Below are positions 1 through 64,000 of a stretch of 64,000 nucleotides of DNA, piece by piece. Source of the stretch: Pseudoxanthomonas sacheonensis (lineage in GTDB: Bacteria; Pseudomonadota; Gammaproteobacteria; Xanthomonadales; Xanthomonadaceae). The stretch covers positions 62,001-126,000 of the forward strand of contig NZ_PDWS01000001.1 in the NCBI RefSeq assembly GCF_010093305.1. Reading direction: 5' to 3'. A model generated the notes under the pieces. It was not told the DNA's origin. It saw only the letters and a program-made list of their open reading frames with translations, and did not search any database. A program made the translations under genes and the position numbers. Position 1 is the first letter of the stretch. Each line of letters begins with the position of its first letter.

Positions 1-78
1 CCAGCGTCAACACGGCCTGGACTCCCGTCCCGCGCCGCCGGCACCGCCGACCGGCGCATCCCCACGAAGGAGCGCACT

Positions 79-1368
79 GTGTCAGAACTCGACCAGGCCA
101 CATTGACCGCCGGCGAAAAATCGGTGGTCATGCCGGTACTCAAACCCACGCTCGGCAATAGTTGTGTCGACATTTCCAAGCTGACCAAGGAAACGGGTCT
201 TTTCACCTACGATTCCGGCTTCACCGCCACGGCCAGCTGCAAGTCCGCAGTCACCTACATCGATGGCGACGCCGGCGTGCTGCTGTACCGCGGCTATCCG
301 ATCGAGCAATTGGCCAAGCAGTCCAGCTTTCTGGAAGTGGCCTATCTGCTTATGAGCGGCGAGCTGCCCACGGCGGACGAATTCGCCAAGTTCGACCATG
401 AAGTCGCGCATCACACGATGATGCACGAGGCCTTCAAGAATTTCCTCGGCGGCTTCCGCCACGACGCGCATCCGATGGCGATGATGGTGGGCATGGTCGG
501 CTCGATGGCCGCGTTCTACCACAACACGCTGGATCTGGAAGACCCCGAGCAGCGCCGCCTGGCCGCGATCCGCCTGATCGCCAAGGTGCCGACGATCGCG
601 GCAGCCTGCTACCGCTATTCGATCGGCTGGCCGGTGCGTTTCCCGCGCAACAACCACGCCTACGTGGACCGCTTCCTGCACATGATGTTCGAGGTGCCCA
701 GCGAGCCGCTGGATCTCAATCCGGTCGCCGCCAAGGCGCTGGATCTGTTGTTCATCCTGCACGCGGACCATGAGCAGAACGCTTCCACCTCCACTGTGCG
801 CATGGTCGGTTCCACCGGCGCCAATCCGTACGCCTGCGTCGCTGCCGGCGTGGCGGCGCTGTGGGGTCCGGCGCACGGCGGCGCCAACGAGGCCGTGCTG
901 AAGATGCTGGCCGAGATCGGCAAGCCGGAGAACGTCAGCTCGGCGGTCGACAAGGCCAAGGACAAGGAATCGGGTTTCCGCCTGATGGGCTTCGGCCACC
1001 GCGTGTACAAGAATTTCGATCCGCGCGCCAAGATCATCCGCGAGATGACCCACGAAGTGCTGGCCGAACTGGGCGTCAACGACCCGATGCTGGAAGTGGC
1101 GCTGCGCCTGGAAGAGGCCGCGCTGAAGGACGACTATTTCGTGCAGCGCAAGCTGTACCCCAACGTCGACTTCTACAGCGGCATCATCTACAAGGCGCTC
1201 AACATCCCCACCGAGATGTTCACGGTGATGTTCGCCATCGCCCGCACGGCAGGCTGGGTGGCGCACTGGCTGGAGCAGCAGGTCGACCCGGAAGCCAAGA
1301 TCGGCCGCCCGCGGCAGATCTACACCGGCTACGCCGAGCGCGACTACAAGGGCATCGATCAGCGTTGA
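79..1368 (+). CDS. gltA: Citrate synthase (type II, hexameric-type length)
   Basis: GltA condenses acetyl-CoA with oxaloacetate to citrate, the entry step of the TCA cycle in the cytoplasm. The 429-residue product matches the usual length of Gram-negative citrate synthases. The catalytic set is visible: His266 in GPAHGGANE, His307 in [14 protein letters not shown] and Asp364 in NVDFYSG; the [12 protein letters not shown] segment (about 228-239) is also typical. Translation starts at a GTG; AAGGAG lies about 8 bases upstream, which supports this start. The gene stands alone and is closed by a strong hairpin terminator. The identification is very secure; NADH sensitivity cannot be judged by eye. 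Confidence 0.97.
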
Positions 1369-1391
1369 TCGGTTCCGTTTCGTGCAACAAG

Positions 1392-1420
1392 AAAGCCCCG
1401 CATTGCGGGGCTTTTTTTTG
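1392..1420 (+). terminator. Rho-independent terminator of gltA
   Basis: A GC-rich stem (AAGCCCCGC paired with GCGGGGCTT, 3-base loop) is followed by a run of eight T residues. It begins about 25 bases after the gltA stop codon. Confidence 0.92.
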
Positions 1421-1453
1421 TCTTAATGTTTTCGGACAAAGACATGCGTTCGA

Positions 1454-1876
1454 CTACGGTTCTTCAGTTATAACAATGCGCGGGTCGCTAGAAAGGATGT
1501 CAGATAGGTCGGCATTGAGCTTCAGGAGTGCCGGGCCCGTGTCGGACTTATTGAATAGTCTTTTGAGGAGCGGAATCTCCGCTACGGCGAAACAGTGCCA
1601 GAAGATATGTTCCTTGGGCGGCGGCGGATCGCTCTCTTGGGCGGTGGAATAATCCGTCACGTTTCCGCAGCCCACCCAAAGCATGAATGGATCTCTGGAA
1701 CACATGAGGCATCTTCCCCAATCTTCATTGATCACCGGCTCGACGTCGTAGCCGCGTAGCTCCAGCTGTTCCTTCAGCCAATTGGCAAGCTGACGACCGT
1801 ACATCCGGGGGTTGATCTCCTGATCCTCTCCAGGTTCGATATCGAACATACTGGATTGAAACCAGAAACCGTCCAT
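1454..1876 (-). CDS. Hypothetical cassette-type protein, 140 aa
   Basis: No function is recognised. The 140-residue product has no signal peptide or membrane segment and is rich in Trp, Cys and acidic residues (MDGFWFQSSMF at the N-terminus, LMCSRDPFMLWVGCG near residue 57). I recall similar short proteins being encoded in integron gene cassettes, but I could not search for them. Its ATG lies only 2 bases after the end of an attC-like site (1878-1937), the usual distance for a cassette gene. Base composition is clearly lower in G+C than the flanking gltA and mrcA. No attC-like site is seen after its stop, so this may be the terminal, eroded cassette. Confidence 0.7.
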   Translation of the reverse strand: MDGFWFQSSMFDIEPGEDQEINPRMYGRQLANWLKEQLELRGYDVEPVINEDWGRCLMCSRDPFMLWVGCGNVTDYSTAQESDPPPPKEHIFWHCFAVAEIPLLKRLFNKSDTGPALLKLNADLSDILSSDPRIVITEEP

Positions 1877-1877
1877 T

Positions 1878-1937
1878 GGTCAGCACCTGAGTTGAGTCGG
1901 CCCGCGAAGCGGGTTCGGCTTGAATGAATTGCTAAGT
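1878..1937 (-). mobile_element. attC-like site 1 (60 bp, integron recombination site)
   Basis: Read on the minus strand this 60-bp segment runs from ACTTAGC to GCTGACC. It contains CAATTCATTCAAGCCGA, then the hairpin CCCGC-TTC-GCGGG, then CCGACTCAACTCAGG. This closely follows the layout of the classical 59-base element of aadA-type cassettes, which begins GTCTAAC, contains CAATTCATTCAAGCCGA and CGCTTCGCG, and ends GTTAGAT. Both 7-bp core sites are degenerate (TTAGC instead of TAAC; GCTGACC instead of GTTRRRY), so the site may be inactive. It separates two minus-strand genes. Confidence 0.68.
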
Positions 1938-1989
1938 ACATGCCCACGCTATAAGAGATGGCCTCTCAATCGAAGATGTTAGGCATGCT

Positions 1990-2298
1990 TCAGATCACAA
2001 CGAGCTTCGCGCCGCGGAAGTAAAGTGCGACGGAAAGTATCCCGCCCAGCACGATTCCTACAGTGGCGTCGATGAGAATATTGTTTCCGGTAATTCCGGA
2101 AGCCGTTATGGCGCCGATAACTGCCCCTGCAACCGGAGTCCATGTGCCAAATGTCAGCACGACAAGATAACTGAGCCGCGAGACACCTATCCTTGCGCCG
2201 CAATTTGCACAATCAACGGCACGAAGACCGCCCAACAGAAACAGTTGCCACACGCTCACTGTCGATCGCCCGCACGCTGGGCAACTTCGTTTCATCAT
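1990..2298 (-). CDS. Small zinc-ribbon membrane protein
   Basis: The 102-residue product starts with two Cys pairs, CPAC (residues 5-8) and CANC (about 30-33), which would form a zinc ribbon of the kind seen in small membrane proteins. Two hydrophobic segments follow (about residues 43-68 and 76-95). Function is unknown. Its start lies 6 bases after the stop of the RraB-like gene with no attC-like site between, so the two would be co-transcribed, possibly from one two-gene cassette. A GCCTAAC sequence lies just after its stop codon on the minus strand and could be the outer end of a longer attC. Confidence 0.65.
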   Translation of the reverse strand: MMKRSCPACGRSTVSVWQLFLLGGLRAVDCANCGARIGVSRLSYLVVLTFGTWTPVAGAVIGAITASGITGNNILIDATVGIVLGGILSVALYFRGAKLVVI

Positions 2299-2304
2299 GT
2301 CAGG

Positions 2305-2730
2305 TTAGTGCTTTGCATTGATGGGTCCTACATCCATGCCGTCATACGACTCAAGGCCGTGATCATCCGCAAACTTGTACAAAACCTTGTTTCTTTGGTC
2401 GAGAGAATCTGGGGTATGAATATCGACCTTTTCGACATGGAGCCACCACAGATCGGGATCTTTAGGGCTTTCTTTCTCGGCGAGATACAAGTCCACGAAC
2501 CTGTAGCCCTGAGATTCCAAGGCCGGCTTGGCTGCTTGGAGTCGTTCTTTGGAGTTGTCTGTGAAGAAATAGCCCCAAACCATGGGCTTAGAAAAGTCCC
2601 AAGAACTGTCCTGAGACATGCTGTCGAACATTTCAATAAGCTGATCCTTCGTAATCATGTTTCTGTCTTCTGTCTGACCACAGGCGGTTAGCAAAAAAAT
2701 CAGAAAGACGATCTTAATATTCTTCGACAT
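2305..2730 (-). CDS. RraB-domain lipoprotein
   Basis: The 141-residue product has a lipoprotein signal (MSKNIKIVFLIFLLTACG, lipobox LTAC with Cys17). A domain follows that resembles the ribonuclease E inhibitor RraB family: WGYFFTDNSKERLQAAKPAL, then a segment ending in LWWLHVEKVDIHTP, and DDHGLESYDGMDVGPI at the C-terminus. Cytoplasmic RraB binds RNase E. Here the lipoprotein signal would place the domain outside the cytoplasm, so RNase E control is unlikely and the role is unknown. The gene starts 15 bases after attC-like site 2, as expected for a cassette gene. Family assignment is by remembered pattern; the lipobox is clear. Confidence 0.68.
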   Translation of the reverse strand: MSKNIKIVFLIFLLTACGQTEDRNMITKDQLIEMFDSMSQDSSWDFSKPMVWGYFFTDNSKERLQAAKPALESQGYRFVDLYLAEKESPKDPDLWWLHVEKVDIHTPDSLDQRNKVLYKFADDHGLESYDGMDVGPINAKH

Positions 2731-2745
2731 GGTGTGTGTCTAGCC

Positions 2746-2803
2746 GTATAACGCCTGAGTAAATCCGATCCGCGAAGCAAGTTCGGCTAATGAGCTGCTA
2801 CGC
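2746..2803 (-). mobile_element. attC-like site 2 (58 bp, integron recombination site)
   Basis: On the minus strand the segment runs from GCGTAGC to GTTATAC. It shares with site 1 the blocks CATT-AGCCGAA, GCTTCGCGG and ACTCAGG in the same order and spacing. The right-hand core GTTATAC is close to the attC consensus GTTRRRY. The stop codon of the upstream gene (TAG at 2800-2798) lies inside the left-hand core, a common arrangement in gene cassettes. Confidence 0.68.
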
Positions 2804-3211
2804 CACCGCACGATGGACCTTTCCGGCACGTGCGAGATACTGCCCGAGGAGCGCTCCGACTGCAGCACAAGCAAGAGACAGCGCAATAGGCGCAGCATTG
2901 CTGGAAATAAGGTCTGCGTAGGTCAGGCCGAAAGAGAATTTATGCACATGGTAAAGCGCAAGCGCCCAGAAAGCGGCGCACACACCAATAGCGGTTGGAA
3001 CGAAGCCGCGCTTGGCAACGAATGCCCCGCAGGCAGCCGCGAGCATGCCGACTAGTGCCGTAGCAGGTTGCAATGAGGCATGGACGGCTGATGCCGCCGC
3101 GGTGACAAGCAAGTCGAAGGCGCTACCAACTGCGATAGTGATGACAAGCATGACGGCGGCGCCAGCGCACATACGCATATAAGGGCCTCTATTGTTGGCT
3201 TCTAGTCTCAT
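2798..3211 (-). CDS. Small multi-span membrane protein
   Basis: The 137-residue product has about four hydrophobic segments (about residues 13-33, 45-65, 68-88 and 100-130) and no motif I recognise. The stop codon lies inside attC-like site 2, so it reads as the first gene of the presumed cassette block. No clear attC-like site is seen upstream of its ATG. The gene ends up immediately next to the unrelated 218-residue gene upstream, whose stop codon is 6 bases away. Function unknown. Confidence 0.6.
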   Translation of the reverse strand: MRLEANNRGPYMRMCAGAAVMLVITIAVGSAFDLLVTAAASAVHASLQPATALVGMLAAACGAFVAKRGFVPTAIGVCAAFWALALYHVHKFSFGLTYADLISSNAAPIALSLACAAVGALLGQYLARAGKVHRAVA

Positions 3212-3217
3212 CGCTTC

Positions 3218-3871
3218 TTAGCGAGAAACACTTAGCTCGTACCCAGCAATCTCCTCATCGGCCAGCAACTGCCGCAGCTGCGCCAACGACGCCCTTTTCA
3301 TCGGCCGCTCGTCCACGCCCGACAGCGGCGCTTGCCGCAAGGCATCGTGCGGAAGCACGGTCACGTCGAAGGTCAGATCCTCGGCGCTGAACACCCATAC
3401 CGGAAAATCACCGCTGCGTTCGCGGTCCAACCGCAGATGGCGCGTGCGCGCGTCGGCGGGAATGCGGTGTTCTTCCAGGAAGCGCGGCACTGCTTCGGCG
3501 TCGTCGGTGTGCAGCTGCAGATGCACCGATGAATTGGCGTCGGCGGTTCCCTCCAGCACGGGACCGGCCAGGCGCGGGGAAAAACCGGCGAAGAACTCCA
3601 GCGCCCGCAAAGCGGCATCGCGGCGCAGACGCAGCGCCTGCTGTTGCGGCTGGCCGACGAACAGACGCTGGTACTCGCGCAGCGCGTCCTCTATCTCGCG
3701 GTTGCGCGGCAACGAAGCGTCGTCGTGGATGCCCAGGCGCTCGGCGGCTTTCAGCTTGGCCTGGTGGTAATCGCGGAAGCCGCCTTCGGCCATCAGCCGG
3801 GCCGCTTCGTGGGCCAACCGGTGGCGGCGTTCGCGGGTGCGGGTTTCGGCATGCTGGCGCGCGTGGTGCAT
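3218..3871 (-). CDS. Conserved hypothetical protein, 217 aa
   Basis: I know of similar xanthomonad proteins only as hypotheticals, sometimes loosely labelled as nucleotidyltransferase-like or as a peptidoglycan ligase; nothing here supports either label. The N-terminal third is basic and helical (repeated Arg/His, then EAARLMAEGGFRDYHQAKLKAA). The middle contains SLPRNREIEDALREYQRLF, and the C-terminal half looks like a soluble alpha/beta domain ending in DERPMKRASLAQLRQLLADE. The ATG at 3871 is preceded by a strong GGAGGGAG, so it is preferred over the in-frame ATG 15 bases upstream. Its G+C content matches the core genome, unlike the cassette block next to it. Confidence 0.75.
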   Translation of the reverse strand: MHHARQHAETRTRERRHRLAHEAARLMAEGGFRDYHQAKLKAAERLGIHDDASLPRNREIEDALREYQRLFVGQPQQQALRLRRDAALRALEFFAGFSPRLAGPVLEGTADANSSVHLQLHTDDAEAVPRFLEEHRIPADARTRHLRLDRERSGDFPVWVFSAEDLTFDVTVLPHDALRQAPLSGVDERPMKRASLAQLRQLLADEEIAGYELSVSR

Positions 3872-3923
3872 GGGCTCCCTCCGCATCTGACCAGCCCTAA
3901 CTGTACCCGATGCCGTGTTGCGG

Positions 3924-4006
3924 TTGTAGGAGCGCCCCCTGGGCGCGAGCTTTTTTGCCGGAGATCTCGCAGAGCAAAAGCTCGCGCCCAGGGGGCGCTC
4001 CTACAA
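3924..4006. repeat. Long inverted repeat, family A (GTAGGAGC type)
   Basis: Two arms of about 30 bases face each other (TTGTAGGAGCGCCCCCTGGG... and its complement ending GCTCCTACAA) around a spacer of about 23 bases. The element lies between the 3' end of mrcA and the start of the next minus-strand gene. It could fold as a hairpin at the end of the mrcA transcript. Confidence 0.85.
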
Positions 4007-4009
4007 GGG

Positions 4010-6502
4010 TCAGAAGATGTCGAAGGCGGCTTCGTCGGCGGCGGCGTTGTCGTCGGTATTGAAGAACTCTTCGCTCTGTATGCGATCCAGGTCCTCGGCC
4101 TTGACCCATTCGGTCGCACCGTTGCTGGTCACCTGCACCATGCCCTCCGGCGGATCGTTCTGCGCGATCGGCTGGTCCTTCAGCGCCTCGCGCATGAAGT
4201 CGATCCAGATGGGCAACGCGGCCTTGCCGCCGTACTCGCGGTAGCCCAGGCTGCGGAAATCGTCGCGGCCCACCCACACTACGGTGGAGTAGGGGCCGCC
4301 GAAGCCGCCGAACCACGCATCCCGGTGGTCGTTGGTGGAGCCGGTCTTGCCGCCCACATCCTCCCGGTTGAGGACCTTGGCCGCAGTGGCGGTACCGCGC
4401 AGGACGACATCGCGCATCATCGAGACCAGCTGATAGGCGGTGCGTTCGTCGATGGCGCGTGGGGCGACCACCAGGTTGGGGTCGACGGGCTTGGGTGCCG
4501 CGACGGGCTTCTTCGGAGTCGTTTCGGCGGGTGCTTTTGGTTTGCCGTCCTGGGCGGGACCGAAATCGAAGCCATCCACCACGGTGCTGGCCTGCTGCGC
4601 GGGAGCGCCGGCGACACCGCCGCCTCCGCAGGTGCGGCAGGCGGTGGCGGGCTTTTCCTTGAAGACGACGTTGCCTTCGCGGTCCTTGATCTCATCGATG
4701 AACCACGGCGTCACCCGCGAGCCGCCGTTGGCGAACACCGCATAACCGCGCGCCATCGACAGCGGCGTGAGCGAAGCGGTACCCAGCGACATCGACAGGT
4801 TGGGCGGCAGTTCGGCTTCGTTGAAACCGAACTGGCTGATGTACTTGCGCGCGAAATCCACGCCGATGCTGTCCAGCAGGCGCACCGACACCAGGTTGCG
4901 CGACTGCACCAGCGCCTCGCGCAGGCGCATGGGTCCGCGGAAGCCGCCGCCGTCGTTCTGCGGCCTCCACATGTGGCCGCGGCGGTCGCGGAACACCACC
5001 GGTGCGTCCAGAACGATAGAGGCCGGATTGAAGCCGCGCTCGAACGCCGCCGCATACAGGAACGGTTTGAAGCTGGAGCCCGGCTGCCGCCGCGCCTGAG
5101 TGGCGCGGTTGAACTTGTTGCCGGCGAAGCTGTAGCCGCCGATGATCGCCTTCACTGCGCCGTTGCTGGCGTCCAGCGATACCAGGGCGGCCTGGCCACG
5201 CGGGATCTGGTCGATCTGATAGGTGACTGGCCCCGCCGCTACGGCCGGCGCGGTTTCGCCGGGCTTGGTCGGGACCGCTTTCGGCGCGTCGGCTTTGATG
5301 CGGACCAGGTCCCCGCGTTTGACCAGCGCCGCCGCGCTCTTGCCGGTCCATTTGCTGGCCGAAGCCGGCAGGGCGACTTCGCTGGCGTCGGCCAGCACGA
5401 CGGTGATGCCCCCGTCTGCGTTGGTGCGCGCCACTACGGTGGGAATCAGTCCGTTCTGCACCGGGATGCCGGCCAGATGGCTGGCCAGGGCGGAGGCATC
5501 GGCATCGGCGGTGACCTCGAAATGCCTTTCCACGCCGTTCCAGCCATGGCGGTGGTCGTACAGGCGCAGGCCGTCGCGTACCGCAATATCGGCCGCGATC
5601 TGCATGACCGGGTCGATGGTGGTGGTGACGTGGTAGCCCTTGGTCAGCACCTCGCCGCCGAAGCGCGCGATCATTTCCTGGCGCACCATTTCGGCCACAT
5701 AGGGTGCATAGACCTCGACCGGACGCTCATGCGGCTTGGCGTGCATCGGTTCGGCCTGGGCCTCGGCGGCCTGCGCCGGGGTGATGTATTTGTCCTCCAG
5801 CATGCGCTCGATGACATAGACGCTGCGCTGGTGGTTGCGCTCGGGATTGCTGATGGGATTGCCGCTGGAGGGGAACTTGAGCGCGCTGACCAGGGTGGCG
5901 GTCTCGCCCAGGGTCAGCTGGTCCAGGGGCTTGCCGTAGTAGTACTCGGCCGCGGCGGCCACGCCGTAGGCGCGATTGCCGAAGAAGCTCTTGTTGAGAT
6001 AGAGCTCCAGGATCTGGGGCTTGGTCAGCATGCCCTCGATCTTCATCGCCAGCATCATTTCGACCAGCTTGCGGGTATAGCTGTATTCCGAGCTCAGGAA
6101 GAACTGGCGGGCCACCTGCTGGGTGATGGTGCTGCCGCCGGCCACGCGACCTTCCTTGAGGGTGGCGGTCTGCCATAGCGCGCGCGAGATGCCCTTCGGG
6201 TCGATGCCGTTGTGGGACCGGAAATTCGAGTCTTCCGCGGCAATGAACGCGTCCTGGACCTGCTTGGGGACGTTCTCGATGTTGACCGGGTAGCGCCGGG
6301 TCTCGCCGAAAAGCCCGATCAGACGCCCGTCGCTGGCATAGACGTAGAGGGGTTCCTGGAGTTCGACCGTGCGCAGGGACTGGATGTCCGGCACCTTCGA
6401 GGAGACCACGTAATAGAGGATTCCCAGACCTATGGCGCCAAGCAGGAACAGGGCTGTGAAGGTGAAAAATGCCCAGCGCAGCAGGCGGCGGAAACGGGAC
6501 AT
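4010..6502 (-). CDS. mrcA: Penicillin-binding protein 1A (bifunctional transglycosylase/transpeptidase)
   Basis: This inner-membrane enzyme polymerises lipid II and cross-links peptidoglycan. The 830-residue product has one N-terminal membrane anchor (about residues 10-30). A GT51 glycosyltransferase domain follows ([15 protein letters not shown] with the catalytic Glu, [12 protein letters not shown], and the [11 protein letters not shown] region). The long OB-like insert typical of PBP1A comes next, then the penicillin-binding domain with SSFK (nucleophile Ser), SRN and KTGSTN. The ATG at 6502 is chosen because [10 protein letters not shown] precedes the anchor as in homologues. A longer frame opens at 6619 but would begin upstream of the likely promoter (TATACT at 6544-6539). 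The gene is divergent from pilMNOPQ, a common xanthomonad arrangement. Confidence 0.95.
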
Positions 6503-6538
6503 CCGGTCAGATTCCGATTGCAGAATACGTGGCGCGGG

Positions 6539-6544
6539 AGTATA
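6539..6544 (-). promoter_or_regulatory. Possible -10 box for mrcA
   Basis: TATACT on the minus strand lies about 37 bases upstream of the chosen mrcA ATG. No convincing -35 hexamer was found at the right distance, so this is tentative. Confidence 0.3.
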
Positions 6545-6643
6545 GATGACTCGGGGTAGGGCGGTTACGTTCCGGGGGGAAACAGTGACTTGCCCGACAT
6601 CTTTAGTGAACCGTGACAAGCCGCACAGGCTGGTTAACGGCTA

Positions 6644-6671
6644 TTGCAAGTGGTGAAAACTTCGTTATTAA
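6644..6671 (+). promoter_or_regulatory. Candidate sigma-70 promoter of pilMNOPQ
   Basis: TTGCAA (6644-6649) and TATTAA (6666-6671) are separated by 16 bases, about 50 bases upstream of the pilM start codon. The hexamers each differ from consensus, so the call rests on spacing and position. Confidence 0.45.
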
Positions 6672-7780
<1,109 letters not shown>

Positions 7781-7781
<1 letters not shown>

Positions 7782-8566
7782 TGGCGAGGATCAACCTTCT
7801 CCCCTGGCGCGCCGAACGGCGCGCCAACCGACAGAAAGAGTTCTACGGCATGCTGGGCCTGGCGGCCGCGGGCGGGCTGGTGCTGTCGTTCCTGATCTGG
7901 TTCCACTACAGCCAGCAGATCAGCGGCCAGAACACCCGCAACCAGTTCCTGCAGGCCGAGATCCAGAAAGTGGAGGGCAAGATCAAGGAGATCGAGGCCC
8001 TGGACAAGCAGAAAGACCGCCTGCTGGCGCGCAAGAAAGTGATCGAGCAACTGCAGGCCAACCGCTCGCAGATGGTGCATCTGTTCGATTCGCTGGTGCG
8101 CACCATTCCCGATGGCGTGGCCCTGTCCAGCATCAAGCAGGAAGGCGAAATCCTCACCCTGGAAGGCCGCGCGCAGTCCAACGCGCGGGTCAGCAACTAC
8201 ATGCGCAACCTGGAAGGTTCGGGCTGGATGACCAACCCCGACCTGTCGATCATCGAGGCCAAGGCGGAAGAAAAGGCGGCTGGAGCGGCAGTCGTGACCC
8301 CTACGGCGCGCGCGCTTCCGTACGCCTTCACCTTGCAGGTCAAGCTGGCCAATCCCAACGCGCCCGATGCCGAAGGCAATGTGGCGGTTCCGCCCGCCCC
8401 CCCGGTATCCGGCAACGTCACCGCCCCGCCTGCCCCGGCTCCGGCGCCCGCCAATGCGGCGCCAGCGCCAGGCGCGACGCCGCCCGCCGCCGCGCCCGCA
8501 GCCGCTCCATCCAACACACCGGTTGAAAAGCCAGCGCCGACGAACGAGGGGAGGCCGGCGTCATGA
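7781..8566 (+). CDS. pilN: Type IV pilus assembly protein PilN
   Basis: PilN is a bitopic inner-membrane protein that pairs with PilO and holds PilM through its N-terminal peptide. The 261-residue product begins ARINLLPWRAERR, the conserved PilM-binding motif. A membrane segment (about residues 25-43) and a coiled-coil periplasmic region (about 50-95) follow, then a small ferredoxin-like domain. The last 60 or so residues are a Pro/Ala-rich low-complexity tail, longer than in many PilN proteins. It overlaps pilM by 1 base and pilO by 4 bases. Confidence 0.95.
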
Positions 8567-9273
8567 GCCAGAAAAAAGTCAAACTCAGCGACCTCGATTT
8601 CAACAACATCGGCAACTGGCCGCGGAACTACAAGATCGGGTTCTGCGTGCTGGTGGGCCTGCTGATCCTGTTGCTCGCTTATTTCCTGCTGATCAAGGGC
8701 AAGCGCGAGGAACTGCAGACGCTCGAGAACCAGGAGTCCGACCTTCGCCGCGATTTCGAGGACAAGGCCGGCCGCGCCGCCAATCTGGAACCGTTGAAGC
8801 AGCAGTTGGCCCAGATGGAGCAGGTCCTGCAGCAGATGCTGCGCCAGTTGCCCAGCAAGACGGAAATGCCGGACCTGATCGTGGACATTTCGCAGACCGC
8901 CCTGTCCAGCGGCCTGGCCAATGAACTGTTCCAGCCCGGTCCCGAAACTCCCAAGGAGTTCTACGCCGAGAAACCGATCGCGCTGCGCATGGTGGGCAGC
9001 TACCACCAGTTCGGCGCGTTCGTGAGCGGCGTGGCGTCGCTGCCGCGCGTGGTGATCCTGACCATGCACGACATTTCGCTCAAGCCCCGGGACGTGAAGG
9101 GCCGGATCACCGACAACAGCGCTCTGGAGCTGTCCGGCACGGTCAAGACCTACCGGTACCTGGACGAAGAAGAAACCGCTGCGCAGGAAAAGAAGGCTGC
9201 CGAAGCGGCCAAGGCCGCCGGCGGTGCGGCCCCGCCTGCAACGCCAGCGCCAGCCGCCGGTGGTGGAGCATGA
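8563..9273 (+). CDS. pilO: Type IV pilus assembly protein PilO
   Basis: PilO dimerises with PilN in the inner membrane and contacts the lipoprotein PilP. The 236-residue product has a short cytoplasmic N-terminus (LSDLDFNNIGNWP), a membrane segment (about residues 27-47), a coiled coil (about 50-100), and a periplasmic globular domain containing the usual EFYAEKPIALRMVGSYHQ stretch. The C-terminus is an Ala/Pro-rich tail. The gene overlaps pilN and pilP by 4 bases each. Confidence 0.95.
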   Translation: MSQKKVKLSDLDFNNIGNWPRNYKIGFCVLVGLLILLLAYFLLIKGKREELQTLENQESDLRRDFEDKAGRAANLEPLKQQLAQMEQVLQQMLRQLPSKTEMPDLIVDISQTALSSGLANELFQPGPETPKEFYAEKPIALRMVGSYHQFGAFVSGVASLPRVVILTMHDISLKPRDVKGRITDNSALELSGTVKTYRYLDEEETAAQEKKAAEAAKAAGGAAPPATPAPAAGGGA

Positions 9274-9818
9274 GCATGGCTCTCGAGAAACCGAATCGCT
9301 TTTCCCGCCGGCTCTGCGTGCTGCTGATCGCGGTAGCGGCGACCGGTTGCGCACGCAGCGTCACCAGCACGCCTGGCGAGGCGCCCAATCTTGAGAAATG
9401 GGTCGCCGATGTGCAGGCGCGCCCGGCGCCCGCGCTGGAGCCTTTGCCGGTCATGCAGCAGTTCGAGACCTTCGAATACGCCGCGCAGACCCTTCGCGAT
9501 CCCTTCAGCGATGCCTGGAGCAATGCCGATAGCGGTGGCCTGCGTCCCGACCCGAACCGCCGCAAGGAAACGCTGGAGCAATATCCGCTGGACAGCCTGG
9601 ACATGGTCGGCACGATCGGCAAGGGCGCGGGACTGATTGCATTGGTGATGGCGCCGGACAAGGTCACCTACAGGGTGCGCCCGGGCGCTTATTTGGGGCA
9701 AAGCGATGGCCGCATCACCGGCGTCCATGAAGATCGCATTGAACTTGTCGAACTTGTGCCGGATGGTGCGGGCGGCTGGCTGGAAAGGCCTGCGTCGATT
9801 GCGCTTGAAGATCAATGA
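9270..9818 (+). CDS. pilP: Type IV pilus lipoprotein PilP
   Basis: PilP is an inner-membrane-anchored periplasmic lipoprotein that bridges PilN/PilO and the N-domain of the secretin PilQ. The 182-residue product has a signal peptide with the lipobox ATGC (Cys27). A flexible linker follows, with the conserved LRDPFSDAW segment and then the beta-domain QYPLDSLDMVGTI...VYRVRPGAYLGQSDGRI-like region (here VTYRVRPGAYLGQSDGRI). It overlaps pilO by 4 bases; the pilQ start follows 14 bases after its stop. Confidence 0.93.
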   Translation: MSMALEKPNRFSRRLCVLLIAVAATGCARSVTSTPGEAPNLEKWVADVQARPAPALEPLPVMQQFETFEYAAQTLRDPFSDAWSNADSGGLRPDPNRRKETLEQYPLDSLDMVGTIGKGAGLIALVMAPDKVTYRVRPGAYLGQSDGRITGVHEDRIELVELVPDGAGGWLERPASIALEDQ

Positions 9819-9832
9819 TTAGGGGATACACG

Positions 9833-11731
9833 ATGACCGCTTCGAACGTTCACAGCCCGTTGCCCTTCCGGCGCTTGGCCACCCATGGGGTCTGCTGCCT
9901 CGGACTCGCGATCGGCTTGCTGGCGGTGGCCAGCGTAGCCACCGCCGCCGCGCCGGCCCCCGTCGCAGTGGCGGGCAAGGCCGATCCCGGCCGGCAAGCG
10001 ACCGGCAAGCTGGAGATCGCCAACATCGACTTCAAGCGGGGCGATGGAGGAGCGGGCAGGCTGATCGTCCGTTTCAACGGCAAAGGGGCGATGCCCGACT
10101 TGCGCAACCAGGGATCTTCGGTGGTCGTGGACGTCGGCAATGCCGTCCTTCCCGCCGCCCTGCAGCGGCCGATGAACGTCGTCGATTTCGCCACGCCCGT
10201 GCAACGCGTCGACGCGCACGCTTCGGGCAGCGGCACCCAGGTGGTGCTGAGCACCAACGGTGCGTTCGAGTCCCTCGCTTACCAGACCGGCAACGAATAC
10301 ATCGTGGAAATCGTGCCGCGCGCGGCCCAATCGGCGATGGGCGCTTCGGCCTCGTCCTCGGTCGCCGCAGGTTCGGCGAGCGTGGCCGCCGCCCCGCGCG
10401 CCTACAAGGGCCGCCCGGTCACGTTCAATTTCCAGGACGTTCCGGTGCGGACCGTGCTGCAGCTGATAGCGGAGGAATCCAGCCTCAACATCGTGGCTTC
10501 CGACACCGTCCAGGGCAACGTAACCCTGCGCCTGGTCAACGTGCCGTGGGATCAGGCGTTGGACATCGTTCTGCGCGCGAAAGGACTGGACCAGCGCCGC
10601 GAAGGCGGCGTGGTCTGGGTCGCCCCGCAGCCGGAGCTGGCCAAGTTCGAACAGGACAAGGAAGACGCGCGCATCGCCATCGACAACCGCGTGGACCTGG
10701 TGACCGATTACGTCCAGATCAACTATCACAGCGCTACCGCGATCTTCAAGGCACTGACGGAAGCCAAAGGCATCGGCAACCAAGGCGGTGGCGGTAGTGG
10801 CAGTGAGCAGGAAAACGGCTTCCTGTCGCCGCGAGGCCGCCTGGTCGCCGACGAGCGGACCAACACGCTGATGATCAGCGACATTCCCAAGAAAGTCGCG
10901 CAGATGCGCGAGCTGATCAACGTGATCGACCGCCCGGTCGACCAGGTCCTGATAGAAGGCCGTATCGTGATCGCGACCGACACCTTCGCCCGCGATCTCG
11001 GCGCGCGTTTCGGCATCGCCGGGCGCCGGACGGGCACCAACACAGGCGCGATCAGCGGATCGCTGGAGAACAACGCCGACATCATCAACGATGGACAGAC
11101 CACGGTGCCGGGTGGATTGAACGTCGATTTGCCTGCATCTGGTTTCATCGACAATGCCGCTGGCGCGCTGGCCTATACGCTGCTGGGCCGTAATTTCTCG
11201 CTCGATCTCGAGCTGTCGGCCTTGCAGGAAGAAGGCCGCGGAGAAGTGATCTCCAATCCGCGCCTGGTTACCGCCAACCAGCGCGAAGCAGTGATCCGCC
11301 AGGGTAGGGAAATCGGCTACGTGACCATTACGGGCGGCACTTCCGGCGCTGCATCGACGCCCAGCGTCCAATTCAAGGAAGCGTTGTTGGAGCTGAAGGT
11401 GACCCCGACCATTACCGATGACGGTCGCGTGTTCATGAACCTCAATGTCAAAAAAGACGAGATCGACAGCTTCATCAATATCGGCAACTACGGCGCAGTC
11501 CCGCAGATCAACAAGCGCGAGATCACGACTGCCGTGCTGGTCGAGGATGGGCAGACCGTAGTGATCGGCGGCGTCTACGAATTCACGGATCGCAGCAGCC
11601 TGGCCAAGGTTCCTTTCCTCGGCGATATTCCCTTCCTGGGCAATCTCTTCAAGAAGAAGGGCCGGTCGAAGGAAAAGGCGGAACTGCTGATCTTCATAAC
11701 GCCGAAGATACTCTCGGTCGCCAAGCGCTGA
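9833..11731 (+). CDS. pilQ: Type IV pilus secretin PilQ
   Basis: PilQ forms the outer-membrane channel through which the pilus fibre passes. The 632-residue product has a signal peptide (to about residue 40) and one N-terminal AMIN-type domain (about 55-150). The secretin N-domains follow (from about 180, VTFNFQDVPVRTVLQLIAEE), and the C-terminal secretin domain ends with VLVEDGQTVVIGGVYEF and PFLGDIPFLGNLFKKK. It is a little shorter than the Pseudomonas protein, consistent with fewer AMIN domains. The ATG at 9833 is preferred over one at 9815 because AGGGGA precedes it. It is the last gene of the pil operon, followed by a hairpin. Confidence 0.95.
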   Translation: MTASNVHSPLPFRRLATHGVCCLGLAIGLLAVASVATAAAPAPVAVAGKADPGRQATGKLEIANIDFKRGDGGAGRLIVRFNGKGAMPDLRNQGSSVVVDVGNAVLPAALQRPMNVVDFATPVQRVDAHASGSGTQVVLSTNGAFESLAYQTGNEYIVEIVPRAAQSAMGASASSSVAAGSASVAAAPRAYKGRPVTFNFQDVPVRTVLQLIAEESSLNIVASDTVQGNVTLRLVNVPWDQALDIVLRAKGLDQRREGGVVWVAPQPELAKFEQDKEDARIAIDNRVDLVTDYVQINYHSATAIFKALTEAKGIGNQGGGGSGSEQENGFLSPRGRLVADERTNTLMISDIPKKVAQMRELINVIDRPVDQVLIEGRIVIATDTFARDLGARFGIAGRRTGTNTGAISGSLENNADIINDGQTTVPGGLNVDLPASGFIDNAAGALAYTLLGRNFSLDLELSALQEEGRGEVISNPRLVTANQREAVIRQGREIGYVTITGGTSGAASTPSVQFKEALLELKVTPTITDDGRVFMNLNVKKDEIDSFINIGNYGAVPQINKREITTAVLVEDGQTVVIGGVYEFTDRSSLAKVPFLGDIPFLGNLFKKKGRSKEKAELLIFITPKILSVAKR

Positions 11732-11751
11732 TCGCTGTGTCGTTGCGACAC

Positions 11752-11781
11752 CGGAAACGGGGCCTTTGGGCCCCGTTTCCG
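11752..11781 (+). terminator. Terminator of the pil operon
   Basis: A perfect 13-bp stem (CGGAAACGGGGCC and its complement, 4-base loop) is followed by TTTGG, starting 20 bases after the pilQ stop codon. The T-run is short, so it may be a weak or bidirectional terminator. Confidence 0.75.
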
Positions 11782-11888
11782 TTTGGCTGGCCATGGCTGA
11801 ACGACACGGAACAGGGTCGGCGATCAAGTGAACCATCCGTTCTCCGATCGGTCAGAATCGATCGATCTCCGATTCCGACGACGCGACA

Positions 11889-12911
11889 ATGGATAGCCAG
11901 ACCGCCGGCATTTCCGCCGATAAAGCCGTGGGCAGCGACAGCCCCCGCCTGCACCAAGCCTTCAGCCTGTTGCGCGAAAGCCTGTCCGAAACCATCGTCG
12001 GCCAGTCCGCGCTGGTGGAGCGCCTGCTGATCGCGTTGCTGGCCGATGGCCACCTGCTGGTGGAAGGCGCGCCTGGCTTGGCCAAGACCACTGCGATCCG
12101 CGCGCTGGCCTCGCGCCTGCAGGCCGATTTCGCCCGCGTGCAATTCACCCCGGACCTGCTGCCGGCCGATCTGACCGGCACCGAGGTCTGGCGCCCGCAG
12201 GACGGCCGCTTCGAGTTCCAGCCCGGTCCGATCTTCCATCCCATCCTGCTGGCGGACGAGATCAACCGCGCGCCGGCCAAGGTGCAGTCCGCCTTGCTGG
12301 TGGCGATGGGCGAGCGCCAGGTGACGGTCGGCCGCCACACCTATCCGTTGCCGCAGTTGTTCCTGGTGATGGCCACGCAGAATCCCATCGAGCAGGAGGG
12401 CACATTCCCGCTTCCGGAGGCGCAGCTGGACCGCTTCCTGATGCATGTGCGCATCGGTTACCCGGAAGCGGCGACCGAAGCGGAAATCCTGCGGCTGGCA
12501 CGCGAACGTGCGCGCGACACCCTGCAGCACACCGCCGAAGCGGTATCGCGGTTGCCGATCGAAGACGTCTTCGCCGCGCGTGCGGCCGTGCTGGATCTGC
12601 ACGTGGCGCCGCAACTCGAACGCTACCTCATAGAACTGGTATTGGCTTCCCGCGACGCCAAGCGCTACGACGCGCAGTTGGGGCGGCGCATCGCATGGGG
12701 CGCGAGCCCGCGCGGTTCGATCGCGCTCGAGCGTTGCGCGCGCGCGCGCGCCTGGCTGGCGGGGCGGGATTACGTCACCCCTGACGATGTGCGCGCCATT
12801 GCGCCGGACGTATTGCGTCATCGCGTGCTGCCAAGTTACGAAGCCACCGCGGAAGGGTGGGACGGCGACAGGCTGGTCGCGGCTCTGATAGAGAAAGTAC
12901 CGCTACCGTGA
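11889..12911 (+). CDS. MoxR-family AAA+ ATPase
   Basis: MoxR ATPases act as chaperone-like partners of VWA-domain proteins. The 340-residue product has Walker A (GAPGLAKT, about residues 57-64), the MoxR-type Walker B LLADEINRAP (about 120), the MATQNPIEQEGTFPLPEAQLDRF block (sensor 1 region, about 160-180) and the C-terminal lid. It is the first gene of a six-gene plus-strand set with DUF58, DUF4381, two VWA proteins and BatD, the typical MoxR/Bat arrangement. No obvious Shine-Dalgarno sequence precedes the ATG. Confidence 0.93.
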   Translation: MDSQTAGISADKAVGSDSPRLHQAFSLLRESLSETIVGQSALVERLLIALLADGHLLVEGAPGLAKTTAIRALASRLQADFARVQFTPDLLPADLTGTEVWRPQDGRFEFQPGPIFHPILLADEINRAPAKVQSALLVAMGERQVTVGRHTYPLPQLFLVMATQNPIEQEGTFPLPEAQLDRFLMHVRIGYPEAATEAEILRLARERARDTLQHTAEAVSRLPIEDVFAARAAVLDLHVAPQLERYLIELVLASRDAKRYDAQLGRRIAWGASPRGSIALERCARARAWLAGRDYVTPDDVRAIAPDVLRHRVLPSYEATAEGWDGDRLVAALIEKVPLP

Positions 12912-12982
12912 TGGAGACGAATCCTGTCGGGCGGACATTGTCCGTCGGGAGCGACACCCTTCCGCTCGCTTGCTCGGAAAGC

Positions 12983-13003
12983 GTGGCGGGCAGTGCCCGC
13001 CAC
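12983..13003. repeat. Short palindrome, family C (GGCGGGCAxTGCCCGCC type)
   Basis: GTGGCGGGCA and TGCCCGCCAC face each other around one base, in the 120-base gap between the MoxR and DUF58 genes. The same core recurs twice at 49231-49297. Confidence 0.7.
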
Positions 13004-13031
13004 ACGCGTTGATTGCCGGGAATCGGGTGCC

Positions 13032-13940
13032 ATGACCGACTTCGCCAGCGACGGAATCAGGCCTACGCTCGCCGAGCTGGTGGCCCTGCGCGCCACGGCG
13101 CAACGCCGCCCACCAGCGCGCAAGGGCCGGTACAACGCCGCAGGCCCGGCGCAATCCAGCGCGCGCGGGCGCGGGATGGAGTACGCCGAATCGCGCGAAT
13201 ACGTGGCCGGCGACGATGTGCGCCATATCGACTGGCGGCTTACCGCGCGCAGCGGCCGCACGCATACCAAGCTGTTCCAGGCCGAACGCGAGCGGCTGAC
13301 CTTGATCGTGGCCGATACTTCTCCGGCCCTGTATTTCGGTACGCGCGTCCGCTACAAATCGGTGCAGGCCGCGCGGGCGGCGGCGGTGGCGGTGTGGGCG
13401 GCAGTGCGCGACGGCGACCGTGTCGCCATTTTGCGCGGCAGCCGGCAGGAGGCGCCGGTGCCTCCTGCGTCGGGTCCGCGCGGCGCGTTGCGCGTGCTGG
13501 ACGCGCTGGTGCGCTGGTACTCGCGGCCGCCCATCGACGATTCGGGGCTGGCTTCGGCCCTGGATAGCGCCGCGCGCCTGTTGCGTCCCGGCTCGCGGCT
13601 GATCGTACTGGCCGATCCGCGCAGCATCGCGGCTGTTCCGGAATCGCGCTGGCCCGCGCTGGCCATGCACCACGAAGTGGTGGTGCTGCTGTTGACCGAT
13701 GCGCTGGAAACCGAGCCTCCCCACGCATTGCTGCCGTTCTCGCTCGGCGACCATCGGGTCGAACTGGACCTGGGCAACGCTACGCAACGCCAACGCTGGC
13801 AGCAGGAATTCGGCCGCCCGGTCGAAAGCGCGCTGGAGAACCTGCCGCGCCGCGGCGTGCGCGCGTATTCGCTGCAAGGCGATGCGCCCAGCGAATCCTG
13901 GTTGCCGCTGCTCGGCCGCTCGCAATCGCAGGTGGCCTGA
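13032..13940 (+). CDS. DUF58 domain protein (MoxR/Bat operon)
   Basis: DUF58 proteins are VWA-related partners of MoxR ATPases with no defined activity. The 302-residue product carries the family signature GMEYAESREYVAGDDVRHIDW (shown in part; about residues 47-67) and RSGRTHTKLFQAERE. A VWA-like core with LIVADTSPALYFG follows. The ATG at 13032 gives a normal N-terminus; an in-frame ATG at 12993 would read through the palindromic repeat and is rejected. The stop overlaps the next gene's ATG by one base. Confidence 0.9.
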   Translation: MTDFASDGIRPTLAELVALRATAQRRPPARKGRYNAAGPAQSSARGRGMEYAESREYVAGDDVRHIDWRLTARSGRTHTKLFQAERERLTLIVADTSPALYFGTRVRYKSVQAARAAAVAVWAAVRDGDRVAILRGSRQEAPVPPASGPRGALRVLDALVRWYSRPPIDDSGLASALDSAARLLRPGSRLIVLADPRSIAAVPESRWPALAMHHEVVVLLLTDALETEPPHALLPFSLGDHRVELDLGNATQRQRWQQEFGRPVESALENLPRRGVRAYSLQGDAPSESWLPLLGRSQSQVA

Positions 13941-14392
13941 TGCAGGCGCAGGAACTGGTGCTCCGCGACGTGCACGTGCCGCCAGCGCCTTCGTGGTGGC
14001 CGCCGGCGCCGGGCTGGTGGCTGGTGGCCGGTGCGATAGCGCTGGTATTCGCGATTCTGTGGTGGGTCGGGCGACAGCGCCGGCATCGGACGCTCGCCTG
14101 GCAGAAACTGTTCGATGACGCTTGCGGCGACAGCGCGCCGGCCGCGCAGATCGCGGCCATGTCGGAACTGCTGCGTCGCGCGGCGCGGCGCGTGGACAAG
14201 CAGGCGGACCGTCTGCAGAACGAAGACTGGTTGCGCCTGCTCGATGGGAAGAAGCAGAAGGCCTTCAGCGAAGGCGTTGGACGATTGTTGCTGGAAGGAG
14301 GATACCGCCGCGAAGTGCCGGCGGGCGAGTTCGCGGCAGTCAAAACGCTGGCGCGTGCGCGCTTCCTCGAATTGATGGCGGGCCGGAGATGA
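13940..14392 (+). CDS. DUF4381 domain membrane protein
   Basis: The 150-residue product matches the small DUF4381 family found between DUF58 and VWA genes in MoxR/Bat operons. It starts with a Pro/Trp-rich stretch (VPPAPSWWPPAPGWW), has a single membrane segment (about residues 27-45) and a helical cytoplasmic tail with NEDWLRLLDG and LLLEGGYRR. Function is unknown beyond its operon. It overlaps the neighbouring genes by 1 base upstream and 4 bases downstream. Confidence 0.88.
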   Translation: MQAQELVLRDVHVPPAPSWWPPAPGWWLVAGAIALVFAILWWVGRQRRHRTLAWQKLFDDACGDSAPAAQIAAMSELLRRAARRVDKQADRLQNEDWLRLLDGKKQKAFSEGVGRLLLEGGYRREVPAGEFAAVKTLARARFLELMAGRR

Positions 14393-15405
14393 TCGATTCC
14401 TGGCTCGAGACGCTGAAGATCGCGTTCGGCGGCTTCGCCTGGCCGTGGATGTGGCTCGCTTTCCCGCTGCCCTGGCTGGCCGGCTGGCTGTTGCCGCCCC
14501 ATCGCAATATTTCGGCTTCGCTGAAAGTGCCTTACGGCAGGCGGCTGGATGCCATCGCCACGCGCGGCGGACGCCCGCGCCGTCTGCATATCGCAGCGCT
14601 GGCGTGGCTGGCGTGGTTCCTGCTTTGCGCCGCCGCGGCGCGCCCGCAGCAGCTTGGCGAAGCGGTGGCGCCGCCGCAAAGCGGCCGCAACCTGATGCTG
14701 GCGGTGGACTTGTCCGGCAGCATGAGCGAACCGGATATGGAGCTGGGCGGCAATGTGGTCGACCGGCTCACGGCAGCCAAGGCGGTGCTGGCGGATTTTC
14801 TGGATCGCCGCACGGGCGATCGGGTGGGGCTGCTGGTGTTCGGCCAGCGCGCCTACGCGTTGACGCCGCTGACCCTGGATCGCGATTCGGTGCGCGACCA
14901 GTTGCGCGACAGCGTCGCCGGCCTGGCCGGACGCGAAACCGCCATCGGCGATGCCATCGGCCTGGCGGTCAAGCGCCTGCGCGATCAGCCCAAGGACCAG
15001 CGGGTACTGATCCTGCTTACCGACGGCGTCAACACCGCCGGCGTACTCGATCCGCTCAAGGCGGCCGAACTGGCCAAGGCCGAGGGCGTACGCATCCACA
15101 CCATCGCCTTCGGCGGATCGGGCGGAGGTTTTTCCATTTTCGGCCTCACCGTGCCCATATCCGGCGGCGGGGACGAGATAGACGAGGAAACGCTGAAGAG
15201 GATCGCGCAGGAAACCGGCGGGCAATCGTTCCGCGCGCGCGATACCGAACAGCTGGCCGGCATCTACGCCGAACTCGACCGCATCGAACCGGTGCGGCAG
15301 GAAGGAGCGCGTGTGCGTCCGCGCATCGAACGCTACGCGTGGCCGTTGGCGGCCGCCTTGCTGGTCGCGCTGCTCGCGTTCCTGTTGCCGAGGCGGTTGC
15401 AATGA
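14389..15405 (+). CDS. VWA-domain membrane protein (BatA-like)
   Basis: The 338-residue product has N-terminal membrane segments (about residues 15-35 and 62-80), a periplasmic VWA domain, and a C-terminal membrane segment (about 315-333) before LPRRLQ. The metal-ion-dependent adhesion site looks complete: DLSGS (about 105), a Thr in GRETAIGDAI and Asp in LTDGVN. A glycine-rich insert (FGGSGGGFSIFG) precedes GGGDEIDEETL. It would bind protein partners in a divalent-metal-dependent way. The ATG overlaps the preceding stop by 4 bases (ATGA). The longer upstream open frame is an overlap with DUF4381. Confidence 0.92.
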   Translation: MIDSWLETLKIAFGGFAWPWMWLAFPLPWLAGWLLPPHRNISASLKVPYGRRLDAIATRGGRPRRLHIAALAWLAWFLLCAAAARPQQLGEAVAPPQSGRNLMLAVDLSGSMSEPDMELGGNVVDRLTAAKAVLADFLDRRTGDRVGLLVFGQRAYALTPLTLDRDSVRDQLRDSVAGLAGRETAIGDAIGLAVKRLRDQPKDQRVLILLTDGVNTAGVLDPLKAAELAKAEGVRIHTIAFGGSGGGFSIFGLTVPISGGGDEIDEETLKRIAQETGGQSFRARDTEQLAGIYAELDRIEPVRQEGARVRPRIERYAWPLAAALLVALLAFLLPRRLQ

Positions 15406-17168
15406 GCGGCTGGATGGGCTCGCTGCACCTGCTGCGCCCGCATTGGCTGTGGGCATTGCTGGCCTTGCCTGCCTTGTGGGCGCTGTGGCGCATGCGCCGA
15501 CGCAACGACAACGTATGGAAGGGAGTGGTCGATGCGCATCTGCTGCCGCATCTGCTGGAACAAGGCGGAAAGGCCGTGCGCGGCGCACTGTGGATCGGCG
15601 CGCTGGGGTATGTCATCGCCATCCTTGCGCTCGCCGGGCCCAGCTGGCGCCAGGGCGAGCAGCCATTGTGGCAATCGCACTCGCCGCTGGTGATCGCGCT
15701 GGATCTGTCGAGCAGCATCGCCGCTTCGGATCTGCCGCCGTCGCGCCTGTTGCAGGCGCGCGCCAAGCTGGCCACCTTGCTGCGCGAGCGCGCCGGCGGG
15801 CAAGTAGCGCTGGTGGCTTATGCGGGCGAGGCTTTCACCGTAGCGCCGCTCACCGACGATGCGGCCAACGTGGCGTTGTTCCTAGATGCGCTGGAGCCCG
15901 ACGTGATGCCGGTGGATGGGCAACAGCCCGGCAAGGCCATCGCCTGGTCGGTGCGTTTGTTGCAGCAGGCCGGCTTCGAACGCGGCGATATCGTGCTGGT
16001 CACCGACCACGCCGATGCCGCCGCCAACCGCGCCGCGGCCGAAGCGTTGCGCCAGGGTTACCGCGTATCGGCGCTGGGACTTGGTACCGCGGCGGGCGCG
16101 CCATACCGCACCGCCGAAGGCCGCATCGCGCAGGCGCGCCTGCAGGCGGGAACGCTGCGGGCGCTCAGTGCTGCGGGCGGCGGCCGCTACCAGACTATCG
16201 CCACCAACGACTCCGATCTCCGAGCATTGGAACTTCTGGCGCCGCGCGAAACCGATGCCAGTGCTGCGCGCGGCAAGAAAGGCCTGGCGTGGCAGGACGA
16301 AGGCTACTGGCTGCTGCCGCCGTTGATGCTGCTGGCGTTGTTCGCGTTCCGCCGCGGTGGCGCGTTCGCCGCGGTCGCGTTGTGCCTGTGCCTGCCATTG
16401 GCTATGCCGACAACGGCACAGGCCGCGGAAAAACAATGGTGGCAGCGAACGGACCAACAGGAGCATGCGCGCATCGAACGCGGCGCCGATGCCTACCGCA
16501 AAGGAGACTATGCCGCCGCCGAGCAGGCTTTCACGGGCATCGACAGCGCCGACGCCTGGTACAACCAGGCCAATGCGCTGGCCAAGCAGGGCAAATACGA
16601 CGAAGCGATCGCCGCCTACGATCAGGCGCTGAAGCGGCAACCGAAAATGGAAGACGCGATCGAGAACCGCAAAGTGGTGGACGCGGCGCGCAAGCGCAAA
16701 CCGCAAGGCGGGCAGAACCAGAATCGAAACCAAGGCCAGGGCAAGCAGAAAGACCAGCAACAGAAGAGCGGGCAAACGGGCGACGGAAAAACCGAGCCCA
16801 AGCAACAGTCTTCCGACGCACAGGACAAGGCGGGCAATCCGCAGCAGACTCCGCCGAAGACCGGCGCGGGGCAAACGCCCGAACAACCGCGTACCCCGCA
16901 ACAACAGGCTGCCGACGCCAAAGCGCAGCAGGCCGCCGATGCGGCGCAGCGCCAACGCATGCGACAGGCCATGGCCCAGGCAGGCAAGCAATCCGCGCAA
17001 GCAGGCAAGGACGATGCGCAGGCGGCCCGGGCTACGGAAACCCCCGAGCAGCGCGAGCGCAGGCAAGCCGTCGAAGCCTGGCTGCGGCGCGTGCCCGATG
17101 AGCCGGGCGGCTTGCTGAAAACGAAATTCCAGTTGGAATACGAACGCCGGCAGAAGGAGGGACAATGA
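15402..17168 (+). CDS. VWA and TPR membrane protein (BatB/BatC fusion-like)
   Basis: The 588-residue product combines what are separate BatB and BatC proteins in Bacteroides. The N-terminus has two membrane segments, a VWA domain with DLSSS (about residue 106) and a third membrane segment (about 300-320). After a second short hydrophobic segment, TPR-type repeats occur (GADAYRKGDYAAAEQAF; WYNQANALAKQGKYDEAI), and then a long Gln/Lys/Pro-rich low-complexity region. In the VWA domain the usual MIDAS Thr is not obvious: the matching stretch reads GQQPGKAIAWS. The C-terminus ends PGGLLKTKFQLEYERRQ, as in homologues. It overlaps both neighbours by 4 bases. Confidence 0.9.
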   Translation: MSGWMGSLHLLRPHWLWALLALPALWALWRMRRRNDNVWKGVVDAHLLPHLLEQGGKAVRGALWIGALGYVIAILALAGPSWRQGEQPLWQSHSPLVIALDLSSSIAASDLPPSRLLQARAKLATLLRERAGGQVALVAYAGEAFTVAPLTDDAANVALFLDALEPDVMPVDGQQPGKAIAWSVRLLQQAGFERGDIVLVTDHADAAANRAAAEALRQGYRVSALGLGTAAGAPYRTAEGRIAQARLQAGTLRALSAAGGGRYQTIATNDSDLRALELLAPRETDASAARGKKGLAWQDEGYWLLPPLMLLALFAFRRGGAFAAVALCLCLPLAMPTTAQAAEKQWWQRTDQQEHARIERGADAYRKGDYAAAEQAFTGIDSADAWYNQANALAKQGKYDEAIAAYDQALKRQPKMEDAIENRKVVDAARKRKPQGGQNQNRNQGQGKQKDQQQKSGQTGDGKTEPKQQSSDAQDKAGNPQQTPPKTGAGQTPEQPRTPQQQAADAKAQQAADAAQRQRMRQAMAQAGKQSAQAGKDDAQAARATETPEQRERRQAVEAWLRRVPDEPGGLLKTKFQLEYERRQKEGQ

Positions 17169-18835
17169 AACGCAACCTGATCCTGGCGCTGCTTTGCCTG
17201 CTTGCTTCGGCCATGGGAGCGGAGGCGGCGCAGGCCGCGACCCGTGCCTGGCTGGATAGCAATCGGATAGCGCTGGGCGAATCGGCCACGCTCAACATCG
17301 AAACCGACCAGGCCGCCGCGACTCCGGACTTTTCTCCGCTGCGCGCCGATTTCGATCTCAGCGGCCAGTCCAGCAGCCGCCAGGTGCAGATGATCAACGG
17401 CGCGGTGACGGCCAAGGTCGTTTACGTCGTCAACCTCTCTCCACGTCGTGCCGGTACGCTGGCCATTCCCGCGTTGCGCGTCGGCGCCCAGAGCAGCCCA
17501 CCGCTGGCATTGGTAGTCGAAGCTTCCGCGCCCGTATCGCCGCGCGGCAACGCGACCGCATTTCTGGAAACCGAAGTCGACGATCCCAATCCCTACGTGC
17601 AGCAATCCGTCGGCGTCACCCTGCGCTTGTTCTACGCAGTGCCGCTGGCTTCGGGCCAACTCGACCTGGACGCTCCCGACGGCGCCTCCCTGCAGCGCGT
17701 GGGCGACGACGTGCAATCGGTGCGCGAGCTCAACGGCCGCCGCTACAACGTGGTGGAACGGCGTTTCATGATGGTGCCCGAGCGCAGCGGCAAGCTGGTG
17801 CTTCCCGGCCCCCGGTTCGCCGGTCGCGGCGTGGGCGGTTGGATGGACGACCTGCTGGGCGGCAACAGCCGCGAGATGCGCGCCAACGGCGCGCCCCGCA
17901 CGCTGGAGGTGCGCGCGCAGCCGGCCAATGCGCCGCAGCCCTGGCTGCCGTTGCGCGACCTGCGCATGCGCTACGTCGGCGCCCCGCAATCGTTGCGCGC
18001 GGGCGAAGCGGCGACGCTGGTGGTGGAAATCATCGCGCAGGGCGCCACGCAGGCGCAGATGCCCGAACTGCCCGCGCCATCGGTGGCCGGCGCGCAGGTG
18101 TTCGCCGAACCGCCGCAATACGATGAGACCTTCAACGCCGGATCCCCGCAGGTGAAGCTGACCCGGCGCTATTCGCTGGTGCCCAACGGCGCCGGCAAAC
18201 TGGTCGTACCCGGAGCGAAGATGGCGTGGTGGGACGTGCGCGCAGGCGCGGCGAAGACCGCCAGCCTGCCCGATCTGACCCTGCAGGTCGCACCCGGCGC
18301 CGGCGGATTCGCAGGCTCGACGCTTCCCGCGACGGCCGACGCAACCGCCGCCGGCGACAGCTCCCTGCAGGCCACCGGCGAACGCGGGCGTCTGCCCGAC
18401 AGCCTCTGGGTCTGGGTGGCGGTGGCGTTCGCCGGATTGTGGCTGGTCACCTTGATCTGGGCGTTGCAGCGCCGCAGCGCCGCACCCATTGCACGGCGTT
18501 CGCCTGCGCGCATGGATGAAGAATCTCCGGAGTCGCCACCCACGCAGACGCGGGCCGACCTCAAGCGTGCGCTGGATAGCGGCGATCTGGAGGAAGTGGG
18601 CGATGTGCTGTGCGGCATGTCCACACCGCCGAGCGCCGACCTGGATGCCTTGATCGCAAGGCTGGAATCGCCTGGGCAACGCGATGCGGTGGAGCAGTTG
18701 CGCCGGGCGCGATGGGCCGATGGCGACGGCGCTGCCGCACGTACGGCATTGCGCGAAGCGTTCCGGGACGGGCCTGTTTGGAGGGCCACGGCCAAGCCCG
18801 CCAAGGAAATCCTTCCGCCGTTGTATCCGACCTGA
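17165..18835 (+). CDS. batD: BatD family protein
   Basis: BatD proteins are periplasmic, membrane-anchored beta-sandwich proteins of MoxR/Bat operons, linked to oxidative or periplasmic stress tolerance in some species. The 556-residue product has a signal peptide (cleavage near EAAQA, about residue 24) and repeated Ig-like segments such as AWLDSNRIALGESATL and FLETEVDDPNPYVQQSVGV. One membrane segment (about 415-435, WVWVAVAFAGLWLVTLIW) and a cytoplasmic helical tail follow. It is the last gene of the operon and overlaps the VWA/TPR gene by 4 bases. A family A inverted repeat follows it. Confidence 0.9.
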   Translation: MKRNLILALLCLLASAMGAEAAQAATRAWLDSNRIALGESATLNIETDQAAATPDFSPLRADFDLSGQSSSRQVQMINGAVTAKVVYVVNLSPRRAGTLAIPALRVGAQSSPPLALVVEASAPVSPRGNATAFLETEVDDPNPYVQQSVGVTLRLFYAVPLASGQLDLDAPDGASLQRVGDDVQSVRELNGRRYNVVERRFMMVPERSGKLVLPGPRFAGRGVGGWMDDLLGGNSREMRANGAPRTLEVRAQPANAPQPWLPLRDLRMRYVGAPQSLRAGEAATLVVEIIAQGATQAQMPELPAPSVAGAQVFAEPPQYDETFNAGSPQVKLTRRYSLVPNGAGKLVVPGAKMAWWDVRAGAAKTASLPDLTLQVAPGAGGFAGSTLPATADATAAGDSSLQATGERGRLPDSLWVWVAVAFAGLWLVTLIWALQRRSAAPIARRSPARMDEESPESPPTQTRADLKRALDSGDLEEVGDVLCGMSTPPSADLDALIARLESPGQRDAVEQLRRARWADGDGAAARTALREAFRDGPVWRATAKPAKEILPPLYPT

Positions 18836-18851
18836 TGGTTCGGGGGGGCGT

Positions 18852-18940
18852 GCAGGAGCGATGTAGGAGCGACGTGAGTCGCGAAGGCATGTTGTCTCCG
18901 ACGGTTCATCGCGACTTACGTCGCTCCTACGTCGTTCCTA
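18852..18940. repeat. Inverted repeat, family A (GTAGGAGC type)
   Basis: GTAGGAGCGACGTGAGTCGC faces GCGACTTACGTCGCTCCTAC across a spacer of about 28 bases. A second, weaker GCAGGAGCGAT/GTCGTTCCTAC pair lies outside it. The element lies between batD and the symporter gene. Confidence 0.82.
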
Positions 18941-18996
18941 CGGCCTCCCTTGGGAGGTTTGCTAAGCTGCGGCCTTGTCCGTAGAGGAACCACCGC

Positions 18997-20286
18997 ATGA
19001 GCGATACGCCCGTTTCCGGCAGGAAGAAGCTTCCCTTGCACTGGAAGATGGCCATCGGCTTCGGCCTGGGCCTGCTGTTGGGACTGGTGGTGCATGCGAC
19101 CGGCGGCGGCGATGCGGAATGGGTCAAGTGGGTCACCGCTTACGTGACCACCCCATTCTCCAAGGTTTTCCTCAATCTCATCTTCATGCTCATCGTGCCG
19201 CTGCTGTTTTCGGCGCTGGTGGTGGGCATCGCCGAGATGGGCGATATCCGCGCGCTGGGCCGCATCGGCTGGAAGACGCTGGCCTATACCGTGATCCTGT
19301 CCTCGGTGGCGGTGATCATCGGCCTGGTGCTGGTCAACCTGCTCAAGCCCGGCGCCGGCGTGGATCCGGCGCTCGCACAGAGCCTGCTGACCGACAACGC
19401 CGAGCGCGCCAAGGAAATCGTGGCCAGCGTCGACAAGCAACCGCGCGGCCTGGACATGCTGCTGTCGATCGTGCCCGACAACGTGGTCAGCGCCGCCGGC
19501 AACAACGGTTCCATCCTGGCGCTGATGTTCTTCGCGGTCATGTTCGGCGTGGGCCTGGTGCTGACCGAAAGCGAGAACACCTCCATCCTCAAGCGCGGCA
19601 TCGAAGGCGTGTTCGAAATCTCCATGACCCTGATCGGGCTGGTGATCCGGCTGGCGCCGTATGCGGTGGCATGCTTCATGTTCAATCTGGCCGCCATCTT
19701 CGGTTTCGACCTGCTGGTGCGGCTGGGCGCGTATGTGGGCGTGGTGGTGTTGGCGCTCGCTTTCCACATGTTCGTGGTCTATTCGCTGGCCCTGAAGACC
19801 GTGGGCAAGTCGCCGCTGGCGTTCTTCCGCGCCACCCAGGAAGCCAGCGTAATGGCGTTTTCCACCGCCTCCAGCAACGCCACCTTGCCCACCGCGCTGC
19901 GCGTGGCCGAAGAAAAGCTGCGCCTGCCCAATCGGGTCTCGCGCTTCGTGCTGACGGTGGGAGCCACCGCCAACCAGAACGGCACCGCGTTGTTCGAGGG
20001 CGTCACCGTACTGTTCCTGGCGCAGTTCTTCGGAGTGGACCTGACGATCTGGCAACAGGTGATGGTGATGCTGGTCTGCATCCTGGGCGGCATCGGCACG
20101 GCCGGCGTGCCTTCCGGGTCCTTGCCCGTGGTCGCCCTGATCTGCGCCATGGTCGGGGTGGACCCGGTCGGCATCGGCATGATCCTGGGCGTGAACCACT
20201 TCCTGGACATGTGCCGCACCACCCTGAACGTGACCGGCGACCTGACCCTGGCCACGCTGGTGGCCCATGGTGAGAAAACCGACTGA
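18997..20286 (+). CDS. Dicarboxylate/acidic amino acid:cation symporter (SDF family)
   Basis: The 429-residue product is an inner-membrane transporter of the GltP/DctA fold, driving uptake of acidic amino acids or C4-dicarboxylates with sodium ions or protons. The re-entrant loop HP1 has [13 protein letters not shown]7 has [10 protein letters not shown] (cation-site motif), and TM8 has [12 protein letters not shown], in which Asp, Arg, Asn and Asp have the same spacing as the substrate site of the archaeal homologue GltPh. The Arg argues for an acidic substrate. AGAGGAAC precedes the ATG. It is a single gene flanked by two kinds of inverted repeat. Confidence 0.9.
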
Positions 20287-20302
20287 AGCCTTCCGAAGGT
20301 TT

Positions 20303-20383
20303 CCCCCTTTGAAAAAGGGGATTGAGGGGGATTTGCTTTTCGCGCCAAGAGCAAATCCCCCATACCCCCTTTTGCAAAGGGGG
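20303..20383. repeat. Inverted repeat, family D (CCCTTTGAAAAAGGGG type), short form
   Basis: CCCCCTTTGAAAAAGGGG, then GGGGGATTTGCT and the complement GCAAATCCCCC, then CCCCCTTTTGCAAAGGGGG form nested hairpins over 81 bases. It lies between the symporter and tkt. Two longer copies sit between cysD and cysN. Confidence 0.85.
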
Positions 20384-20461
20384 CAAGAGCATGCGTTCCC
20401 CCGTTCGCCATGGGACAATAGGCCGCCCGAGCTACGGGCGACCTCACTGAAAATCGCCCCC

Positions 20462-22480
20462 ATGACGACGCCCGCCTCCAACAAGCCTGGCCGCCGCCAG
20501 CTCGCCAACGCCATCCGTTTCCTCGCCGCCGATGCGGTGGAAGCCGCCAAGTCCGGCCATCCCGGCATGCCCATGGGCATGGCCGACATCGCCGAAGTGC
20601 TGTGGAACGACTACCTCAGCCACAACCCCAAGAATCCGAAGTGGTTCAACCGCGACCGCTTCGTGCTGTCCAACGGCCACGGCTCGATGCTGCAGTACGC
20701 CCTGCTTCACCTCAGCGGCTACGACCTGCCGTTGGAAGAACTGAAGCACTTCCGCCAATTGCACAGCAAGACCGCCGGCCATCCGGAGCACAGCGAAACT
20801 CCCGGCGTGGAAACCACCACCGGCCCGCTGGGCCAGGGCTTCGCCAATGCGGTCGGCTTCGCGCTGGCCGAAAAACTGCTGGCGCAACGCTACAACCGCC
20901 CCGAATACCAGATCGTCGACCACCGCACCTGGGTGTTCATGGGCGACGGCTGCCTGATGGAAGGCATCTCGCACGAAGCCGCGTCGCTGGCCGGCACCTG
21001 GGGCCTGGGCAAGCTGGTCGCGTTCTGGGACGACAACAAGATCTCCATCGACGGCAATACCGACGGCTGGTTCACCGACGACACGCCCGCGCGCTTCGAG
21101 GCCTACGGTTGGCAGGTGATCCGCAACGTCAACGGCCAGGATGCGGTGGAAATAAAGAGCGCCATCGACACCGCGATCAAGGCCACCGACAAGCCGACCC
21201 TGATCTGCTGCCGCACCACGATTGGCTTTGGCGCGCCCAACAAGCAGGGCAAGGAATCCTCGCACGGCGCACCGCTGGGCAAGGACGAACTGGCGGCCGC
21301 GCGCGTGCAGCTGGAATGGCCGTACGGCCCGTTCGAAATTCCCGAGGAAATCTATGCCGGCTGGCGCGCCGGCGAAACCGGTGCGGTGCGCGAAGACCAG
21401 TGGAACGCGCTGTTCGACCAGTACGCCGCCCACTTCGGCAGTGAAGCGGCCGAGCTGTCGCGTCGTTCGCACGGGGACCTGCCGGAAGGTTTTGTCGAAT
21501 CGGCCAATGCCTTCATCGCGAAACTGCAGGCGGAGGGTCCCGTGATCGCCTCGCGCAAGGCCTCGCAGATGGCCATCGAAGCCTTCGCGCCGCTGCTGCC
21601 GGAATTGATCGGCGGCTCGGCCGACCTGGCCCATTCCAACCTGACCCTGTGGAAGGCCAGCAAGTCGGTGGCCACCGACGACCCCAACGCCAACTACGTC
21701 TATTACGGCGTGCGCGAATTCGCCATGACCGCGATCAGCAACGGCCTGGCGTTGCATGGTGGCTTCATTCCGTTCGACGCCACCTTCCTGGTGTTCAGCG
21801 ATTACGCGCGCAATGCGGTGCGCATGAGCGCGCTCAACCCGGCGCATGCGATCCACGTGTACACGCACGACTCCATCGGCCTGGGCGAAGACGGCCCGAC
21901 CCATCAGCCGGTCGAGCACCTGGCCTCGCTGCGCTACATTCCCAACAACGACGTCTGGCGTCCGTGCGATGCGGTGGAATCGGCGGTGTGCTGGCGCGCC
22001 GCCATCGAACGCAAGGACGGTCCCAGCTGCCTGGTCTTCAGCCGCCAGAATCTGCCGCATCAGCCGCGCGACGAAGCACAGGTCGCCAACATCGCGCGCG
22101 GCGGCTATGTGCTGGCCGATGCCGAAGGCGGCAACGCGGACGTGATCCTGATCGCTACCGGTTCCGAAGTCGGTCTGGCCACGCAGGCGAAGGCGACGCT
22201 GGATGCGCAGGGCATCAAGACACGCGTCGTGTCCATGCCTTCGACCGACGTGTTCGACCGCCAGCCGGCCGAGTACCGTGAATCGGTCCTGCCGAAGGCC
22301 GTGCGCAAGCGCGTGGCGGTGGAAGCGGCGGTCACCGATTTCTGGCGCAAGTACGTAGGCCTGGACGGCGCGGTGATCGGCATCGATACCTTCGGCGCAT
22401 CCGCTCCGGCCGAGGCGCTGTACCCGTACTTCGGCATCACCGCCGAGAAAGTGGTGGAAGCGGCCAAAGCGCTGGGCTGA
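20462..22480 (+). CDS. tkt: Transketolase
   Basis: Transketolase moves two-carbon units between sugar phosphates in the pentose phosphate pathway, using thiamine diphosphate. The 672-residue product has [33 protein letters not shown], the ThDP motif [18 protein letters not shown] with the DDN of [10 protein letters not shown] about 30 residues later, [19 protein letters not shown] and the C-terminal [15 protein letters not shown]. The ATG at 20462 gives the standard N-terminus ([12 protein letters not shown]). An upstream in-frame extension reads through the family D repeat and is not credible. Confidence 0.96.
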
Positions 22481-22613
22481 GGCCCGCGCGCACGGAGTGC
22501 AGCGGCGTCCGCATCGCCTTCACGGCGACGCCTCGCCGCTTGCGCGATAAAGGCGGGGAACTGCGGCGAATGGAAACCTGTCGCATAGAGGCGTTCAACG
22601 GCGGTTAGGGGCC

Positions 22614-25199
22614 ATGTCGCGCAGGCAGCGGACCATCGATTTCAAGGCGGCATCGTGGTTGCCCTTGCTGCAGCGGGGCAAGCCCTGGTTGCTGGCGGCG
22701 GGCGTGATCGCGCTGGCGGGATTGCTTGCGTTCGCGTTCAAGGGCCTGTGGCAGGAAATCAGCTACGACCAGGTCGTGGCGGCGGTACGAGGCGTCGACA
22801 CCGGAGATCTGGCGTTGGCCTTGCTGGCCACGGCGGTGAGCTACCTGGCGTTGAGCGGTTACGACCACTCCTCGCTTCGCTACGTGGGTGCGTCGGTGCC
22901 CTACCGGGTGGTCGCGCAGACTTCCTTCATCGCCTACGCGTTGACCAACACCATCGGCCTGGGCGTGTTCACCGGCGGTGCGGTGCGCATGCGCCTGTAC
23001 GGGGCCGCCGGTGTGGAAGCCGGGCTGATTTCGCGGGCCATCGCTTTCAATGCGGTGGCCTTCGGCTTGGGTGTCGGTACGGTGGGAGCGCTGGGCTTGC
23101 TGTGGGACGTGCAAGTACTTGCCCCACTGGTGCATGTACCCGCCTGGCTGTTGTCGATCAGTGCCTGGCTGGTTCTGGCCGCTATCGGCGCCCTGCTGGT
23201 GTGGTGCCGCGACGGCCGCGAACGCCGTTTGTTCGGGCGCTTGCCCCTGCGCTTGCCGCGGGCCTCGCTGGCGCTGCGGCAGTTGTTGTGGTCGGTGCTG
23301 GATATCCTGGCTGCGGGCGCGGTGCTGTGGGTGCTGCTGCCCGACGGCGCGGTCGGCTTCCCGGTCTTCATCGGCTTCTATGCGGCGGCGCTGGTGCTGG
23401 GCGTGATCAGTCATGTGCCGGGCGGACTGGGCGTGTTCGAGGCGGTCATGCTGGTGGCGCTCGGCGGACGGGTGCCCGCCGAAGCGCTGGCCGGAGCACT
23501 GGTGCTCTATCGCCTCGTCTACTACGTGCTGCCGTTGCTGCTGGCCATGCTGCTGATGATGCTGTACGAACTGCGCAGCGGAGTCGCGGCGCCGTTGACC
23601 CGGGCGGTCAGCAGTTTGGCACCCCTTCTGCTCGCCGCCTATACGCTGGTCGTGGCGGTGGTGGTGCTGGTATCGGGGGTCACGCCCGCCACCGAAGAAG
23701 CCACCGAGTTGCTGGCTTTGCATGTGCCGCTGCCTCTGGTGGAAGCGTCGCATTTCCTCAGCAGCGTCGCCGGATTGGCGCTGCTGTTCGTCGCGCGCGG
23801 CATGTTGTCGCGGCTGGACGCGGCATGGTGGGCGGGGTTGGGGTTGGCGGGGATGACCTTGTTGATGGCGCTGCCCAAGGGCATTGCCGTATCGGAAGCG
23901 GTGCTGTTGGTCTCGCTGGTGACCGCGCTGGCCTTGTCGCGGAAACAGTTCACGCGCAAGGCCTCACTGCTGTCGGTGCCGTTCACCGGCGGCTGGTTGC
24001 TGGCGGTCGCGGCCATCTTCGCCGCGTTGATCGCGTTGCTGTTCTTCGCCTACCAGGACATCGACTACACCCATGAGTTGTGGTGGCAGTTCGAGTTCAA
24101 CGGGCATGCGCCGCGTTCGTTGCGTGCGCTGGTGGGTATCGCCCTGTTGGCCCTGGTGCTGGCGGTGCGCCAGCTGTTGCGCCCTGCCTCGTCGGCGCCG
24201 GAGCCGCCGGACGCGGCCGCACTGGCGCGCGCGGATTCGATCGTCCGCCGACAGGACAACGCCGACGGTTTTCTGGCGCTGACCGGCGACAAGCAGTTTC
24301 TGTTCTCGGAAACCGGCAACGCCATGGTGATGTTCGGGCGCCAGCGGCGCTCGTGGATCGGCCTGTTCGATCCGCTGGGGCCGGAAAACGAACAGGCGGA
24401 GCTGGTATGGCGCCTGGTGGAGCGCGCACGCGAGGCGGGAGGGCGCGCTTGTTTCTACCAGGTGCGTCCGCAAGCGTTGTCGATGTATCTGGACGCGGGC
24501 ATGCGCCTGTTCAAGCTGGGCGAATACGCTTATGTGCCGCTGACCGATTTCTCCCTGGAAGGCAAGCGCCGTTCCAACCTGCGCTACAGCATCAAGCGCG
24601 CCGAACGCGAAGGCGCCGAATTCCGGATGGTGCCGGTGGAAGAAGTGCCGGCGATCCTCGATGAGCTGCGCGCCGTTTCCGATGCGTGGCTGGCCGAACA
24701 CCGGGCGGCGGAGAAACGCTTCTCGGTAGGCGCTTTCATCGACGACTATGTGCTGAGACAGCCGGTAGCCGTAGTACGTCACGAGGGCCGCATCGTCGCC
24801 TTCGCCACGCTGCTGACCACCGATACCAAGGCCGAGGCCACCGTCGATCTGATGCGGCACCTGCCGAAGATGCCTTACGGCACCATGGATTTCCTGTTCG
24901 CCGAACTGATGCTGCATTCGCGCGGACTCGGATTCCAGCGGTTCGGCCTGGGCATGGCGCCGCTGTCGGGCATGGCCAAGCATTCGCTTGCCCCGTTCTG
25001 GCACCGCGGAGGCCGGTTGTTGTTCGCGCACGGCGAGAATTTCTACAATTTCCGCGGATTGCGCGCGTTCAAGGAAAAATTCGATCCGCAATGGGAAGCG
25101 CGCTACCTGGCATCGCCGGGCGGTGTCGTCCCGTTGCTCCTGCTGGCCGATATCGCCGCGTTGATCAGCGGCGGTTTGAAGGGTGTCATCGCAAAATGA
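22614..25199 (+). CDS. mprF: Bifunctional lysylphosphatidylglycerol flippase/synthetase MprF
   Basis: MprF transfers an amino acid, usually lysine from lysyl-tRNA, to phosphatidylglycerol and flips the product, lowering the negative surface charge. The 861-residue product has an N-terminal flippase region of about eight membrane segments (HVPGGLGVFEAVML is typical), further membrane segments to about residue 520, and a cytoplasmic DUF2156/GNAT-like synthetase domain. That domain includes DGFLALTGDKQFLFS, FYQVRPQALSMYLDAG, KRRSNLRYSIKRAEREGAEF and MDFLFAELMLHSR. TTAGGGG precedes the ATG. It overlaps the virJ-like gene by 4 bases, suggesting joint control of synthesis and breakdown of the lipid. 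Lysine versus alanine specificity is not visible. Confidence 0.9.
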   Translation: MSRRQRTIDFKAASWLPLLQRGKPWLLAAGVIALAGLLAFAFKGLWQEISYDQVVAAVRGVDTGDLALALLATAVSYLALSGYDHSSLRYVGASVPYRVVAQTSFIAYALTNTIGLGVFTGGAVRMRLYGAAGVEAGLISRAIAFNAVAFGLGVGTVGALGLLWDVQVLAPLVHVPAWLLSISAWLVLAAIGALLVWCRDGRERRLFGRLPLRLPRASLALRQLLWSVLDILAAGAVLWVLLPDGAVGFPVFIGFYAAALVLGVISHVPGGLGVFEAVMLVALGGRVPAEALAGALVLYRLVYYVLPLLLAMLLMMLYELRSGVAAPLTRAVSSLAPLLLAAYTLVVAVVVLVSGVTPATEEATELLALHVPLPLVEASHFLSSVAGLALLFVARGMLSRLDAAWWAGLGLAGMTLLMALPKGIAVSEAVLLVSLVTALALSRKQFTRKASLLSVPFTGGWLLAVAAIFAALIALLFFAYQDIDYTHELWWQFEFNGHAPRSLRALVGIALLALVLAVRQLLRPASSAPEPPDAAALARADSIVRRQDNADGFLALTGDKQFLFSETGNAMVMFGRQRRSWIGLFDPLGPENEQAELVWRLVERAREAGGRACFYQVRPQALSMYLDAGMRLFKLGEYAYVPLTDFSLEGKRRSNLRYSIKRAEREGAEFRMVPVEEVPAILDELRAVSDAWLAEHRAAEKRFSVGAFIDDYVLRQPVAVVRHEGRIVAFATLLTTDTKAEATVDLMRHLPKMPYGTMDFLFAELMLHSRGLGFQRFGLGMAPLSGMAKHSLAPFWHRGGRLLFAHGENFYNFRGLRAFKEKFDPQWEARYLASPGGVVPLLLLADIAALISGGLKGVIAK

Positions 25200-26593
25200 T
25201 CAAACGTCTCGTGGTTTCGCTGTCGGTCGCGTTTCTGTCCATGCTGCCTGCGCATGCGCAGGAGCGCATCTCGCACGGTTCCTTCGACCGCGTCGCGTTG
25301 TATCGGCCGCAAGGGGAAGCCAACCAGTTCGTGCTGTTCCTTTCCGGCGAGAGGGGTTGGGACGGGACAATGGATACTGCCGCCCGTGCCCTGGTCAAGG
25401 AAGGCGCGATGGTGGCGGGCATCGACATGCCCAAGCTGCGCACCGCCCTGGCCAAAGACGGCGACGATTGCGTGCTGCCGGACGGCGACCTGGAAAACCT
25501 TTCGCACTACCTGCAAGGCTACGCGCAGCAGCCCACTTACCGCACGCCCTTGCTGGTCGGCTACGGGTCCGGCGCCGCGCTCGCTTACGCGATGCAGGCG
25601 GTCACCGACCAAGACACTTTCGCCGGGACGATCTCGTTGTCGTTCTGTCCACGGCTGGATCTGGGGAAGCCGCTGTGCCAGCGCGCCGACAAGCACTTCC
25701 TCGAGGGCGCGAAGGGCGCTGTTTCGATCCTCGCGCCCGTATCGGAGCTGCCGCAACCCTGGGTCGTGCTGCAGCAAACCAATGACGATCGTTGTGCAGT
25801 CGCCAGCGTGCGCGATTTCGTCGGCCGCACCCGTGGCGCCGCGCTATCGGCGCTGCCCGGCCGCGGTAGGGATCCGTGGACGGACAAAGGCGCGTTGCCA
25901 GCGCTCCTGGCCAGTTACCGCGTATTGACCGCGGGGCGCGGCATAGCGCTGCCACCACCACCGGCGAAACTGATCGACCTGCCTTTGATAGAAGTGCCGG
26001 CCGCTGGCGACGACGACACCTTCGCCATCCTGCTGAGCGGCGACGGCGGTTGGGCCGGACTGGACAAGGAAGTGGCGAACGCACTCGTCGCCAAGGGAAT
26101 TGCCGTGGTCGGTTTCGATTCCTTGCGTTATTTCTGGAAGGCGCGCGAACCCGATGAGCTGGCCGCCGATATCGACCGGATCGTGCGTCATTACACCAAG
26201 CATTGGGGCAAGAAACGGGTCGTGCTGATCGGCTACTCGCAGGGCGCCGACGTATTGCCCTTCGCGGTGAACCGGCTGCCCGACGCCTCCCGTGCACGAG
26301 TGGCGCAGACCGTGCTCATGGGCCTGGGGCAGAACGCTTCCTTCGAATTCCATCTGGCCAACTGGATCGGCAAGGACGACGGCCTGCCGATCCTGCCGGA
26401 GACGCTGAAGTTGAGCGATGCGGACACGCTGTGCCTTTACGGCGAGGACGAGGACGATTCGCTATGCCCGGATATTCCGCCCGGACACGTGCATGCGCAA
26501 TCGCTGCCGGGCGGGCATCATTTCGACGGCGCCTACGACAAACTCGCCGAGCTCATCGTGCAACGCATCGCGGAGCCCCAGGGCCTGCCGTAA
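25196..26593 (+). CDS. VirJ/AcvB-family periplasmic hydrolase, likely aminoacyl-PG hydrolase
   Basis: VirJ/AcvB proteins are periplasmic, and Agrobacterium AcvB is reported to hydrolyse lysyl-phosphatidylglycerol. The 465-residue product has a signal peptide (cleavage after LPAHA, about residue 20) and two related alpha/beta-hydrolase halves. The C-terminal half keeps the nucleophile motif GYSQGAD (Ser348) and a late His in LPGGHHFDG. In the N-terminal half the equivalent elbow reads GYGSG (Gly124), so that copy is probably inactive. Start overlap with mprF (ATGA) indicates translational coupling and supports the lipid-hydrolase role. Family: confident; substrate: inferred from context. Confidence 0.82.
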   Translation: MIKRLVVSLSVAFLSMLPAHAQERISHGSFDRVALYRPQGEANQFVLFLSGERGWDGTMDTAARALVKEGAMVAGIDMPKLRTALAKDGDDCVLPDGDLENLSHYLQGYAQQPTYRTPLLVGYGSGAALAYAMQAVTDQDTFAGTISLSFCPRLDLGKPLCQRADKHFLEGAKGAVSILAPVSELPQPWVVLQQTNDDRCAVASVRDFVGRTRGAALSALPGRGRDPWTDKGALPALLASYRVLTAGRGIALPPPPAKLIDLPLIEVPAAGDDDTFAILLSGDGGWAGLDKEVANALVAKGIAVVGFDSLRYFWKAREPDELAADIDRIVRHYTKHWGKKRVVLIGYSQGADVLPFAVNRLPDASRARVAQTVLMGLGQNASFEFHLANWIGKDDGLPILPETLKLSDADTLCLYGEDEDDSLCPDIPPGHVHAQSLPGGHHFDGAYDKLAELIVQRIAEPQGLP

Positions 26594-26630
26594 AATCAGC
26601 CAAAACCATAAAAGCGGCAAGAGCCGTAAG

Positions 26631-26704
26631 GTAGGTCGGGGCTACGCCCCCGACGTACGGAAAACCTGGCCATTACGCGCGTCGGGGGCGTAGCCCCGAC
26701 CTAC
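26631..26704. repeat. Inverted repeat, family B (GTAGGTCGGGGC type)
   Basis: Two perfect 24-base arms (GTAGGTCGGGGCTACGCCCC... and complement) are separated by about 26 bases. It lies between the convergent virJ-like and acetyl-CoA hydrolase genes and could serve as a bidirectional terminator. One arm recurs exactly at 57060-57083. Confidence 0.88.
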
Positions 26705-26757
26705 CGCTAACCTGGGCCGTTCTTGCAATCTGCAGTGCCTTGTCGCCTCAAGCAGCA

Positions 26758-28716
26758 CTAATCTGCTGGTCGGGATAGGGTTTTCGACAAGGCGTGCAAA
26801 ACCAGCCTGGAGTACAGCCATTCGCCCGCACTGGCGGGTCGGTCGAGCGCCATGCGTTGCAAGGCTTCAGTATCCGCATGCCCGCCGGTGATCAGCGCAC
26901 TGCAGAGGGTTCGCAGTTTTCCCGGCAGCGTGTCCGTCTCGGTTTTCAACCAGCCGAGGGCCTTCACCAACCTCTGCTCCACTTCGGTGAAGTCGCTGCC
27001 CAGCGGATAGTCCGGCAGCGTACCGTCGCTGCGGAACGGGGCCAGCGCGTCGCGCAACCGTTGCGGCGTGTTCCGCGCCCATTCCGGTTCGGCTGAGAAA
27101 TCCGTGCGCAGTTTCTTCGAGTGCTTTGCCTTCTCCAGCAAACCGGCTTGGAACTGCACGCCGGTGATGCCGGCCATGGCGATCACGCAGTCTTCGTCGG
27201 TCTGGCCCAGCAGATCGGCGATACCGTACTCGTTGACGTAGATGTCGCGCAGATGGCGCGGGATGGTGGTGTGGCCGTAATTCCAGCGCACGCTGGATTC
27301 GGCCTTGCCGCCTTCGCCGCGCTGCGAGCGGAACATCAGCACGCTGCGCGCGTCTTCCAGCGCATGGGCCATGGCCACGAAGTTGTACTGCCCGCCCACG
27401 CCGGACACGATGCGCCCGTCCTCCAGCCCGTCGGACACCGCATCGCCCAAGGCGGTAGCCATCATGCAGGTGTTGAAGAAGCGCGACCCGCTGCGTTGCA
27501 GGCGTTCGAGCGACTCGTGCCCGCCGTAGAGCTGGTTGATCTCGCTGATGCGGCGCATGCCGATGCTGCGGCGCTGGTCGTCGGGAAGATGGCGCAGCCA
27601 GTCGTAGAACGCGGGCGAACCCAGATAGAAGGCGCCGTGCAGATATTCGCCGTCGCGTTCCAATCGCGCCTGGTCGCCGATGTTGGCGGTGCCTTGGGCG
27701 ATGCGTGTCATCAGCGCCTCGTCGTCCACCACCTTGCGGCGGATGACGCCGGCCTCGACCAGCCGTTTGAAGCCTTCGTTGAGCATCTCGCTGCAGCCGT
27801 ACAGGCCTATGGCGAACGGATCCATGCCGCCGCTGGCGATCACTGCCGGGTGGTGCGCCAGTTCCGGGTCCAGCGCATGCAGCACTTCGCGGTATTTTTC
27901 GTTGTCGGTATGGCGCAGCGCCAGCGCATGCGACAGCGCATCGGCCAGCGCGCCGATGCCTATCTGCAATGTACCGCCATCGCGCACCAGCGTGCTGGCG
28001 TACAGGCCTATGGCGTAGTCCACGTCGCCCACCGGCTGGCGCGGCAGTGCGAACAGTTTCGGATATGGGCCGGGCGGCGTTATCACGATGTCGAAGAAGC
28101 TTTCTTCCACCGCCGCGGTGCCGCCGATCCACGGCAGCTGCGGATCGATTTCCGCGACCATCAACGGGCGCGGCAGGCCCAGCGCGCGGATCGCATCGAT
28201 GGTGTCCTGGGTGGTGTCGTTGTTGCACGAGAGCGATAACCGCGTGCCATCGGGTTCGCGCGCGACCTTCTGCAGAATCGCGTTGGCCCCGCGTTGCGCC
28301 ACACCGGCCGCGGCCTGGGTGTAGTTGAGGCTGGTGTAGGCGCGCTGCGCCTGCGAGGACTTCAGCAGCGCGCCGGATTGCATGTAGAACTCTTCCACCT
28401 GGATGTGCGCCGGAAGGGCGTCGCGTTTCATCGCCTGCGCATAGAGAAGCACGGGGAAATCGTCGCCGAAGTGGCGTTGGGCGAAGGGCGCCAGAAAGCG
28501 CCGTTCCAGATCGCTGCCCGCAGCGGGCGGGTCGAGCGATAGCGCGGTGTAGATCTGCATCGGACGCGAGGGATCTTTCTCCACCCGCCGATACAGGGCG
28601 TTGAGCAAACGATGCGGTTTGCCGATGGCAAGAGGGGCGGCGATGCGCAGCGTGCCGGGAATACGGCGAAGGAGCAGGGCGACGGCCTCATCCAGGTCTG
28701 TCAGGTGTATGGTCAT
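26758..28716 (-). CDS. Acetyl-CoA hydrolase/transferase family protein
   Basis: Members hydrolyse acyl-CoA or swap CoA between acids. The 652-residue product has the N-terminal CoA-transferase half (QIGIGALADALSHAL near residue 250) and the C-terminal AcetylCoA_hyd_C-type half with GRIVSGVGGQYNFVAMAHAL and IYVNEYGIADLLG. It is about 150 residues longer than the typical ~500-residue enzymes, mostly because of extra sequence in the middle (AFYLGSPAFYDWLRHLPDDQ) and at the C-terminus. The ATG at 28716 is preferred over a TTG 6 bases upstream because AGG lies 8 bases before it. It is convergent with virJ and downstream of modC in the same direction, 72 bases away. Confidence 0.85.
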   Translation of the reverse strand: MTIHLTDLDEAVALLLRRIPGTLRIAAPLAIGKPHRLLNALYRRVEKDPSRPMQIYTALSLDPPAAGSDLERRFLAPFAQRHFGDDFPVLLYAQAMKRDALPAHIQVEEFYMQSGALLKSSQAQRAYTSLNYTQAAAGVAQRGANAILQKVAREPDGTRLSLSCNNDTTQDTIDAIRALGLPRPLMVAEIDPQLPWIGGTAAVEESFFDIVITPPGPYPKLFALPRQPVGDVDYAIGLYASTLVRDGGTLQIGIGALADALSHALALRHTDNEKYREVLHALDPELAHHPAVIASGGMDPFAIGLYGCSEMLNEGFKRLVEAGVIRRKVVDDEALMTRIAQGTANIGDQARLERDGEYLHGAFYLGSPAFYDWLRHLPDDQRRSIGMRRISEINQLYGGHESLERLQRSGSRFFNTCMMATALGDAVSDGLEDGRIVSGVGGQYNFVAMAHALEDARSVLMFRSQRGEGGKAESSVRWNYGHTTIPRHLRDIYVNEYGIADLLGQTDEDCVIAMAGITGVQFQAGLLEKAKHSKKLRTDFSAEPEWARNTPQRLRDALAPFRSDGTLPDYPLGSDFTEVEQRLVKALGWLKTETDTLPGKLRTLCSALITGGHADTEALQRMALDRPASAGEWLYSRLVLHALSKTLSRPAD

Positions 28717-28788
28717 GGGCAAAGCCTAGCCGTCCGGCGACCGCCACACTATATAGCGGGTTGGATTCTCCGATAACAGGCAGCCGGC

Positions 28789-29406
28789 TCAATCCAGCAC
28801 ATGCACCGCATCGGTCAGCCGCTTCACCTCGTCGGCGGAGTGGCTGACGTATACGATGGGCAAAGTGGTTTCGTCGCGCACGCGTTGCAGATAGGGAATC
28901 AGTTCCTCGCGGCGCGCCTGATCCAGCATCGAAAGGGGCTCGTCCAGCAGCAGCAGCGCCGGTTGCGAGAGCAGGGCGCGGCCCAACGCGATGCGCTGGC
29001 TTTCGCCGCCGGAAAGATTGGCGATGCGGCGATCCAGCAACGGTTCGATTCCGAGCAATGCCACGACCGCATCGAAACCGAACGCGTCGGCGGCTCCGTT
29101 CTGATGGCGTCCGTACTGCAGATTGCGCCTTACGTCGAGGTGCGGGAACAAGCGGGTGTCCTGGAAGACATAACCCACGCGGCGGCGATGCGGAGCGACG
29201 TCGATGCCGCGTGCGCTGTCGAACAGGCGCCGGCCATCGACTTCGATATGCCCGGACACCGGCCTCACCAATCCTGCGATGGCATGCAGCACGCTGGTCT
29301 TGCCGGCGCCGGAATGGCCGCTGAGCGCGATCACGCGGGCGGCATCTTCTATGCGCACGTGCCGCTCGAAGGAGCCGCGGCGAAGCTTCAGATCCAGCGA
29401 CAGCAT
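28789..29406 (-). CDS. modC: Molybdate ABC transporter ATP-binding protein, lacking the MOP domain
   Basis: ModC energises molybdate import. The 205-residue product contains Walker A (SGHSGAGKT), the signature LSGGESQRIALGRAL and Walker B LLLLDEPLS with the D-loop, then the switch His in VYVSHSADEV. It stops right after the ATPase domain (VHVLD). Canonical ModC proteins are about 350 residues with a C-terminal molybdate-binding MOP regulatory domain, which is absent here. The ATG overlaps the modB stop by one base. Tungstate or sulfate as substrate cannot be excluded, but the ModA partner favours molybdate. Confidence 0.9.
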   Translation of the reverse strand: MLSLDLKLRRGSFERHVRIEDAARVIALSGHSGAGKTSVLHAIAGLVRPVSGHIEVDGRRLFDSARGIDVAPHRRRVGYVFQDTRLFPHLDVRRNLQYGRHQNGAADAFGFDAVVALLGIEPLLDRRIANLSGGESQRIALGRALLSQPALLLLDEPLSMLDQARREELIPYLQRVRDETTLPIVYVSHSADEVKRLTDAVHVLD

Positions 29407-30095
29407 CAGTGCACCTCGTCCTCGCGCTGACGGCGGGTCAGCCACTCCGACAGCAACAGCGCAAGCAGCGAGATGCCAACGGCCACCATCGCCAGGCGCC
29501 AGATTCCCGACTCGCCGCCGGGAACCTGCAGCAGCCCGTAGATCGCCGACGAAAGCGTCTGCGTCTCGCCCGGGATGTTGGAAACGAAGGTGATGGTGGC
29601 GCCGAATTCCCCCAGTGCTTTGGCGAAGGCCAGCACTGCGCCGGCGACGATGCCCGGCCAGGCCAGCGGCAAAGTGATCGTGCGGAAAACGCGCCAGGGA
29701 CTGGCGCCCAGGGTGGCCGCCGCCTGTTCCAGGCGACGGTCGGCGGCCTCGATGGAAAGCCGGATCGCGCGCACCATCAGCGGAAAGCCCATGATCGCGC
29801 TGGCCAGCGCTGCGCCGGTCCAGCGGAAAGCGAAGTCGATGCCGAAGGAAGCCAGGAATTTGCCTATCGCACCCTGGTTGCCGAAATTCACCAGCAGCAC
29901 GTAGCCCACGACCACCGGCGGCAGCACCAGCGGCAAGTGCACCAGCGCATCGAGCAGGGATTTTCCGGGAAAGCGCTTGCGCGCCAGCAGCCAGCCGAGC
30001 GCGATGCCGAACGGTAGGCTGGTCAGCGCGGCCACGCTGGCGACCTTGAGGCTAAGCGCGATCGCGGTGAGTTCGTCGGCGGTGAAGAGCGGCAT
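29406..30095 (-). CDS. modB: Molybdate ABC transporter permease
   Basis: ModB forms the membrane channel of the molybdate importer. The 229-residue product has five or six membrane segments and the ATPase-contact EAA loop ATLGASPWRVFRTITLP (about residues 133-149). VHLPLVLPPVVVGYVLL is typical of ModB. It lies 6 bases downstream of modA and overlaps modC by one base. Confidence 0.93.
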   Translation of the reverse strand: MPLFTADELTAIALSLKVASVAALTSLPFGIALGWLLARKRFPGKSLLDALVHLPLVLPPVVVGYVLLVNFGNQGAIGKFLASFGIDFAFRWTGAALASAIMGFPLMVRAIRLSIEAADRRLEQAAATLGASPWRVFRTITLPLAWPGIVAGAVLAFAKALGEFGATITFVSNIPGETQTLSSAIYGLLQVPGGESGIWRLAMVAVGISLLALLLSEWLTRRQREDEVH

Positions 30096-30101
30096 GCGGC
30101 T

Positions 30102-30884
30102 CTAGAGCACCTTGAAGCCGTGCGCGCGGAAGATCTTCGAAGCCGCGGGCGTGGACAGCCAGCGCGCGAACGCGGCGGCCCGTGGGTGCTTGCCCGCCGC
30201 GATACGCGCAACCGGATAGACGATGGGTGCGTGCGTGTCTTCCGGGAATACCGCAATCACCCGGACCTTCGGTTCGGCCCGCGCATCGCTGCCGTAGACC
30301 ACGCCCAGCGGCGCTTCGCTGCGCGCGACCAGCATCAGCGCCGCGCGCACGCTTTCGGCTTCGGCCACGCGGGGTTCGAGCGATTTCCAGACGCCCAGCG
30401 AAACGAAAGCCGCCTTCGCGTATTTGCCCGCAGGCACGCTGGCGGTCAGGCCGAGCGCGATGCGGCCTTTTTCGCCCAGCCGCGGAAGCAGGTCGACGCC
30501 GGGTTTCAGATCCACCGGCGCAAGATTGCCGGTGGCCGGCGCCACCAGCACCAGCGTGTTGCCCAACAGGTTCCGCCGGGTCGAGGGATCGATGAGGCGG
30601 CGCTGCTGCAGATAATCCATCCACTCAAGATCGGCGGAAAGGAACACGTCGGCCGGCGCCCCCTGTTCTATCTGACGCGCCAGCGCCGAACTGGCCGCAT
30701 AGGACACGCGTACCGTCTGCCCGCTGGCTTTCCGGTATGCAACGGCGGCTTCGTCCAGCGATTCCTTGAGGCTGGCGGCGGCGAACACGGTGAGCGGTTC
30801 GGCATTCTCCGCCGCCCGCAGGTCGCCGCCGGACAGGACCAATGCGAGCAGGCAGCCCCATGCCTTGAGAATCCGGCCGCTCAT
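30102..30884 (-). CDS. modA: Molybdate-binding periplasmic protein
   Basis: ModA captures molybdate in the periplasm and delivers it to ModBC. The 260-residue product has a signal peptide (cleavage near LRAAE, about residue 25), the N-terminal motif [15 protein letters not shown], then [16 protein letters not shown] and [21 protein letters not shown]. These are hallmarks of ModA. The ATG at 30884 is chosen because it gives the signal peptide; longer frames upstream lie within the preceding gene. It overlaps the SUOX-fold gene by 4 bases. Confidence 0.93.
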
Positions 30885-31384
30885 GGCGCGGCCACCACGG
30901 TGATCGACTGCACCTGGCGCAGCCAGCGCGCGGCCCGCGATTCCGCCGGCGCGATCAAGCGCAAGGGGCCGCTGTCGCCGGGCAAGGGTTTGCCGTCGCA
31001 CTGATTCACCAGCACCACATTGTTGTTGCCGAGCGTAGGCTCCAGTTCGGCCAGCGAATAGATCACGCGATTGCCGTCACGGGCAGTCACCAGTACGTAG
31101 CTGGCCAGCGCGGGTCCGCGCAGATGCTCCGCCGACAGCACTCCGGCGCGGGTCAGCAGGATCGAAAGCCTGACGCCTGTGCAGGTGACGGTTTTACCCT
31201 GTGTGGTGACGGCTACGGCCGTGCGTGGAAGCGTCGCCAGCGTCGCTTCGTCCACCGGCACCGACAGCGGTGAAGGAGAGGTAGGGTCGGAGGCGTGACT
31301 GTGATCCTGGGCGCGCAACGATGGAACGGCGCCAAGCAGGACGAGGGCTATCGCGACTCTGCAATACGCTGGAAAAACGGTCAT
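30881..31384 (-). CDS. Periplasmic SUOX-fold (molybdopterin-oxidoreductase-like) small protein
   Basis: The 167-residue product has a signal peptide (cleavage near LRAQD, about residue 25). Its single domain resembles the molybdopterin-binding fold of sulfite-oxidase-type proteins: [44 protein letters not shown], and [20 protein letters not shown] near the C-terminus. It lacks a partner domain and is too short to be a complete sulfite oxidase. The catalytic Cys of that family is not obvious; the Cys in VNQCDG is a candidate only. It overlaps modA by 4 bases, so a role in molybdenum use is inferred. Confidence 0.72.
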
Positions 31385-31391
31385 GGCTTTC

Positions 31392-32258
31392 TCACAACGA
31401 ATCGAGGGGAATCCGCAGGTACCGCACGCCATTGCCTTCGGGCTCCGGCAAGGCGCCGCCGCGCAGGTTGACCTGCAGCGAAGGCAGGATCAAAGCCGGC
31501 ATAGCGAGTGTCGCATCGCGCGCCTTGCGCAATGTTACGAAGGCGTTTTCGTCCACGCCGTCGCGAACGTGAATGTTGCTGCGCCGTTGTTCGCCGATGG
31601 TGGTTTCGCAGGCGGCTTCGCGGCCGCCAGGGCCGTAGTCGTGGCAGACGAACATCCTTGTGTCGTCCGGCAACCCATCGTAAAGCCGGCGGATCGAGCG
31701 GTACAACGTCGCCGCGTCGCCGCCCGGGAAATCGCAGCGTGCGGTGCCGGCGTCCGGCATGAACAGCGAGTCGCCGGTGAACAGGGCATCGCCGATCAGA
31801 TAAGCCAGGCTGTCGCGCGTATGGCCGGGCACGGGAATCGCGCGGGCCTGCAGCGTGCCCACTTCGAAACGGTCGTCGTCGCCGAAAAGCCGGTCGAACT
31901 GCGAACCGTCGGTATCCAGCGCGCCAGCCGGGTCCAGCTTGGAGGCGAAGGTCTTCTGCACTTCGCGGATGCCTGCGCCGATGGCGAGCGTGGCGGCGGG
32001 AAGTCTCTGCTTGAGCCAGTCCGCCGCCGACAGATGGTCGGCATGCGCATGGGTTTCCAGCAGCCAGCGCACGTCGTAACCGTGCTGCTGCACGATGTCG
32101 AGCAGCTTTTGCGCAGAAACGTGGGCGATGCGTGCGGATTTGGCGTCGAAGTCCAGCACCGGGTCGATGATCGCCGCCATCCGCGTGGTCGGGTCCGCGA
32201 CCGCGTAGCTCCAGGTGCCAGTATCGGCATGGTGCAGGGGATGGACAGCGGGTCGCAT
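31392..32258 (-). CDS. MBL-fold protein, persulfide dioxygenase (ETHE1/Blh)-like
   Basis: ETHE1-like enzymes oxidise glutathione persulfide to sulfite with one iron. The 288-residue product has the metal motif THAHADH (about residues 73-79), a later His in GHTRDS and the Asp in LFTGDSLFMPDAG, then TARCDFPGGDA and CHDYGP. The DAGTARCDFPGG stretch is typical of the ETHE1/Blh group rather than of glyoxalase II. The ATG at 32258 matches the normal N-terminus. The gene lies 8 bases after the nuclease gene and 7 bases before the SUOX-fold gene. The link to sulfur chemistry is inferred from family. Confidence 0.82.
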   Translation of the reverse strand: MRPAVHPLHHADTGTWSYAVADPTTRMAAIIDPVLDFDAKSARIAHVSAQKLLDIVQQHGYDVRWLLETHAHADHLSAADWLKQRLPAATLAIGAGIREVQKTFASKLDPAGALDTDGSQFDRLFGDDDRFEVGTLQARAIPVPGHTRDSLAYLIGDALFTGDSLFMPDAGTARCDFPGGDAATLYRSIRRLYDGLPDDTRMFVCHDYGPGGREAACETTIGEQRRSNIHVRDGVDENAFVTLRKARDATLAMPALILPSLQVNLRGGALPEPEGNGVRYLRIPLDSL

Positions 32259-32266
32259 GGCGTGCG

Positions 32267-33109
32267 TCAGTCGGTAAGCGTGGCGTTTAGCAGGTCGGCG
32301 AGCCGTTTCGCAGCGATGCGCAGCTGGCGTTCGGCCAGCGGCCGCTGCGCATCCAGATAGCGGCTGTCCATCTTGTGCGGCTTGGGATAAAGATGCTGCG
32401 AATCGATCAGCTTGCAGGATTCGCTGGCCCAATCGGCGGGGTTGGCGGATTTGCCCGGCAGCTTGGGCGGCCAGGGCAATGCGGACAGGCGGTCGGCGTA
32501 CCGCGGGGTGGACAGGCCTTCCGAAGCCAGAATGTAATAGTCCCAGATGGAGTGCAGGTTGGTACCCATCACGCCGTCGACGTAGTTCTTCTGCGCATAG
32601 GCTTCCGGCTGCAGGTCGGTGCGCAGACTGATCTGGAAATCATTGCCGCCCTTGTCTTTGCGATTGCTGGCGTGCAGGGGCTGGTGCACGTCGCCGACGA
32701 AATGCACGAGGAACTTCAGCGCTTCCCGCCGCGCCTGCAGCGGTTGCGCGCGATCGCCCAGGATGGCGCGCTGGCGTTCGATCTGGCCCACCACGCAGTT
32801 GCCGTCGGGACAGTCGCGCTGGGGACGGTAGGCGCAGGTTCCGGCCGGGAAATTGATGTAGTGCCAGCGCTCGGTCTTCTTGTAGCTTTCCGGATTGCTC
32901 TTGCGCAGCGTATCGGCCCACGATGCCACGCCGGCAAGGCTGGGCTCCGCTTCGCCCTGTAAAAGCAAGGCGACCTGGGCGCTGGCTACGGGCGTGAGAT
33001 GGCGTTGGGCGATATCGCCGATCATGCGATGGCCGGAGTTGGACCAAGCCAGGGCGCGCTGAGGGCACAGGAGAATGCAGGCGAGCAGCAGTAGGGAAAT
33101 TCGGATCAT
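32267..33109 (-). CDS. S1/P1 family nuclease, secreted
   Basis: S1/P1 nucleases are zinc enzymes that cut single-stranded nucleic acids outside the cytoplasm. The 280-residue product has a signal peptide ending in ALA, so the mature protein would begin with Trp22, the residue whose backbone binds zinc in this family. Other ligands are visible: His in SGHRMIG, Asp in ASWADTLR, HYINFP, VHFVGDVHQPLHA, and LHSIWD. The ATG at 33109 gives a normal signal peptide. An in-frame ATG at 33178 would add 23 residues that read through three 17-bp direct repeats. It is the first gene of a tight operon ending in modABC. Confidence 0.9.
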   Translation of the reverse strand: MIRISLLLLACILLCPQRALAWSNSGHRMIGDIAQRHLTPVASAQVALLLQGEAEPSLAGVASWADTLRKSNPESYKKTERWHYINFPAGTCAYRPQRDCPDGNCVVGQIERQRAILGDRAQPLQARREALKFLVHFVGDVHQPLHASNRKDKGGNDFQISLRTDLQPEAYAQKNYVDGVMGTNLHSIWDYYILASEGLSTPRYADRLSALPWPPKLPGKSANPADWASESCKLIDSQHLYPKPHKMDSRYLDAQRPLAERQLRIAAKRLADLLNATLTD

Positions 33110-33111
33110 GC

Positions 33112-33161
33112 CGGAGATTCTAACTGGTCGGAGATTCTGACCGGCCGGAAATTCTAACCGG
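33112..33161. repeat. Three tandem 17-bp repeats at the nuclease operon start
   Basis: CGGARATTCTRACYGG occurs at 33112-33127, 33129-33144 and 33146-33161, with exact 17-bp spacing. The array is flanked on both sides by CGGATCATGC (33103-33112 and 33171-33180). It lies within the likely promoter or leader of the nuclease operon. Confidence 0.85.
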
Positions 33162-33191
33162 CATGATCCACGGATCATGCGATGCGCTGCC

Positions 33192-33836
33192 TCAGAACTT
33201 CCAGACGTAGGCCGCGCCGTACACCAGCGGGTCTATGCTGACGCTGCCCAGCTTGGCGCCGTTCACCTCGACCTTCGCGTCGATATCGGCCCAGCGCACG
33301 TCCACCCGCACCGCACTGCGGTCGCCGACCTTGAAGTCCAGGCCGGCATGCGCCGCCAGGCCCCAGGAGTCCTCCAGCTTCAGCCGGGTCCCGGCCAATG
33401 CGCCTTTGCTCTCCTCGCTGAAGAACGCGGTGTAGTTGATGCCCGCGCCCAGAAACGGCGAGACCTTGCCGGCGCTGTTGAAGTGGTACTGAAACGACAC
33501 CACGGGCGGCAGTTGCTTGGTTTCGCCGACGGTGCCGACGCCGTCGATGCTGATCCCATGCTTGAAAGGCAGGGCGGCCAGCACTTCGATGCCCATGTCG
33601 TCGGCGATGAAATATTCAAGAGTGACGGTGGGCGAGACGTCGCTGTCCACTTCCACGGGCAGGCGACCCAGCCCCAGCGCCGTGCCATCGAGGGCGCCGT
33701 TGTCCGATTTGGGGTTGACCTGGTGCACGCCCACGCCAAGAGTCCAGTCGCCCTTGGACTGGGCGAAGGCAGGCGTGGCGGCCGTCGCGATGGCGGCGGC
33801 AAGGCCGGCGAGGATAAGAGGGGAAATCTTGGGCAT
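33192..33836 (-). CDS. ompW: OmpW family outer-membrane protein
   Basis: OmpW is a small eight-stranded outer-membrane beta-barrel for hydrophobic or other small solutes, often induced in low oxygen. The 214-residue product has a signal peptide (cleavage after PAFA, about residue 25), the N-terminal GDWTLGVGVHQVNPKSDNG, alternating strands such as SPTVTLEYFIADDMGIEVLAALPF, and a terminal aromatic residue (YVWKF) as barrel proteins have. AAGAGAA precedes the ATG at 33836. A perfect FNR/ANR-type box lies about 60 bases upstream. Confidence 0.92.
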   Translation of the reverse strand: MPKISPLILAGLAAAIATAATPAFAQSKGDWTLGVGVHQVNPKSDNGALDGTALGLGRLPVEVDSDVSPTVTLEYFIADDMGIEVLAALPFKHGISIDGVGTVGETKQLPPVVSFQYHFNSAGKVSPFLGAGINYTAFFSEESKGALAGTRLKLEDSWGLAAHAGLDFKVGDRSAVRVDVRWADIDAKVEVNGAKLGSVSIDPLVYGAAYVWKF

Positions 33837-33894
33837 GTCGTTCTCTTCGTTTTGGGGAGTGCATGCAGTTTTCCAATTTCTTAACGCAAGCGCC

Positions 33895-35029
<1,135 letters not shown>

Positions 35030-35056
35030 GCCGCGGTACGGCCAACGGAATGTTTA

Positions 35057-35081
35057 CAGGAGCGCCCGAGTGGCGCTCCTG
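35057..35081 (+). terminator. Terminator hairpin of gapA
   Basis: CAGGAGCGCC and GGCGCTCCTG form a perfect 10-bp stem with a 5-base loop, followed by TCGTTT, starting 27 bases after the gapA stop. Confidence 0.7.
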
Positions 35082-35200
35082 TCGTTTGGGTACAACAATC
35101 CGCTACTGTGGGTCGAGCGGCACGGCACCTGGGGGAGCCGTGTTGCAAATACGCCGGGTTTGACTGAGGCTCCGCAAGCACACGCATAGGGGAAGTACAC

Positions 35201-37924
35201 ATGGATGATCTGGCGGGCATTCTGATTCTGCTTGGTCTGGTGGTATTGGCCGTACCGATCCTGCTGATCATGGCGCTGGTTTCCATCAGCGGACTGAAGC
35301 GGCGCGTCGGCGAACTGGAAGAAACGGTCTACCGCCGGCAACCAGGCATCGCACCAGCGCCGTCCCGTCCCGAGTCCGCCTATCGTCCCCCTTACGCGCC
35401 AACGACGGACGAAGAAGCCTTCGTACCGCCAGAGACCGAGCGCGAGCCCACGCTTGCCGAGCTGACCCGCACGCCGACCGTGCAGGAACCGGTCGCCCCA
35501 ATCAGGCAGGCGCGAGTGCCCGATCCTACGGCCGCGCCATTGCCGCCGCCGTTGCCGCCAGCGCCTCCCGCCGCACCGCGTCGCGCGGTACCGCCGCCAC
35601 CCTCCACGCCGGACGTGTTCACCGTTGCCGCGCGCGCCATCAAACGCTGGTTCACCGTGGGCAACGTGCCGGTGAAGATCGGCATGCTGGTGCTGCTGGC
35701 CGGCGTGGCCGCGCTGCTGAAATACGCCAGCGACCAGGGCTGGCTGACCGTGCCGATCGAATTGCGGCTGGCCGGTATTTCCGCCGCCGCGCTCGCGGGT
35801 CTGGTGTTCGGCTGGCGCCAGCGCGAGAGCAAGCGTTCGTTCGCGCTGGCGGTGCAGGGCGGGGCCATCGGCGTGCTGCTGCTGACCGTATTCGCGGCGT
35901 TCAAGATGTACGGCCTGATCGAGGCTGCTCCGGCCTTCGGACTCAGCGTGGTGCTGATCGCCGGCGTCGGCGTGCTGGCCGTGGCGCAGAACTCGAAGAC
36001 GCTGGCCGTGCTCGGCATCCTGGCCGGCTTCATGGCGCCGATCTGGCTGTCCACGGGCAGCGGCAACCATGTCGCCCTGTTCTCCTATTACGCGGTATTG
36101 AACGCGGCGATCCTGGCTATCGCCTGGTGGCGCCCGTGGCGCGTGCTCAACCTGCTGGGCTTCGTCTTCACCTTCGGCATCGGCACGGTCTGGGGCGTGC
36201 TGCAGTACAACGCCGACAAGTTCGCCAGCACCGAACCCTTCCTGCTGCTGTTCTTCGCCTTCTACCTGATCATCCCGATCCTGTACGCGCGCAAGCAGCC
36301 GGCCAGCCGCGGCGACTTCATCGACGGCTGCCTGGTGTTCGGCACGCCGCTGATCGTGTTCTCGTTGCAGGCGGCACTGCTGATGCCCACCGATCAAAGC
36401 CCGCGCATGCCGCTGGCCTGGTGCGCACTGGGACTGGGTGCGCTGTACGCGGTGCTGGCGAAATTGTTCATCCATCGCGAGCGTTACGCCGCGTTGGGCG
36501 CTTCATATGCGCTGCTCGCCGTCGGCTTCGCCACGCTTGCCGTGCCCCTGGCGTTGTCGGCACGCGCCACCGCATCGGTGTTCGCGCTGGAAGGTGCGGC
36601 GCTGGCCTGGTTGGGCCTGCGCCAGCAACGCTGGCTGCCGCAGCTCACCGGGGCGGGATTGCAGTTGGCCGCTGCTGCTGCGCTCTTCATCGGCGCATCG
36701 GAGTACTGGCCGAACGAACAGGCCATCGCCAATCCGACCTTCATGGGCGCGCTGCTGATCGCACTGGCGGGTTTGGCCAGCGCATGGGCGTACCGCCGCG
36801 AAGGGAAATCGCAGGTGGCGCTGCTGTATTACCTGTGGGGACTGTTGTGGTGGTGCGGCAATGCGGTCAACGAGATCGAAGCCTTCGTCGCTCCGGCGAC
36901 GCGCGCCGACGCATTGCTCGCCTTCGCTGCCGCGACCGGCTGGCTGGCCGCGGAAGTGCATCGCCGGCGACCCGCGGCCGCGCTGGCGCTGACTACGTTG
37001 GGTGGTTTCGTCGCCGCCATTCCGTTGGCTTTGGCGCAGATGGATGCGCATGTGCAGCCGTTCGCCGGTTACGGCGCGTGGGCGTGGCTGCTGTTCGCCG
37101 TGCTGGGTATCCGCAGCCTGCTATGCCTGCGGACCAATGCCGATCGCTTTGCCGGTTGGGCACAGTTCGCCTGGTGGCTGGTCTGGCCCACGGTGATCGC
37201 GCTGCTGTTCACATGGTCGGCCGATCGCTTCGAACTGGCGCAAGGCTGGCGGATCGCGCTGCTGGTCTTGCCGTGGTTGGCGGCGGCGACGCTGTCGCTG
37301 TTCCGTTGGAGCTGGCTGGCCGCACCGCAGGGCGAGCGTTTCGATCCCTATCGAACCGCTTTGCAGACGGTGTATTTCACCTTGCTGGGGCTGTGGTGGC
37401 TGATCGCCTTGTTCCAGGCGGGCGATAGCGCGCCGCTGGCATGGGTGCCGGTGTTGAATCCGATGGAGCTGGCGCAACTGGCGGTGCTCGCGCTCGCTGC
37501 CCGCTGGCTGTGGTCGGAGCAGGCTCCGCGGCTATTGCAGAGCCTGCGCATCTTCAAGACGTCCAGCGCCGGCTTCTTGATGGTCACCTTCATCACCCTG
37601 CGCGCCGTGCATCACTGGGGCGGCGTGGAGTGGGGGACGGACATGCTTTCCACCAGTCTGGCGCAGACCAGCCTGACTGTGGTGTGGAGCGTGCTGGGCG
37701 TGCTGGGCTGGGTGATCGGTTCGCGTCGCGGCCATCGCGGGTTGTGGCTGGCGGGTGCGGTACTGATGGGCGTGGTGCTGGCCAAGCTGGTATTCGTCGA
37801 CCGCCAGAATCTGGGCGATCTGCTCGGCATCGGTTCCTTCGTCGCCTACGGCCTGCTGTGCACGCTGGTCGGCTATTTCGCGCCGGCACCGCCGCGCACC
37901 GCAACCGAGGAAGCCAACGCATGA
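35201..37924 (+). CDS. DUF2339 multi-span membrane protein
   Basis: The 907-residue product has an N-terminal membrane segment (about residues 5-25), a Pro-rich region with a short helical stretch (about 30-140), and then more than 20 hydrophobic segments, as in DUF2339 proteins. Recognisable points are FTVGNVPVKIGMLVLLAGVA (about 148-167) and the VLGILAGFMAPIWLSTGSG stretch. Function of the family is unknown. AGGGGAAG precedes the ATG. The stop codon overlaps the DUF3999 gene by 4 bases, and these two families are commonly found together. Confidence 0.88.
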   Translation: MDDLAGILILLGLVVLAVPILLIMALVSISGLKRRVGELEETVYRRQPGIAPAPSRPESAYRPPYAPTTDEEAFVPPETEREPTLAELTRTPTVQEPVAPIRQARVPDPTAAPLPPPLPPAPPAAPRRAVPPPPSTPDVFTVAARAIKRWFTVGNVPVKIGMLVLLAGVAALLKYASDQGWLTVPIELRLAGISAAALAGLVFGWRQRESKRSFALAVQGGAIGVLLLTVFAAFKMYGLIEAAPAFGLSVVLIAGVGVLAVAQNSKTLAVLGILAGFMAPIWLSTGSGNHVALFSYYAVLNAAILAIAWWRPWRVLNLLGFVFTFGIGTVWGVLQYNADKFASTEPFLLLFFAFYLIIPILYARKQPASRGDFIDGCLVFGTPLIVFSLQAALLMPTDQSPRMPLAWCALGLGALYAVLAKLFIHRERYAALGASYALLAVGFATLAVPLALSARATASVFALEGAALAWLGLRQQRWLPQLTGAGLQLAAAAALFIGASEYWPNEQAIANPTFMGALLIALAGLASAWAYRREGKSQVALLYYLWGLLWWCGNAVNEIEAFVAPATRADALLAFAAATGWLAAEVHRRRPAAALALTTLGGFVAAIPLALAQMDAHVQPFAGYGAWAWLLFAVLGIRSLLCLRTNADRFAGWAQFAWWLVWPTVIALLFTWSADRFELAQGWRIALLVLPWLAAATLSLFRWSWLAAPQGERFDPYRTALQTVYFTLLGLWWLIALFQAGDSAPLAWVPVLNPMELAQLAVLALAARWLWSEQAPRLLQSLRIFKTSSAGFLMVTFITLRAVHHWGGVEWGTDMLSTSLAQTSLTVVWSVLGVLGWVIGSRRGHRGLWLAGAVLMGVVLAKLVFVDRQNLGDLLGIGSFVAYGLLCTLVGYFAPAPPRTATEEANA

Positions 37925-39300
37925 AACGTTTCGCCCTGATCGCATCGCTTGCCCTGTTGCCGCTGGCGGCTGTCGCCGGCCCGCGCGACGACTATGCGCA
38001 GCAATGGCCGCTGACTTTGGCCGAGCAGGACGCCGGCGCCTACCGCGTAGTGCTGGACCGAACGGTCTATCGGCAGCTGCAGTCGCCCACGTTGAAGGAT
38101 CTGGTGGTGGTGAATGCCGATGGTTCGGAGATGGCGGCCTCTTTATTCGATGCCGAACAGCCGCTGGCCAGACCTGCCAATGGTGTGGAGGTGCCGTGGT
38201 TCCCGCTGCCTTCCGGCAATGCCTCGCAATCGCGCGATATCGCCTCGATCAGCGAGATCGCCGCCGACGGCAGTCTGCGCCGGGTAGTGATGAGCGGTGC
38301 CGGGACTGCGACGGAGGCTTCCAGCAACGAATACCTGCTCGACACCAGCCGCTTGCGCGAACCCGTGCGGGCTTTGCGGATCGTCTGGGCCGCGGGGCAG
38401 GCGCCGTTCGACCGGCCTTACCGGGTCACCGCTTCCGACGATCTGAAGAGCTGGCGCACCGTGCAGGAAGAAGGCCATCTGGTCGAACTGCAGAACAACG
38501 GGGCGCGCATTTTCGAGAACCGCATCGCATTGGATGGCGTGAAGGCGAAATACCTGCGCCTGGAGCCGTTGCGCAAAGACCAGCGAGCGCTGAACTTGAC
38601 CAAGGTGACTGCCGAGTTCGCGCCGGCGCAGGTCGTACAGGACTGGCAGTGGGAGGAAATAAGCGGCAAGCGCATCGTCGACAAGGACGGTTCGGTTTCC
38701 TTCGAGTATCGGGTCGAAGGGCGCTTTCCGTTCGAGCGCGCCGACGTGGCGCTGCCAGGCAATAGTTCCAACGAATGGATCCTGAAATCGCGCGACAGCG
38801 AGGAATCGGAGTGGCGGTTCGCCGCCGCGCCGTGGATGGCTTTTCAATTGGAAGGGGGCAATGTTTCCAACCGCTCGCCGCCGCAAGCGTTGCAGCAGTT
38901 GAACCGCGACCACTATTGGCGGTTGATCCCCAGGAACAACCCCAATGAAGCCGCACCGACGCTGAGGCTGGGCTATCGCCCCGAAGTGCTTGTGTTCCTG
39001 GCCCAGGGCAAGACGCCTTATGCATTGCTTGCTGGCAGTGCGCGTGGGAAGCGCGCCGAGTCGCCGCTGCCGCAACTGGTCGATGCCCTGCGTGCGCAGC
39101 GCGGGCAGGACTGGCAGCCGGCCAGCGCCGCGCTTGGAGCCGCGCAGTCCCTCGCCGGCGCCAGTGCGTTGACGCCCGCACCGGTGGAACGCGACTGGAA
39201 AGCCTGGTTGCTGTGGGGACTTCTGGCCGCCGGCGCGCTGATCGTCGCGGGATTCGCATTCAGTCTGTTGAAGAAGCCGGCTGGCAACAAACCCGATTAA
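37921..39300 (+). CDS. DUF3999 family protein
   Basis: The 459-residue product has a signal peptide (cleavage near AVAGP, about residue 20), a mostly beta-structured periplasmic body starting [24 protein letters not shown], and one membrane segment near the C-terminus (about residues 427-449). [22 protein letters not shown] and [11 protein letters not shown] resemble DUF3999 proteins. Function is unknown. It overlaps the DUF2339 gene by 4 bases, so the two products probably act together at the inner membrane. Confidence 0.85.
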
Positions 39301-39310
39301 TCGGGAGAAA

Positions 39311-39390
39311 CGTGGGAGCGGCGTCCCGCCGCGAGCTTTTGCTCTTCGCGGAAATAAGCGAAAAGCTCGCGGCGGGACGCCGCTCCCACG
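39311..39390. repeat. Inverted repeat, family A variant (GTGGGAGCGGC type)
   Basis: Arms of about 29 bases (CGTGGGAGCGGCGTCCCGCC... and complement) flank a 22-base spacer between the DUF3999 gene and pgk. An almost identical arm pair recurs at 46756-46830. Confidence 0.88.
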
Positions 39391-39481
39391 TGCTTCGGTG
39401 CATGTGTTTGAGAGGTTGTGCGTTGCCGTGCACCGCCCCAGCCCGGACAATGGTGGCCTGACCCGCACACGGAACCAAGCC

Positions 39482-40660
39482 ATGTCCATCCTCCGCATGA
39501 CCGACCTCGACCTTTCCGGCAAGCGCGTGTTGATCCGCCAGGATCTGAACGTTCCGATCGAGAACGGTCGCATCACTTCGGAACAGCGCATCACCGCATC
39601 GCTGCCTACCTTGAAGCTGGCGTTGGAGAAAGGTGCCGCGGTCATGGTCACCTCGCACCTGGGCCGGCCCAAGGAAGGCGTGTGGAGCGAAGCCGATTCG
39701 CTGGCGCCGGTCGCTGCGCGCCTGTCGGAGCTGCTGGGCGTCGACGTACCGCTGGTCAAGGACTGGGTGGGCGGCGTGGAAGTGGCCCCCGGCAACATCG
39801 TGCTGCTGGAAAACTGCCGCATGAACGTGGGCGAGGGCAAGGACGATGAAGCCCTGTCGAAGAAGTACGCGGCGCTATGCGACGTGTTCGTGATGGACGC
39901 CTTCGGCACCGCGCACCGCGCGCAGGCGTCGACGCACGGAGTGATCCGTTTCGCCAGGCAGGCCGCGGGCGGTCCGCTGTTGATGGCAGAGCTGGATGCG
40001 CTGGCGTTGGCGCTGGAAAAACCCGCGCGCCCGTTGCTGGCCATCGTAGCTGGCAGCAAGGTGTCGACCAAGCTGGAGCTGCTGTCCAACCTGGTCGGCA
40101 AGGTCGATCAGTTGATCGTGGGCGGCGGCATCGCCAACACCTTCATCGCCGCCGAAGGCCACGGCGTAGGCAAGTCGCTGGTCGAGAACGATCTGCTGGA
40201 GACCGCACGCAAGATCATCGCCGATGCCAAGGCGCGCGGCGCCGACATCCCGGTGCCGACCGACGTGGTGGTGGCGCCCGAATTCAAGGCCGACGCGAAA
40301 GCCACGGTCAAACAGGTCGCCGAAGTCGGCGCCGACGACATGATCCTGGACATCGGTCCGGACACCGCCGCACGCTACGCCACAATGATCGCCGATGCGG
40401 GCACCGTGGTCTGGAACGGCCCGGTGGGCGTATTCGAATTCGACGCCTTCGGCAAAGGCACCGAAACCCTGGCCCGCGCCATCGCCGCCTCCAAGGCCTT
40501 CTCCATCGCCGGCGGCGGCGACACCCTGGCGGCAGTGGACAAGTACGGCATCGCGGGCGACATTAGCTACATCTCGACCGGCGGCGGCGCCTTCCTGGAA
40601 TTCCTGGAAGGCAAGGAACTGCCGGCGGTGGCCGCATTGCAGAAGCGGGCGGCCGGTTGA
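39482..40660 (+). CDS. pgk: Phosphoglycerate kinase
   Basis: Pgk makes ATP and 3-phosphoglycerate from 1,3-bisphosphoglycerate. The 392-residue product has [60 protein letters not shown], and the nucleotide-site NGPVGVFEF and GGGDTLAAV, all as expected. The ATG at 39482 is used; a second one 12 bases downstream is possible. The upstream inverted repeat separates it from DUF3999, so it probably has its own promoter. Confidence 0.96.
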
Positions 40661-40769
40661 AGGAGAAACGTTAGCCTAAGCCATCGTTATGGCGCGCCGA
40701 CGCTTGGGGGCAAGCGTGCCGGCGATGCGATGCGTTTTTTTTGAATTGCTTCGGGTAAGGCAGGGGAAA

Positions 40770-42806
40770 ATGCAACGGATCATTATGGCGATGCTGCTGT
40801 GGGCAGCGGCGACGGCGCAGGCGACGGAGATCCATCGCCGGGGCGATTTCCAGTTCGAAGTGGGGCCGGCTCCCGATTTCGTCGTAAGCAAGCCCATTCC
40901 CGACCGATGGGACGCCAAGGCGCCGGGCGCCGACGAGAAGCGCTGGCGTTACTGGCGTTACGACCTGCAGTCGGATCGGCGCGACGGGCGCGACGAAGTC
41001 TACGTGGACTACGCCTACGAGGCGCTTTCCGCCGCCCACCTGGGCGATGCTGGGCGCTTCAAGATTTCGTTCAACCCCGAGTACCAGAGGCTGGTCGTCC
41101 ACCGCGCCGACCTGCGCCGGGACGGACGCTGGAGCGATCGACTGGCCGCCGACAAAGTGTCGTTGGCGCGCCGCGAAGCGGGTTTCGAGAAGGATATTTC
41201 GGATGGCGTGGTCACCGCCCTGGTCGTGCTGGAGGACGTGCGCGTGGGCGACGTGGTACGGATTTCCTATTCGGTGATAGGCAGCAACCCGGTGATGGCC
41301 GGCCAGGATTCGGACTGGATGCGGTTCGCCTGGACCAATCCCATGCTGGAATCCAGTTTGCGCGTGTTGCTGGGGCCGGATGCGCGTCCACGCATCTACC
41401 GCAGCAGCGGATCTCCGGAACCGGTCATCCGCAAGACCGCGTCCTCGGTGGAAGTGCTGATGCGTGCCGCAAGTGTCGGGACGGTCGTCGACGAAGAAAA
41501 CTATCCGGTTTGGTACCAACCCTATCCGCAGGCGCAGGTGGCCTTGGACCAAAGCTGGGCCGATGTGGTGGCGTGGGGATTGCCGCTGTACCCGCCGGTA
41601 GAGGACATTCCGGCGGAGCTGGAATCCAAGCTCGAGCAATGGCGCGCCCTGCCCAACGACAACGAACGCCTCGACGCCGCTTTGCGCACGGTGCAGGACC
41701 AGATCCGCTATTTCGGCGTGGAAATGGGCGAGAACACCCATCGTCCCGCGTCCCCATCGGAAACGTGGCAGAGGCGGTACGGCGACTGCAAGGACAAGGC
41801 TTATCTGCTGGCCACGCTGTTGCAGCGCATGGGCATCGAAGCGGCGCCCGCGCTGGTATCGATCGACCGTGGCCGCGCCGTGGCCGATTTCATTCCCTCG
41901 GCCTCGGATTTCGACCATGTGATCGTGCGCGCCAAACTCAAGGAAGGCAGCACCGTGTGGGTGGACCCGACCCTGACCCAGCAAGGCGGCGACCCGGCGA
42001 CGGTGGACCTCAGCAATTACGGTATGGTGCTGCCGCTGGCGCCGGGCAGCACAGCGCTGCAGGCGGTGGAGCCGCCGCAGGTCGTGTTGAAATCGACGGC
42101 CGTGCGGGAGCGCTATGAAATCCCCAAGAGCGGCACCGAGGTGAAACTCTCCATCGAGACCGTGTACCAGGGCGCCTCGGCCAACTACGTGCGGCACTCG
42201 TTCGCTTCGGAGCGGGCCGATGAAATGGCGCGCCGCTATTCCGATTATTACCGCAAGCGTTTTGGAGAATTGTCGGTACTGTCGGGCGCCATGGTCGAAG
42301 ACGACCGCAAGGCCAACCGCATAAAGCTCAACGAAACCTACTTGCTCAAGGCCCCGTTCCAGGACGTGGGGGCGACCAAAGCCATCGACCTGTATGCCGA
42401 ATCCATGCAGGCCGTTTCCGCCCTGCCGTCTTCGATGGCACGCAAGGGCCCGCTGGATTTCGCCATGCCCGGAAGCTATTCGCACGAGATCAAAGTGGTC
42501 TATCCCAAGGGATGGAAACCCACGTTCGTAGGCGACGTTTCCAGGCACTCGTCCAGTGCGTTCGACTACGAACGCAAAGTCACCATCGCGCCCGACCAGG
42601 TGGACGTCAAGTACGAGTTGAACGTCAAGCGGCGCGAGCTCGCGAGCGGAGAGACGTCGGCGCATATCGACCAGATGCGCATGGTCCGCGAGGATCTTTC
42701 GGCGCGTCTCGGTTTCTCGATGGACACGCCCGTCAGCGGGAAGGAAAGAGAACAACGGATCAAGGCGTTGCTGCGCACGATCGGTACCGAAGGGGAATCC
42801 AAATGA
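40770..42806 (+). CDS. DUF3857 and transglutaminase-like protein
   Basis: The 678-residue product has a short signal peptide (LLWAAATAQA, cleavage about residue 18), a DUF3857-type beta-rich N-terminal domain (about 40-230), and a transglutaminase-like cysteine-protease fold. The presumed triad is intact: Cys340 in RYGDCKDKAYLL, His in DFDHVIVRAK and Asp in WVDPTL. A C-terminal beta region follows. Substrate is unknown. The ATG at 40770 is chosen because AGGGGAAA precedes it and it gives the signal peptide. It overlaps the Sel1-repeat gene by 4 bases, so the pair is probably a functional unit in the periplasm. Confidence 0.85.
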   Translation: MQRIIMAMLLWAAATAQATEIHRRGDFQFEVGPAPDFVVSKPIPDRWDAKAPGADEKRWRYWRYDLQSDRRDGRDEVYVDYAYEALSAAHLGDAGRFKISFNPEYQRLVVHRADLRRDGRWSDRLAADKVSLARREAGFEKDISDGVVTALVVLEDVRVGDVVRISYSVIGSNPVMAGQDSDWMRFAWTNPMLESSLRVLLGPDARPRIYRSSGSPEPVIRKTASSVEVLMRAASVGTVVDEENYPVWYQPYPQAQVALDQSWADVVAWGLPLYPPVEDIPAELESKLEQWRALPNDNERLDAALRTVQDQIRYFGVEMGENTHRPASPSETWQRRYGDCKDKAYLLATLLQRMGIEAAPALVSIDRGRAVADFIPSASDFDHVIVRAKLKEGSTVWVDPTLTQQGGDPATVDLSNYGMVLPLAPGSTALQAVEPPQVVLKSTAVRERYEIPKSGTEVKLSIETVYQGASANYVRHSFASERADEMARRYSDYYRKRFGELSVLSGAMVEDDRKANRIKLNETYLLKAPFQDVGATKAIDLYAESMQAVSALPSSMARKGPLDFAMPGSYSHEIKVVYPKGWKPTFVGDVSRHSSSAFDYERKVTIAPDQVDVKYELNVKRRELASGETSAHIDQMRMVREDLSARLGFSMDTPVSGKEREQRIKALLRTIGTEGESK

Positions 42807-45082
42807 GCGCGACGCCGGGTTATCGCTGGTTGCTGTGCATGGCGCTGGCGTTGCCGTCGGCAGCGACCGCCGAAGTTCCCTCGGTGACCCTCGCCCGGGT
42901 CGCGCAAGCGCCTGCGGAAGCCTGGGAGGAATTCCTGAGCGCCAGCGAATTCGATCGCGCTTACTCGGCGTACGCGATCTTGGACAAGGTCGGTTATTCC
43001 CCCGAGGGGGTGAAGGTCGAAGCCTGCCGCGAGCATCGCGACGGGCTCGACGAGGCGGTACGGAACGCGCCGGTGAGCGTGGCGGTCTTGCGTGGAGCCA
43101 TGCTCTGCGCCGAGGCGGCAGGCGAGGCGGAGAAAGCGCAGAACATCGAAGAAGCGCTGCTAGCCCTTTCCACCGAAGCTCTGAAGAAGAACGGCCGCCA
43201 GCAGCCATGGCCCAAGCCGATCCGCGTCCTGGGCCCGTCCGACGTCTATGCCCTGGTGCAGATGTCGGGGCTGAAGGTCAGTTACGAATATTTCGAACTC
43301 CTCAAGCCGGAACGCTACTACCCCTTGGTGGTAGCGGCCTTGGACGAAGAGCAGGGTAAAGAAGTGCATCTGGTGTTCGATTACGTGGACCCGGTCGCCA
43401 CTCTCAAGAACGCGAACGAGTTCGCCGGTTACCCGTACTACCGGAATTTGCTGGTGGATTTCTTCCTGGGCGCTCAGGCCGACGCCAAACAGCTGGGGGC
43501 GTTCGATGCGCGCGCGTTAGCGGCAGCTGCGCAAACCAGCAGAGCAGAGGACAAGGTCAAGGCCGTGCGCATCAGCGCCGGGTACGGCGGCATCCAGTCG
43601 CTGCGGTTGTGGATCACCCTTTGCGCCACCTCGCCGTTCGAAGGTTGTACCGACGGACTGGCCGACACCCTGCTGGGGCTGGCGGAACAAAAGCAGGCCG
43701 CGCCGATGGCCATGCTGGCGTTCGTGCAGGCCGAAGGAATCGGCGTGAAGCGCGACTCCGCGCTGGCCGATCAGCTGCTGTCCGCAGCGATGCGGCTATG
43801 GAACGTGGAGGGCGTGGCCATCGAATACCTGAGCCTAGCCAACATGACCGAACGCCCCAAGGCGGCCGACCGAAAAGTGCTGGCCGAGGCGATGCGCAAG
43901 CCGGCGGTGCTGGCGGTGAAGGCGGCCAAGCGCGTCGCCGGCAAGGAAAAAGAACTTTCCGCCTCCGAGCTGCAGGCGCTGGCGGCGCCGGGCAGCAATG
44001 GCCTGGGTACCGGCCAGGCGTGGCTGTCCGAGTACTGGCGTCAGTTGGGCAACGAAAACCTGGCCCTGGCCTCGTTGGGGCTGGCCGCCGAGCAGGGCGA
44101 TGTATTCGCGCAGGGCACTTACGCATTCCATCTGCTGGATGAAGGCGCCTCGGCCGCAGAAGCCGAGCAGGCGCAACGGTTGATGCGGACTGCGGCCTTG
44201 GGCGGCAACGCGGCCGCCATGAGGTACTTGTCCCAGCAGGAGTTCATCCGGCATGAGTGGAAATCCTCGGCACGCTGGCTGATGGCGGCGGTCACGACGA
44301 ACGATAGCGATGCCATGCTCCAGCTTGCGGGTCTATACGAAGAGGACCATCAGGATGCCGGGCAGACTGCCAAGCAGGCATTCGATTGGTATGTGTTGAT
44401 GGCCGATTCCGACAACATCCCCGAAGCGCGACGCCGCGCGGCGCGTCTTGCCATCAAGGGCAAGGGAACGGACAAGGATCCGGCCAAGGCGCTGCAATGG
44501 CTGACCAAGGACGCCGAAGCCGGTGATGCGGCATCGCAGATCCAGTTGGCGCTGGCCTACTTCAACGGCGACTTCGGCGACGATCAGCGCAACAAGGGAC
44601 AGGTCTGGGCCGATCGCGTCATGGCGTCGCAGGACATCGATTCCAAATCGTCCTACGCCGAATGGCTCTATCACCGCAGCGGCAAGACAGAAGACCGCGC
44701 GCGCGCCGTGCGCATGTGGCAAGAGCTGGACAAGGCAGGCGATACCTGGGCAGTCAACAACATGGCCTGGGCCTTCTGCACGGCGGCCGAGCCCGCCGGG
44801 CGCGATGCCGGGCGCGGCGTTGAGCTGGCGAAGGCGATGCTGGAAAAGCCGGATATCTCGGCGGCCTTTCTGGATACGGTGGCCGCCTGTCAGGCCGCTG
44901 CGGGGGACTATCCGCACGCAGTGGAGACGCAGCGCAGGGCGATCGCCGAATTCGTCGCCTATTGGGGTCCCGGAGCCGAAGACTTCGACGCCAAGGAAGA
45001 AGACGGCTTCACAAGTCGGCTCAAGCTCTATCAGCAGGGCAAGCCTTACATCGACAAACGGCTCTCGGAATCGGAGGCCTGA
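42803..45082 (+). CDS. Sel1-like/TPR repeat protein, exported
   Basis: The 759-residue product has a signal peptide (cleavage near ATAEV, about residue 23) and an alpha-helical solenoid. Sel1-type units are recognisable in the second half, such as SLGLAAEQGDVFAQGTYAFH, ALQWLTKDAEAGDAASQIQL and AYFNGDFGDDQRNKGQVWAD. The N-terminal half is helical but without clear repeats. Sel1 proteins scaffold protein interactions; the partner may be the transglutaminase-like protein encoded just upstream, with which it overlaps by 4 bases. No specific function is recognised. Confidence 0.8.
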   Translation: MSATPGYRWLLCMALALPSAATAEVPSVTLARVAQAPAEAWEEFLSASEFDRAYSAYAILDKVGYSPEGVKVEACREHRDGLDEAVRNAPVSVAVLRGAMLCAEAAGEAEKAQNIEEALLALSTEALKKNGRQQPWPKPIRVLGPSDVYALVQMSGLKVSYEYFELLKPERYYPLVVAALDEEQGKEVHLVFDYVDPVATLKNANEFAGYPYYRNLLVDFFLGAQADAKQLGAFDARALAAAAQTSRAEDKVKAVRISAGYGGIQSLRLWITLCATSPFEGCTDGLADTLLGLAEQKQAAPMAMLAFVQAEGIGVKRDSALADQLLSAAMRLWNVEGVAIEYLSLANMTERPKAADRKVLAEAMRKPAVLAVKAAKRVAGKEKELSASELQALAAPGSNGLGTGQAWLSEYWRQLGNENLALASLGLAAEQGDVFAQGTYAFHLLDEGASAAEAEQAQRLMRTAALGGNAAAMRYLSQQEFIRHEWKSSARWLMAAVTTNDSDAMLQLAGLYEEDHQDAGQTAKQAFDWYVLMADSDNIPEARRRAARLAIKGKGTDKDPAKALQWLTKDAEAGDAASQIQLALAYFNGDFGDDQRNKGQVWADRVMASQDIDSKSSYAEWLYHRSGKTEDRARAVRMWQELDKAGDTWAVNNMAWAFCTAAEPAGRDAGRGVELAKAMLEKPDISAAFLDTVAACQAAAGDYPHAVETQRRAIAEFVAYWGPGAEDFDAKEEDGFTSRLKLYQQGKPYIDKRLSESEA

Positions 45083-45283
45083 GCGGATCTGCCCGGATTC
45101 ATGTTGCCGCGCTCATCGGCAAAGTCACATCAAAGTAACCAGTTGGATACCAATATGTGAGATGCAAAGCGGATTTACTGGAGGCAATCTGGCCGGCTGC
45201 CGATTTCGTTTTGGAATGGCATCGTAGTGGTCTCGTGGATATGCTAATTTCCGGAGCTCATTAGAGTAAGGGAGCCCCAGGCC

Positions 45284-46750
45284 GTGACCGATCGCCAACG
45301 CCGCACCAAAATCCTCGCCACCCTGGGGCCGGCCACCGACCCGCCGGGCGTGCTGGATGACCTGTTCCGCGCGGGCGTCAACGTGGTGCGTCTCAACTTC
45401 TCCCATGGCGATCCTTCCGGCCAGGCCAAGCGCGCCGCCGCCGTACGCGCCGCCGCGCAGCGGGCCGGTGCCGAGGTCGGCATCCTGGCCGACCTTCCAG
45501 GTCCCAAGATCCGAATCGAAAAATTCGCCGAAGGCAAAGTCAGGCTGAAGACCGGCGACCGCTTCGATCTGGTCGCCAATGCCGATGCGCCTTTGGGCGA
45601 TGTCAATCAGGTCGGCGTGAGCTATCTGGGCCTGCCCGGCGACGTGCAGCCAGGCGACGTACTGCTGCTGGACGACGGCCTGATGCAGCTGCGCGTTGAA
45701 TCGGTGGAAGGCGAGCGTATCGTCAATACCGTGCTGAACGACGGCATGCTTTCCGACCGCAAGGGGCTGAACAAGCAGGGCGGCGGTCTGTCGCTGGGCG
45801 CGTTGACCGAACGCGACAAGGAATTGATCGGCATCGTGGCCAAGATCGGCGTGGACTTCATCGCCGTGTCGTTCTGCCGCAATGCCGAAGACATGAACGA
45901 AGCGCGCCGCATCGCGCTGAGCCACGGCTGCGACGCCGCGCTGGTTTCCAAGATCGAACGCACCGAGGCCATCGAGAACCTGGCCGAGATCATCGACGCC
46001 AGCGACGTGGTGATGGTGGCGCGCGGAGATCTGGGCGTGGAGATCGGCGACGCCGAACTGCCCGGCCTGCAGAAGAAGATCATCCGCGAATCGCTGGCGC
46101 GCAACAAAGTGGTGATCACCGCCACGCAGATGCTGCAGTCCATGGTCGAAAGCCCCATCCCCACGCGCGCCGAGGTGCTGGACGTGGCCAACTCGGTCAT
46201 CGACGGCACCGACGCAGTCATGCTGTCGGCCGAAACCGCCGCCGGCGCGTACCCGGTCAAGGCGGTGGAAGCCATGGCGCGCATCTGCCTTGGCGCCGAA
46301 AAGCAGTTCCAGATGGACACCGATTTCGAGAAAGCGCCGCGCAACCTGGAGCGCGCCGACCAGGCCATCGCCATGGCCACCATGTTCCTGTCCGAGCACA
46401 TCGGCGTGCGCGCCATCGTGGCCATGACCGAATCGGGCGGCACCGCACGCTATCTGTCGCGTTTCCGTTCCAATGCGCCCATCTACGCGTTCTCGCGCCA
46501 CGACGGCGCGCGCCGCAGGATGGCGATGATCCGCGACGTGTTCCCCATCGCCTTCGACAGCCGCGGCCTGGCTCCGCGCGAGGCCGCGCGCGATTCGCTG
46601 CGTATCCTGCGCGACCTCAACCGTCTCATGCCGGGCGACCGCGTCATCTTCACCAGCGGCGACCACATGGAACAGCACGGCGCCACCAACACCCTGCGCC
46701 TGCTGCAGATCGGTGCGGATGGGAAGGCAGAAGGGCTGGGCGAACTGTAG
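45284..46750 (+). CDS. pyk: Pyruvate kinase
   Basis: Pyruvate kinase makes pyruvate and ATP from phosphoenolpyruvate. The 488-residue product has RRTKILATLGPATD, VRLNFSHGD, DLPGPKIRIEKF, SKIERTEAIENL, the active-site MVARGDLGVEI and SAETAAGAYPVKAV. The C-terminal regulatory domain is complete. It begins with GTG; GGGAG lies about 11 bases upstream. About 200 bases of non-coding sequence separate it from the Sel1 gene. A variant family A hairpin follows. Confidence 0.96.
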   Translation: MTDRQRRTKILATLGPATDPPGVLDDLFRAGVNVVRLNFSHGDPSGQAKRAAAVRAAAQRAGAEVGILADLPGPKIRIEKFAEGKVRLKTGDRFDLVANADAPLGDVNQVGVSYLGLPGDVQPGDVLLLDDGLMQLRVESVEGERIVNTVLNDGMLSDRKGLNKQGGGLSLGALTERDKELIGIVAKIGVDFIAVSFCRNAEDMNEARRIALSHGCDAALVSKIERTEAIENLAEIIDASDVVMVARGDLGVEIGDAELPGLQKKIIRESLARNKVVITATQMLQSMVESPIPTRAEVLDVANSVIDGTDAVMLSAETAAGAYPVKAVEAMARICLGAEKQFQMDTDFEKAPRNLERADQAIAMATMFLSEHIGVRAIVAMTESGGTARYLSRFRSNAPIYAFSRHDGARRRMAMIRDVFPIAFDSRGLAPREAARDSLRILRDLNRLMPGDRVIFTSGDHMEQHGATNTLRLLQIGADGKAEGLGEL

Positions 46751-46755
46751 GACTC

Positions 46756-46830
46756 TCGCGGGAGCGGCGTCCCGCCGCGAGCTCTTTTGGCTTGGGGGCA
46801 AGAGCTCGCGGCGGGACGCCGCTCCCGCGA
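46756..46830. repeat. Inverted repeat, family A variant (GCGGGAGCGGC type)
   Basis: TCGCGGGAGCGGCGTCCCGC... and its complement form arms of about 31 bases around a 13-base spacer, starting 6 bases after the pyk stop. The arms are nearly identical to those at 39311-39390, but the spacers differ. Confidence 0.88.
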
Positions 46831-46931
46831 TGAATAGCGAGGTGAAACCGGTTGCAAGCATCCGGTGAAGGGAGGGCGCAGCCGCCCGGGCTATAATTCG
46901 GCCCCTTTCCCAGCCGCGCCCCAGGAACCTC

Positions 46932-47936
46932 ATGAGCATCGAACAGCTTGCCGAAACCGCCCAGGCCATGGTCGCCGCGGGCAAGGGCATCATCGCGATC
47001 GACGAATCCACCGCCACCATCGCCAAGCGCTTCGAAAGCGTGGGCATTCCCAACACCGAGGAAAACCGCCGCGCCTACCGCGAGATGCTGTTGACCACGC
47101 CCAAGCTGAGCGACCACATCTCCGGCGCCATCCTCTACGACGAAACCCTGCGCCAGTCCACCAAGGACGGCGTGCCGTTCGCCAAGTACATGGCCGCCAA
47201 CGGCATCATCCCCGGCATCAAGGTCGACAAGGGCACCCACCCGCTGGCCGGCTGCCAGGGCGAAGTGGTGACCGAAGGCCTCGACGGCCTGCGCGACCGC
47301 CTCAAGGAGTACTACGCCCTCGGCGCGCGTTTCGCCAAATGGCGCGCGGTGATCAATATCGGCGACGACATTCCCTCCGGCACCTGCATCGAAGCCAACG
47401 CGCATGCGCTGGCCCGCTACGCGGCGCTGTGCCAGGAAGCCGGTCTGGTGCCGATGGTGGAGCCGGAAGTGCTGATGGACGGCGACCACGACATCGAGAC
47501 CTGCTACGAAGTGACCGAAGCCACACTGCGTGCGCTGTTCGGCGCGCTGTACGAGCAGAACGTGATGCTGGAAGGCACCATCCTGAAGGCCTCGATGGTC
47601 GTGGCCGGCAAGGACTGCGAGGAGCAGGCCAGCATCGATGAAGTCGCCGAAGCCACGGTCATGTGCCTGAAGAGCACCGTGCCGGCGATCCTGCCGGGCA
47701 TCGTGTTCCTGTCCGGCGGCCAGAGCGACGAAGACGCCACCGCGCACCTGGATGCGATGAACCGCCTGGGCAATCTGCCGTGGCCGCTGTCGTTCTCCTA
47801 CGGCCGCGCCATGCAGTCGGCGGCATTGAAGCTGTGGTCGCAGGATCTGGTCGGCAATTTCGGCAAGGCGCAGACGATCGTGCATGCGCGTGCGAAAGAA
47901 AATGGCCTGGCTGCGCTGGGTCAGTGGGAAGGTTGA
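46932..47936 (+). CDS. fba: Fructose-bisphosphate aldolase, class I
   Basis: The enzyme splits fructose 1,6-bisphosphate through a lysine Schiff base and needs no metal. The 334-residue product follows the animal/plant-type class I family: KGIIAIDESTATIAKRF, SGAILYDETLRQ, GIIPGIKVDKG, AKWRAVINI, MVEPEVLMDGDHDI, Lys219 in EGTILKASMV (Schiff-base Lys) and FLSGGQSDEDATAHLDAMN. A CAGGAA lies 6-11 bases before the ATG. Gene order pyk-fba is typical of xanthomonads. Confidence 0.95.
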   Translation: MSIEQLAETAQAMVAAGKGIIAIDESTATIAKRFESVGIPNTEENRRAYREMLLTTPKLSDHISGAILYDETLRQSTKDGVPFAKYMAANGIIPGIKVDKGTHPLAGCQGEVVTEGLDGLRDRLKEYYALGARFAKWRAVINIGDDIPSGTCIEANAHALARYAALCQEAGLVPMVEPEVLMDGDHDIETCYEVTEATLRALFGALYEQNVMLEGTILKASMVVAGKDCEEQASIDEVAEATVMCLKSTVPAILPGIVFLSGGQSDEDATAHLDAMNRLGNLPWPLSFSYGRAMQSAALKLWSQDLVGNFGKAQTIVHARAKENGLAALGQWEG

Positions 47937-47955
47937 GACGGCCAAAGCGCTTGAG

Positions 47956-48134
47956 CCCCTCTCCCATCGGGAGAGGGGTTGGGGTGAGGGTACGGCGAAG
48001 TAATGCAGGCGAACGATCTGTTCGGTGACAGATGCGGATTGCGCATTTTTTCACCGTTCTGATTGTTCCATTGACCCCACTCTGCCGTACCCTCATCCGC
48101 CCCTTCGGGGCATCTTCTCCCGATGGGAGAAGGG
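47956..48134. repeat. Paired inverted repeat, family E (CTCTCCC/GGGAGAGG type)
   Basis: CCCTCTCCCATCGGGAGAGG and GGGTGAGGGTACGG on the left are mirrored by CCGTACCCTCATCC and CTTCTCCCGATGGGAGAAGG on the right, about 70 bases apart. A shorter GCCCCTTCGGGGC hairpin lies inside the right half. It fills the gap between fba and the VOC gene. A related pair is found at 56844-57046. Confidence 0.78.
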
Positions 48135-48141
48135 TTAAAAG

Positions 48142-48162
48142 ACGCCGGCCATGCGCCGGCGT
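48142..48162 (+). terminator. Short stem-loop upstream of the VOC gene
   Basis: ACGCCGGC and GCCGGCGT form an 8-bp stem with a 5-base loop followed by TTCC. It may act as a weak terminator or as part of the 5' leader of the following gene. Confidence 0.4.
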
Positions 48163-48182
48163 TTCCATTGAGGAACGTAACG

Positions 48183-48569
48183 ATGGAAATCTCAGGCATC
48201 CACCACATCGCCATCATCGCCTCCGACTACGAGCGCTCCAAACGCTTCTACACCAAAGTGCTGGACCTGGAGATCCTCGCCGAGGTCTACCGCAGCGAAC
48301 GCGATTCCTGGAAGCTGGATCTGCGCGTTTCCGACGGCGTGCAGATCGAGCTGTTCTCGTTTCCTTCGCCGCCGCCGCGCGTCTCGCGCCCGGAAGCCTG
48401 CGGCCTCAGGCATCTGGCTTTCGTGGTGCCCGACATCGAGCGGGCGATCGCCCGCTTGCGGGATAACTCCATCGAGGCGGAAGCCGTTCGCACCGACGAA
48501 TACACCGGCAAGCGTTTCACTTTCTTCGCCGACCCGGACGGGCTGCCGCTGGAGTTGTACGAGGTCTAG
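48183..48569 (+). CDS. VOC family (glyoxalase-like) protein, YaeR/GloA2 type
   Basis: The 128-residue product is a single VOC-fold protein: ISGIHHIAIIASDYERSKRFY at the N-terminus (paired His), LDLEILAEVYRSERDSWKLDL, ELFSFPSPP, RPEACGLRHLAFVV (second metal His), and FFADPDGLPLELYEV (metal Glu). This pattern fits the YaeR/SMU1112c group of unknown substrate rather than glyoxalase I. AGGAACG lies about 5 bases upstream of the ATG. A longer open frame starting at 48123 reads through repeats and is not used. Confidence 0.85.
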   Translation: MEISGIHHIAIIASDYERSKRFYTKVLDLEILAEVYRSERDSWKLDLRVSDGVQIELFSFPSPPPRVSRPEACGLRHLAFVVPDIERAIARLRDNSIEAEAVRTDEYTGKRFTFFADPDGLPLELYEV

Positions 48570-48620
48570 CCGCCGCATCGATGCGTTATGGTGTCGGCAT
48601 CTTCCGGCCGATGTCCGCCC

Positions 48621-49235
48621 ATGTCCCGTGAAATACGCATTCCTGCAGAAGCCGTGGCCTCCCTGGCGAAAGGACTGCGCATCGAGGCGATCAAGCGGGT
48701 GCGCGAGGCCAATCATGGCGTCGATCTGCGCGGAGCGATGGAAGCCGTGGATGCCTTTGCATCGGGCAAGCACCATTTCTCCGTCGATCCGCCTTTAGCT
48801 CCCGTCACCGCGTCTTTCGAAGGCTTACCGCCGGAAGCGCTGGCGGCGTTGTCGCGCGGCCAGCTGATCGAGGCGATCAAGATCGCCCGTGCAGCCACCG
48901 GGCTCGGGTTGAAGGAGGCCAAGGATCTGGTGGAGCGCCATCGCGACGCGCAGTCGCCTGCGCGCGACGATGCGATGCGGGCGAAACTGGAAGGCGTAGC
49001 CCGCAAGCACGGCATGAAGCTGCCGGAAGCCGCCCTGACCGCGATAGAACGCGGCGACCTGAAGACCGCGCTGAATTTGGTGCGGCAGGCCAAGGAGTCG
49101 GCTCCGCATGCAGTGGGCACGGCGCGTGGCGCGAATACGGTCAGTCGGGAAACCAACCGGTATGGTTGGTTGTGGGCACTGGCTTTGCTGGCCGTTATCG
49201 CGGCCGGGTATTTCTGGTTCGCGCGAATGTCGTAG
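48621..49235 (+). CDS. Protein with two L12 C-terminal-like repeats and a membrane anchor
   Basis: The 204-residue product has two segments that resemble the C-terminal domain of ribosomal protein bL12: KGLRIEAIKRVREANHGVDL (about residues 15-34) and GQLIEAIKIARAATGLGLKEAKDLVE (about 80-105). A third related stretch is AALTAIERGDLKTALNLVRQ. A membrane segment follows at the C-terminus (about 183-200, WLWALALLAVIAAGYFWF). It is not a ribosomal protein by length or context. Function unknown. Its TAG stop lies inside the left arm of a family C inverted repeat. Confidence 0.75.
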   Translation: MSREIRIPAEAVASLAKGLRIEAIKRVREANHGVDLRGAMEAVDAFASGKHHFSVDPPLAPVTASFEGLPPEALAALSRGQLIEAIKIARAATGLGLKEAKDLVERHRDAQSPARDDAMRAKLEGVARKHGMKLPEAALTAIERGDLKTALNLVRQAKESAPHAVGTARGANTVSRETNRYGWLWALALLAVIAAGYFWFARMS

Positions 49236-49297
49236 GGCGGGCACTGCCCGCCGGCGTTTCGCGATGTGTATGGAAGGCGGGCAATGCCCGCCCTACG
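49231..49297. repeat. Inverted repeat, family C (CGTAGGGCGGGC type)
   Basis: CGTAGGGCGGGCACTGCCCG and its complementary partner ending GGGCAATGCCCGCCCTACG form two arms, each of which is itself a small palindrome. It occupies exactly the interval between the stop codons of the converging L12-like gene and cysK, so it may terminate both. Confidence 0.85.
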
Positions 49298-50257
49298 TCA
49301 GGGCAGCCCGGCCAGCCACTCGTCGTCGGAGCCTTCGTTGACGCCTTCGAACAACGGCGTGGAGAAATAACGCTCGCCGGTATCGGGCAGCACGGCCAGC
49401 AACACCGAGCCTTCGGTCGCGGTTTCGGCCACCTGCAATGCCGCGGCCACGGTCGCGCCGGCGGAGATGCCGACAAAGATGCCTTCCTCCGCAGCCAGGC
49501 GGCGCGAGGTGGCGATGGCGTCGACGTCGGCGATGGGCAGGATCTGGTCGGCGACCTCGCGGTTCAGCACTTCCGGCACGAAGTCCGGCGTCCAGCCCTG
49601 GATCTTGTGCGGCGACCATTCGTTGCCGCGCAGCAGCGAGGCGACGGCGGGTTCGGCGGTGGTGATCTTCACTTCGGGACGCGCGACTTTCAGCACCTCG
49701 CCCACGCCGGTCAGCGTGCCGCCGGTGCCCCAGCCGGTGACGAAATGGTCCAACCTCAAGCCGGCGAAATCGCGCAGGATTTCGGCCGCCGTGGTCTGGC
49801 GGTGATAGGCAGGGTTGGCGGGGTTGGCGAACTGCCGCGCCAGGAACCAGCCGTGCTTGGCGGCCAGCTCTTCGGCACGCCGCACCATGCCGCTGCCGCG
49901 TTCGGCGGCGGGCGTCAGGATCACCTTGGCTCCGTAGGCGCGCATCAGCTTGCGGCGTTCGATGGAGAAGGTTTCCGCCATGGTCGCCACGAACTTGTAG
50001 CCGCGCGCGGCGGCCACCATCGCCAGCGCCACGCCGGTATTGCCGGAAGTCGCTTCCACAATGGTATCGCCGGGCTTGAGCAGGCCCTTAGCTTCGGCAT
50101 CCAGCACGATGGCCAGCGCCAGACGGTCCTTGACCGAGCCGCCGGGGTTGAACGATTCGACCTTGGCGTAAAGGCTCACGTGCTTGGGCGCGACGCGGTG
50201 CAGCTTGACCACCGGGGTGCGGCCGATGGTGTCGAGGATACTGTCGTAGATTGCCAT
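49298..50257 (-). CDS. cysK: Cysteine synthase A (O-acetylserine sulfhydrylase)
   Basis: CysK joins sulfide to O-acetylserine to give cysteine, using pyridoxal phosphate. The 319-residue product has DTIGRTPVVKL, the PLP Lys in FNPGGSVKDRLAL (about residue 43), VEATSGNTGVALA (phosphate and substrate loop) and GTGGTLTGVG. The latter half ends in a typical ISAGATVAAALQVAE stretch. CysK versus CysM cannot be fully separated by eye, but length and motifs favour CysK. It lies 21 bases downstream of cysG in the same direction, so the two are probably co-transcribed. Confidence 0.93.
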   Translation of the reverse strand: MAIYDSILDTIGRTPVVKLHRVAPKHVSLYAKVESFNPGGSVKDRLALAIVLDAEAKGLLKPGDTIVEATSGNTGVALAMVAAARGYKFVATMAETFSIERRKLMRAYGAKVILTPAAERGSGMVRRAEELAAKHGWFLARQFANPANPAYHRQTTAAEILRDFAGLRLDHFVTGWGTGGTLTGVGEVLKVARPEVKITTAEPAVASLLRGNEWSPHKIQGWTPDFVPEVLNREVADQILPIADVDAIATSRRLAAEEGIFVGISAGATVAAALQVAETATEGSVLLAVLPDTGERYFSTPLFEGVNEGSDDEWLAGLP

Positions 50258-50278
50258 GGGGTTCTCCGTAAGAAAGCG

Positions 50279-51766
50279 TCAGGCGGCCTGCGGGAGTGTA
50301 GGCGCGCCCAGGTTGTCGGAATGTTGCGGATTTGCGGACAGCTCTGGCGCAGCCAAGGGGGCGGCGCCGAACCAGTGCAGCGAGTCCGCGAGGGCGGCCA
50401 CTTCGCCGAGGATCAGCAGCGCAGGCGATTGCACGCGATGATGGCGCGCGCTTTCCGGAAGCGACGCCAGCGTGCCGGTGATCACCCGCTGCTGCGGCCG
50501 CGAACCGTTCTCAACCAAAGCGAACGGAAGGTGGGGGGCGGCACCGGCCAACAACAGCTGTTCACGCACTTTTTCCAGCCCCGCCACGCCCATGTAGACC
50601 GCCAGGGTCTGCTTTTCCTGGGCCATGGCGCTCCAGTCCACGCCGCCCTCATCCAGTGCGCTCAGCGAATCCTTGCAATGGGCGGTGACCAGGCGCAGCG
50701 ACTGCGCGTGGTCGCGATGGGTCAGCGGAATGCCCGCGTAGGCCGCGCAGGCCACGGCGGCGGTGATGCCGGGGATCACCTCGAAGGGGACATCGTGGGC
50801 GCGCAGGAATTCGAGCTCCTCGCCGCCGCGCCCGAATACGAACGGGTCGCCGCCCTTCAACCGCACCACGCGCTTGCCTTGGCGCGCGTGCTCCAGCATC
50901 AGCGCATGGATTTCGTCTTGGCTCGTGCTGTGGCGGCCGGCCGACTTGCCCACTTCGATGCGGATGGCGTCGCGGCGCGCCAAGCGCAGCACTTCGGCGC
51001 TGACCAGACGGTCGTGCAGGATCACGTCGGCCTCGTTCATCGCGCGCAATGCATTCAGCGTGACCAGGCCGGGATCGCCGGGGCCCGCGCCGACCAGCAC
51101 CACCGAACCTGCCGGCAATGCCGGGTTTTCCTTTTCCAATAACCCGTGCAGATAAGCGTCGGCCTGGGTAGCGTCCAGTTGCCGGCGCAGCAGTCGCGGC
51201 AACGGACCGGCCAGCAGCTTCTCGAAGAAACGGCGGCGCAGACCCAGGTCGGGGAGGCGCGCGCGGATGGCGTCGCGCTGACGGGTCAGCACTTCGGCCA
51301 GCGTGCCCAGCGAATCGTCCAGCAGGGTCTCGAGCTGGCGACGGACATGCCGCGCCAGCATCGGCGCGCCGCCACCGCTGGAGATCGCCACCTGCAGCAG
51401 GCCGCGCTGCACCACCGCCGGGGAGTGGAAACTGCACAGTTCGGCATCGTCGACCACGTTGGCCAGGATCCGGCGCGAAGTGGCTGCGTCGTAGACCTGC
51501 CTGTTTACCGCGCTGTCGTCGGTCGCGGCGATCACCAGCCACGCTTCGTCCAGCCATTCCTCGTCGAAGGTGCCGGCGCGCCAGCGGATGCGGCCTGCCT
51601 CGAGCCAGCGGCGAAGCCCCTCGCTCAAGTCCGGCGAACCCACCTGAGGCAAGGCGCCGGCCTGCAGTAACGCCTCGACCTTGCGTTCGGCCACCGCGCC
51701 ACCGCCCACCACCAGGACAGTCCGGTTGCGCAGATCGGCGAACAGGGGAAACAGGGAAGCGGTCAC
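50279..51766 (-). CDS. cysG: Siroheme synthase (multifunctional CysG)
   Basis: CysG methylates uroporphyrinogen III, oxidises precorrin-2 and inserts iron to make siroheme, the cofactor of sulfite reductase CysI. The 495-residue product has an N-terminal dehydrogenase/ferrochelatase part ([21 protein letters not shown], about residues 12-32; [17 protein letters not shown]). The C-terminal methyltransferase has [20 protein letters not shown] (about 223-242), [24 protein letters not shown] and [20 protein letters not shown]. It is slightly longer than E. coli CysG (457), with extra residues at the C-terminus. It is divergent from cysB. Confidence 0.94.
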
Positions 51767-51801
51767 GGCAGTGGCATCAGGAACGGTTGATGACCCTAAC
51801 G

Positions 51802-51860
51802 CCCGGTTATATGCAGCAGGAAATGACTTGCCGCCCGCTGCATATGACGGGCGGTTATAA
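51802..51860. promoter_or_regulatory. Candidate CysB operator region between cysG and cysB
   Basis: A perfect inverted pair ATATGCAGC (51809-51817) and GCTGCATAT (51837-51845) is flanked by two GGTTAT hexamers (51805-51810 and 51853-51858). The region lies between the divergent cysG and cysB genes. GGTTAT also occurs twice between cysJ and cysD, which supports a shared regulator; CysB itself is inferred. Confidence 0.5.
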
Positions 51861-51935
51861 GATGTGGGCCGGAAATCCTCTACATTCGCTCTTCCGCCCC
51901 TTTGCCCCGGGAGCCGCCAGGCTTCGAGACCGCCG

Positions 51936-52919
51936 ATGACGTTGACCCAACTCCGCTACCTGGTGGCCATCGCCGACGCCGACCTCAACATCACCTTGGC
52001 CGCCGCACGCGTGCACGCCACCCAGCCAGGGCTGTCCAAGCAGCTCAAGCAGCTGGAGGACGAGCTGGGCTTCCTGCTGTTCGTGCGCAAGGGCCGCAGC
52101 CTGGAAGCGGTCACTCCGGCTGGCAGCGAAGTGATCCTGCGCGCGCGCGCAGTGCTGGCCGAAGCCAACAATATCCGCACCTATTCGGCCAACCAGCGCC
52201 GCGAAAGCCAGGGTCAGCTGATCCTGGCCACCACCCACACCCAGGCGCGCTTCGTGCTGCCGCCGGCCATCGGCCAGATCAAGCGCGCCTATCCGCAGGT
52301 CAGCGTGCATCTGCAGCAGGCCGGCGAAAGCGCCGCGCTGGATCTGTTGAGCGAAGGCGATGCGGACATCGCCATCATCAGCACCGCCGGCGACGAGCCG
52401 CAGGCCGGCATCGCCGTGCCGCTGTACCGCTGGCGGCGGCTGGTGCTGGTGCCGCGCGGCCACGCGCTGGACAAAGGCGATGCCGTTCCCACCATGGCCG
52501 ACCTCGCCACCCAGCCGTTGATCAGCTACGAATCCTCGACGCGGCCGGAGTCGTCTTTGCAGCGCGCTTTCGCCGGCGCCGGCCTGCAGCCCAGCATCGC
52601 GCTGACCGCGCTGGACGCCGATCTCATCAAGACCTACGTGCGCGCCGGCATGGGCGTGGGCCTGCTGGCGGAAATGGCGGTGACTTCCGCCGACACCGAT
52701 CTGCGCGCCTGGGCCGCGCCTTCGGCCATCAACGAATGCATCGCCTGGGCGGTACTGCCACGCGAACGCGTACTCCGCGACTACGCACTGGAATTGGTGC
52801 ATGTGCTGGCGCCGCAAGTGGATCGCCGCGATCTGCGTCGCGTGCTGGACGGCAATCAGGCAGCGGACTGGCCGGTGCCGCCTACGTGGGAATCGTTGAC
52901 GCAGACGATTACGAGCTGA
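51936..52919 (+). CDS. cysB: LysR-family regulator, CysB type
   Basis: CysB is the DNA-binding activator of sulfate assimilation and answers to N-acetylserine or O-acetylserine. The 327-residue product has an N-terminal winged helix-turn-helix ([40 protein letters not shown]; about residues 1-60). A ligand-binding domain follows with [20 protein letters not shown] (about 94-113) and DADIAIIST, the CysB/Cbl pattern. It starts at the ATG at 51936; the longer frame upstream is intergenic sequence. Its position between cysG and the other cys genes fits the role. Confidence 0.92.
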
Positions 52920-53015
52920 TTGATCGCCTGCTTTTTAGAGTGCGCGATCTCTTAGTAGTCAGTGTCCGCATCCACACGACGCTATGCGGACATTGGAGAG
53001 TTCCCGTAAGCCCGG

Positions 53016-53159
53016 CTATTTCCGTGCTTCAGGTGTCTCGACTTTCGCATTGTCCGATTTGGCCATGGACTTGCCTGCCTGATAGCCAAAGGCCAGCAGG
53101 AGCAGAATTGGAACGGAGACCACCAAGGTCAAGAGCATCGATTTTCTTGTCTTTGCCAT
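53016..53159 (-). CDS. Small single-span membrane protein, 47 aa
   Basis: A 47-residue frame reads MAKTRKSMLLTLVVSVPIL..., with a positively charged N-terminus (three Lys and an Arg in the first 6 residues), one hydrophobic helix (about residues 8-26) and a polar tail with SMAKSDNAKVETPEARK. This is the layout of a real small inner-membrane protein or an uncleaved signal anchor. A weak GAGAAA lies about 6 bases upstream of the ATG. It is in a region with no other gene, so it has no operon context. Function is unknown. Confidence 0.5.
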   Translation of the reverse strand: MAKTRKSMLLTLVVSVPILLLLAFGYQAGKSMAKSDNAKVETPEARK

Positions 53160-53558
53160 AGTCATTTCTCAATGTCGCGGGAGATGGAATAATCTTGCCC
53201 GCTTGGAGGGACGGACACCTACTTTCAACCGGTTCGATCTGATGTGCAATAGCGCCTGCACGTTGTATGCGGACGCTTTTTTAGCGCGTCAAGATTGCTG
53301 CGCGTTGTCCTTCGCTGCCATATCTTTTGTCTATGGTGGAATAGCTGGAACGTAGTTGATGTTCGAAAGCAATTTAAGCGCGAATTATTTTGCGAGAGGT
53401 CTCACATTTGTGTTTTTCGTTGCGAAATCATGCTTTCGCTCTCTTGGTTTTTATTCCTGAGGAGTTCCGGTGACTGCATTGTGATCGGACCAATCGGCAG
53501 GCGTAGACTCGGTCGCTGATCTGGGGATGTCTTGATCATCGCAACTTAGGAGAAAGCC
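53160..53558. other. AT-richer intergenic stretch of about 400 bases
   Basis: No convincing gene was found. The stretch is clearly richer in A+T than its surroundings and carries several T-runs. A possible 74-residue frame at 53295-53519 has Cys/Trp-rich content with no homology signal I can see. It presumably holds the promoter of the DUF1272 gene; it may also be the remnant of a lost element. Confidence 0.5.
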
Positions 53559-53807
53559 ATGCTTCAACTACGCCCCAACTGCGAATGCTGCAATGCGGAC
53601 CTGCCTCCCGATTCCACCGAGGCGCGGATCTGTTCCTTCGAATGCACGTTCTGCGCGTCGTGCGTCGATTCGGTGCTGCACGGAAAGTGTCCGAACTGCG
53701 GCGGAGATTTCACCGCGCGGCCGACACGGGCGCCGCACCTGTTGGCGAAATATCCTGCATCGACCGAACGGGTGTTCAAACCCGAAGGTTGCAGGAAACC
53801 GGCGTAG
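53559..53807 (+). CDS. DUF1272 domain protein (Cys-rich, zinc-binding)
   Basis: The 82-residue product begins LRPNCECCNADLPPDSTEAR and continues with ICSFECTFCASCVDSVLHGKCPNCGGDF, the pattern of the DUF1272 family. Nine Cys residues in CxxC-type pairs suggest zinc sites. Function of the family is unknown. AGGAGAAAG lies 4 bases before the ATG. The gene converges on the formamidase-like gene. Confidence 0.9.
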   Translation: MLQLRPNCECCNADLPPDSTEARICSFECTFCASCVDSVLHGKCPNCGGDFTARPTRAPHLLAKYPASTERVFKPEGCRKPA

Positions 53808-53825
53808 GGTGGGCTCTAGCCCGCC
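53808..53825. terminator. Possible bidirectional hairpin after the DUF1272 gene
   Basis: GGTGGGCT and AGCCCGCC pair immediately after the DUF1272 stop codon, between two converging genes. There is no T-run, so terminator function is weakly supported. Confidence 0.3.
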
Positions 53826-53852
53826 GCTCTGAAAGCTCCGGCGGCCCCCGAG

Positions 53853-55160
53853 CTACGGAGACTTCGGCGACAGCGTCCGCAACACGGATTTGTCCAGCTT
53901 GGCCGCCAGGCCGACGCTCCGCCCCGCCAGGTTGGCCACCACGTAATGCACCGAGCTGCCCATCACCTGCGCGCATTCGGACACGGTGAGGCCGTAATCC
54001 TGCTGCAGCCACTGCACCATGCCCGTCGTCGCCGAGCGCAACGCATCGTCCAGCGAACCTGCCTGGCCCAACACCATGATTTGCGTGTCCGATTCCACGC
54101 GCGGCGCGGAGATATTTTTCTTGTGCAGCACATCCACACTGAATTCCACGTCCATCGACGTTTCCAACCCGTACTGCGACGTCTCCCCGTCGCCCTGCAA
54201 AGCGTGCGCGTCGCCCAGGTACAGCAGCGCGCCGGGCTGCGATACCGGCAGGTAGACCGTGGCGCCTTCGCGGATCTCGTTGAAATCCATGTTGCCGCCG
54301 AACCGGCCGGTGTCGCCGGTCGAGATCGGTGCCGAACCGAATCCTGGCGCCACCGCCAAACCTCCCAACATCGGGCGTAGCGGCACCGACAAATCCCGCA
54401 GCTGCGGCGATGGTGATTCCGGGCGCGCCACGCCGCGCTCGCGATCCAGTTTCCACCGCACCGGTTTGCCCAGCTCCGTCGCCTTTGCGGCAAGCGCGGG
54501 CGAAAGCGCACGGCCCACTACGCTGTCCAGACTGTCGGCATAGTCGCGATTCAAGCGCAGCCGTTTGATGCGGATAGCCAGCACATCGCCGGGCCCGGCG
54601 CCCATGACGTAGAACGGGCCCGTCTGCGGGTTGCCGAAAAGCGCCTGGGTCTTGCCATGCTGATTCACGCCGCCGGAGTCGAGCGTGGTGGTGTGAACGG
54701 TATCGCCCGGCCAGATCGTCAGCACAGGAGCGCGGTGGGGAGAAAATTCGTTCGAATAGTCGCTAGGAACGAACTCGTGCCGCTGCGGCGAGTCGTCCTT
54801 GCGTTGCGGAAGGCGTCGCGCGGAGAACGAATGCGTCGCGCGCTGGTCCTTGTTGTTGGTGTCGGGGTAGTCGGCGGTGCCGGTGATTTCCTCCTGCGTT
54901 TGCACGCCGCTGAAGCGGTACACGGCGGCGTCCTGGCCCGTGACCACGAATTCGAGCGCCTGACCTTTGCGGCTCCCTTTCAGCGGATCGCCGTCGAATA
55001 CGCCGACCAACGCTCCGTCGCCGTCCGGAAGCTCGAGCAGCTGGTAGACGGCATTGCCCCACAAGTCGGTCGTGACCAGCCATTGGCCCGCGGGCTCGGC
55101 GGCTTTGCCCGTCGTCCACAGGGCGAGCAGGAGAAGCAGGAGGGCGAGGCGGTATTTCAT
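53853..55160 (-). CDS. Acetamidase/formamidase family protein, exported
   Basis: The 435-residue product has a signal peptide (LLLLLLALWTTGKA, cleavage about residue 20). An additional beta-rich N-terminal region of about 110 residues follows (ITGTADYPDTNNKD within it), then an acetamidase/formamidase-type domain. That domain has HRAPVLTIWPGDTVHTTTLD, NPQTGPFYVMGAGPGDVLAI, PGFGSAPISTGDTGRFGGNMD and LYLGDAHALQGDGE. The usual enzymes are cytoplasmic and hydrolyse short amides; here export suggests an extracytoplasmic amide substrate. It is a single gene, not part of the cys operons. Family: confident; substrate unknown. Confidence 0.85.
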   Translation of the reverse strand: MKYRLALLLLLLALWTTGKAAEPAGQWLVTTDLWGNAVYQLLELPDGDGALVGVFDGDPLKGSRKGQALEFVVTGQDAAVYRFSGVQTQEEITGTADYPDTNNKDQRATHSFSARRLPQRKDDSPQRHEFVPSDYSNEFSPHRAPVLTIWPGDTVHTTTLDSGGVNQHGKTQALFGNPQTGPFYVMGAGPGDVLAIRIKRLRLNRDYADSLDSVVGRALSPALAAKATELGKPVRWKLDRERGVARPESPSPQLRDLSVPLRPMLGGLAVAPGFGSAPISTGDTGRFGGNMDFNEIREGATVYLPVSQPGALLYLGDAHALQGDGETSQYGLETSMDVEFSVDVLHKKNISAPRVESDTQIMVLGQAGSLDDALRSATTGMVQWLQQDYGLTVSECAQVMGSSVHYVVANLAGRSVGLAAKLDKSVLRTLSPKSP

Positions 55161-55305
55161 GGTGATCCAGTCTGACTACAAGTGTAGTCACGATTGTTGG
55201 GCCTATCGCTTCGCCGGTCAATCCCCCGGCCCAGGGATAAAAAGGTCCGTTCAGGGCGATGGCTTCGAGCAGGTCCATCGCATGTGATGGATCACCAAGC
55301 GCACC

Positions 55306-56736
55306 TCAATTGCCCGGCCGCTGCTCCGGTTTGGGCTCGGTCACTTCCTTGCCGGGTTCGGCCTTGCCCGACATTTCCGCGCCCGCATCGGGCGCCAGCC
55401 GCAGCATCATCCACACCGAGCTGGCCGAGATCAGTCCTACGGTGAGGAAGGCGAAGCTGAAATTGATCACTGCCGTCATTGGTTCGCCGGTGGCAATGCT
55501 GGCCACGCTCAGCGCATAACCGCCGATAGTGATGCCCATGGCCAGCGACACCTGCTGGGCCATCGCCGCAAGACTGCTGGCCTGGGCCATGCGCGCGGGT
55601 TCCACTTCGGCATAGACGATGGCGTTGAGGCTGGTGAACTGCAGCGAGCGGAAGCAACCGCTGACCAGCAGCACGCCGATGATCAGCGGGTAGGGCGTGT
55701 CCGCGCGGAACAGGCCGAAGCAGCAAAGCAGCAACGAGGCGATCATCGCGTTGGCGATCATCACTTTGCGGAATCCCCAGCGGCGCAGGATGCGCCCGGC
55801 CAGGGTCTTCATGAACATCGCACCGGCCGCGGAAGTGAAAGTGATCAATCCCGACTGCAGCGGATTGAGGCCGAAACCCAGCTGCAGCATCAGCGGCAAC
55901 AGGAACGGCGTGGCGCCGATACCGATGCGGAACAGCGAACCGCCCAGCACGCCGATGCGGAACGTCGGCAGCTTCATCAATCCCAGATCGATCAGCGGGT
56001 GCGGATGGCGGTGCGAATGCACCACGTAAACCCCAAGCAGCCCCGCGCCGGTGAACAGGCAGGCGGCGGCGATCGGCGTGCTGACCAGGTGCCGGCCCAT
56101 GCTGGCGAATCCGAACATGGTCAGCGCCAGGCCCGTGGCCGACAGCGCGAATCCGCGCCAGTCCAGCGGACGCGCGCCGCCGCGCAGCATCGGAATATGC
56201 CGCCACGCCAGATAGATGCCCAGCAAACCCATCGGCAGGTTGATCAGGAAGATCAGGCGCCAATTGCCGTAGGTGGTGATCAGGCCGCCGAGCGGCGGCC
56301 CCAGCATCGGACCCAGCAGGGCGGGAATGGTCAGCCAGCTGAGCGCCTGCACCAGTTGCGCCTTGGGCACGGTGCGCAACAGTACCAGGCGGCCGACCGG
56401 CACCATCATCGCCCCGCCCGTCCCTTGCAGGAATCGCGCGGCCACCAGTGTGCCCAGCGAATCGGACGCGGCACAGCCGATGGATCCCAGCAGGAACACG
56501 CCGATGGCGGCCATGAAAGTGGGACGTGCGCCGAAACGGTCCGCGACCCAGCCGCTGATGGGAATGAACACCGCCAGCGCCAGCATGTAGGTGGTGAGGG
56601 CCAGCTTCAACGCCACCGGTTCCACGCCCAGGTCGCCTGCGATCATCGGCAGCGAAGTCGTGATCGCGGTGGAATCCATGTTCTCGATGAACAGTGCGGT
56701 CGCGACGATGAGCGGGAGGAGACGTTCCTTTCTCAC
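55306..56736 (-). CDS. MFS multidrug-type exporter (DHA2-like)
   Basis: The 476-residue product has about 14 membrane segments. MDSTAITTSLPMIAGDLG in the first segment and GWVADRFGARPTF after the second are typical of drug:proton antiporters in the EmrB/MdtD (DHA2) group. Motif C-like glycines (GPMLGPPLGGLITTYGNWRL) support export rather than uptake. The start is a GTG without a clear Shine-Dalgarno sequence, so a nearby start is possible. The substrate is unknown, and no regulator gene is adjacent. Confidence 0.85.
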   Translation of the reverse strand: MRKERLLPLIVATALFIENMDSTAITTSLPMIAGDLGVEPVALKLALTTYMLALAVFIPISGWVADRFGARPTFMAAIGVFLLGSIGCAASDSLGTLVAARFLQGTGGAMMVPVGRLVLLRTVPKAQLVQALSWLTIPALLGPMLGPPLGGLITTYGNWRLIFLINLPMGLLGIYLAWRHIPMLRGGARPLDWRGFALSATGLALTMFGFASMGRHLVSTPIAAACLFTGAGLLGVYVVHSHRHPHPLIDLGLMKLPTFRIGVLGGSLFRIGIGATPFLLPLMLQLGFGLNPLQSGLITFTSAAGAMFMKTLAGRILRRWGFRKVMIANAMIASLLLCCFGLFRADTPYPLIIGVLLVSGCFRSLQFTSLNAIVYAEVEPARMAQASSLAAMAQQVSLAMGITIGGYALSVASIATGEPMTAVINFSFAFLTVGLISASSVWMMLRLAPDAGAEMSGKAEPGKEVTEPKPEQRPGN

Positions 56737-56843
56737 GGAGGCGAAGCGGGTCCGGCAGGCGGGTGGACGCTATTGTCGCTCACGAATCGTGAAGGCGTCG
56801 CATGGCGCAGCTCGGGAACTAGAAAGAGAGAGGCGATGGGCTT

Positions 56844-57046
56844 ACCCCTTCTCCCCTTGTGGGAGAAGGTGCCCCGAAGGGGCGGAAGAGGGGAGAGCGG
56901 AGTGAGGGTCTATCGGTTCACGTTAAAACGATCAGGCGCGAATGACGAATGTTTTCAAGAGTGCATTCATCGGCAACGCAACGACTCCGCTCACCCCCTC
57001 TCCCGCCGCGCAAGCGCGTCGACCTCTCCCGCAAGGGGAGAGGTGG
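56844..57046. repeat. Paired inverted repeats, family E
   Basis: Left part: ACCCCTTCTCCCCTTGTGGGAGAAGG with GGGAGAGCGGAGTGAGGGT. Right part: ACTCCGCTCACCCCCTCTCCC with CCTCTCCCGCAAGGGGAGAGG. They face each other across about 70 bases. This accounts for most of the 347-base gap between the MFS gene and cysH. I see no gene in the gap. Confidence 0.75.
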
Positions 57047-57059
57047 TGCAGATCCGTGC

Positions 57060-57083
57060 GTCGGGGGCGTAGCCCCGACCTAC
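57060..57083. repeat. Solitary arm of family B repeat
   Basis: This 24-base sequence (GTCGGGGGCGTAGCCCCGAC plus CTAC) is identical to the right arm at 26681-26704. It can fold as a small hairpin and ends one base before the cysH stop codon, so it could act as its terminator. Confidence 0.75.
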
Positions 57084-57806
57084 TTAGACCTCTACGTGGA
57101 TGCCGCACTCCCGCTTCAACCCGAAGTAACGCGTGTCTTCCGCGCTCATGCCCGGCTCCCAGCGCGAAGTGGTGTGGAAGTCGCCGATGGACACATAACC
57201 TTCGTCCCACAGCGGGTGGTACGGCAGGCCGTGCTTCTTCATGTAGACCCAGATGTCACGGTCCGTCCAGTCGACGATGGGGTTCACCTTCAGGCGCCCA
57301 TCGCGCTGCTGCAGCACCGGGGTCTGGCTGCGGCTGCTGGACTGGCTGCGGCGCAGGCCGGTGAACCAGGTGCCCACCCCCAACTCCTTCAGCGCGCGCT
57401 TCATCGGCTCCACCTTGCGCAGGCCGTTGTACTGGTCGATGCCGACCACGCCTTGTTCCCACAAGCGGCCGTGGCGCGCTTCCATCCAGGCGCGGCTGAC
57501 CAGCGGGCGGAATACCTGCAGGTTGAGCTTCAGCCGTTCCTGCAATTCGTCGGCGAAGCGGTAGGTCTCGGGGAACAGGTAGCCGGTGTCGATCAGGATC
57601 ACCGGGATATCCGGCTTCTGCACGCTGAGCATGTGCAGCATCACCGAGGCCTGCGCGCCGAAGCTGGAGGAAAGCGCGGCATTGGCCGGCCCGTTTTCCA
57701 GCGCCCACGCCACGCGCTGTTCGGCGGTGCGCGTTTCCAACGAGGCGTTGAGTTCTTCCAGCGACTCGGGTTCGTTGGCGGCGATATCGATGTTCAGGGC
57801 ACTCAT
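57084..57806 (-). CDS. cysH: Phosphoadenosine phosphosulfate (PAPS) reductase
   Basis: CysH reduces PAPS to sulfite using thioredoxin or glutaredoxin. The 240-residue product has [15 protein letters not shown] (PP-loop-like), [28 protein letters not shown] and the C-terminal active-site Cys234 in [10 protein letters not shown]. That is the only Cys in the protein; the paired cysteines that bind a 4Fe-4S cluster in APS reductases are absent. It is therefore PAPS-specific and needs an APS kinase. It overlaps cysI by 4 bases, last in the cysJ-cysI-cysH set. Confidence 0.95.
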
Positions 57807-59506
57807 GGATGCAGCTCCAGCGGAATCTGTCGGTGTGTGGGGTAAGGGGGCAGGGCGACCACGCCGCTGCGGTGCAGGAAATCGCCGAAGCCTTCGTCCG
57901 TTTCGCGCTCGCCGGCATAGCGCGCGAACAGTGGATCCAGGGCGTCCAGGATTTCGCTTTCGGCGATGTTTTCGCGATACAGCGTGTTGAGGCGCTGGCC
58001 GCGATGGTCGGCGCCCAGCATCAGGTTGTAGCGGCCGGGCGCTTTGCCCACCAGCGCGATCTCGCCCAGGTACGGGCGCGAGCAACCGTTCGGGCAACCG
58101 GAGATGCGCAACAGGATCGGCGCGTCACGCAGGCCGTGTTTATCCAATAACGGTTCCAGCTTGCCGGTGAAGTCGGGCAGGTAGCGTTCGGCTTCGGCCA
58201 TCGCCAGACCGCAGGTGGGCAATGCCACGCAGGCCAGCGCCGCGCGGGCCAGGGCAGTGCCGTTGCGCAGGCCCGCATCCAGCGCGTGGGAGTGCACCAG
58301 CGCGTCGATGCGCTTGCGTTCGCTGTCGGGCACGCCGGCGATGACCAGATTCTGGTTGGGCGTCATCCGGAATTCGCCGCGGTGCACGTTGGCGATCTCG
58401 CGCAGCCCGGTCAGGTGCGGCGCGCCGGGGCGGTCGGCGATGCGGCCGGCGGAAAGATGCAGGGTCAGGTGCCAGTGGCCGTCCTCCCCCTGCACCCAGC
58501 CGTAGCGGTCGCCGCTGTGCTCGAAGCGGAAAGCGCGCGCCGGGGCCAGCGCGAATCCGGCGCGGCTTTCGATCTCGGCGACGATGGCGTCCAGGCCATG
58601 GTCGTCGATGGTGTATTTGAAACGCGCACGCTTGCGCACGGCGCGATTGCCGCGGTCGCGTTGTGTCGTGACCACGGCAGTGGCGACGGCGATCACCTGG
58701 TCGGGGGTGACGAAGCCGACCACGTTGGCCACGCGCGGATAGGTTTCCGCATCGCCGTGGCTGGCGCCCATGCCGCCGCCGATGCTGACGTTGAAGCCCG
58801 CCAGCGCTCCGTCCTCGATCACAGCGATGAAGCCAAGATCGTTGGCGAACACGTCCACGTCGTTGACCGGCGGCACAGCGAAAGCGACCTTGAACTTGCG
58901 TGGCAAGTAGGTGCTGCCGTAGATCGGTTCTTCCTCCTCGCCGCTGCCGGCTACCAGCTCCTCGTCCAGCCAGATCTCGTAGTAGGCGCGCGAGTTGGGC
59001 AGGAAATGCCTGGACAACTTCGCCGCCCAGTCCTGCACTTCGGCGTGCGCGGCCGATTCCAGCGGATTGGCCGCGACCATCACGTTGCGGTTGACGTCGC
59101 CGCAGGCGGCCAGGGTGTCGATCAACGTCGCATTGATCGCCTGCATGGTCGCTTTCAGTTCGCGCTTGATCACGCCGTGGAACTGGAAGGCCTGGCGGGT
59201 GGTGATGCGCAGCGAATGGTTGGAGTAGCGGGTGGCGATGGCATCCAGCTTCAGCCATTGCTGCGGGGTGACCACGCCGCCCGGGGTGCGCGTGCGGATC
59301 ATGAACTGGTAGGCGGGTTCGAGCTTCTGCCGGCGGCGCTCGTCGCGCAGGTCGCGGTCGTCCTGCTGGTAGCTGCCGTGGTACTTGATGACGGTGGTGT
59401 CGTCCTCGCGCAGCGCGCCGGTCAACGGATCGGCAAGACTGTCCAGCAAGGCGCCGCGCAGGCGCTTGCTTTCGGATTTGATGTCTTCGACGGAGTGGGT
59501 AGTCAT
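57803..59506 (-). CDS. cysI: Sulfite reductase hemoprotein subunit
   Basis: CysI carries siroheme and a 4Fe-4S cluster and reduces sulfite to sulfide with electrons from CysJ. The 567-residue product has [43 protein letters not shown], and both cluster/siroheme Cys motifs: CVALPTC (CX5C) and [10 protein letters not shown] (CX3C). The ATG at 59506 gives the normal start. It overlaps cysH by 4 bases. A family A inverted repeat separates it from cysJ, which may lower or split expression of the two subunits. Confidence 0.96.
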
Positions 59507-59535
59507 GACGTGCTTGGCGCGGTGCCGGTGTATGC

Positions 59536-59626
59536 GTAGGAGCTGCGTAAGCTGCGACTGTTGCTTGCGAGTTGGGGGATCTCCTTTCAAAGGAAAATTT
59601 CCGGTCGCAGCTTACGCAGCTCCTAC
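59536..59626. repeat. Inverted repeat, family A, inside the cysJIH set
   Basis: Perfect 23-base arms (GTAGGAGCTGCGTAAGCTGC... and complement) are separated by about 45 bases that also contain a small TCCTTTCAAAGGA palindrome. It lies between cysJ and cysI. Confidence 0.88.
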
Positions 59627-59635
59627 AGTGCTGGC

Positions 59636-61474
59636 TTAATAGACATCGCGGCTGTAGCGGCCCTCCGCTTGCAGTTTGCTCAGATATTCGGCGGCGGCCT
59701 CGGCATCGACGCCCGCCTGTTCGGAAACGATCTGCAGCAGCGCCGCATGCACGTCCTTGCCCATGCCGATGGCGCCGCAGACATAGAAATGCGCGCCGCT
59801 TTGCAGCCAGTCGTAGACCTCGCGTCCGCGTTCGCGAAGCCGCTGCTGCACATAGATCTTCTCGGCCTGGTCGCGGGAGAACGCCACGTCCAGGCGATGC
59901 AGTTCGCCGGTGCGCAGCGCGTCCTGCCACTCGGCCTGGTAGAGGAAATCGGTATTGAAGTGGCGCGCGCCGAACAGCAGCCAGTTGCGGCCGCTGGCTC
60001 CGGTTTCCGCCCGTTCCTGCACGAAGCCGCGGAACGGCGCCACGCCGGTGCCGGGGCCGACCATGATGATGTCGCGGCTGGCATCGGTGGGAACGCGGAA
60101 GCGCTCGTTGGCCTCGATGTAGACCGGCGCATGGTCGCCTTCGCCCAATGACGAGAGGAAACCGCTCGCCGCGCCGACATGCGCGTGGCCGAAGGCCTGG
60201 TAATCCAGCACGTCGACGGTGAGATGCACTTCCTCGCCCACGCGCTTGCGGCTGGAGGCGATGGAATACAGGCGCGGGGTCAGTGGACGCAGCGCGGCGA
60301 CCAGCTCCTGTGGTTCCCAATGCGCGGGCCAGCGGCGCAGCACATCCGCCAACTGGTGGGTATTGAGCAGCGCGGCGAAGTCGGCGTTGCGCGCGGGGGC
60401 GAGCAGATCGTTGAGCTCTTCCGAACGCGACTGCGCGGCGTGGCTGGCCAGGAACGGACGGCTGAGCTTGGTCAGTTCGCGGCGTGCCGCCAGCCATTCG
60501 CGCAGCGGCAGCGATTCGTCCTTGTCCTGCACCGGCGCGTCGCCGTCCAGTTCCAGGGCCTGCAGCACACCCTCCACCAATAGCGACGGATTGCGGTGGC
60601 GGACGCCCAATGCATCGCCGGGTTCGTAATGAAGTCCCGAGCCCTGCAGCGAAAGCTCCAGGTGGCGCACGTCCTTGCCGACGCCGCCGTACTTGAGGAA
60701 ACCGACGCCCTTGAATTCGCGCCCGCTGATGCGCTGGTTGAGCAGCAGCTCAGCGGCGAAAGGCTTGTCGTGGGTCCAGGCCGGTGCGCTGGGTGCCGGA
60801 CGCAAGGGAGTGACAGTGGCCGAAGGCGCGGTCGTGGTCTTCAACAACGTCTTGGCGTGGCCCAGGGCCTGTTCGCGCCAGGGCAGGGCGACGGTGTCGA
60901 TGTCCAGGTCGGCTTCGCCGGCGGGGAACAGACGGCTGGCGCCGAGTTCGGCCAGGCGCGCGTCCAGGCGGCGGCCGATGCCGCAGAAATCGGCGTAGCT
61001 GGAATCGCCCAGGCCGAGTACGGCGTATTTCAGCTCCGGCAATTTGGGTGCGCGCTTGCCGGCGATGAATTCCACCAGGCCGATCGCGTCGTCGGGCGGG
61101 TCGCCTTCGCCCTGGGTGCTGATGACCACGTAGAGCAGGCGTTCGTTGGCCAGTTCGCGCTGCGGGTAGGCGTCGGCGCGCAGCAGGCGTACGTTGAGGC
61201 CGGCGGCCTCGGCTTCTCCCATCAAGGCCTCGGCCACCCGTCGGGCGTTGCCGGTCTGGCTGCCGTAGACGATGGTCAGCCGCTGGCTGGCCTGGGCGGC
61301 ACCGCCGGGAAGCACGGCCAGATGCGGGGCCGGATTACCCTGGGCCAGGCCGGCGGCATAGCCGGACAGCCACCACAGGCTGGGTTGATCGAGTCCTTCC
61401 ACGACTCGCGCCAGCAGCGCCTTGCGCTCCTCGGGCAAGGGACTGGGAGCCAACGCGGGCGGTGCAGCGGTCAT
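59636..61474 (-). CDS. cysJ: Sulfite reductase flavoprotein subunit
   Basis: CysJ passes electrons from NADPH through FAD and FMN to CysI. The 612-residue product has a flavodoxin domain (IVYGSQTGNARRVAEALM, STQGEGDPPDDA; about residues 68-205), the linker domain, the FAD motif PRLYSIASSRK, and the NADPH domain with GPGTGVAPFRGFVQER and YVCGAIGMGKDVH, ending YSRDVY. The length is close to E. coli CysJ (599). It is divergent from cysD with a 220-base shared control region. Confidence 0.96.
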   Translation of the reverse strand: MTAAPPALAPSPLPEERKALLARVVEGLDQPSLWWLSGYAAGLAQGNPAPHLAVLPGGAAQASQRLTIVYGSQTGNARRVAEALMGEAEAAGLNVRLLRADAYPQRELANERLLYVVISTQGEGDPPDDAIGLVEFIAGKRAPKLPELKYAVLGLGDSSYADFCGIGRRLDARLAELGASRLFPAGEADLDIDTVALPWREQALGHAKTLLKTTTAPSATVTPLRPAPSAPAWTHDKPFAAELLLNQRISGREFKGVGFLKYGGVGKDVRHLELSLQGSGLHYEPGDALGVRHRNPSLLVEGVLQALELDGDAPVQDKDESLPLREWLAARRELTKLSRPFLASHAAQSRSEELNDLLAPARNADFAALLNTHQLADVLRRWPAHWEPQELVAALRPLTPRLYSIASSRKRVGEEVHLTVDVLDYQAFGHAHVGAASGFLSSLGEGDHAPVYIEANERFRVPTDASRDIIMVGPGTGVAPFRGFVQERAETGASGRNWLLFGARHFNTDFLYQAEWQDALRTGELHRLDVAFSRDQAEKIYVQQRLRERGREVYDWLQSGAHFYVCGAIGMGKDVHAALLQIVSEQAGVDAEAAAEYLSKLQAEGRYSRDVY

Positions 61475-61694
61475 GCTTTGACTCGCGGGTATAGCTGTTA
61501 GGACGACCGATGTTAGGGAGGGCTTAACCCATTCAGAAACGACATCTGGTTATGGGGTTATGCCCTGCGCTTATTTCTGCGGCGCCGTCTGCAAGCCGAA
61601 TACTCGCCGGCCTCCCGGGGGCGTGCCTGCCTTCCGGGGCAGCTGATACTCTGCCGAACCGGTTCCCGCCCCTTCCACGTCCGCGAAATCCTTG
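61475..61694. promoter_or_regulatory. Divergent cysJ/cysD control region
   Basis: Two GGTTAT hexamers 8 bases apart (61548-61553 and 61556-61561) lie near the middle of this 220-base region. The same hexamer occurs twice in the cysG/cysB control region. A common CysB site is inferred. No clear -35/-10 pair was identified. Confidence 0.4.
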
Positions 61695-62606
61695 ATGAGT
61701 TCCGTTCCCTCCCTGTCCCACCTCGACCGCCTGGAAGCGGAGAGCATCCACATCCTCAGGGAGGTCGCGGCCGAATTCCGCAATCCGGTGCTGCTGTACT
61801 CGGTGGGCAAGGACAGCTCGGTGCTGCTGCACCTGCTGCTCAAAGCCTTCGCCCCCGCGCCGCCGCCGATCCCGCTGCTGCACGTGGACACACGCTGGAA
61901 GTTCCGCGAGATGATCGCCTTCCGCGACCGCCGCGTGGCCGAGACCGGCACCGAGCTGCGCGTGCACATCAATCCCGACGGCATCGCCCAGGACATCGGT
62001 CCCATCAGCCACGGCGCCACCGTGCACACCGACGTGATGAAGACCCAGGGTCTGAAGCAGGCTCTGGACCAGTACGGTTTCGATGCCGCCATCGGTGGCG
62101 CGCGCCGCGACGAGGAAAAATCGCGCGCCAAGGAGCGCGTGTTCTCCTTCCGCAACGACAAGCACCGCTGGGATCCCAAGCGGCAGCGCCCGGAGTTGTG
62201 GAACGTCTACAACGCGCGCATCGACAGGGGCGAGAGCGTGCGCGCCTTTCCGCTGTCCAACTGGACCGAGCTGGATATCTGGCTCTACATCTATCGGGAG
62301 GGCATTCCGGTGGTGCCGCTCTATTTCGCCGCCGAGCGCCCGGTGGTGGAACGCGACGGTGCGCTGATCCTGGTGGACGACGAACGTCTGCCGCTGCGCG
62401 ACGGCGAAACGCCGCAGCTGAAGAAGGTGCGTTTCCGCACCCTGGGCTGCTATCCGTTGACCGGGGCCATCGAATCGGAAGCCGATACGCTGGAGGCGAT
62501 CATCCAGGAAATGCTGGTGACCACCAGTTCCGAGCGGCAGGGGCGGGTGATCGACCAGGATCCCACCGCGTCGATGGAGAAGAAGAAGCTGGAGGGATAT
62601 TTCTGA
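61695..62606 (+). CDS. cysD: Sulfate adenylyltransferase subunit 2
   Basis: CysD makes adenosine 5'-phosphosulfate from ATP and sulfate, driven by the GTPase CysN. The 303-residue product has [20 protein letters not shown] sequence (here [19 protein letters not shown]), the PP-loop [44 protein letters not shown] and [12 protein letters not shown], and ends EKKKLEGYF. The ATG at 61695 is preferred over a TTG one codon earlier. Its stop overlaps the ATG of a repeat-derived small frame (TGATG). In most genomes cysN follows almost directly, but here it is 310 bases away. Confidence 0.96.
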
Positions 62607-62767
62607 TGGCTGCAGTTCGCGCGCGTGCCTGCTTTGGCCTCCCCCTTTGCAAAAGGGGGATCGAGGGGGATTTGCTCTTCGCGGAGAGCCTGCTGGAGAG
62701 CAACATTAAGATCAAAAGCAAATCCCCCCTGGCCCCCCTTTTTCAAAGGGGGGAATGCCATGTCTGA
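62606..62767 (+). CDS. Repeat-derived small frame A (53 aa), probably not a functional protein
   Basis: This 53-residue frame shares one base with the cysD stop (TGATG) and ends in TGA. Most of it (residues 10-53) is the translation of a family D inverted repeat, with [13 protein letters not shown] and [13 protein letters not shown]. It overlaps the next small frame by 8 bases (ATGTCTGA). The product is 38/44 identical to frame B over the shared part. Peptides of this kind are known artefacts of repeat translation, but the overlaps keep ribosomes moving from cysD toward cysN. Confidence 0.3.
62641..62753. repeat. Inverted repeat, family D, copy 1 (cysD-cysN gap)
   Basis: The element runs from CCCCCTTTGCAAAAGGGGG to CCCCCCTTTTTCAAAGGGGGG over 113 bases, with an inner GGGGGATTTGCT/GCAAATCCCCC pair. 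It is followed by GAATGCCATGTCTGA. Confidence 0.9.
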
Positions 62768-62924
62768 TTTATTGCGCGGTGGCTCCCGCTTCTGCCTCTC
62801 CCTTTGCAAAAGGGAGATCGAGGGGGATTTGCTGTTCGCGGGGAGCCTGCTGGAGAGCAACATCAAGATCAAAAGCAAATCCCCCCTGGCCCCCCTTTTT
62901 CAAAGAGGGGAATCCAATGTCTGA
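62760..62924 (+). CDS. Repeat-derived small frame B (54 aa), probably not a functional protein
   Basis: Frame B begins ATGTCTGATTTATTG, similar to the cysN start ATGTCTGAC, then reads through the second family D repeat and ends in TGA 8 bases inside cysN. It resembles frame A for 44 residues. GGGGGGAA lies 5 bases before its ATG. It may serve only for translational coupling to cysN, if anything. Confidence 0.3.
62797..62910. repeat. Inverted repeat, family D, copy 2 (cysD-cysN gap)
   Basis: This is a close copy of the repeat at 62641-62753, running from CTCCCTTTGCAAAAGGGAG to CCCCTTTTTCAAAGAGGGG. Its right end, GAGGGGA, lies 6 bases before the cysN ATG and is the likely ribosome-binding site. 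Confidence 0.9.
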
Positions 62925-64000
62925 CATCGCCGGCTACCTCAAGCAGCACGAAGAAAAGCCCTTGCTGCGTTTCATCACCTGCGGCAGCGTGGACGACGGC
63001 AAGAGCACCCTGATCGGCCGCTTGCTGTACGACAGCAAGCGCCTGTTCGACGATCAGCTGGCCGCGCTCAGCGCCGACAGCAAGCGCCATGGCACCCAGG
63101 GCGAGAACATCGACTATGCGCTGCTGCTCGACGGCCTGGCCGCAGAACGCGAGCAGGGCATCACCATCGACGTGGCCTACCGCTATTTCGACACCGAGCG
63201 CCGCAAGTTCATCGTCGCCGACTGCCCGGGCCACGAGCAGTACACCCGCAACATGGCCACCGGCGCTTCCACCGCCGATCTGGCGGTGGTGCTGGTGGAC
63301 GCGCGCAAGGGCCTGCTGACGCAAACGCGCCGACACAGCTACATCGTGTCGCTGCTGGGCATCCGCCACGTGGTGCTGGCCGTGAACAAAATGGATCTGG
63401 TGGGTTACGACCAGGCCGTGTTCGATGACATCGTCGCCGGTTACCGCGCACTGGCGGCGCAGCTGGGCATCGAACGGGTCACTTTCATTCCGTTGTCGGC
63501 CTTGAATGGCGACAACCTGTCCACCCATTCCGATGCGATGCAGTGGTACCAGGGGCCGAGCCTGCTCGAACATCTGGAAACCGTCGAGGTGCCGACCCAC
63601 GAGGCCCACGGAAGCCTGCGCCTGCCGGTGCAGTTCGTCAGCCGCCCCCACCAGAACTTCCGCGGTTTCGCCGGCACCATCGCCGCGGGCGTCGCCAACA
63701 CCGGCGACGAAGTGGTGGCGCTGCCTTCCGGCCGCCGCTCGCGGATAGCGAAGGTTTTCGTGGGCGACCGCGAAACTTCAAGCGCGCGCGCCGGACAGGC
63801 GGTGACGTTGACGCTGACCGACGAGATCGACATCAGCCGCGGCGACGTGATCGCCGCCGCCGGCGATCCGCCGCAAGTGGCCGACCAGTTCGCCGCCCAT
63901 CTGCTGTGGATGGACGATGCCGCCTTGCTGCCGGGCCGTCCGTACTGGTTGAAGATCGGCGCGCGCACTGTCGCAGCGACGGTCAGCGAGATCAAGCACC
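62917..64000 (+). CDS. cysN: Sulfate adenylyltransferase subunit 1 (partial, runs off the window)
   Basis: CysN is the GTPase partner of CysD. The visible 361 residues hold the elongation-factor-like G domain with G1 GSVDDGKST (about residues 24-32), the G2 region [15 protein letters not shown]3 [12 protein letters not shown] and G4 NKMDL. The second domain follows ([21 protein letters not shown]). The frame is open at the window end. In xanthomonads CysN is often fused to an APS kinase (CysC); this cannot be seen here but would supply the PAPS that this CysH needs. The start ATG is preceded by GAGGGGA, which comes from the right end of a family D repeat. Confidence 0.95.

Follow-up and report, generated by a model that had tools for sequence, protein, structure and literature searches.

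A block of four small genes between the gltA side and the mrcA side of a locus in Pseudoxanthomonas sacheonensis is almost certainly a CALIN, i.e. a cluster of attC sites without an integrase at the locus. Our preferred account, to which we give a probability of roughly 60% as a whole, is that the integron integrase IntI inserted the cassettes in trans behind a resident gene for a 222-aa protein, and that decay of the recombination sites then froze them in place. The block occupies positions 1424-3217 of the window, which is the entire 64-kb stretch of DNA analysed here (contig C11, 62001-126000) from a genome of 4.04 Mb on 44 contigs. Resident genes were present on both sides of it, and it lies ~63-65 kb inside a contig of 454,832 bp, so the CALIN does not result from a contig break.

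Detection of the attC sites

Rfam gave no match in the window at the gathering threshold, and we therefore built an attC model from sites of the genus. Training stretches comprised the array side of intI in 19 other Pseudoxanthomonas genomes and the genome's own contig C25. A scan that required perfect core boxes returned 170 palindromic sites, with none in the stretch of genome G021; 149 of the sites were at most 61 bp long and 146 exactly 60 bp, 91 of the latter being distinct; longer attC were excluded. The resulting covariance model, R1, consisted of 90 genus sites, none of them from the present genome. Because the scan demanded perfect cores, both R1 and the fold comparison below are biased towards intact sites.

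A reading of the sequence alone (hereafter the sequence-only reading) had proposed two attC-like segments of 60 and 58 bp, and a covariance-model search on attC matched both of them with coordinates exact to the base. The site at 1878-1937 on the minus strand scored 58.5 bits (E 3.5e-13) and that at 2746-2803, also on the minus strand, 35.1 bits (E 7.4e-7), both E values referring to the 64-kb window and both strands. R1 gave no further match on either strand of the window at E<=5. Being 60 bp and 58 bp long and 808 bp apart, they represent the at least two close attC sites by which a CALIN is recognized. Ungapped comparison with the genus attC consensus pointed to the same two places, with 48/60 identities at 1878 and 36/60 at 2746 (both minus strand) as the highest values of the window and 30/60 at the next best position; the 146 scanned genus sites showed 50 to 60 identities. 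The proposed likeness to aadA-type attC was found for the 1878-1937 site, on which all matches listed for plasmid records (8 of 36 records) fell, with 88.5-90.2% identity to plasmid cassette ends. Among these listed matches, the records were annotated at that place with aadA11 or aacA34.

The locus and its base composition

On its right-hand side the block is flanked by gltA (79-1368, plus strand) and a predicted hairpin terminator at 1389-1417, and the terminator at the gltA end is kept in relatives. On the other side follow the gene for the 222-aa protein (3218-3886, minus strand), which showed no match to any Pfam or NCBIfam family and whose C-terminus is kept as in the closest relative, G029, and beyond it mrcA (4010-6619, minus strand). 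On the left, the block is delimited by the stop codon of the 222-aa gene, and its right end falls between the gltA terminator and position 1453.

The four genes had been described as lower in G+C, which the composition bears out. The block has a GC content of 0.528 vs 0.65 for the window; only one of 623 segments of equal length, taken every 100 bases, was equally low, and all segments within 0.01 of it overlap the block. GC at third codon positions was 0.55-0.64 in the block genes vs 0.80-0.87 in gltA, the 222-aa gene and mrcA. Between 1369 and 3217 the open reading frames are those of the four genes, with no transposase or recombinase gene among them. The first of these frames begins 6 nt past the stop codon of the 222-aa gene and in the same direction (39 nt when counted to the likelier start at 3178). 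A sigma-70 scan of 1300-4100, which covers one promoter type and for which 1.0 site was expected by chance, returned no promoter-like sites.

Four genes in three cassettes

All four genes are encoded on the minus strand and represent three cassettes, A, B (with genes B1 and B2) and C. Gene A (2798-3211) is 137 aa long as an open reading frame, appears membrane-protein-like by eye and belongs to no Pfam family. Translation probably starts at 3178, not at 3211, which gives 126 aa, because two environmental homologs, P0122 and P0123, have 126 aa. Cassette A has the 2746-2803 site as its attC, whose R'' box contains the gene A stop codon (2798-2800); the sequence-only reading had placed one gene's stop codon inside an attC core. 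Cassette B holds gene B1 (2305-2730), encoding a 141-aa protein of the RraB family (PF06877, 52.8 bits) with a lipoprotein-like start (lipoprotein models matched below cut-off), and gene B2 (1990-2298), whose 102-aa product shows a CPxCG/CxxC zinc-ribbon-like start (zinc-ribbon models below cut-off). Gene B2 had 10 relatives in the protein database, its own entry included, and one weak PHROG match to an entry of unknown function. The attC of cassette B is the 1878-1937 site.

Gene C (1454-1876) encodes a 140-aa member of a widespread cassette protein family with 341 relatives in the protein database. Its predicted structure reached a pLDDT of 91.5, with no match at E<=0.001 in the PDB by either fold or sequence, and no Pfam family was common to more than 2 of 63 family members at E<=1. 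The libraries searched assign no function to this family, whose relatives number in the hundreds. Differences between gene C and four relatives amounted to 0.29-0.32 at first, 0.16-0.21 at second and 0.53-0.61 at third codon positions, a pattern expected of a protein under selection. PADLOC matched none of the four proteins as defence genes, and no resistance gene was recognised in the block.

Genes had also been said to start just past the attC cores, and they do so at distances of 1 base (from the 1878-1937 site to gene C) and 15 bases (from the 2746-2803 site to gene B1). An integron cassette consists of one or two genes with an attC of the same orientation directly behind them. This layout is seen for A and B; cassette C lacks the attC that would be expected a few bases past the stop codon of its gene. 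Without filters, R1 scored at most 9.2 bits in 1370-1500, its best match there falling on the gltA terminator, and a third attC behind gene C was rejected on this score. Inspection by eye led us to consider a collapsed attC near 1421-1443, but we make no such claim.

Decay of the recombination sites

Functional attC boxes read RYYYAAC and GTTRRRY. The cores at both sites depart from these boxes, with ACTTAGC and GCTGACC at 1878-1937 and GCGTAGC and GTTATAC at 2746-2803. At 1878-1937, where both core boxes are changed, 7 of 14 core bases differ from the consensus compared with 5 of 46 other bases (Fisher p 0.004, tested after the pattern was noticed). The 2746-2803 site has a 2-base deletion and its core pairing is lost.

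Integron integrases recombine the bottom strand of attC. The predicted bottom-strand folds had free energies of -7.9 kcal/mol for 1878-1937 and -6.4 kcal/mol for 2746-2803, with R-box pairing of 0.08 and 0.00, respectively. For the 91 distinct genus attC (one from C25), predicted folds ranged from -11.6 to -20.7 kcal/mol, and R-box pairing had a median of 0.97 and a minimum of 0.30. Both window sites thus fold worse than all 91 genus sites, a set chosen for intact cores, and by prediction neither shows the paired R boxes in the bottom strand that characterize a functional attC. Their folds were also no better than those of shuffled sequences (z -0.37 for 1878-1937 and -0.26 for 2746-2803). The suggested degeneration of the core sites and partial decay of the block therefore agrees with both the core substitutions and the poor predicted folding: both attC are decayed, with an R-box stem that is predicted not to form. 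When other scattered sites of this genome were folded likewise, 11 of 12 were weaker than every genus site, which was not the case for two good sites on C25. A GCT-for-GTT core as a change shared genome-wide was considered and rejected, since the other decayed sites alter different core letters, for which drift is enough.

Integrases and other attC in the genome

The sequence-only reading had found no integrase gene in the window and called the block orphan. For the locus this holds, as a tblastn search with the genome's own IntI matched nothing in the window at E<=0.01. For the genome it does not, because a complete intI and a broken one sit on other contigs and attC are scattered further. 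The complete IntI (335 aa, C4:121520-122458) scored 466 bits vs a cut-off of 265, and C4 was the only contig of the genome with matches above cut-off; the second, broken intI, on C25, is accompanied by cassettes and good attC. Genome-wide, R1 identified at least 18 distinct attC (E<=0.001), four on C4 and C25 and 14 at nine other places (C8, C9, the window on C11, C18, C39, C40, C41, C42 and C44). This search scored 150 of 4266 candidates, so the counts may be low. Those on C18 and C40 are situated close to contig ends and could be pieces of a broken-up array. Within 9-15 kb around the other eight scattered places, the own IntI gave no tblastn match; near the C42 site a fragment showed a weak integrase-family match of 22 bits, far below cut-off.

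No trace of attI or intI was detected in the window, although the same tests revealed attI pieces at C8, C20 and C44 as well as the broken intI on C25. On C8 (L150 5487-7076), two attI pieces of 73 and 47 bp, 92-94% identical to the attI of C4, are each followed on the same strand by an open reading frame and an attC, forming tandem attI-gene-attC units with no match to intI. On C44 (L157 5538-5580), the array lies directly behind the stop codon of a gene judged TetR-like by eye and opens with a 32-bp attI piece; the flank up to this stop codon is common to G029, G004, G037 and G024, after which the sequences diverge. C20 carries a stretch of 114 bp (L160 4643-4756) with 88% identity to the attI region of C4, 0.4 kb before a weak attC-like match of 20.5 bits. 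The decayed attC locus of C9 (L152 5492-6049) is present at the same place in G029 (L289 1975-2028; 93% identity, weak attC of 25 bits) and therefore predates the split from G029, unlike the block beside gltA.

Within the genus, attC were detected in 38/38 genomes at E<=0.001 (in two of them as one weak match only) and intI above cut-off in 25/38. G029 showed 34 attC matches (E<=0.001) and no integron integrase above cut-off, and thus represents an integrase-less genome with many cassettes left.

The same place in relatives

A gltA match was obtained in 37 of the 38 genus genomes, i.e. in 36 relatives; G013 gave no match and was left out. Comparison of the gltA-mrcA interval, which the sequence-only reading had named as a check, showed the block to be absent throughout. 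None of the four genes was present in the gltA-side stretch of any of the 36 relatives (tblastn, E<=1e-4), and R1 found no attC at E<=0.5 in these stretches, which amount to 286 kb. Neither of the two outcomes that the sequence-only reading had named as refuting it, no model match at the two sites or the same four genes in place in all related genomes, was observed. The mrcA-side gene lay within the fetched stretch in 30 of 36 relatives, and 29 intervals were read, G002 with ~7 kb between the genes being left out. Measured between last aligned residues, the interval was 83-180 bp in seven of the 29 (G001, G004, G007, G008, G014, G024 and G037) and longer in the others, mostly with high GC.

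The closest relative, G029 (98.7% identity over the last 150 GltA residues), carries an unrelated insert of 5.26 kb with a GC content of 0.54 in the same gap (L067 7043-11924). Its genes encode an X-Tfes effector (XVIPCD, lysozyme domain), a 405-aa protein that matched no Pfam family, and the coupling protein of a type IV secretion system. Given this different insert and the lack of the block in 36 relatives, the gap between gltA and the mrcA-side gene is a variable spot, and within our sample only the present genome carries the block.

Homologs of the block genes elsewhere

Homologs of genes A, B1 and C are cassette genes in some other Xanthomonadaceae. Among 297 Xanthomonadaceae genomes sampled, relatives of gene C were found in 12 others, and they occurred in 8 of 54 genera, the own genus included. 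In four of the 12 genomes they had attC on both sides, in one upstream only and in seven none was found. In one such place (L163) the relative of gene C starts 3 nt past the end of the upstream attC, and the downstream attC follows 7 nt after its stop codon. Relatives of gene A had attC on both sides at three of five other places (two with weak upstream sites) and on one side at another. For gene B1, 48 other places were matched and 24 examined, with attC on both sides at one (L177, genome G170). The attC scan covered genes A, B1 and C; for gene B2 the family sample held three distant relatives (L206-L208), which were left out of it.

Relatives of genes A, B2 and C with 77%, 76% and 94% identity, respectively, each sit on a contig of 2688 bp, which suggests that they lie on one environmental contig carrying the block. 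The block may for this reason be older than the present strain. On plasmids we found one distant relative of gene C (39% identity). Carriage of the block on plasmids was rejected since the listed plasmid matches cover only an attC, and carriage by phages was rejected because the block had no match in phages.

Origin of the block

Our account is supported by the attC matches at their exact places, the lack of the block and of any attC here in 36 relatives, together with the short intervals of 83-180 bp in seven of 29, the attC-flanked homologs of three of the four genes and the complete IntI on C4. Further support comes from the lack of attI and intI traces at the locus, the first open reading frame lying 6 nt past the upstream stop codon and in the same direction, the poor folding of both sites and the codon-position differences of gene C. 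IntI, acting in trans, would have inserted excised cassettes at a secondary site in the short stretch between the 222-aa gene and the gltA terminator. The cassettes would have landed immediately after the stop codon of this upstream gene and in its orientation, and read-through from it would express them. Drift would later have changed one attC in both core boxes and removed two bases and the core pairing from the other, and the attC of the last cassette, C, would have vanished. Today the block would no longer move and would be passed on with the chromosome, and purifying selection would act on gene C at least.

Candidate junction cores are GCTAAGA at the left (3216-3222) and ATTAAGA at the right (1421-1427), both on the minus strand and with TAAGA in common. 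At attG sites the crossover triplet is GWT. G029 reads GTT at the last bases common with the window, and its own insert begins there too. For secondary sites, a GNT crossover triplet rule has been described (PMC10127599).

Several findings speak against the account. The exact empty site was found in none of the strains examined, and the closest relative, G029, has another insert there. Cassette C has no attC, most gene B1 relatives lie outside cassettes (one of the 24 examined places is a cassette), and no attC was found at 7 of 12 relatives of gene C. Other CALINs of this genome keep attI pieces, which points, for these at least, to fragments of integrons rather than to insertion of single cassettes. 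The 2688-bp contigs suggest that the block moved as one piece, a feature not required by stepwise insertion.

An unlikely alternative is that a full integron with intI and attI once stood behind the mrcA-side gene and collapsed, deletions taking intI, attI and the last attC. The attI pieces kept at C8, C20 and C44 and the broken intI at C25 are in line with such a history, and since the last attC of the block is gone, deletions did occur at this locus. Remains of attI or intI beside the array were, however, looked for in the window and not found, only 6 nt (39 nt to the likelier start) separate the upstream stop codon from the first open reading frame, and none of the 36 relatives has an attC at this place. 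The lack of any attI or intI trace here, where the same tests revealed attI pieces elsewhere in the genome, favours insertion by IntI in trans.

We regard it as improbable that the block was assembled elsewhere and arrived whole, by homologous recombination or another mobile element, in a gap that repeatedly takes up foreign DNA. The unrelated G029 insert in the same gap and the shared 2688-bp length of the contigs with relatives of A, B2 and C would fit such an arrival. Against it stand the lack of a transposase or recombinase gene between 1369 and 3217, the lack of phage matches and the restriction of the listed plasmid matches to an attC. Finally, the two segments might be hairpins or terminators that stand by chance between small genes unrelated to one another. 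Folds no better than shuffled sequence and the lack of an Rfam match would agree with this, but the reading has a negligible probability and is ruled out by the attC sequence identity, i.e. the consensus identities of both sites compared with the next best in 64 kb, the R1 E values and the likeness to plasmid cassette ends.

Insertion in trans, if it is correct, could be one case of a repeated domestication of cassettes by Pseudoxanthomonas chromosomes, in which the integrase drops cassettes, sometimes with an attI piece, behind resident stop codons and in the same direction, read-through expresses them and loss of the cores locks in useful ones while the integron stays active elsewhere. This generalization is speculative and improbable; the cases behind it are the mrcA-side gene of the window and the TetR-like gene on C44.

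Comparison with known systems

The kind of element is already known, and the locus itself is an added example, similar to extra CALINs in Xanthomonas. These are described (PMC12444791) as located away from the ilvD locus and present in roughly half of the genomes, with intI, where kept, located elsewhere. They are likewise attC clusters without a proximal intI and belong to the same bacterial family, but in well-sampled species they occupy seven conserved loci, whereas the position described here is common to 0/36 relatives, its sites are decayed and its last attC is missing. Also close are single attC sites and small CALINs, the SALIN and CALIN classes of IntegronFinder 2 (PMC9024848, PMC12690207); the block shares with CALINs the presence of at least two attC and the lack of an integrase at the locus. 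A CALIN reported in P. suwonensis is described as a mobile-type integron with heterogeneous attC and aadA1 (PMC12690207); the present block differs in its attC, which are of the genus type only, and in that no resistance gene was recognised.

Loot et al. 2024, as cited in PMC12444791 and PMC12901181, reported that cassettes insert at genomic attG sites, which likewise places chromosomal cassettes away from the integron and without attI. That work is experimental as cited, whereas junction and reaction are inferred here. Pseudoxanthomonas is among the genera with Xanthomonadales-type attC, and aadA1a and aadA7 were assigned to Xanthomonadales (PMC8352920); the attC of these aadA cassettes are of the same sequence type as the window sites, but the cassettes are mobile and the window sites degenerate. 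According to PMC11089894, Pseudoxanthomonas attC fall in a marine clade. The portions of the integron literature on Pseudoxanthomonas on which we drew (PMC12690207, PMC8352920, PMC11089894) contain no mention of the gltA-side locus.

In this block, cassettes located in the core chromosome have recombination sites that are failing, and the case is well resolved. As attC in various stages of decay occur in the genome, comparison of strains makes it possible to measure whether cassettes that have left an integron are kept, locked in or lost.

Repeats and insertion sequences

A 25-bp inverted repeat (GTAGGAGCGCCCCCTGGGCGCGAGC and its complement) was found at 3926-4004 of the window, between mrcA and the next gene, and shorter GTAGGAGC pairs occur in the window at 18863/18923 and 59536/59619. 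Repeats similar in size to the 3926-4004 repeat are abundant in relatives.

Elements of the IS110/IS1111 type that target attC are known. On C4 (L009 1642-1720) and C25 (L122 1-253), the same insertion sequence lies at the same base inside an attC of both integrons, behind GGCTTAATTCAG, and both contigs terminate in it. A fragment encoded at the end of this insertion sequence matched RNA-guided transposases of the IS110 family below cut-off (24 bits).
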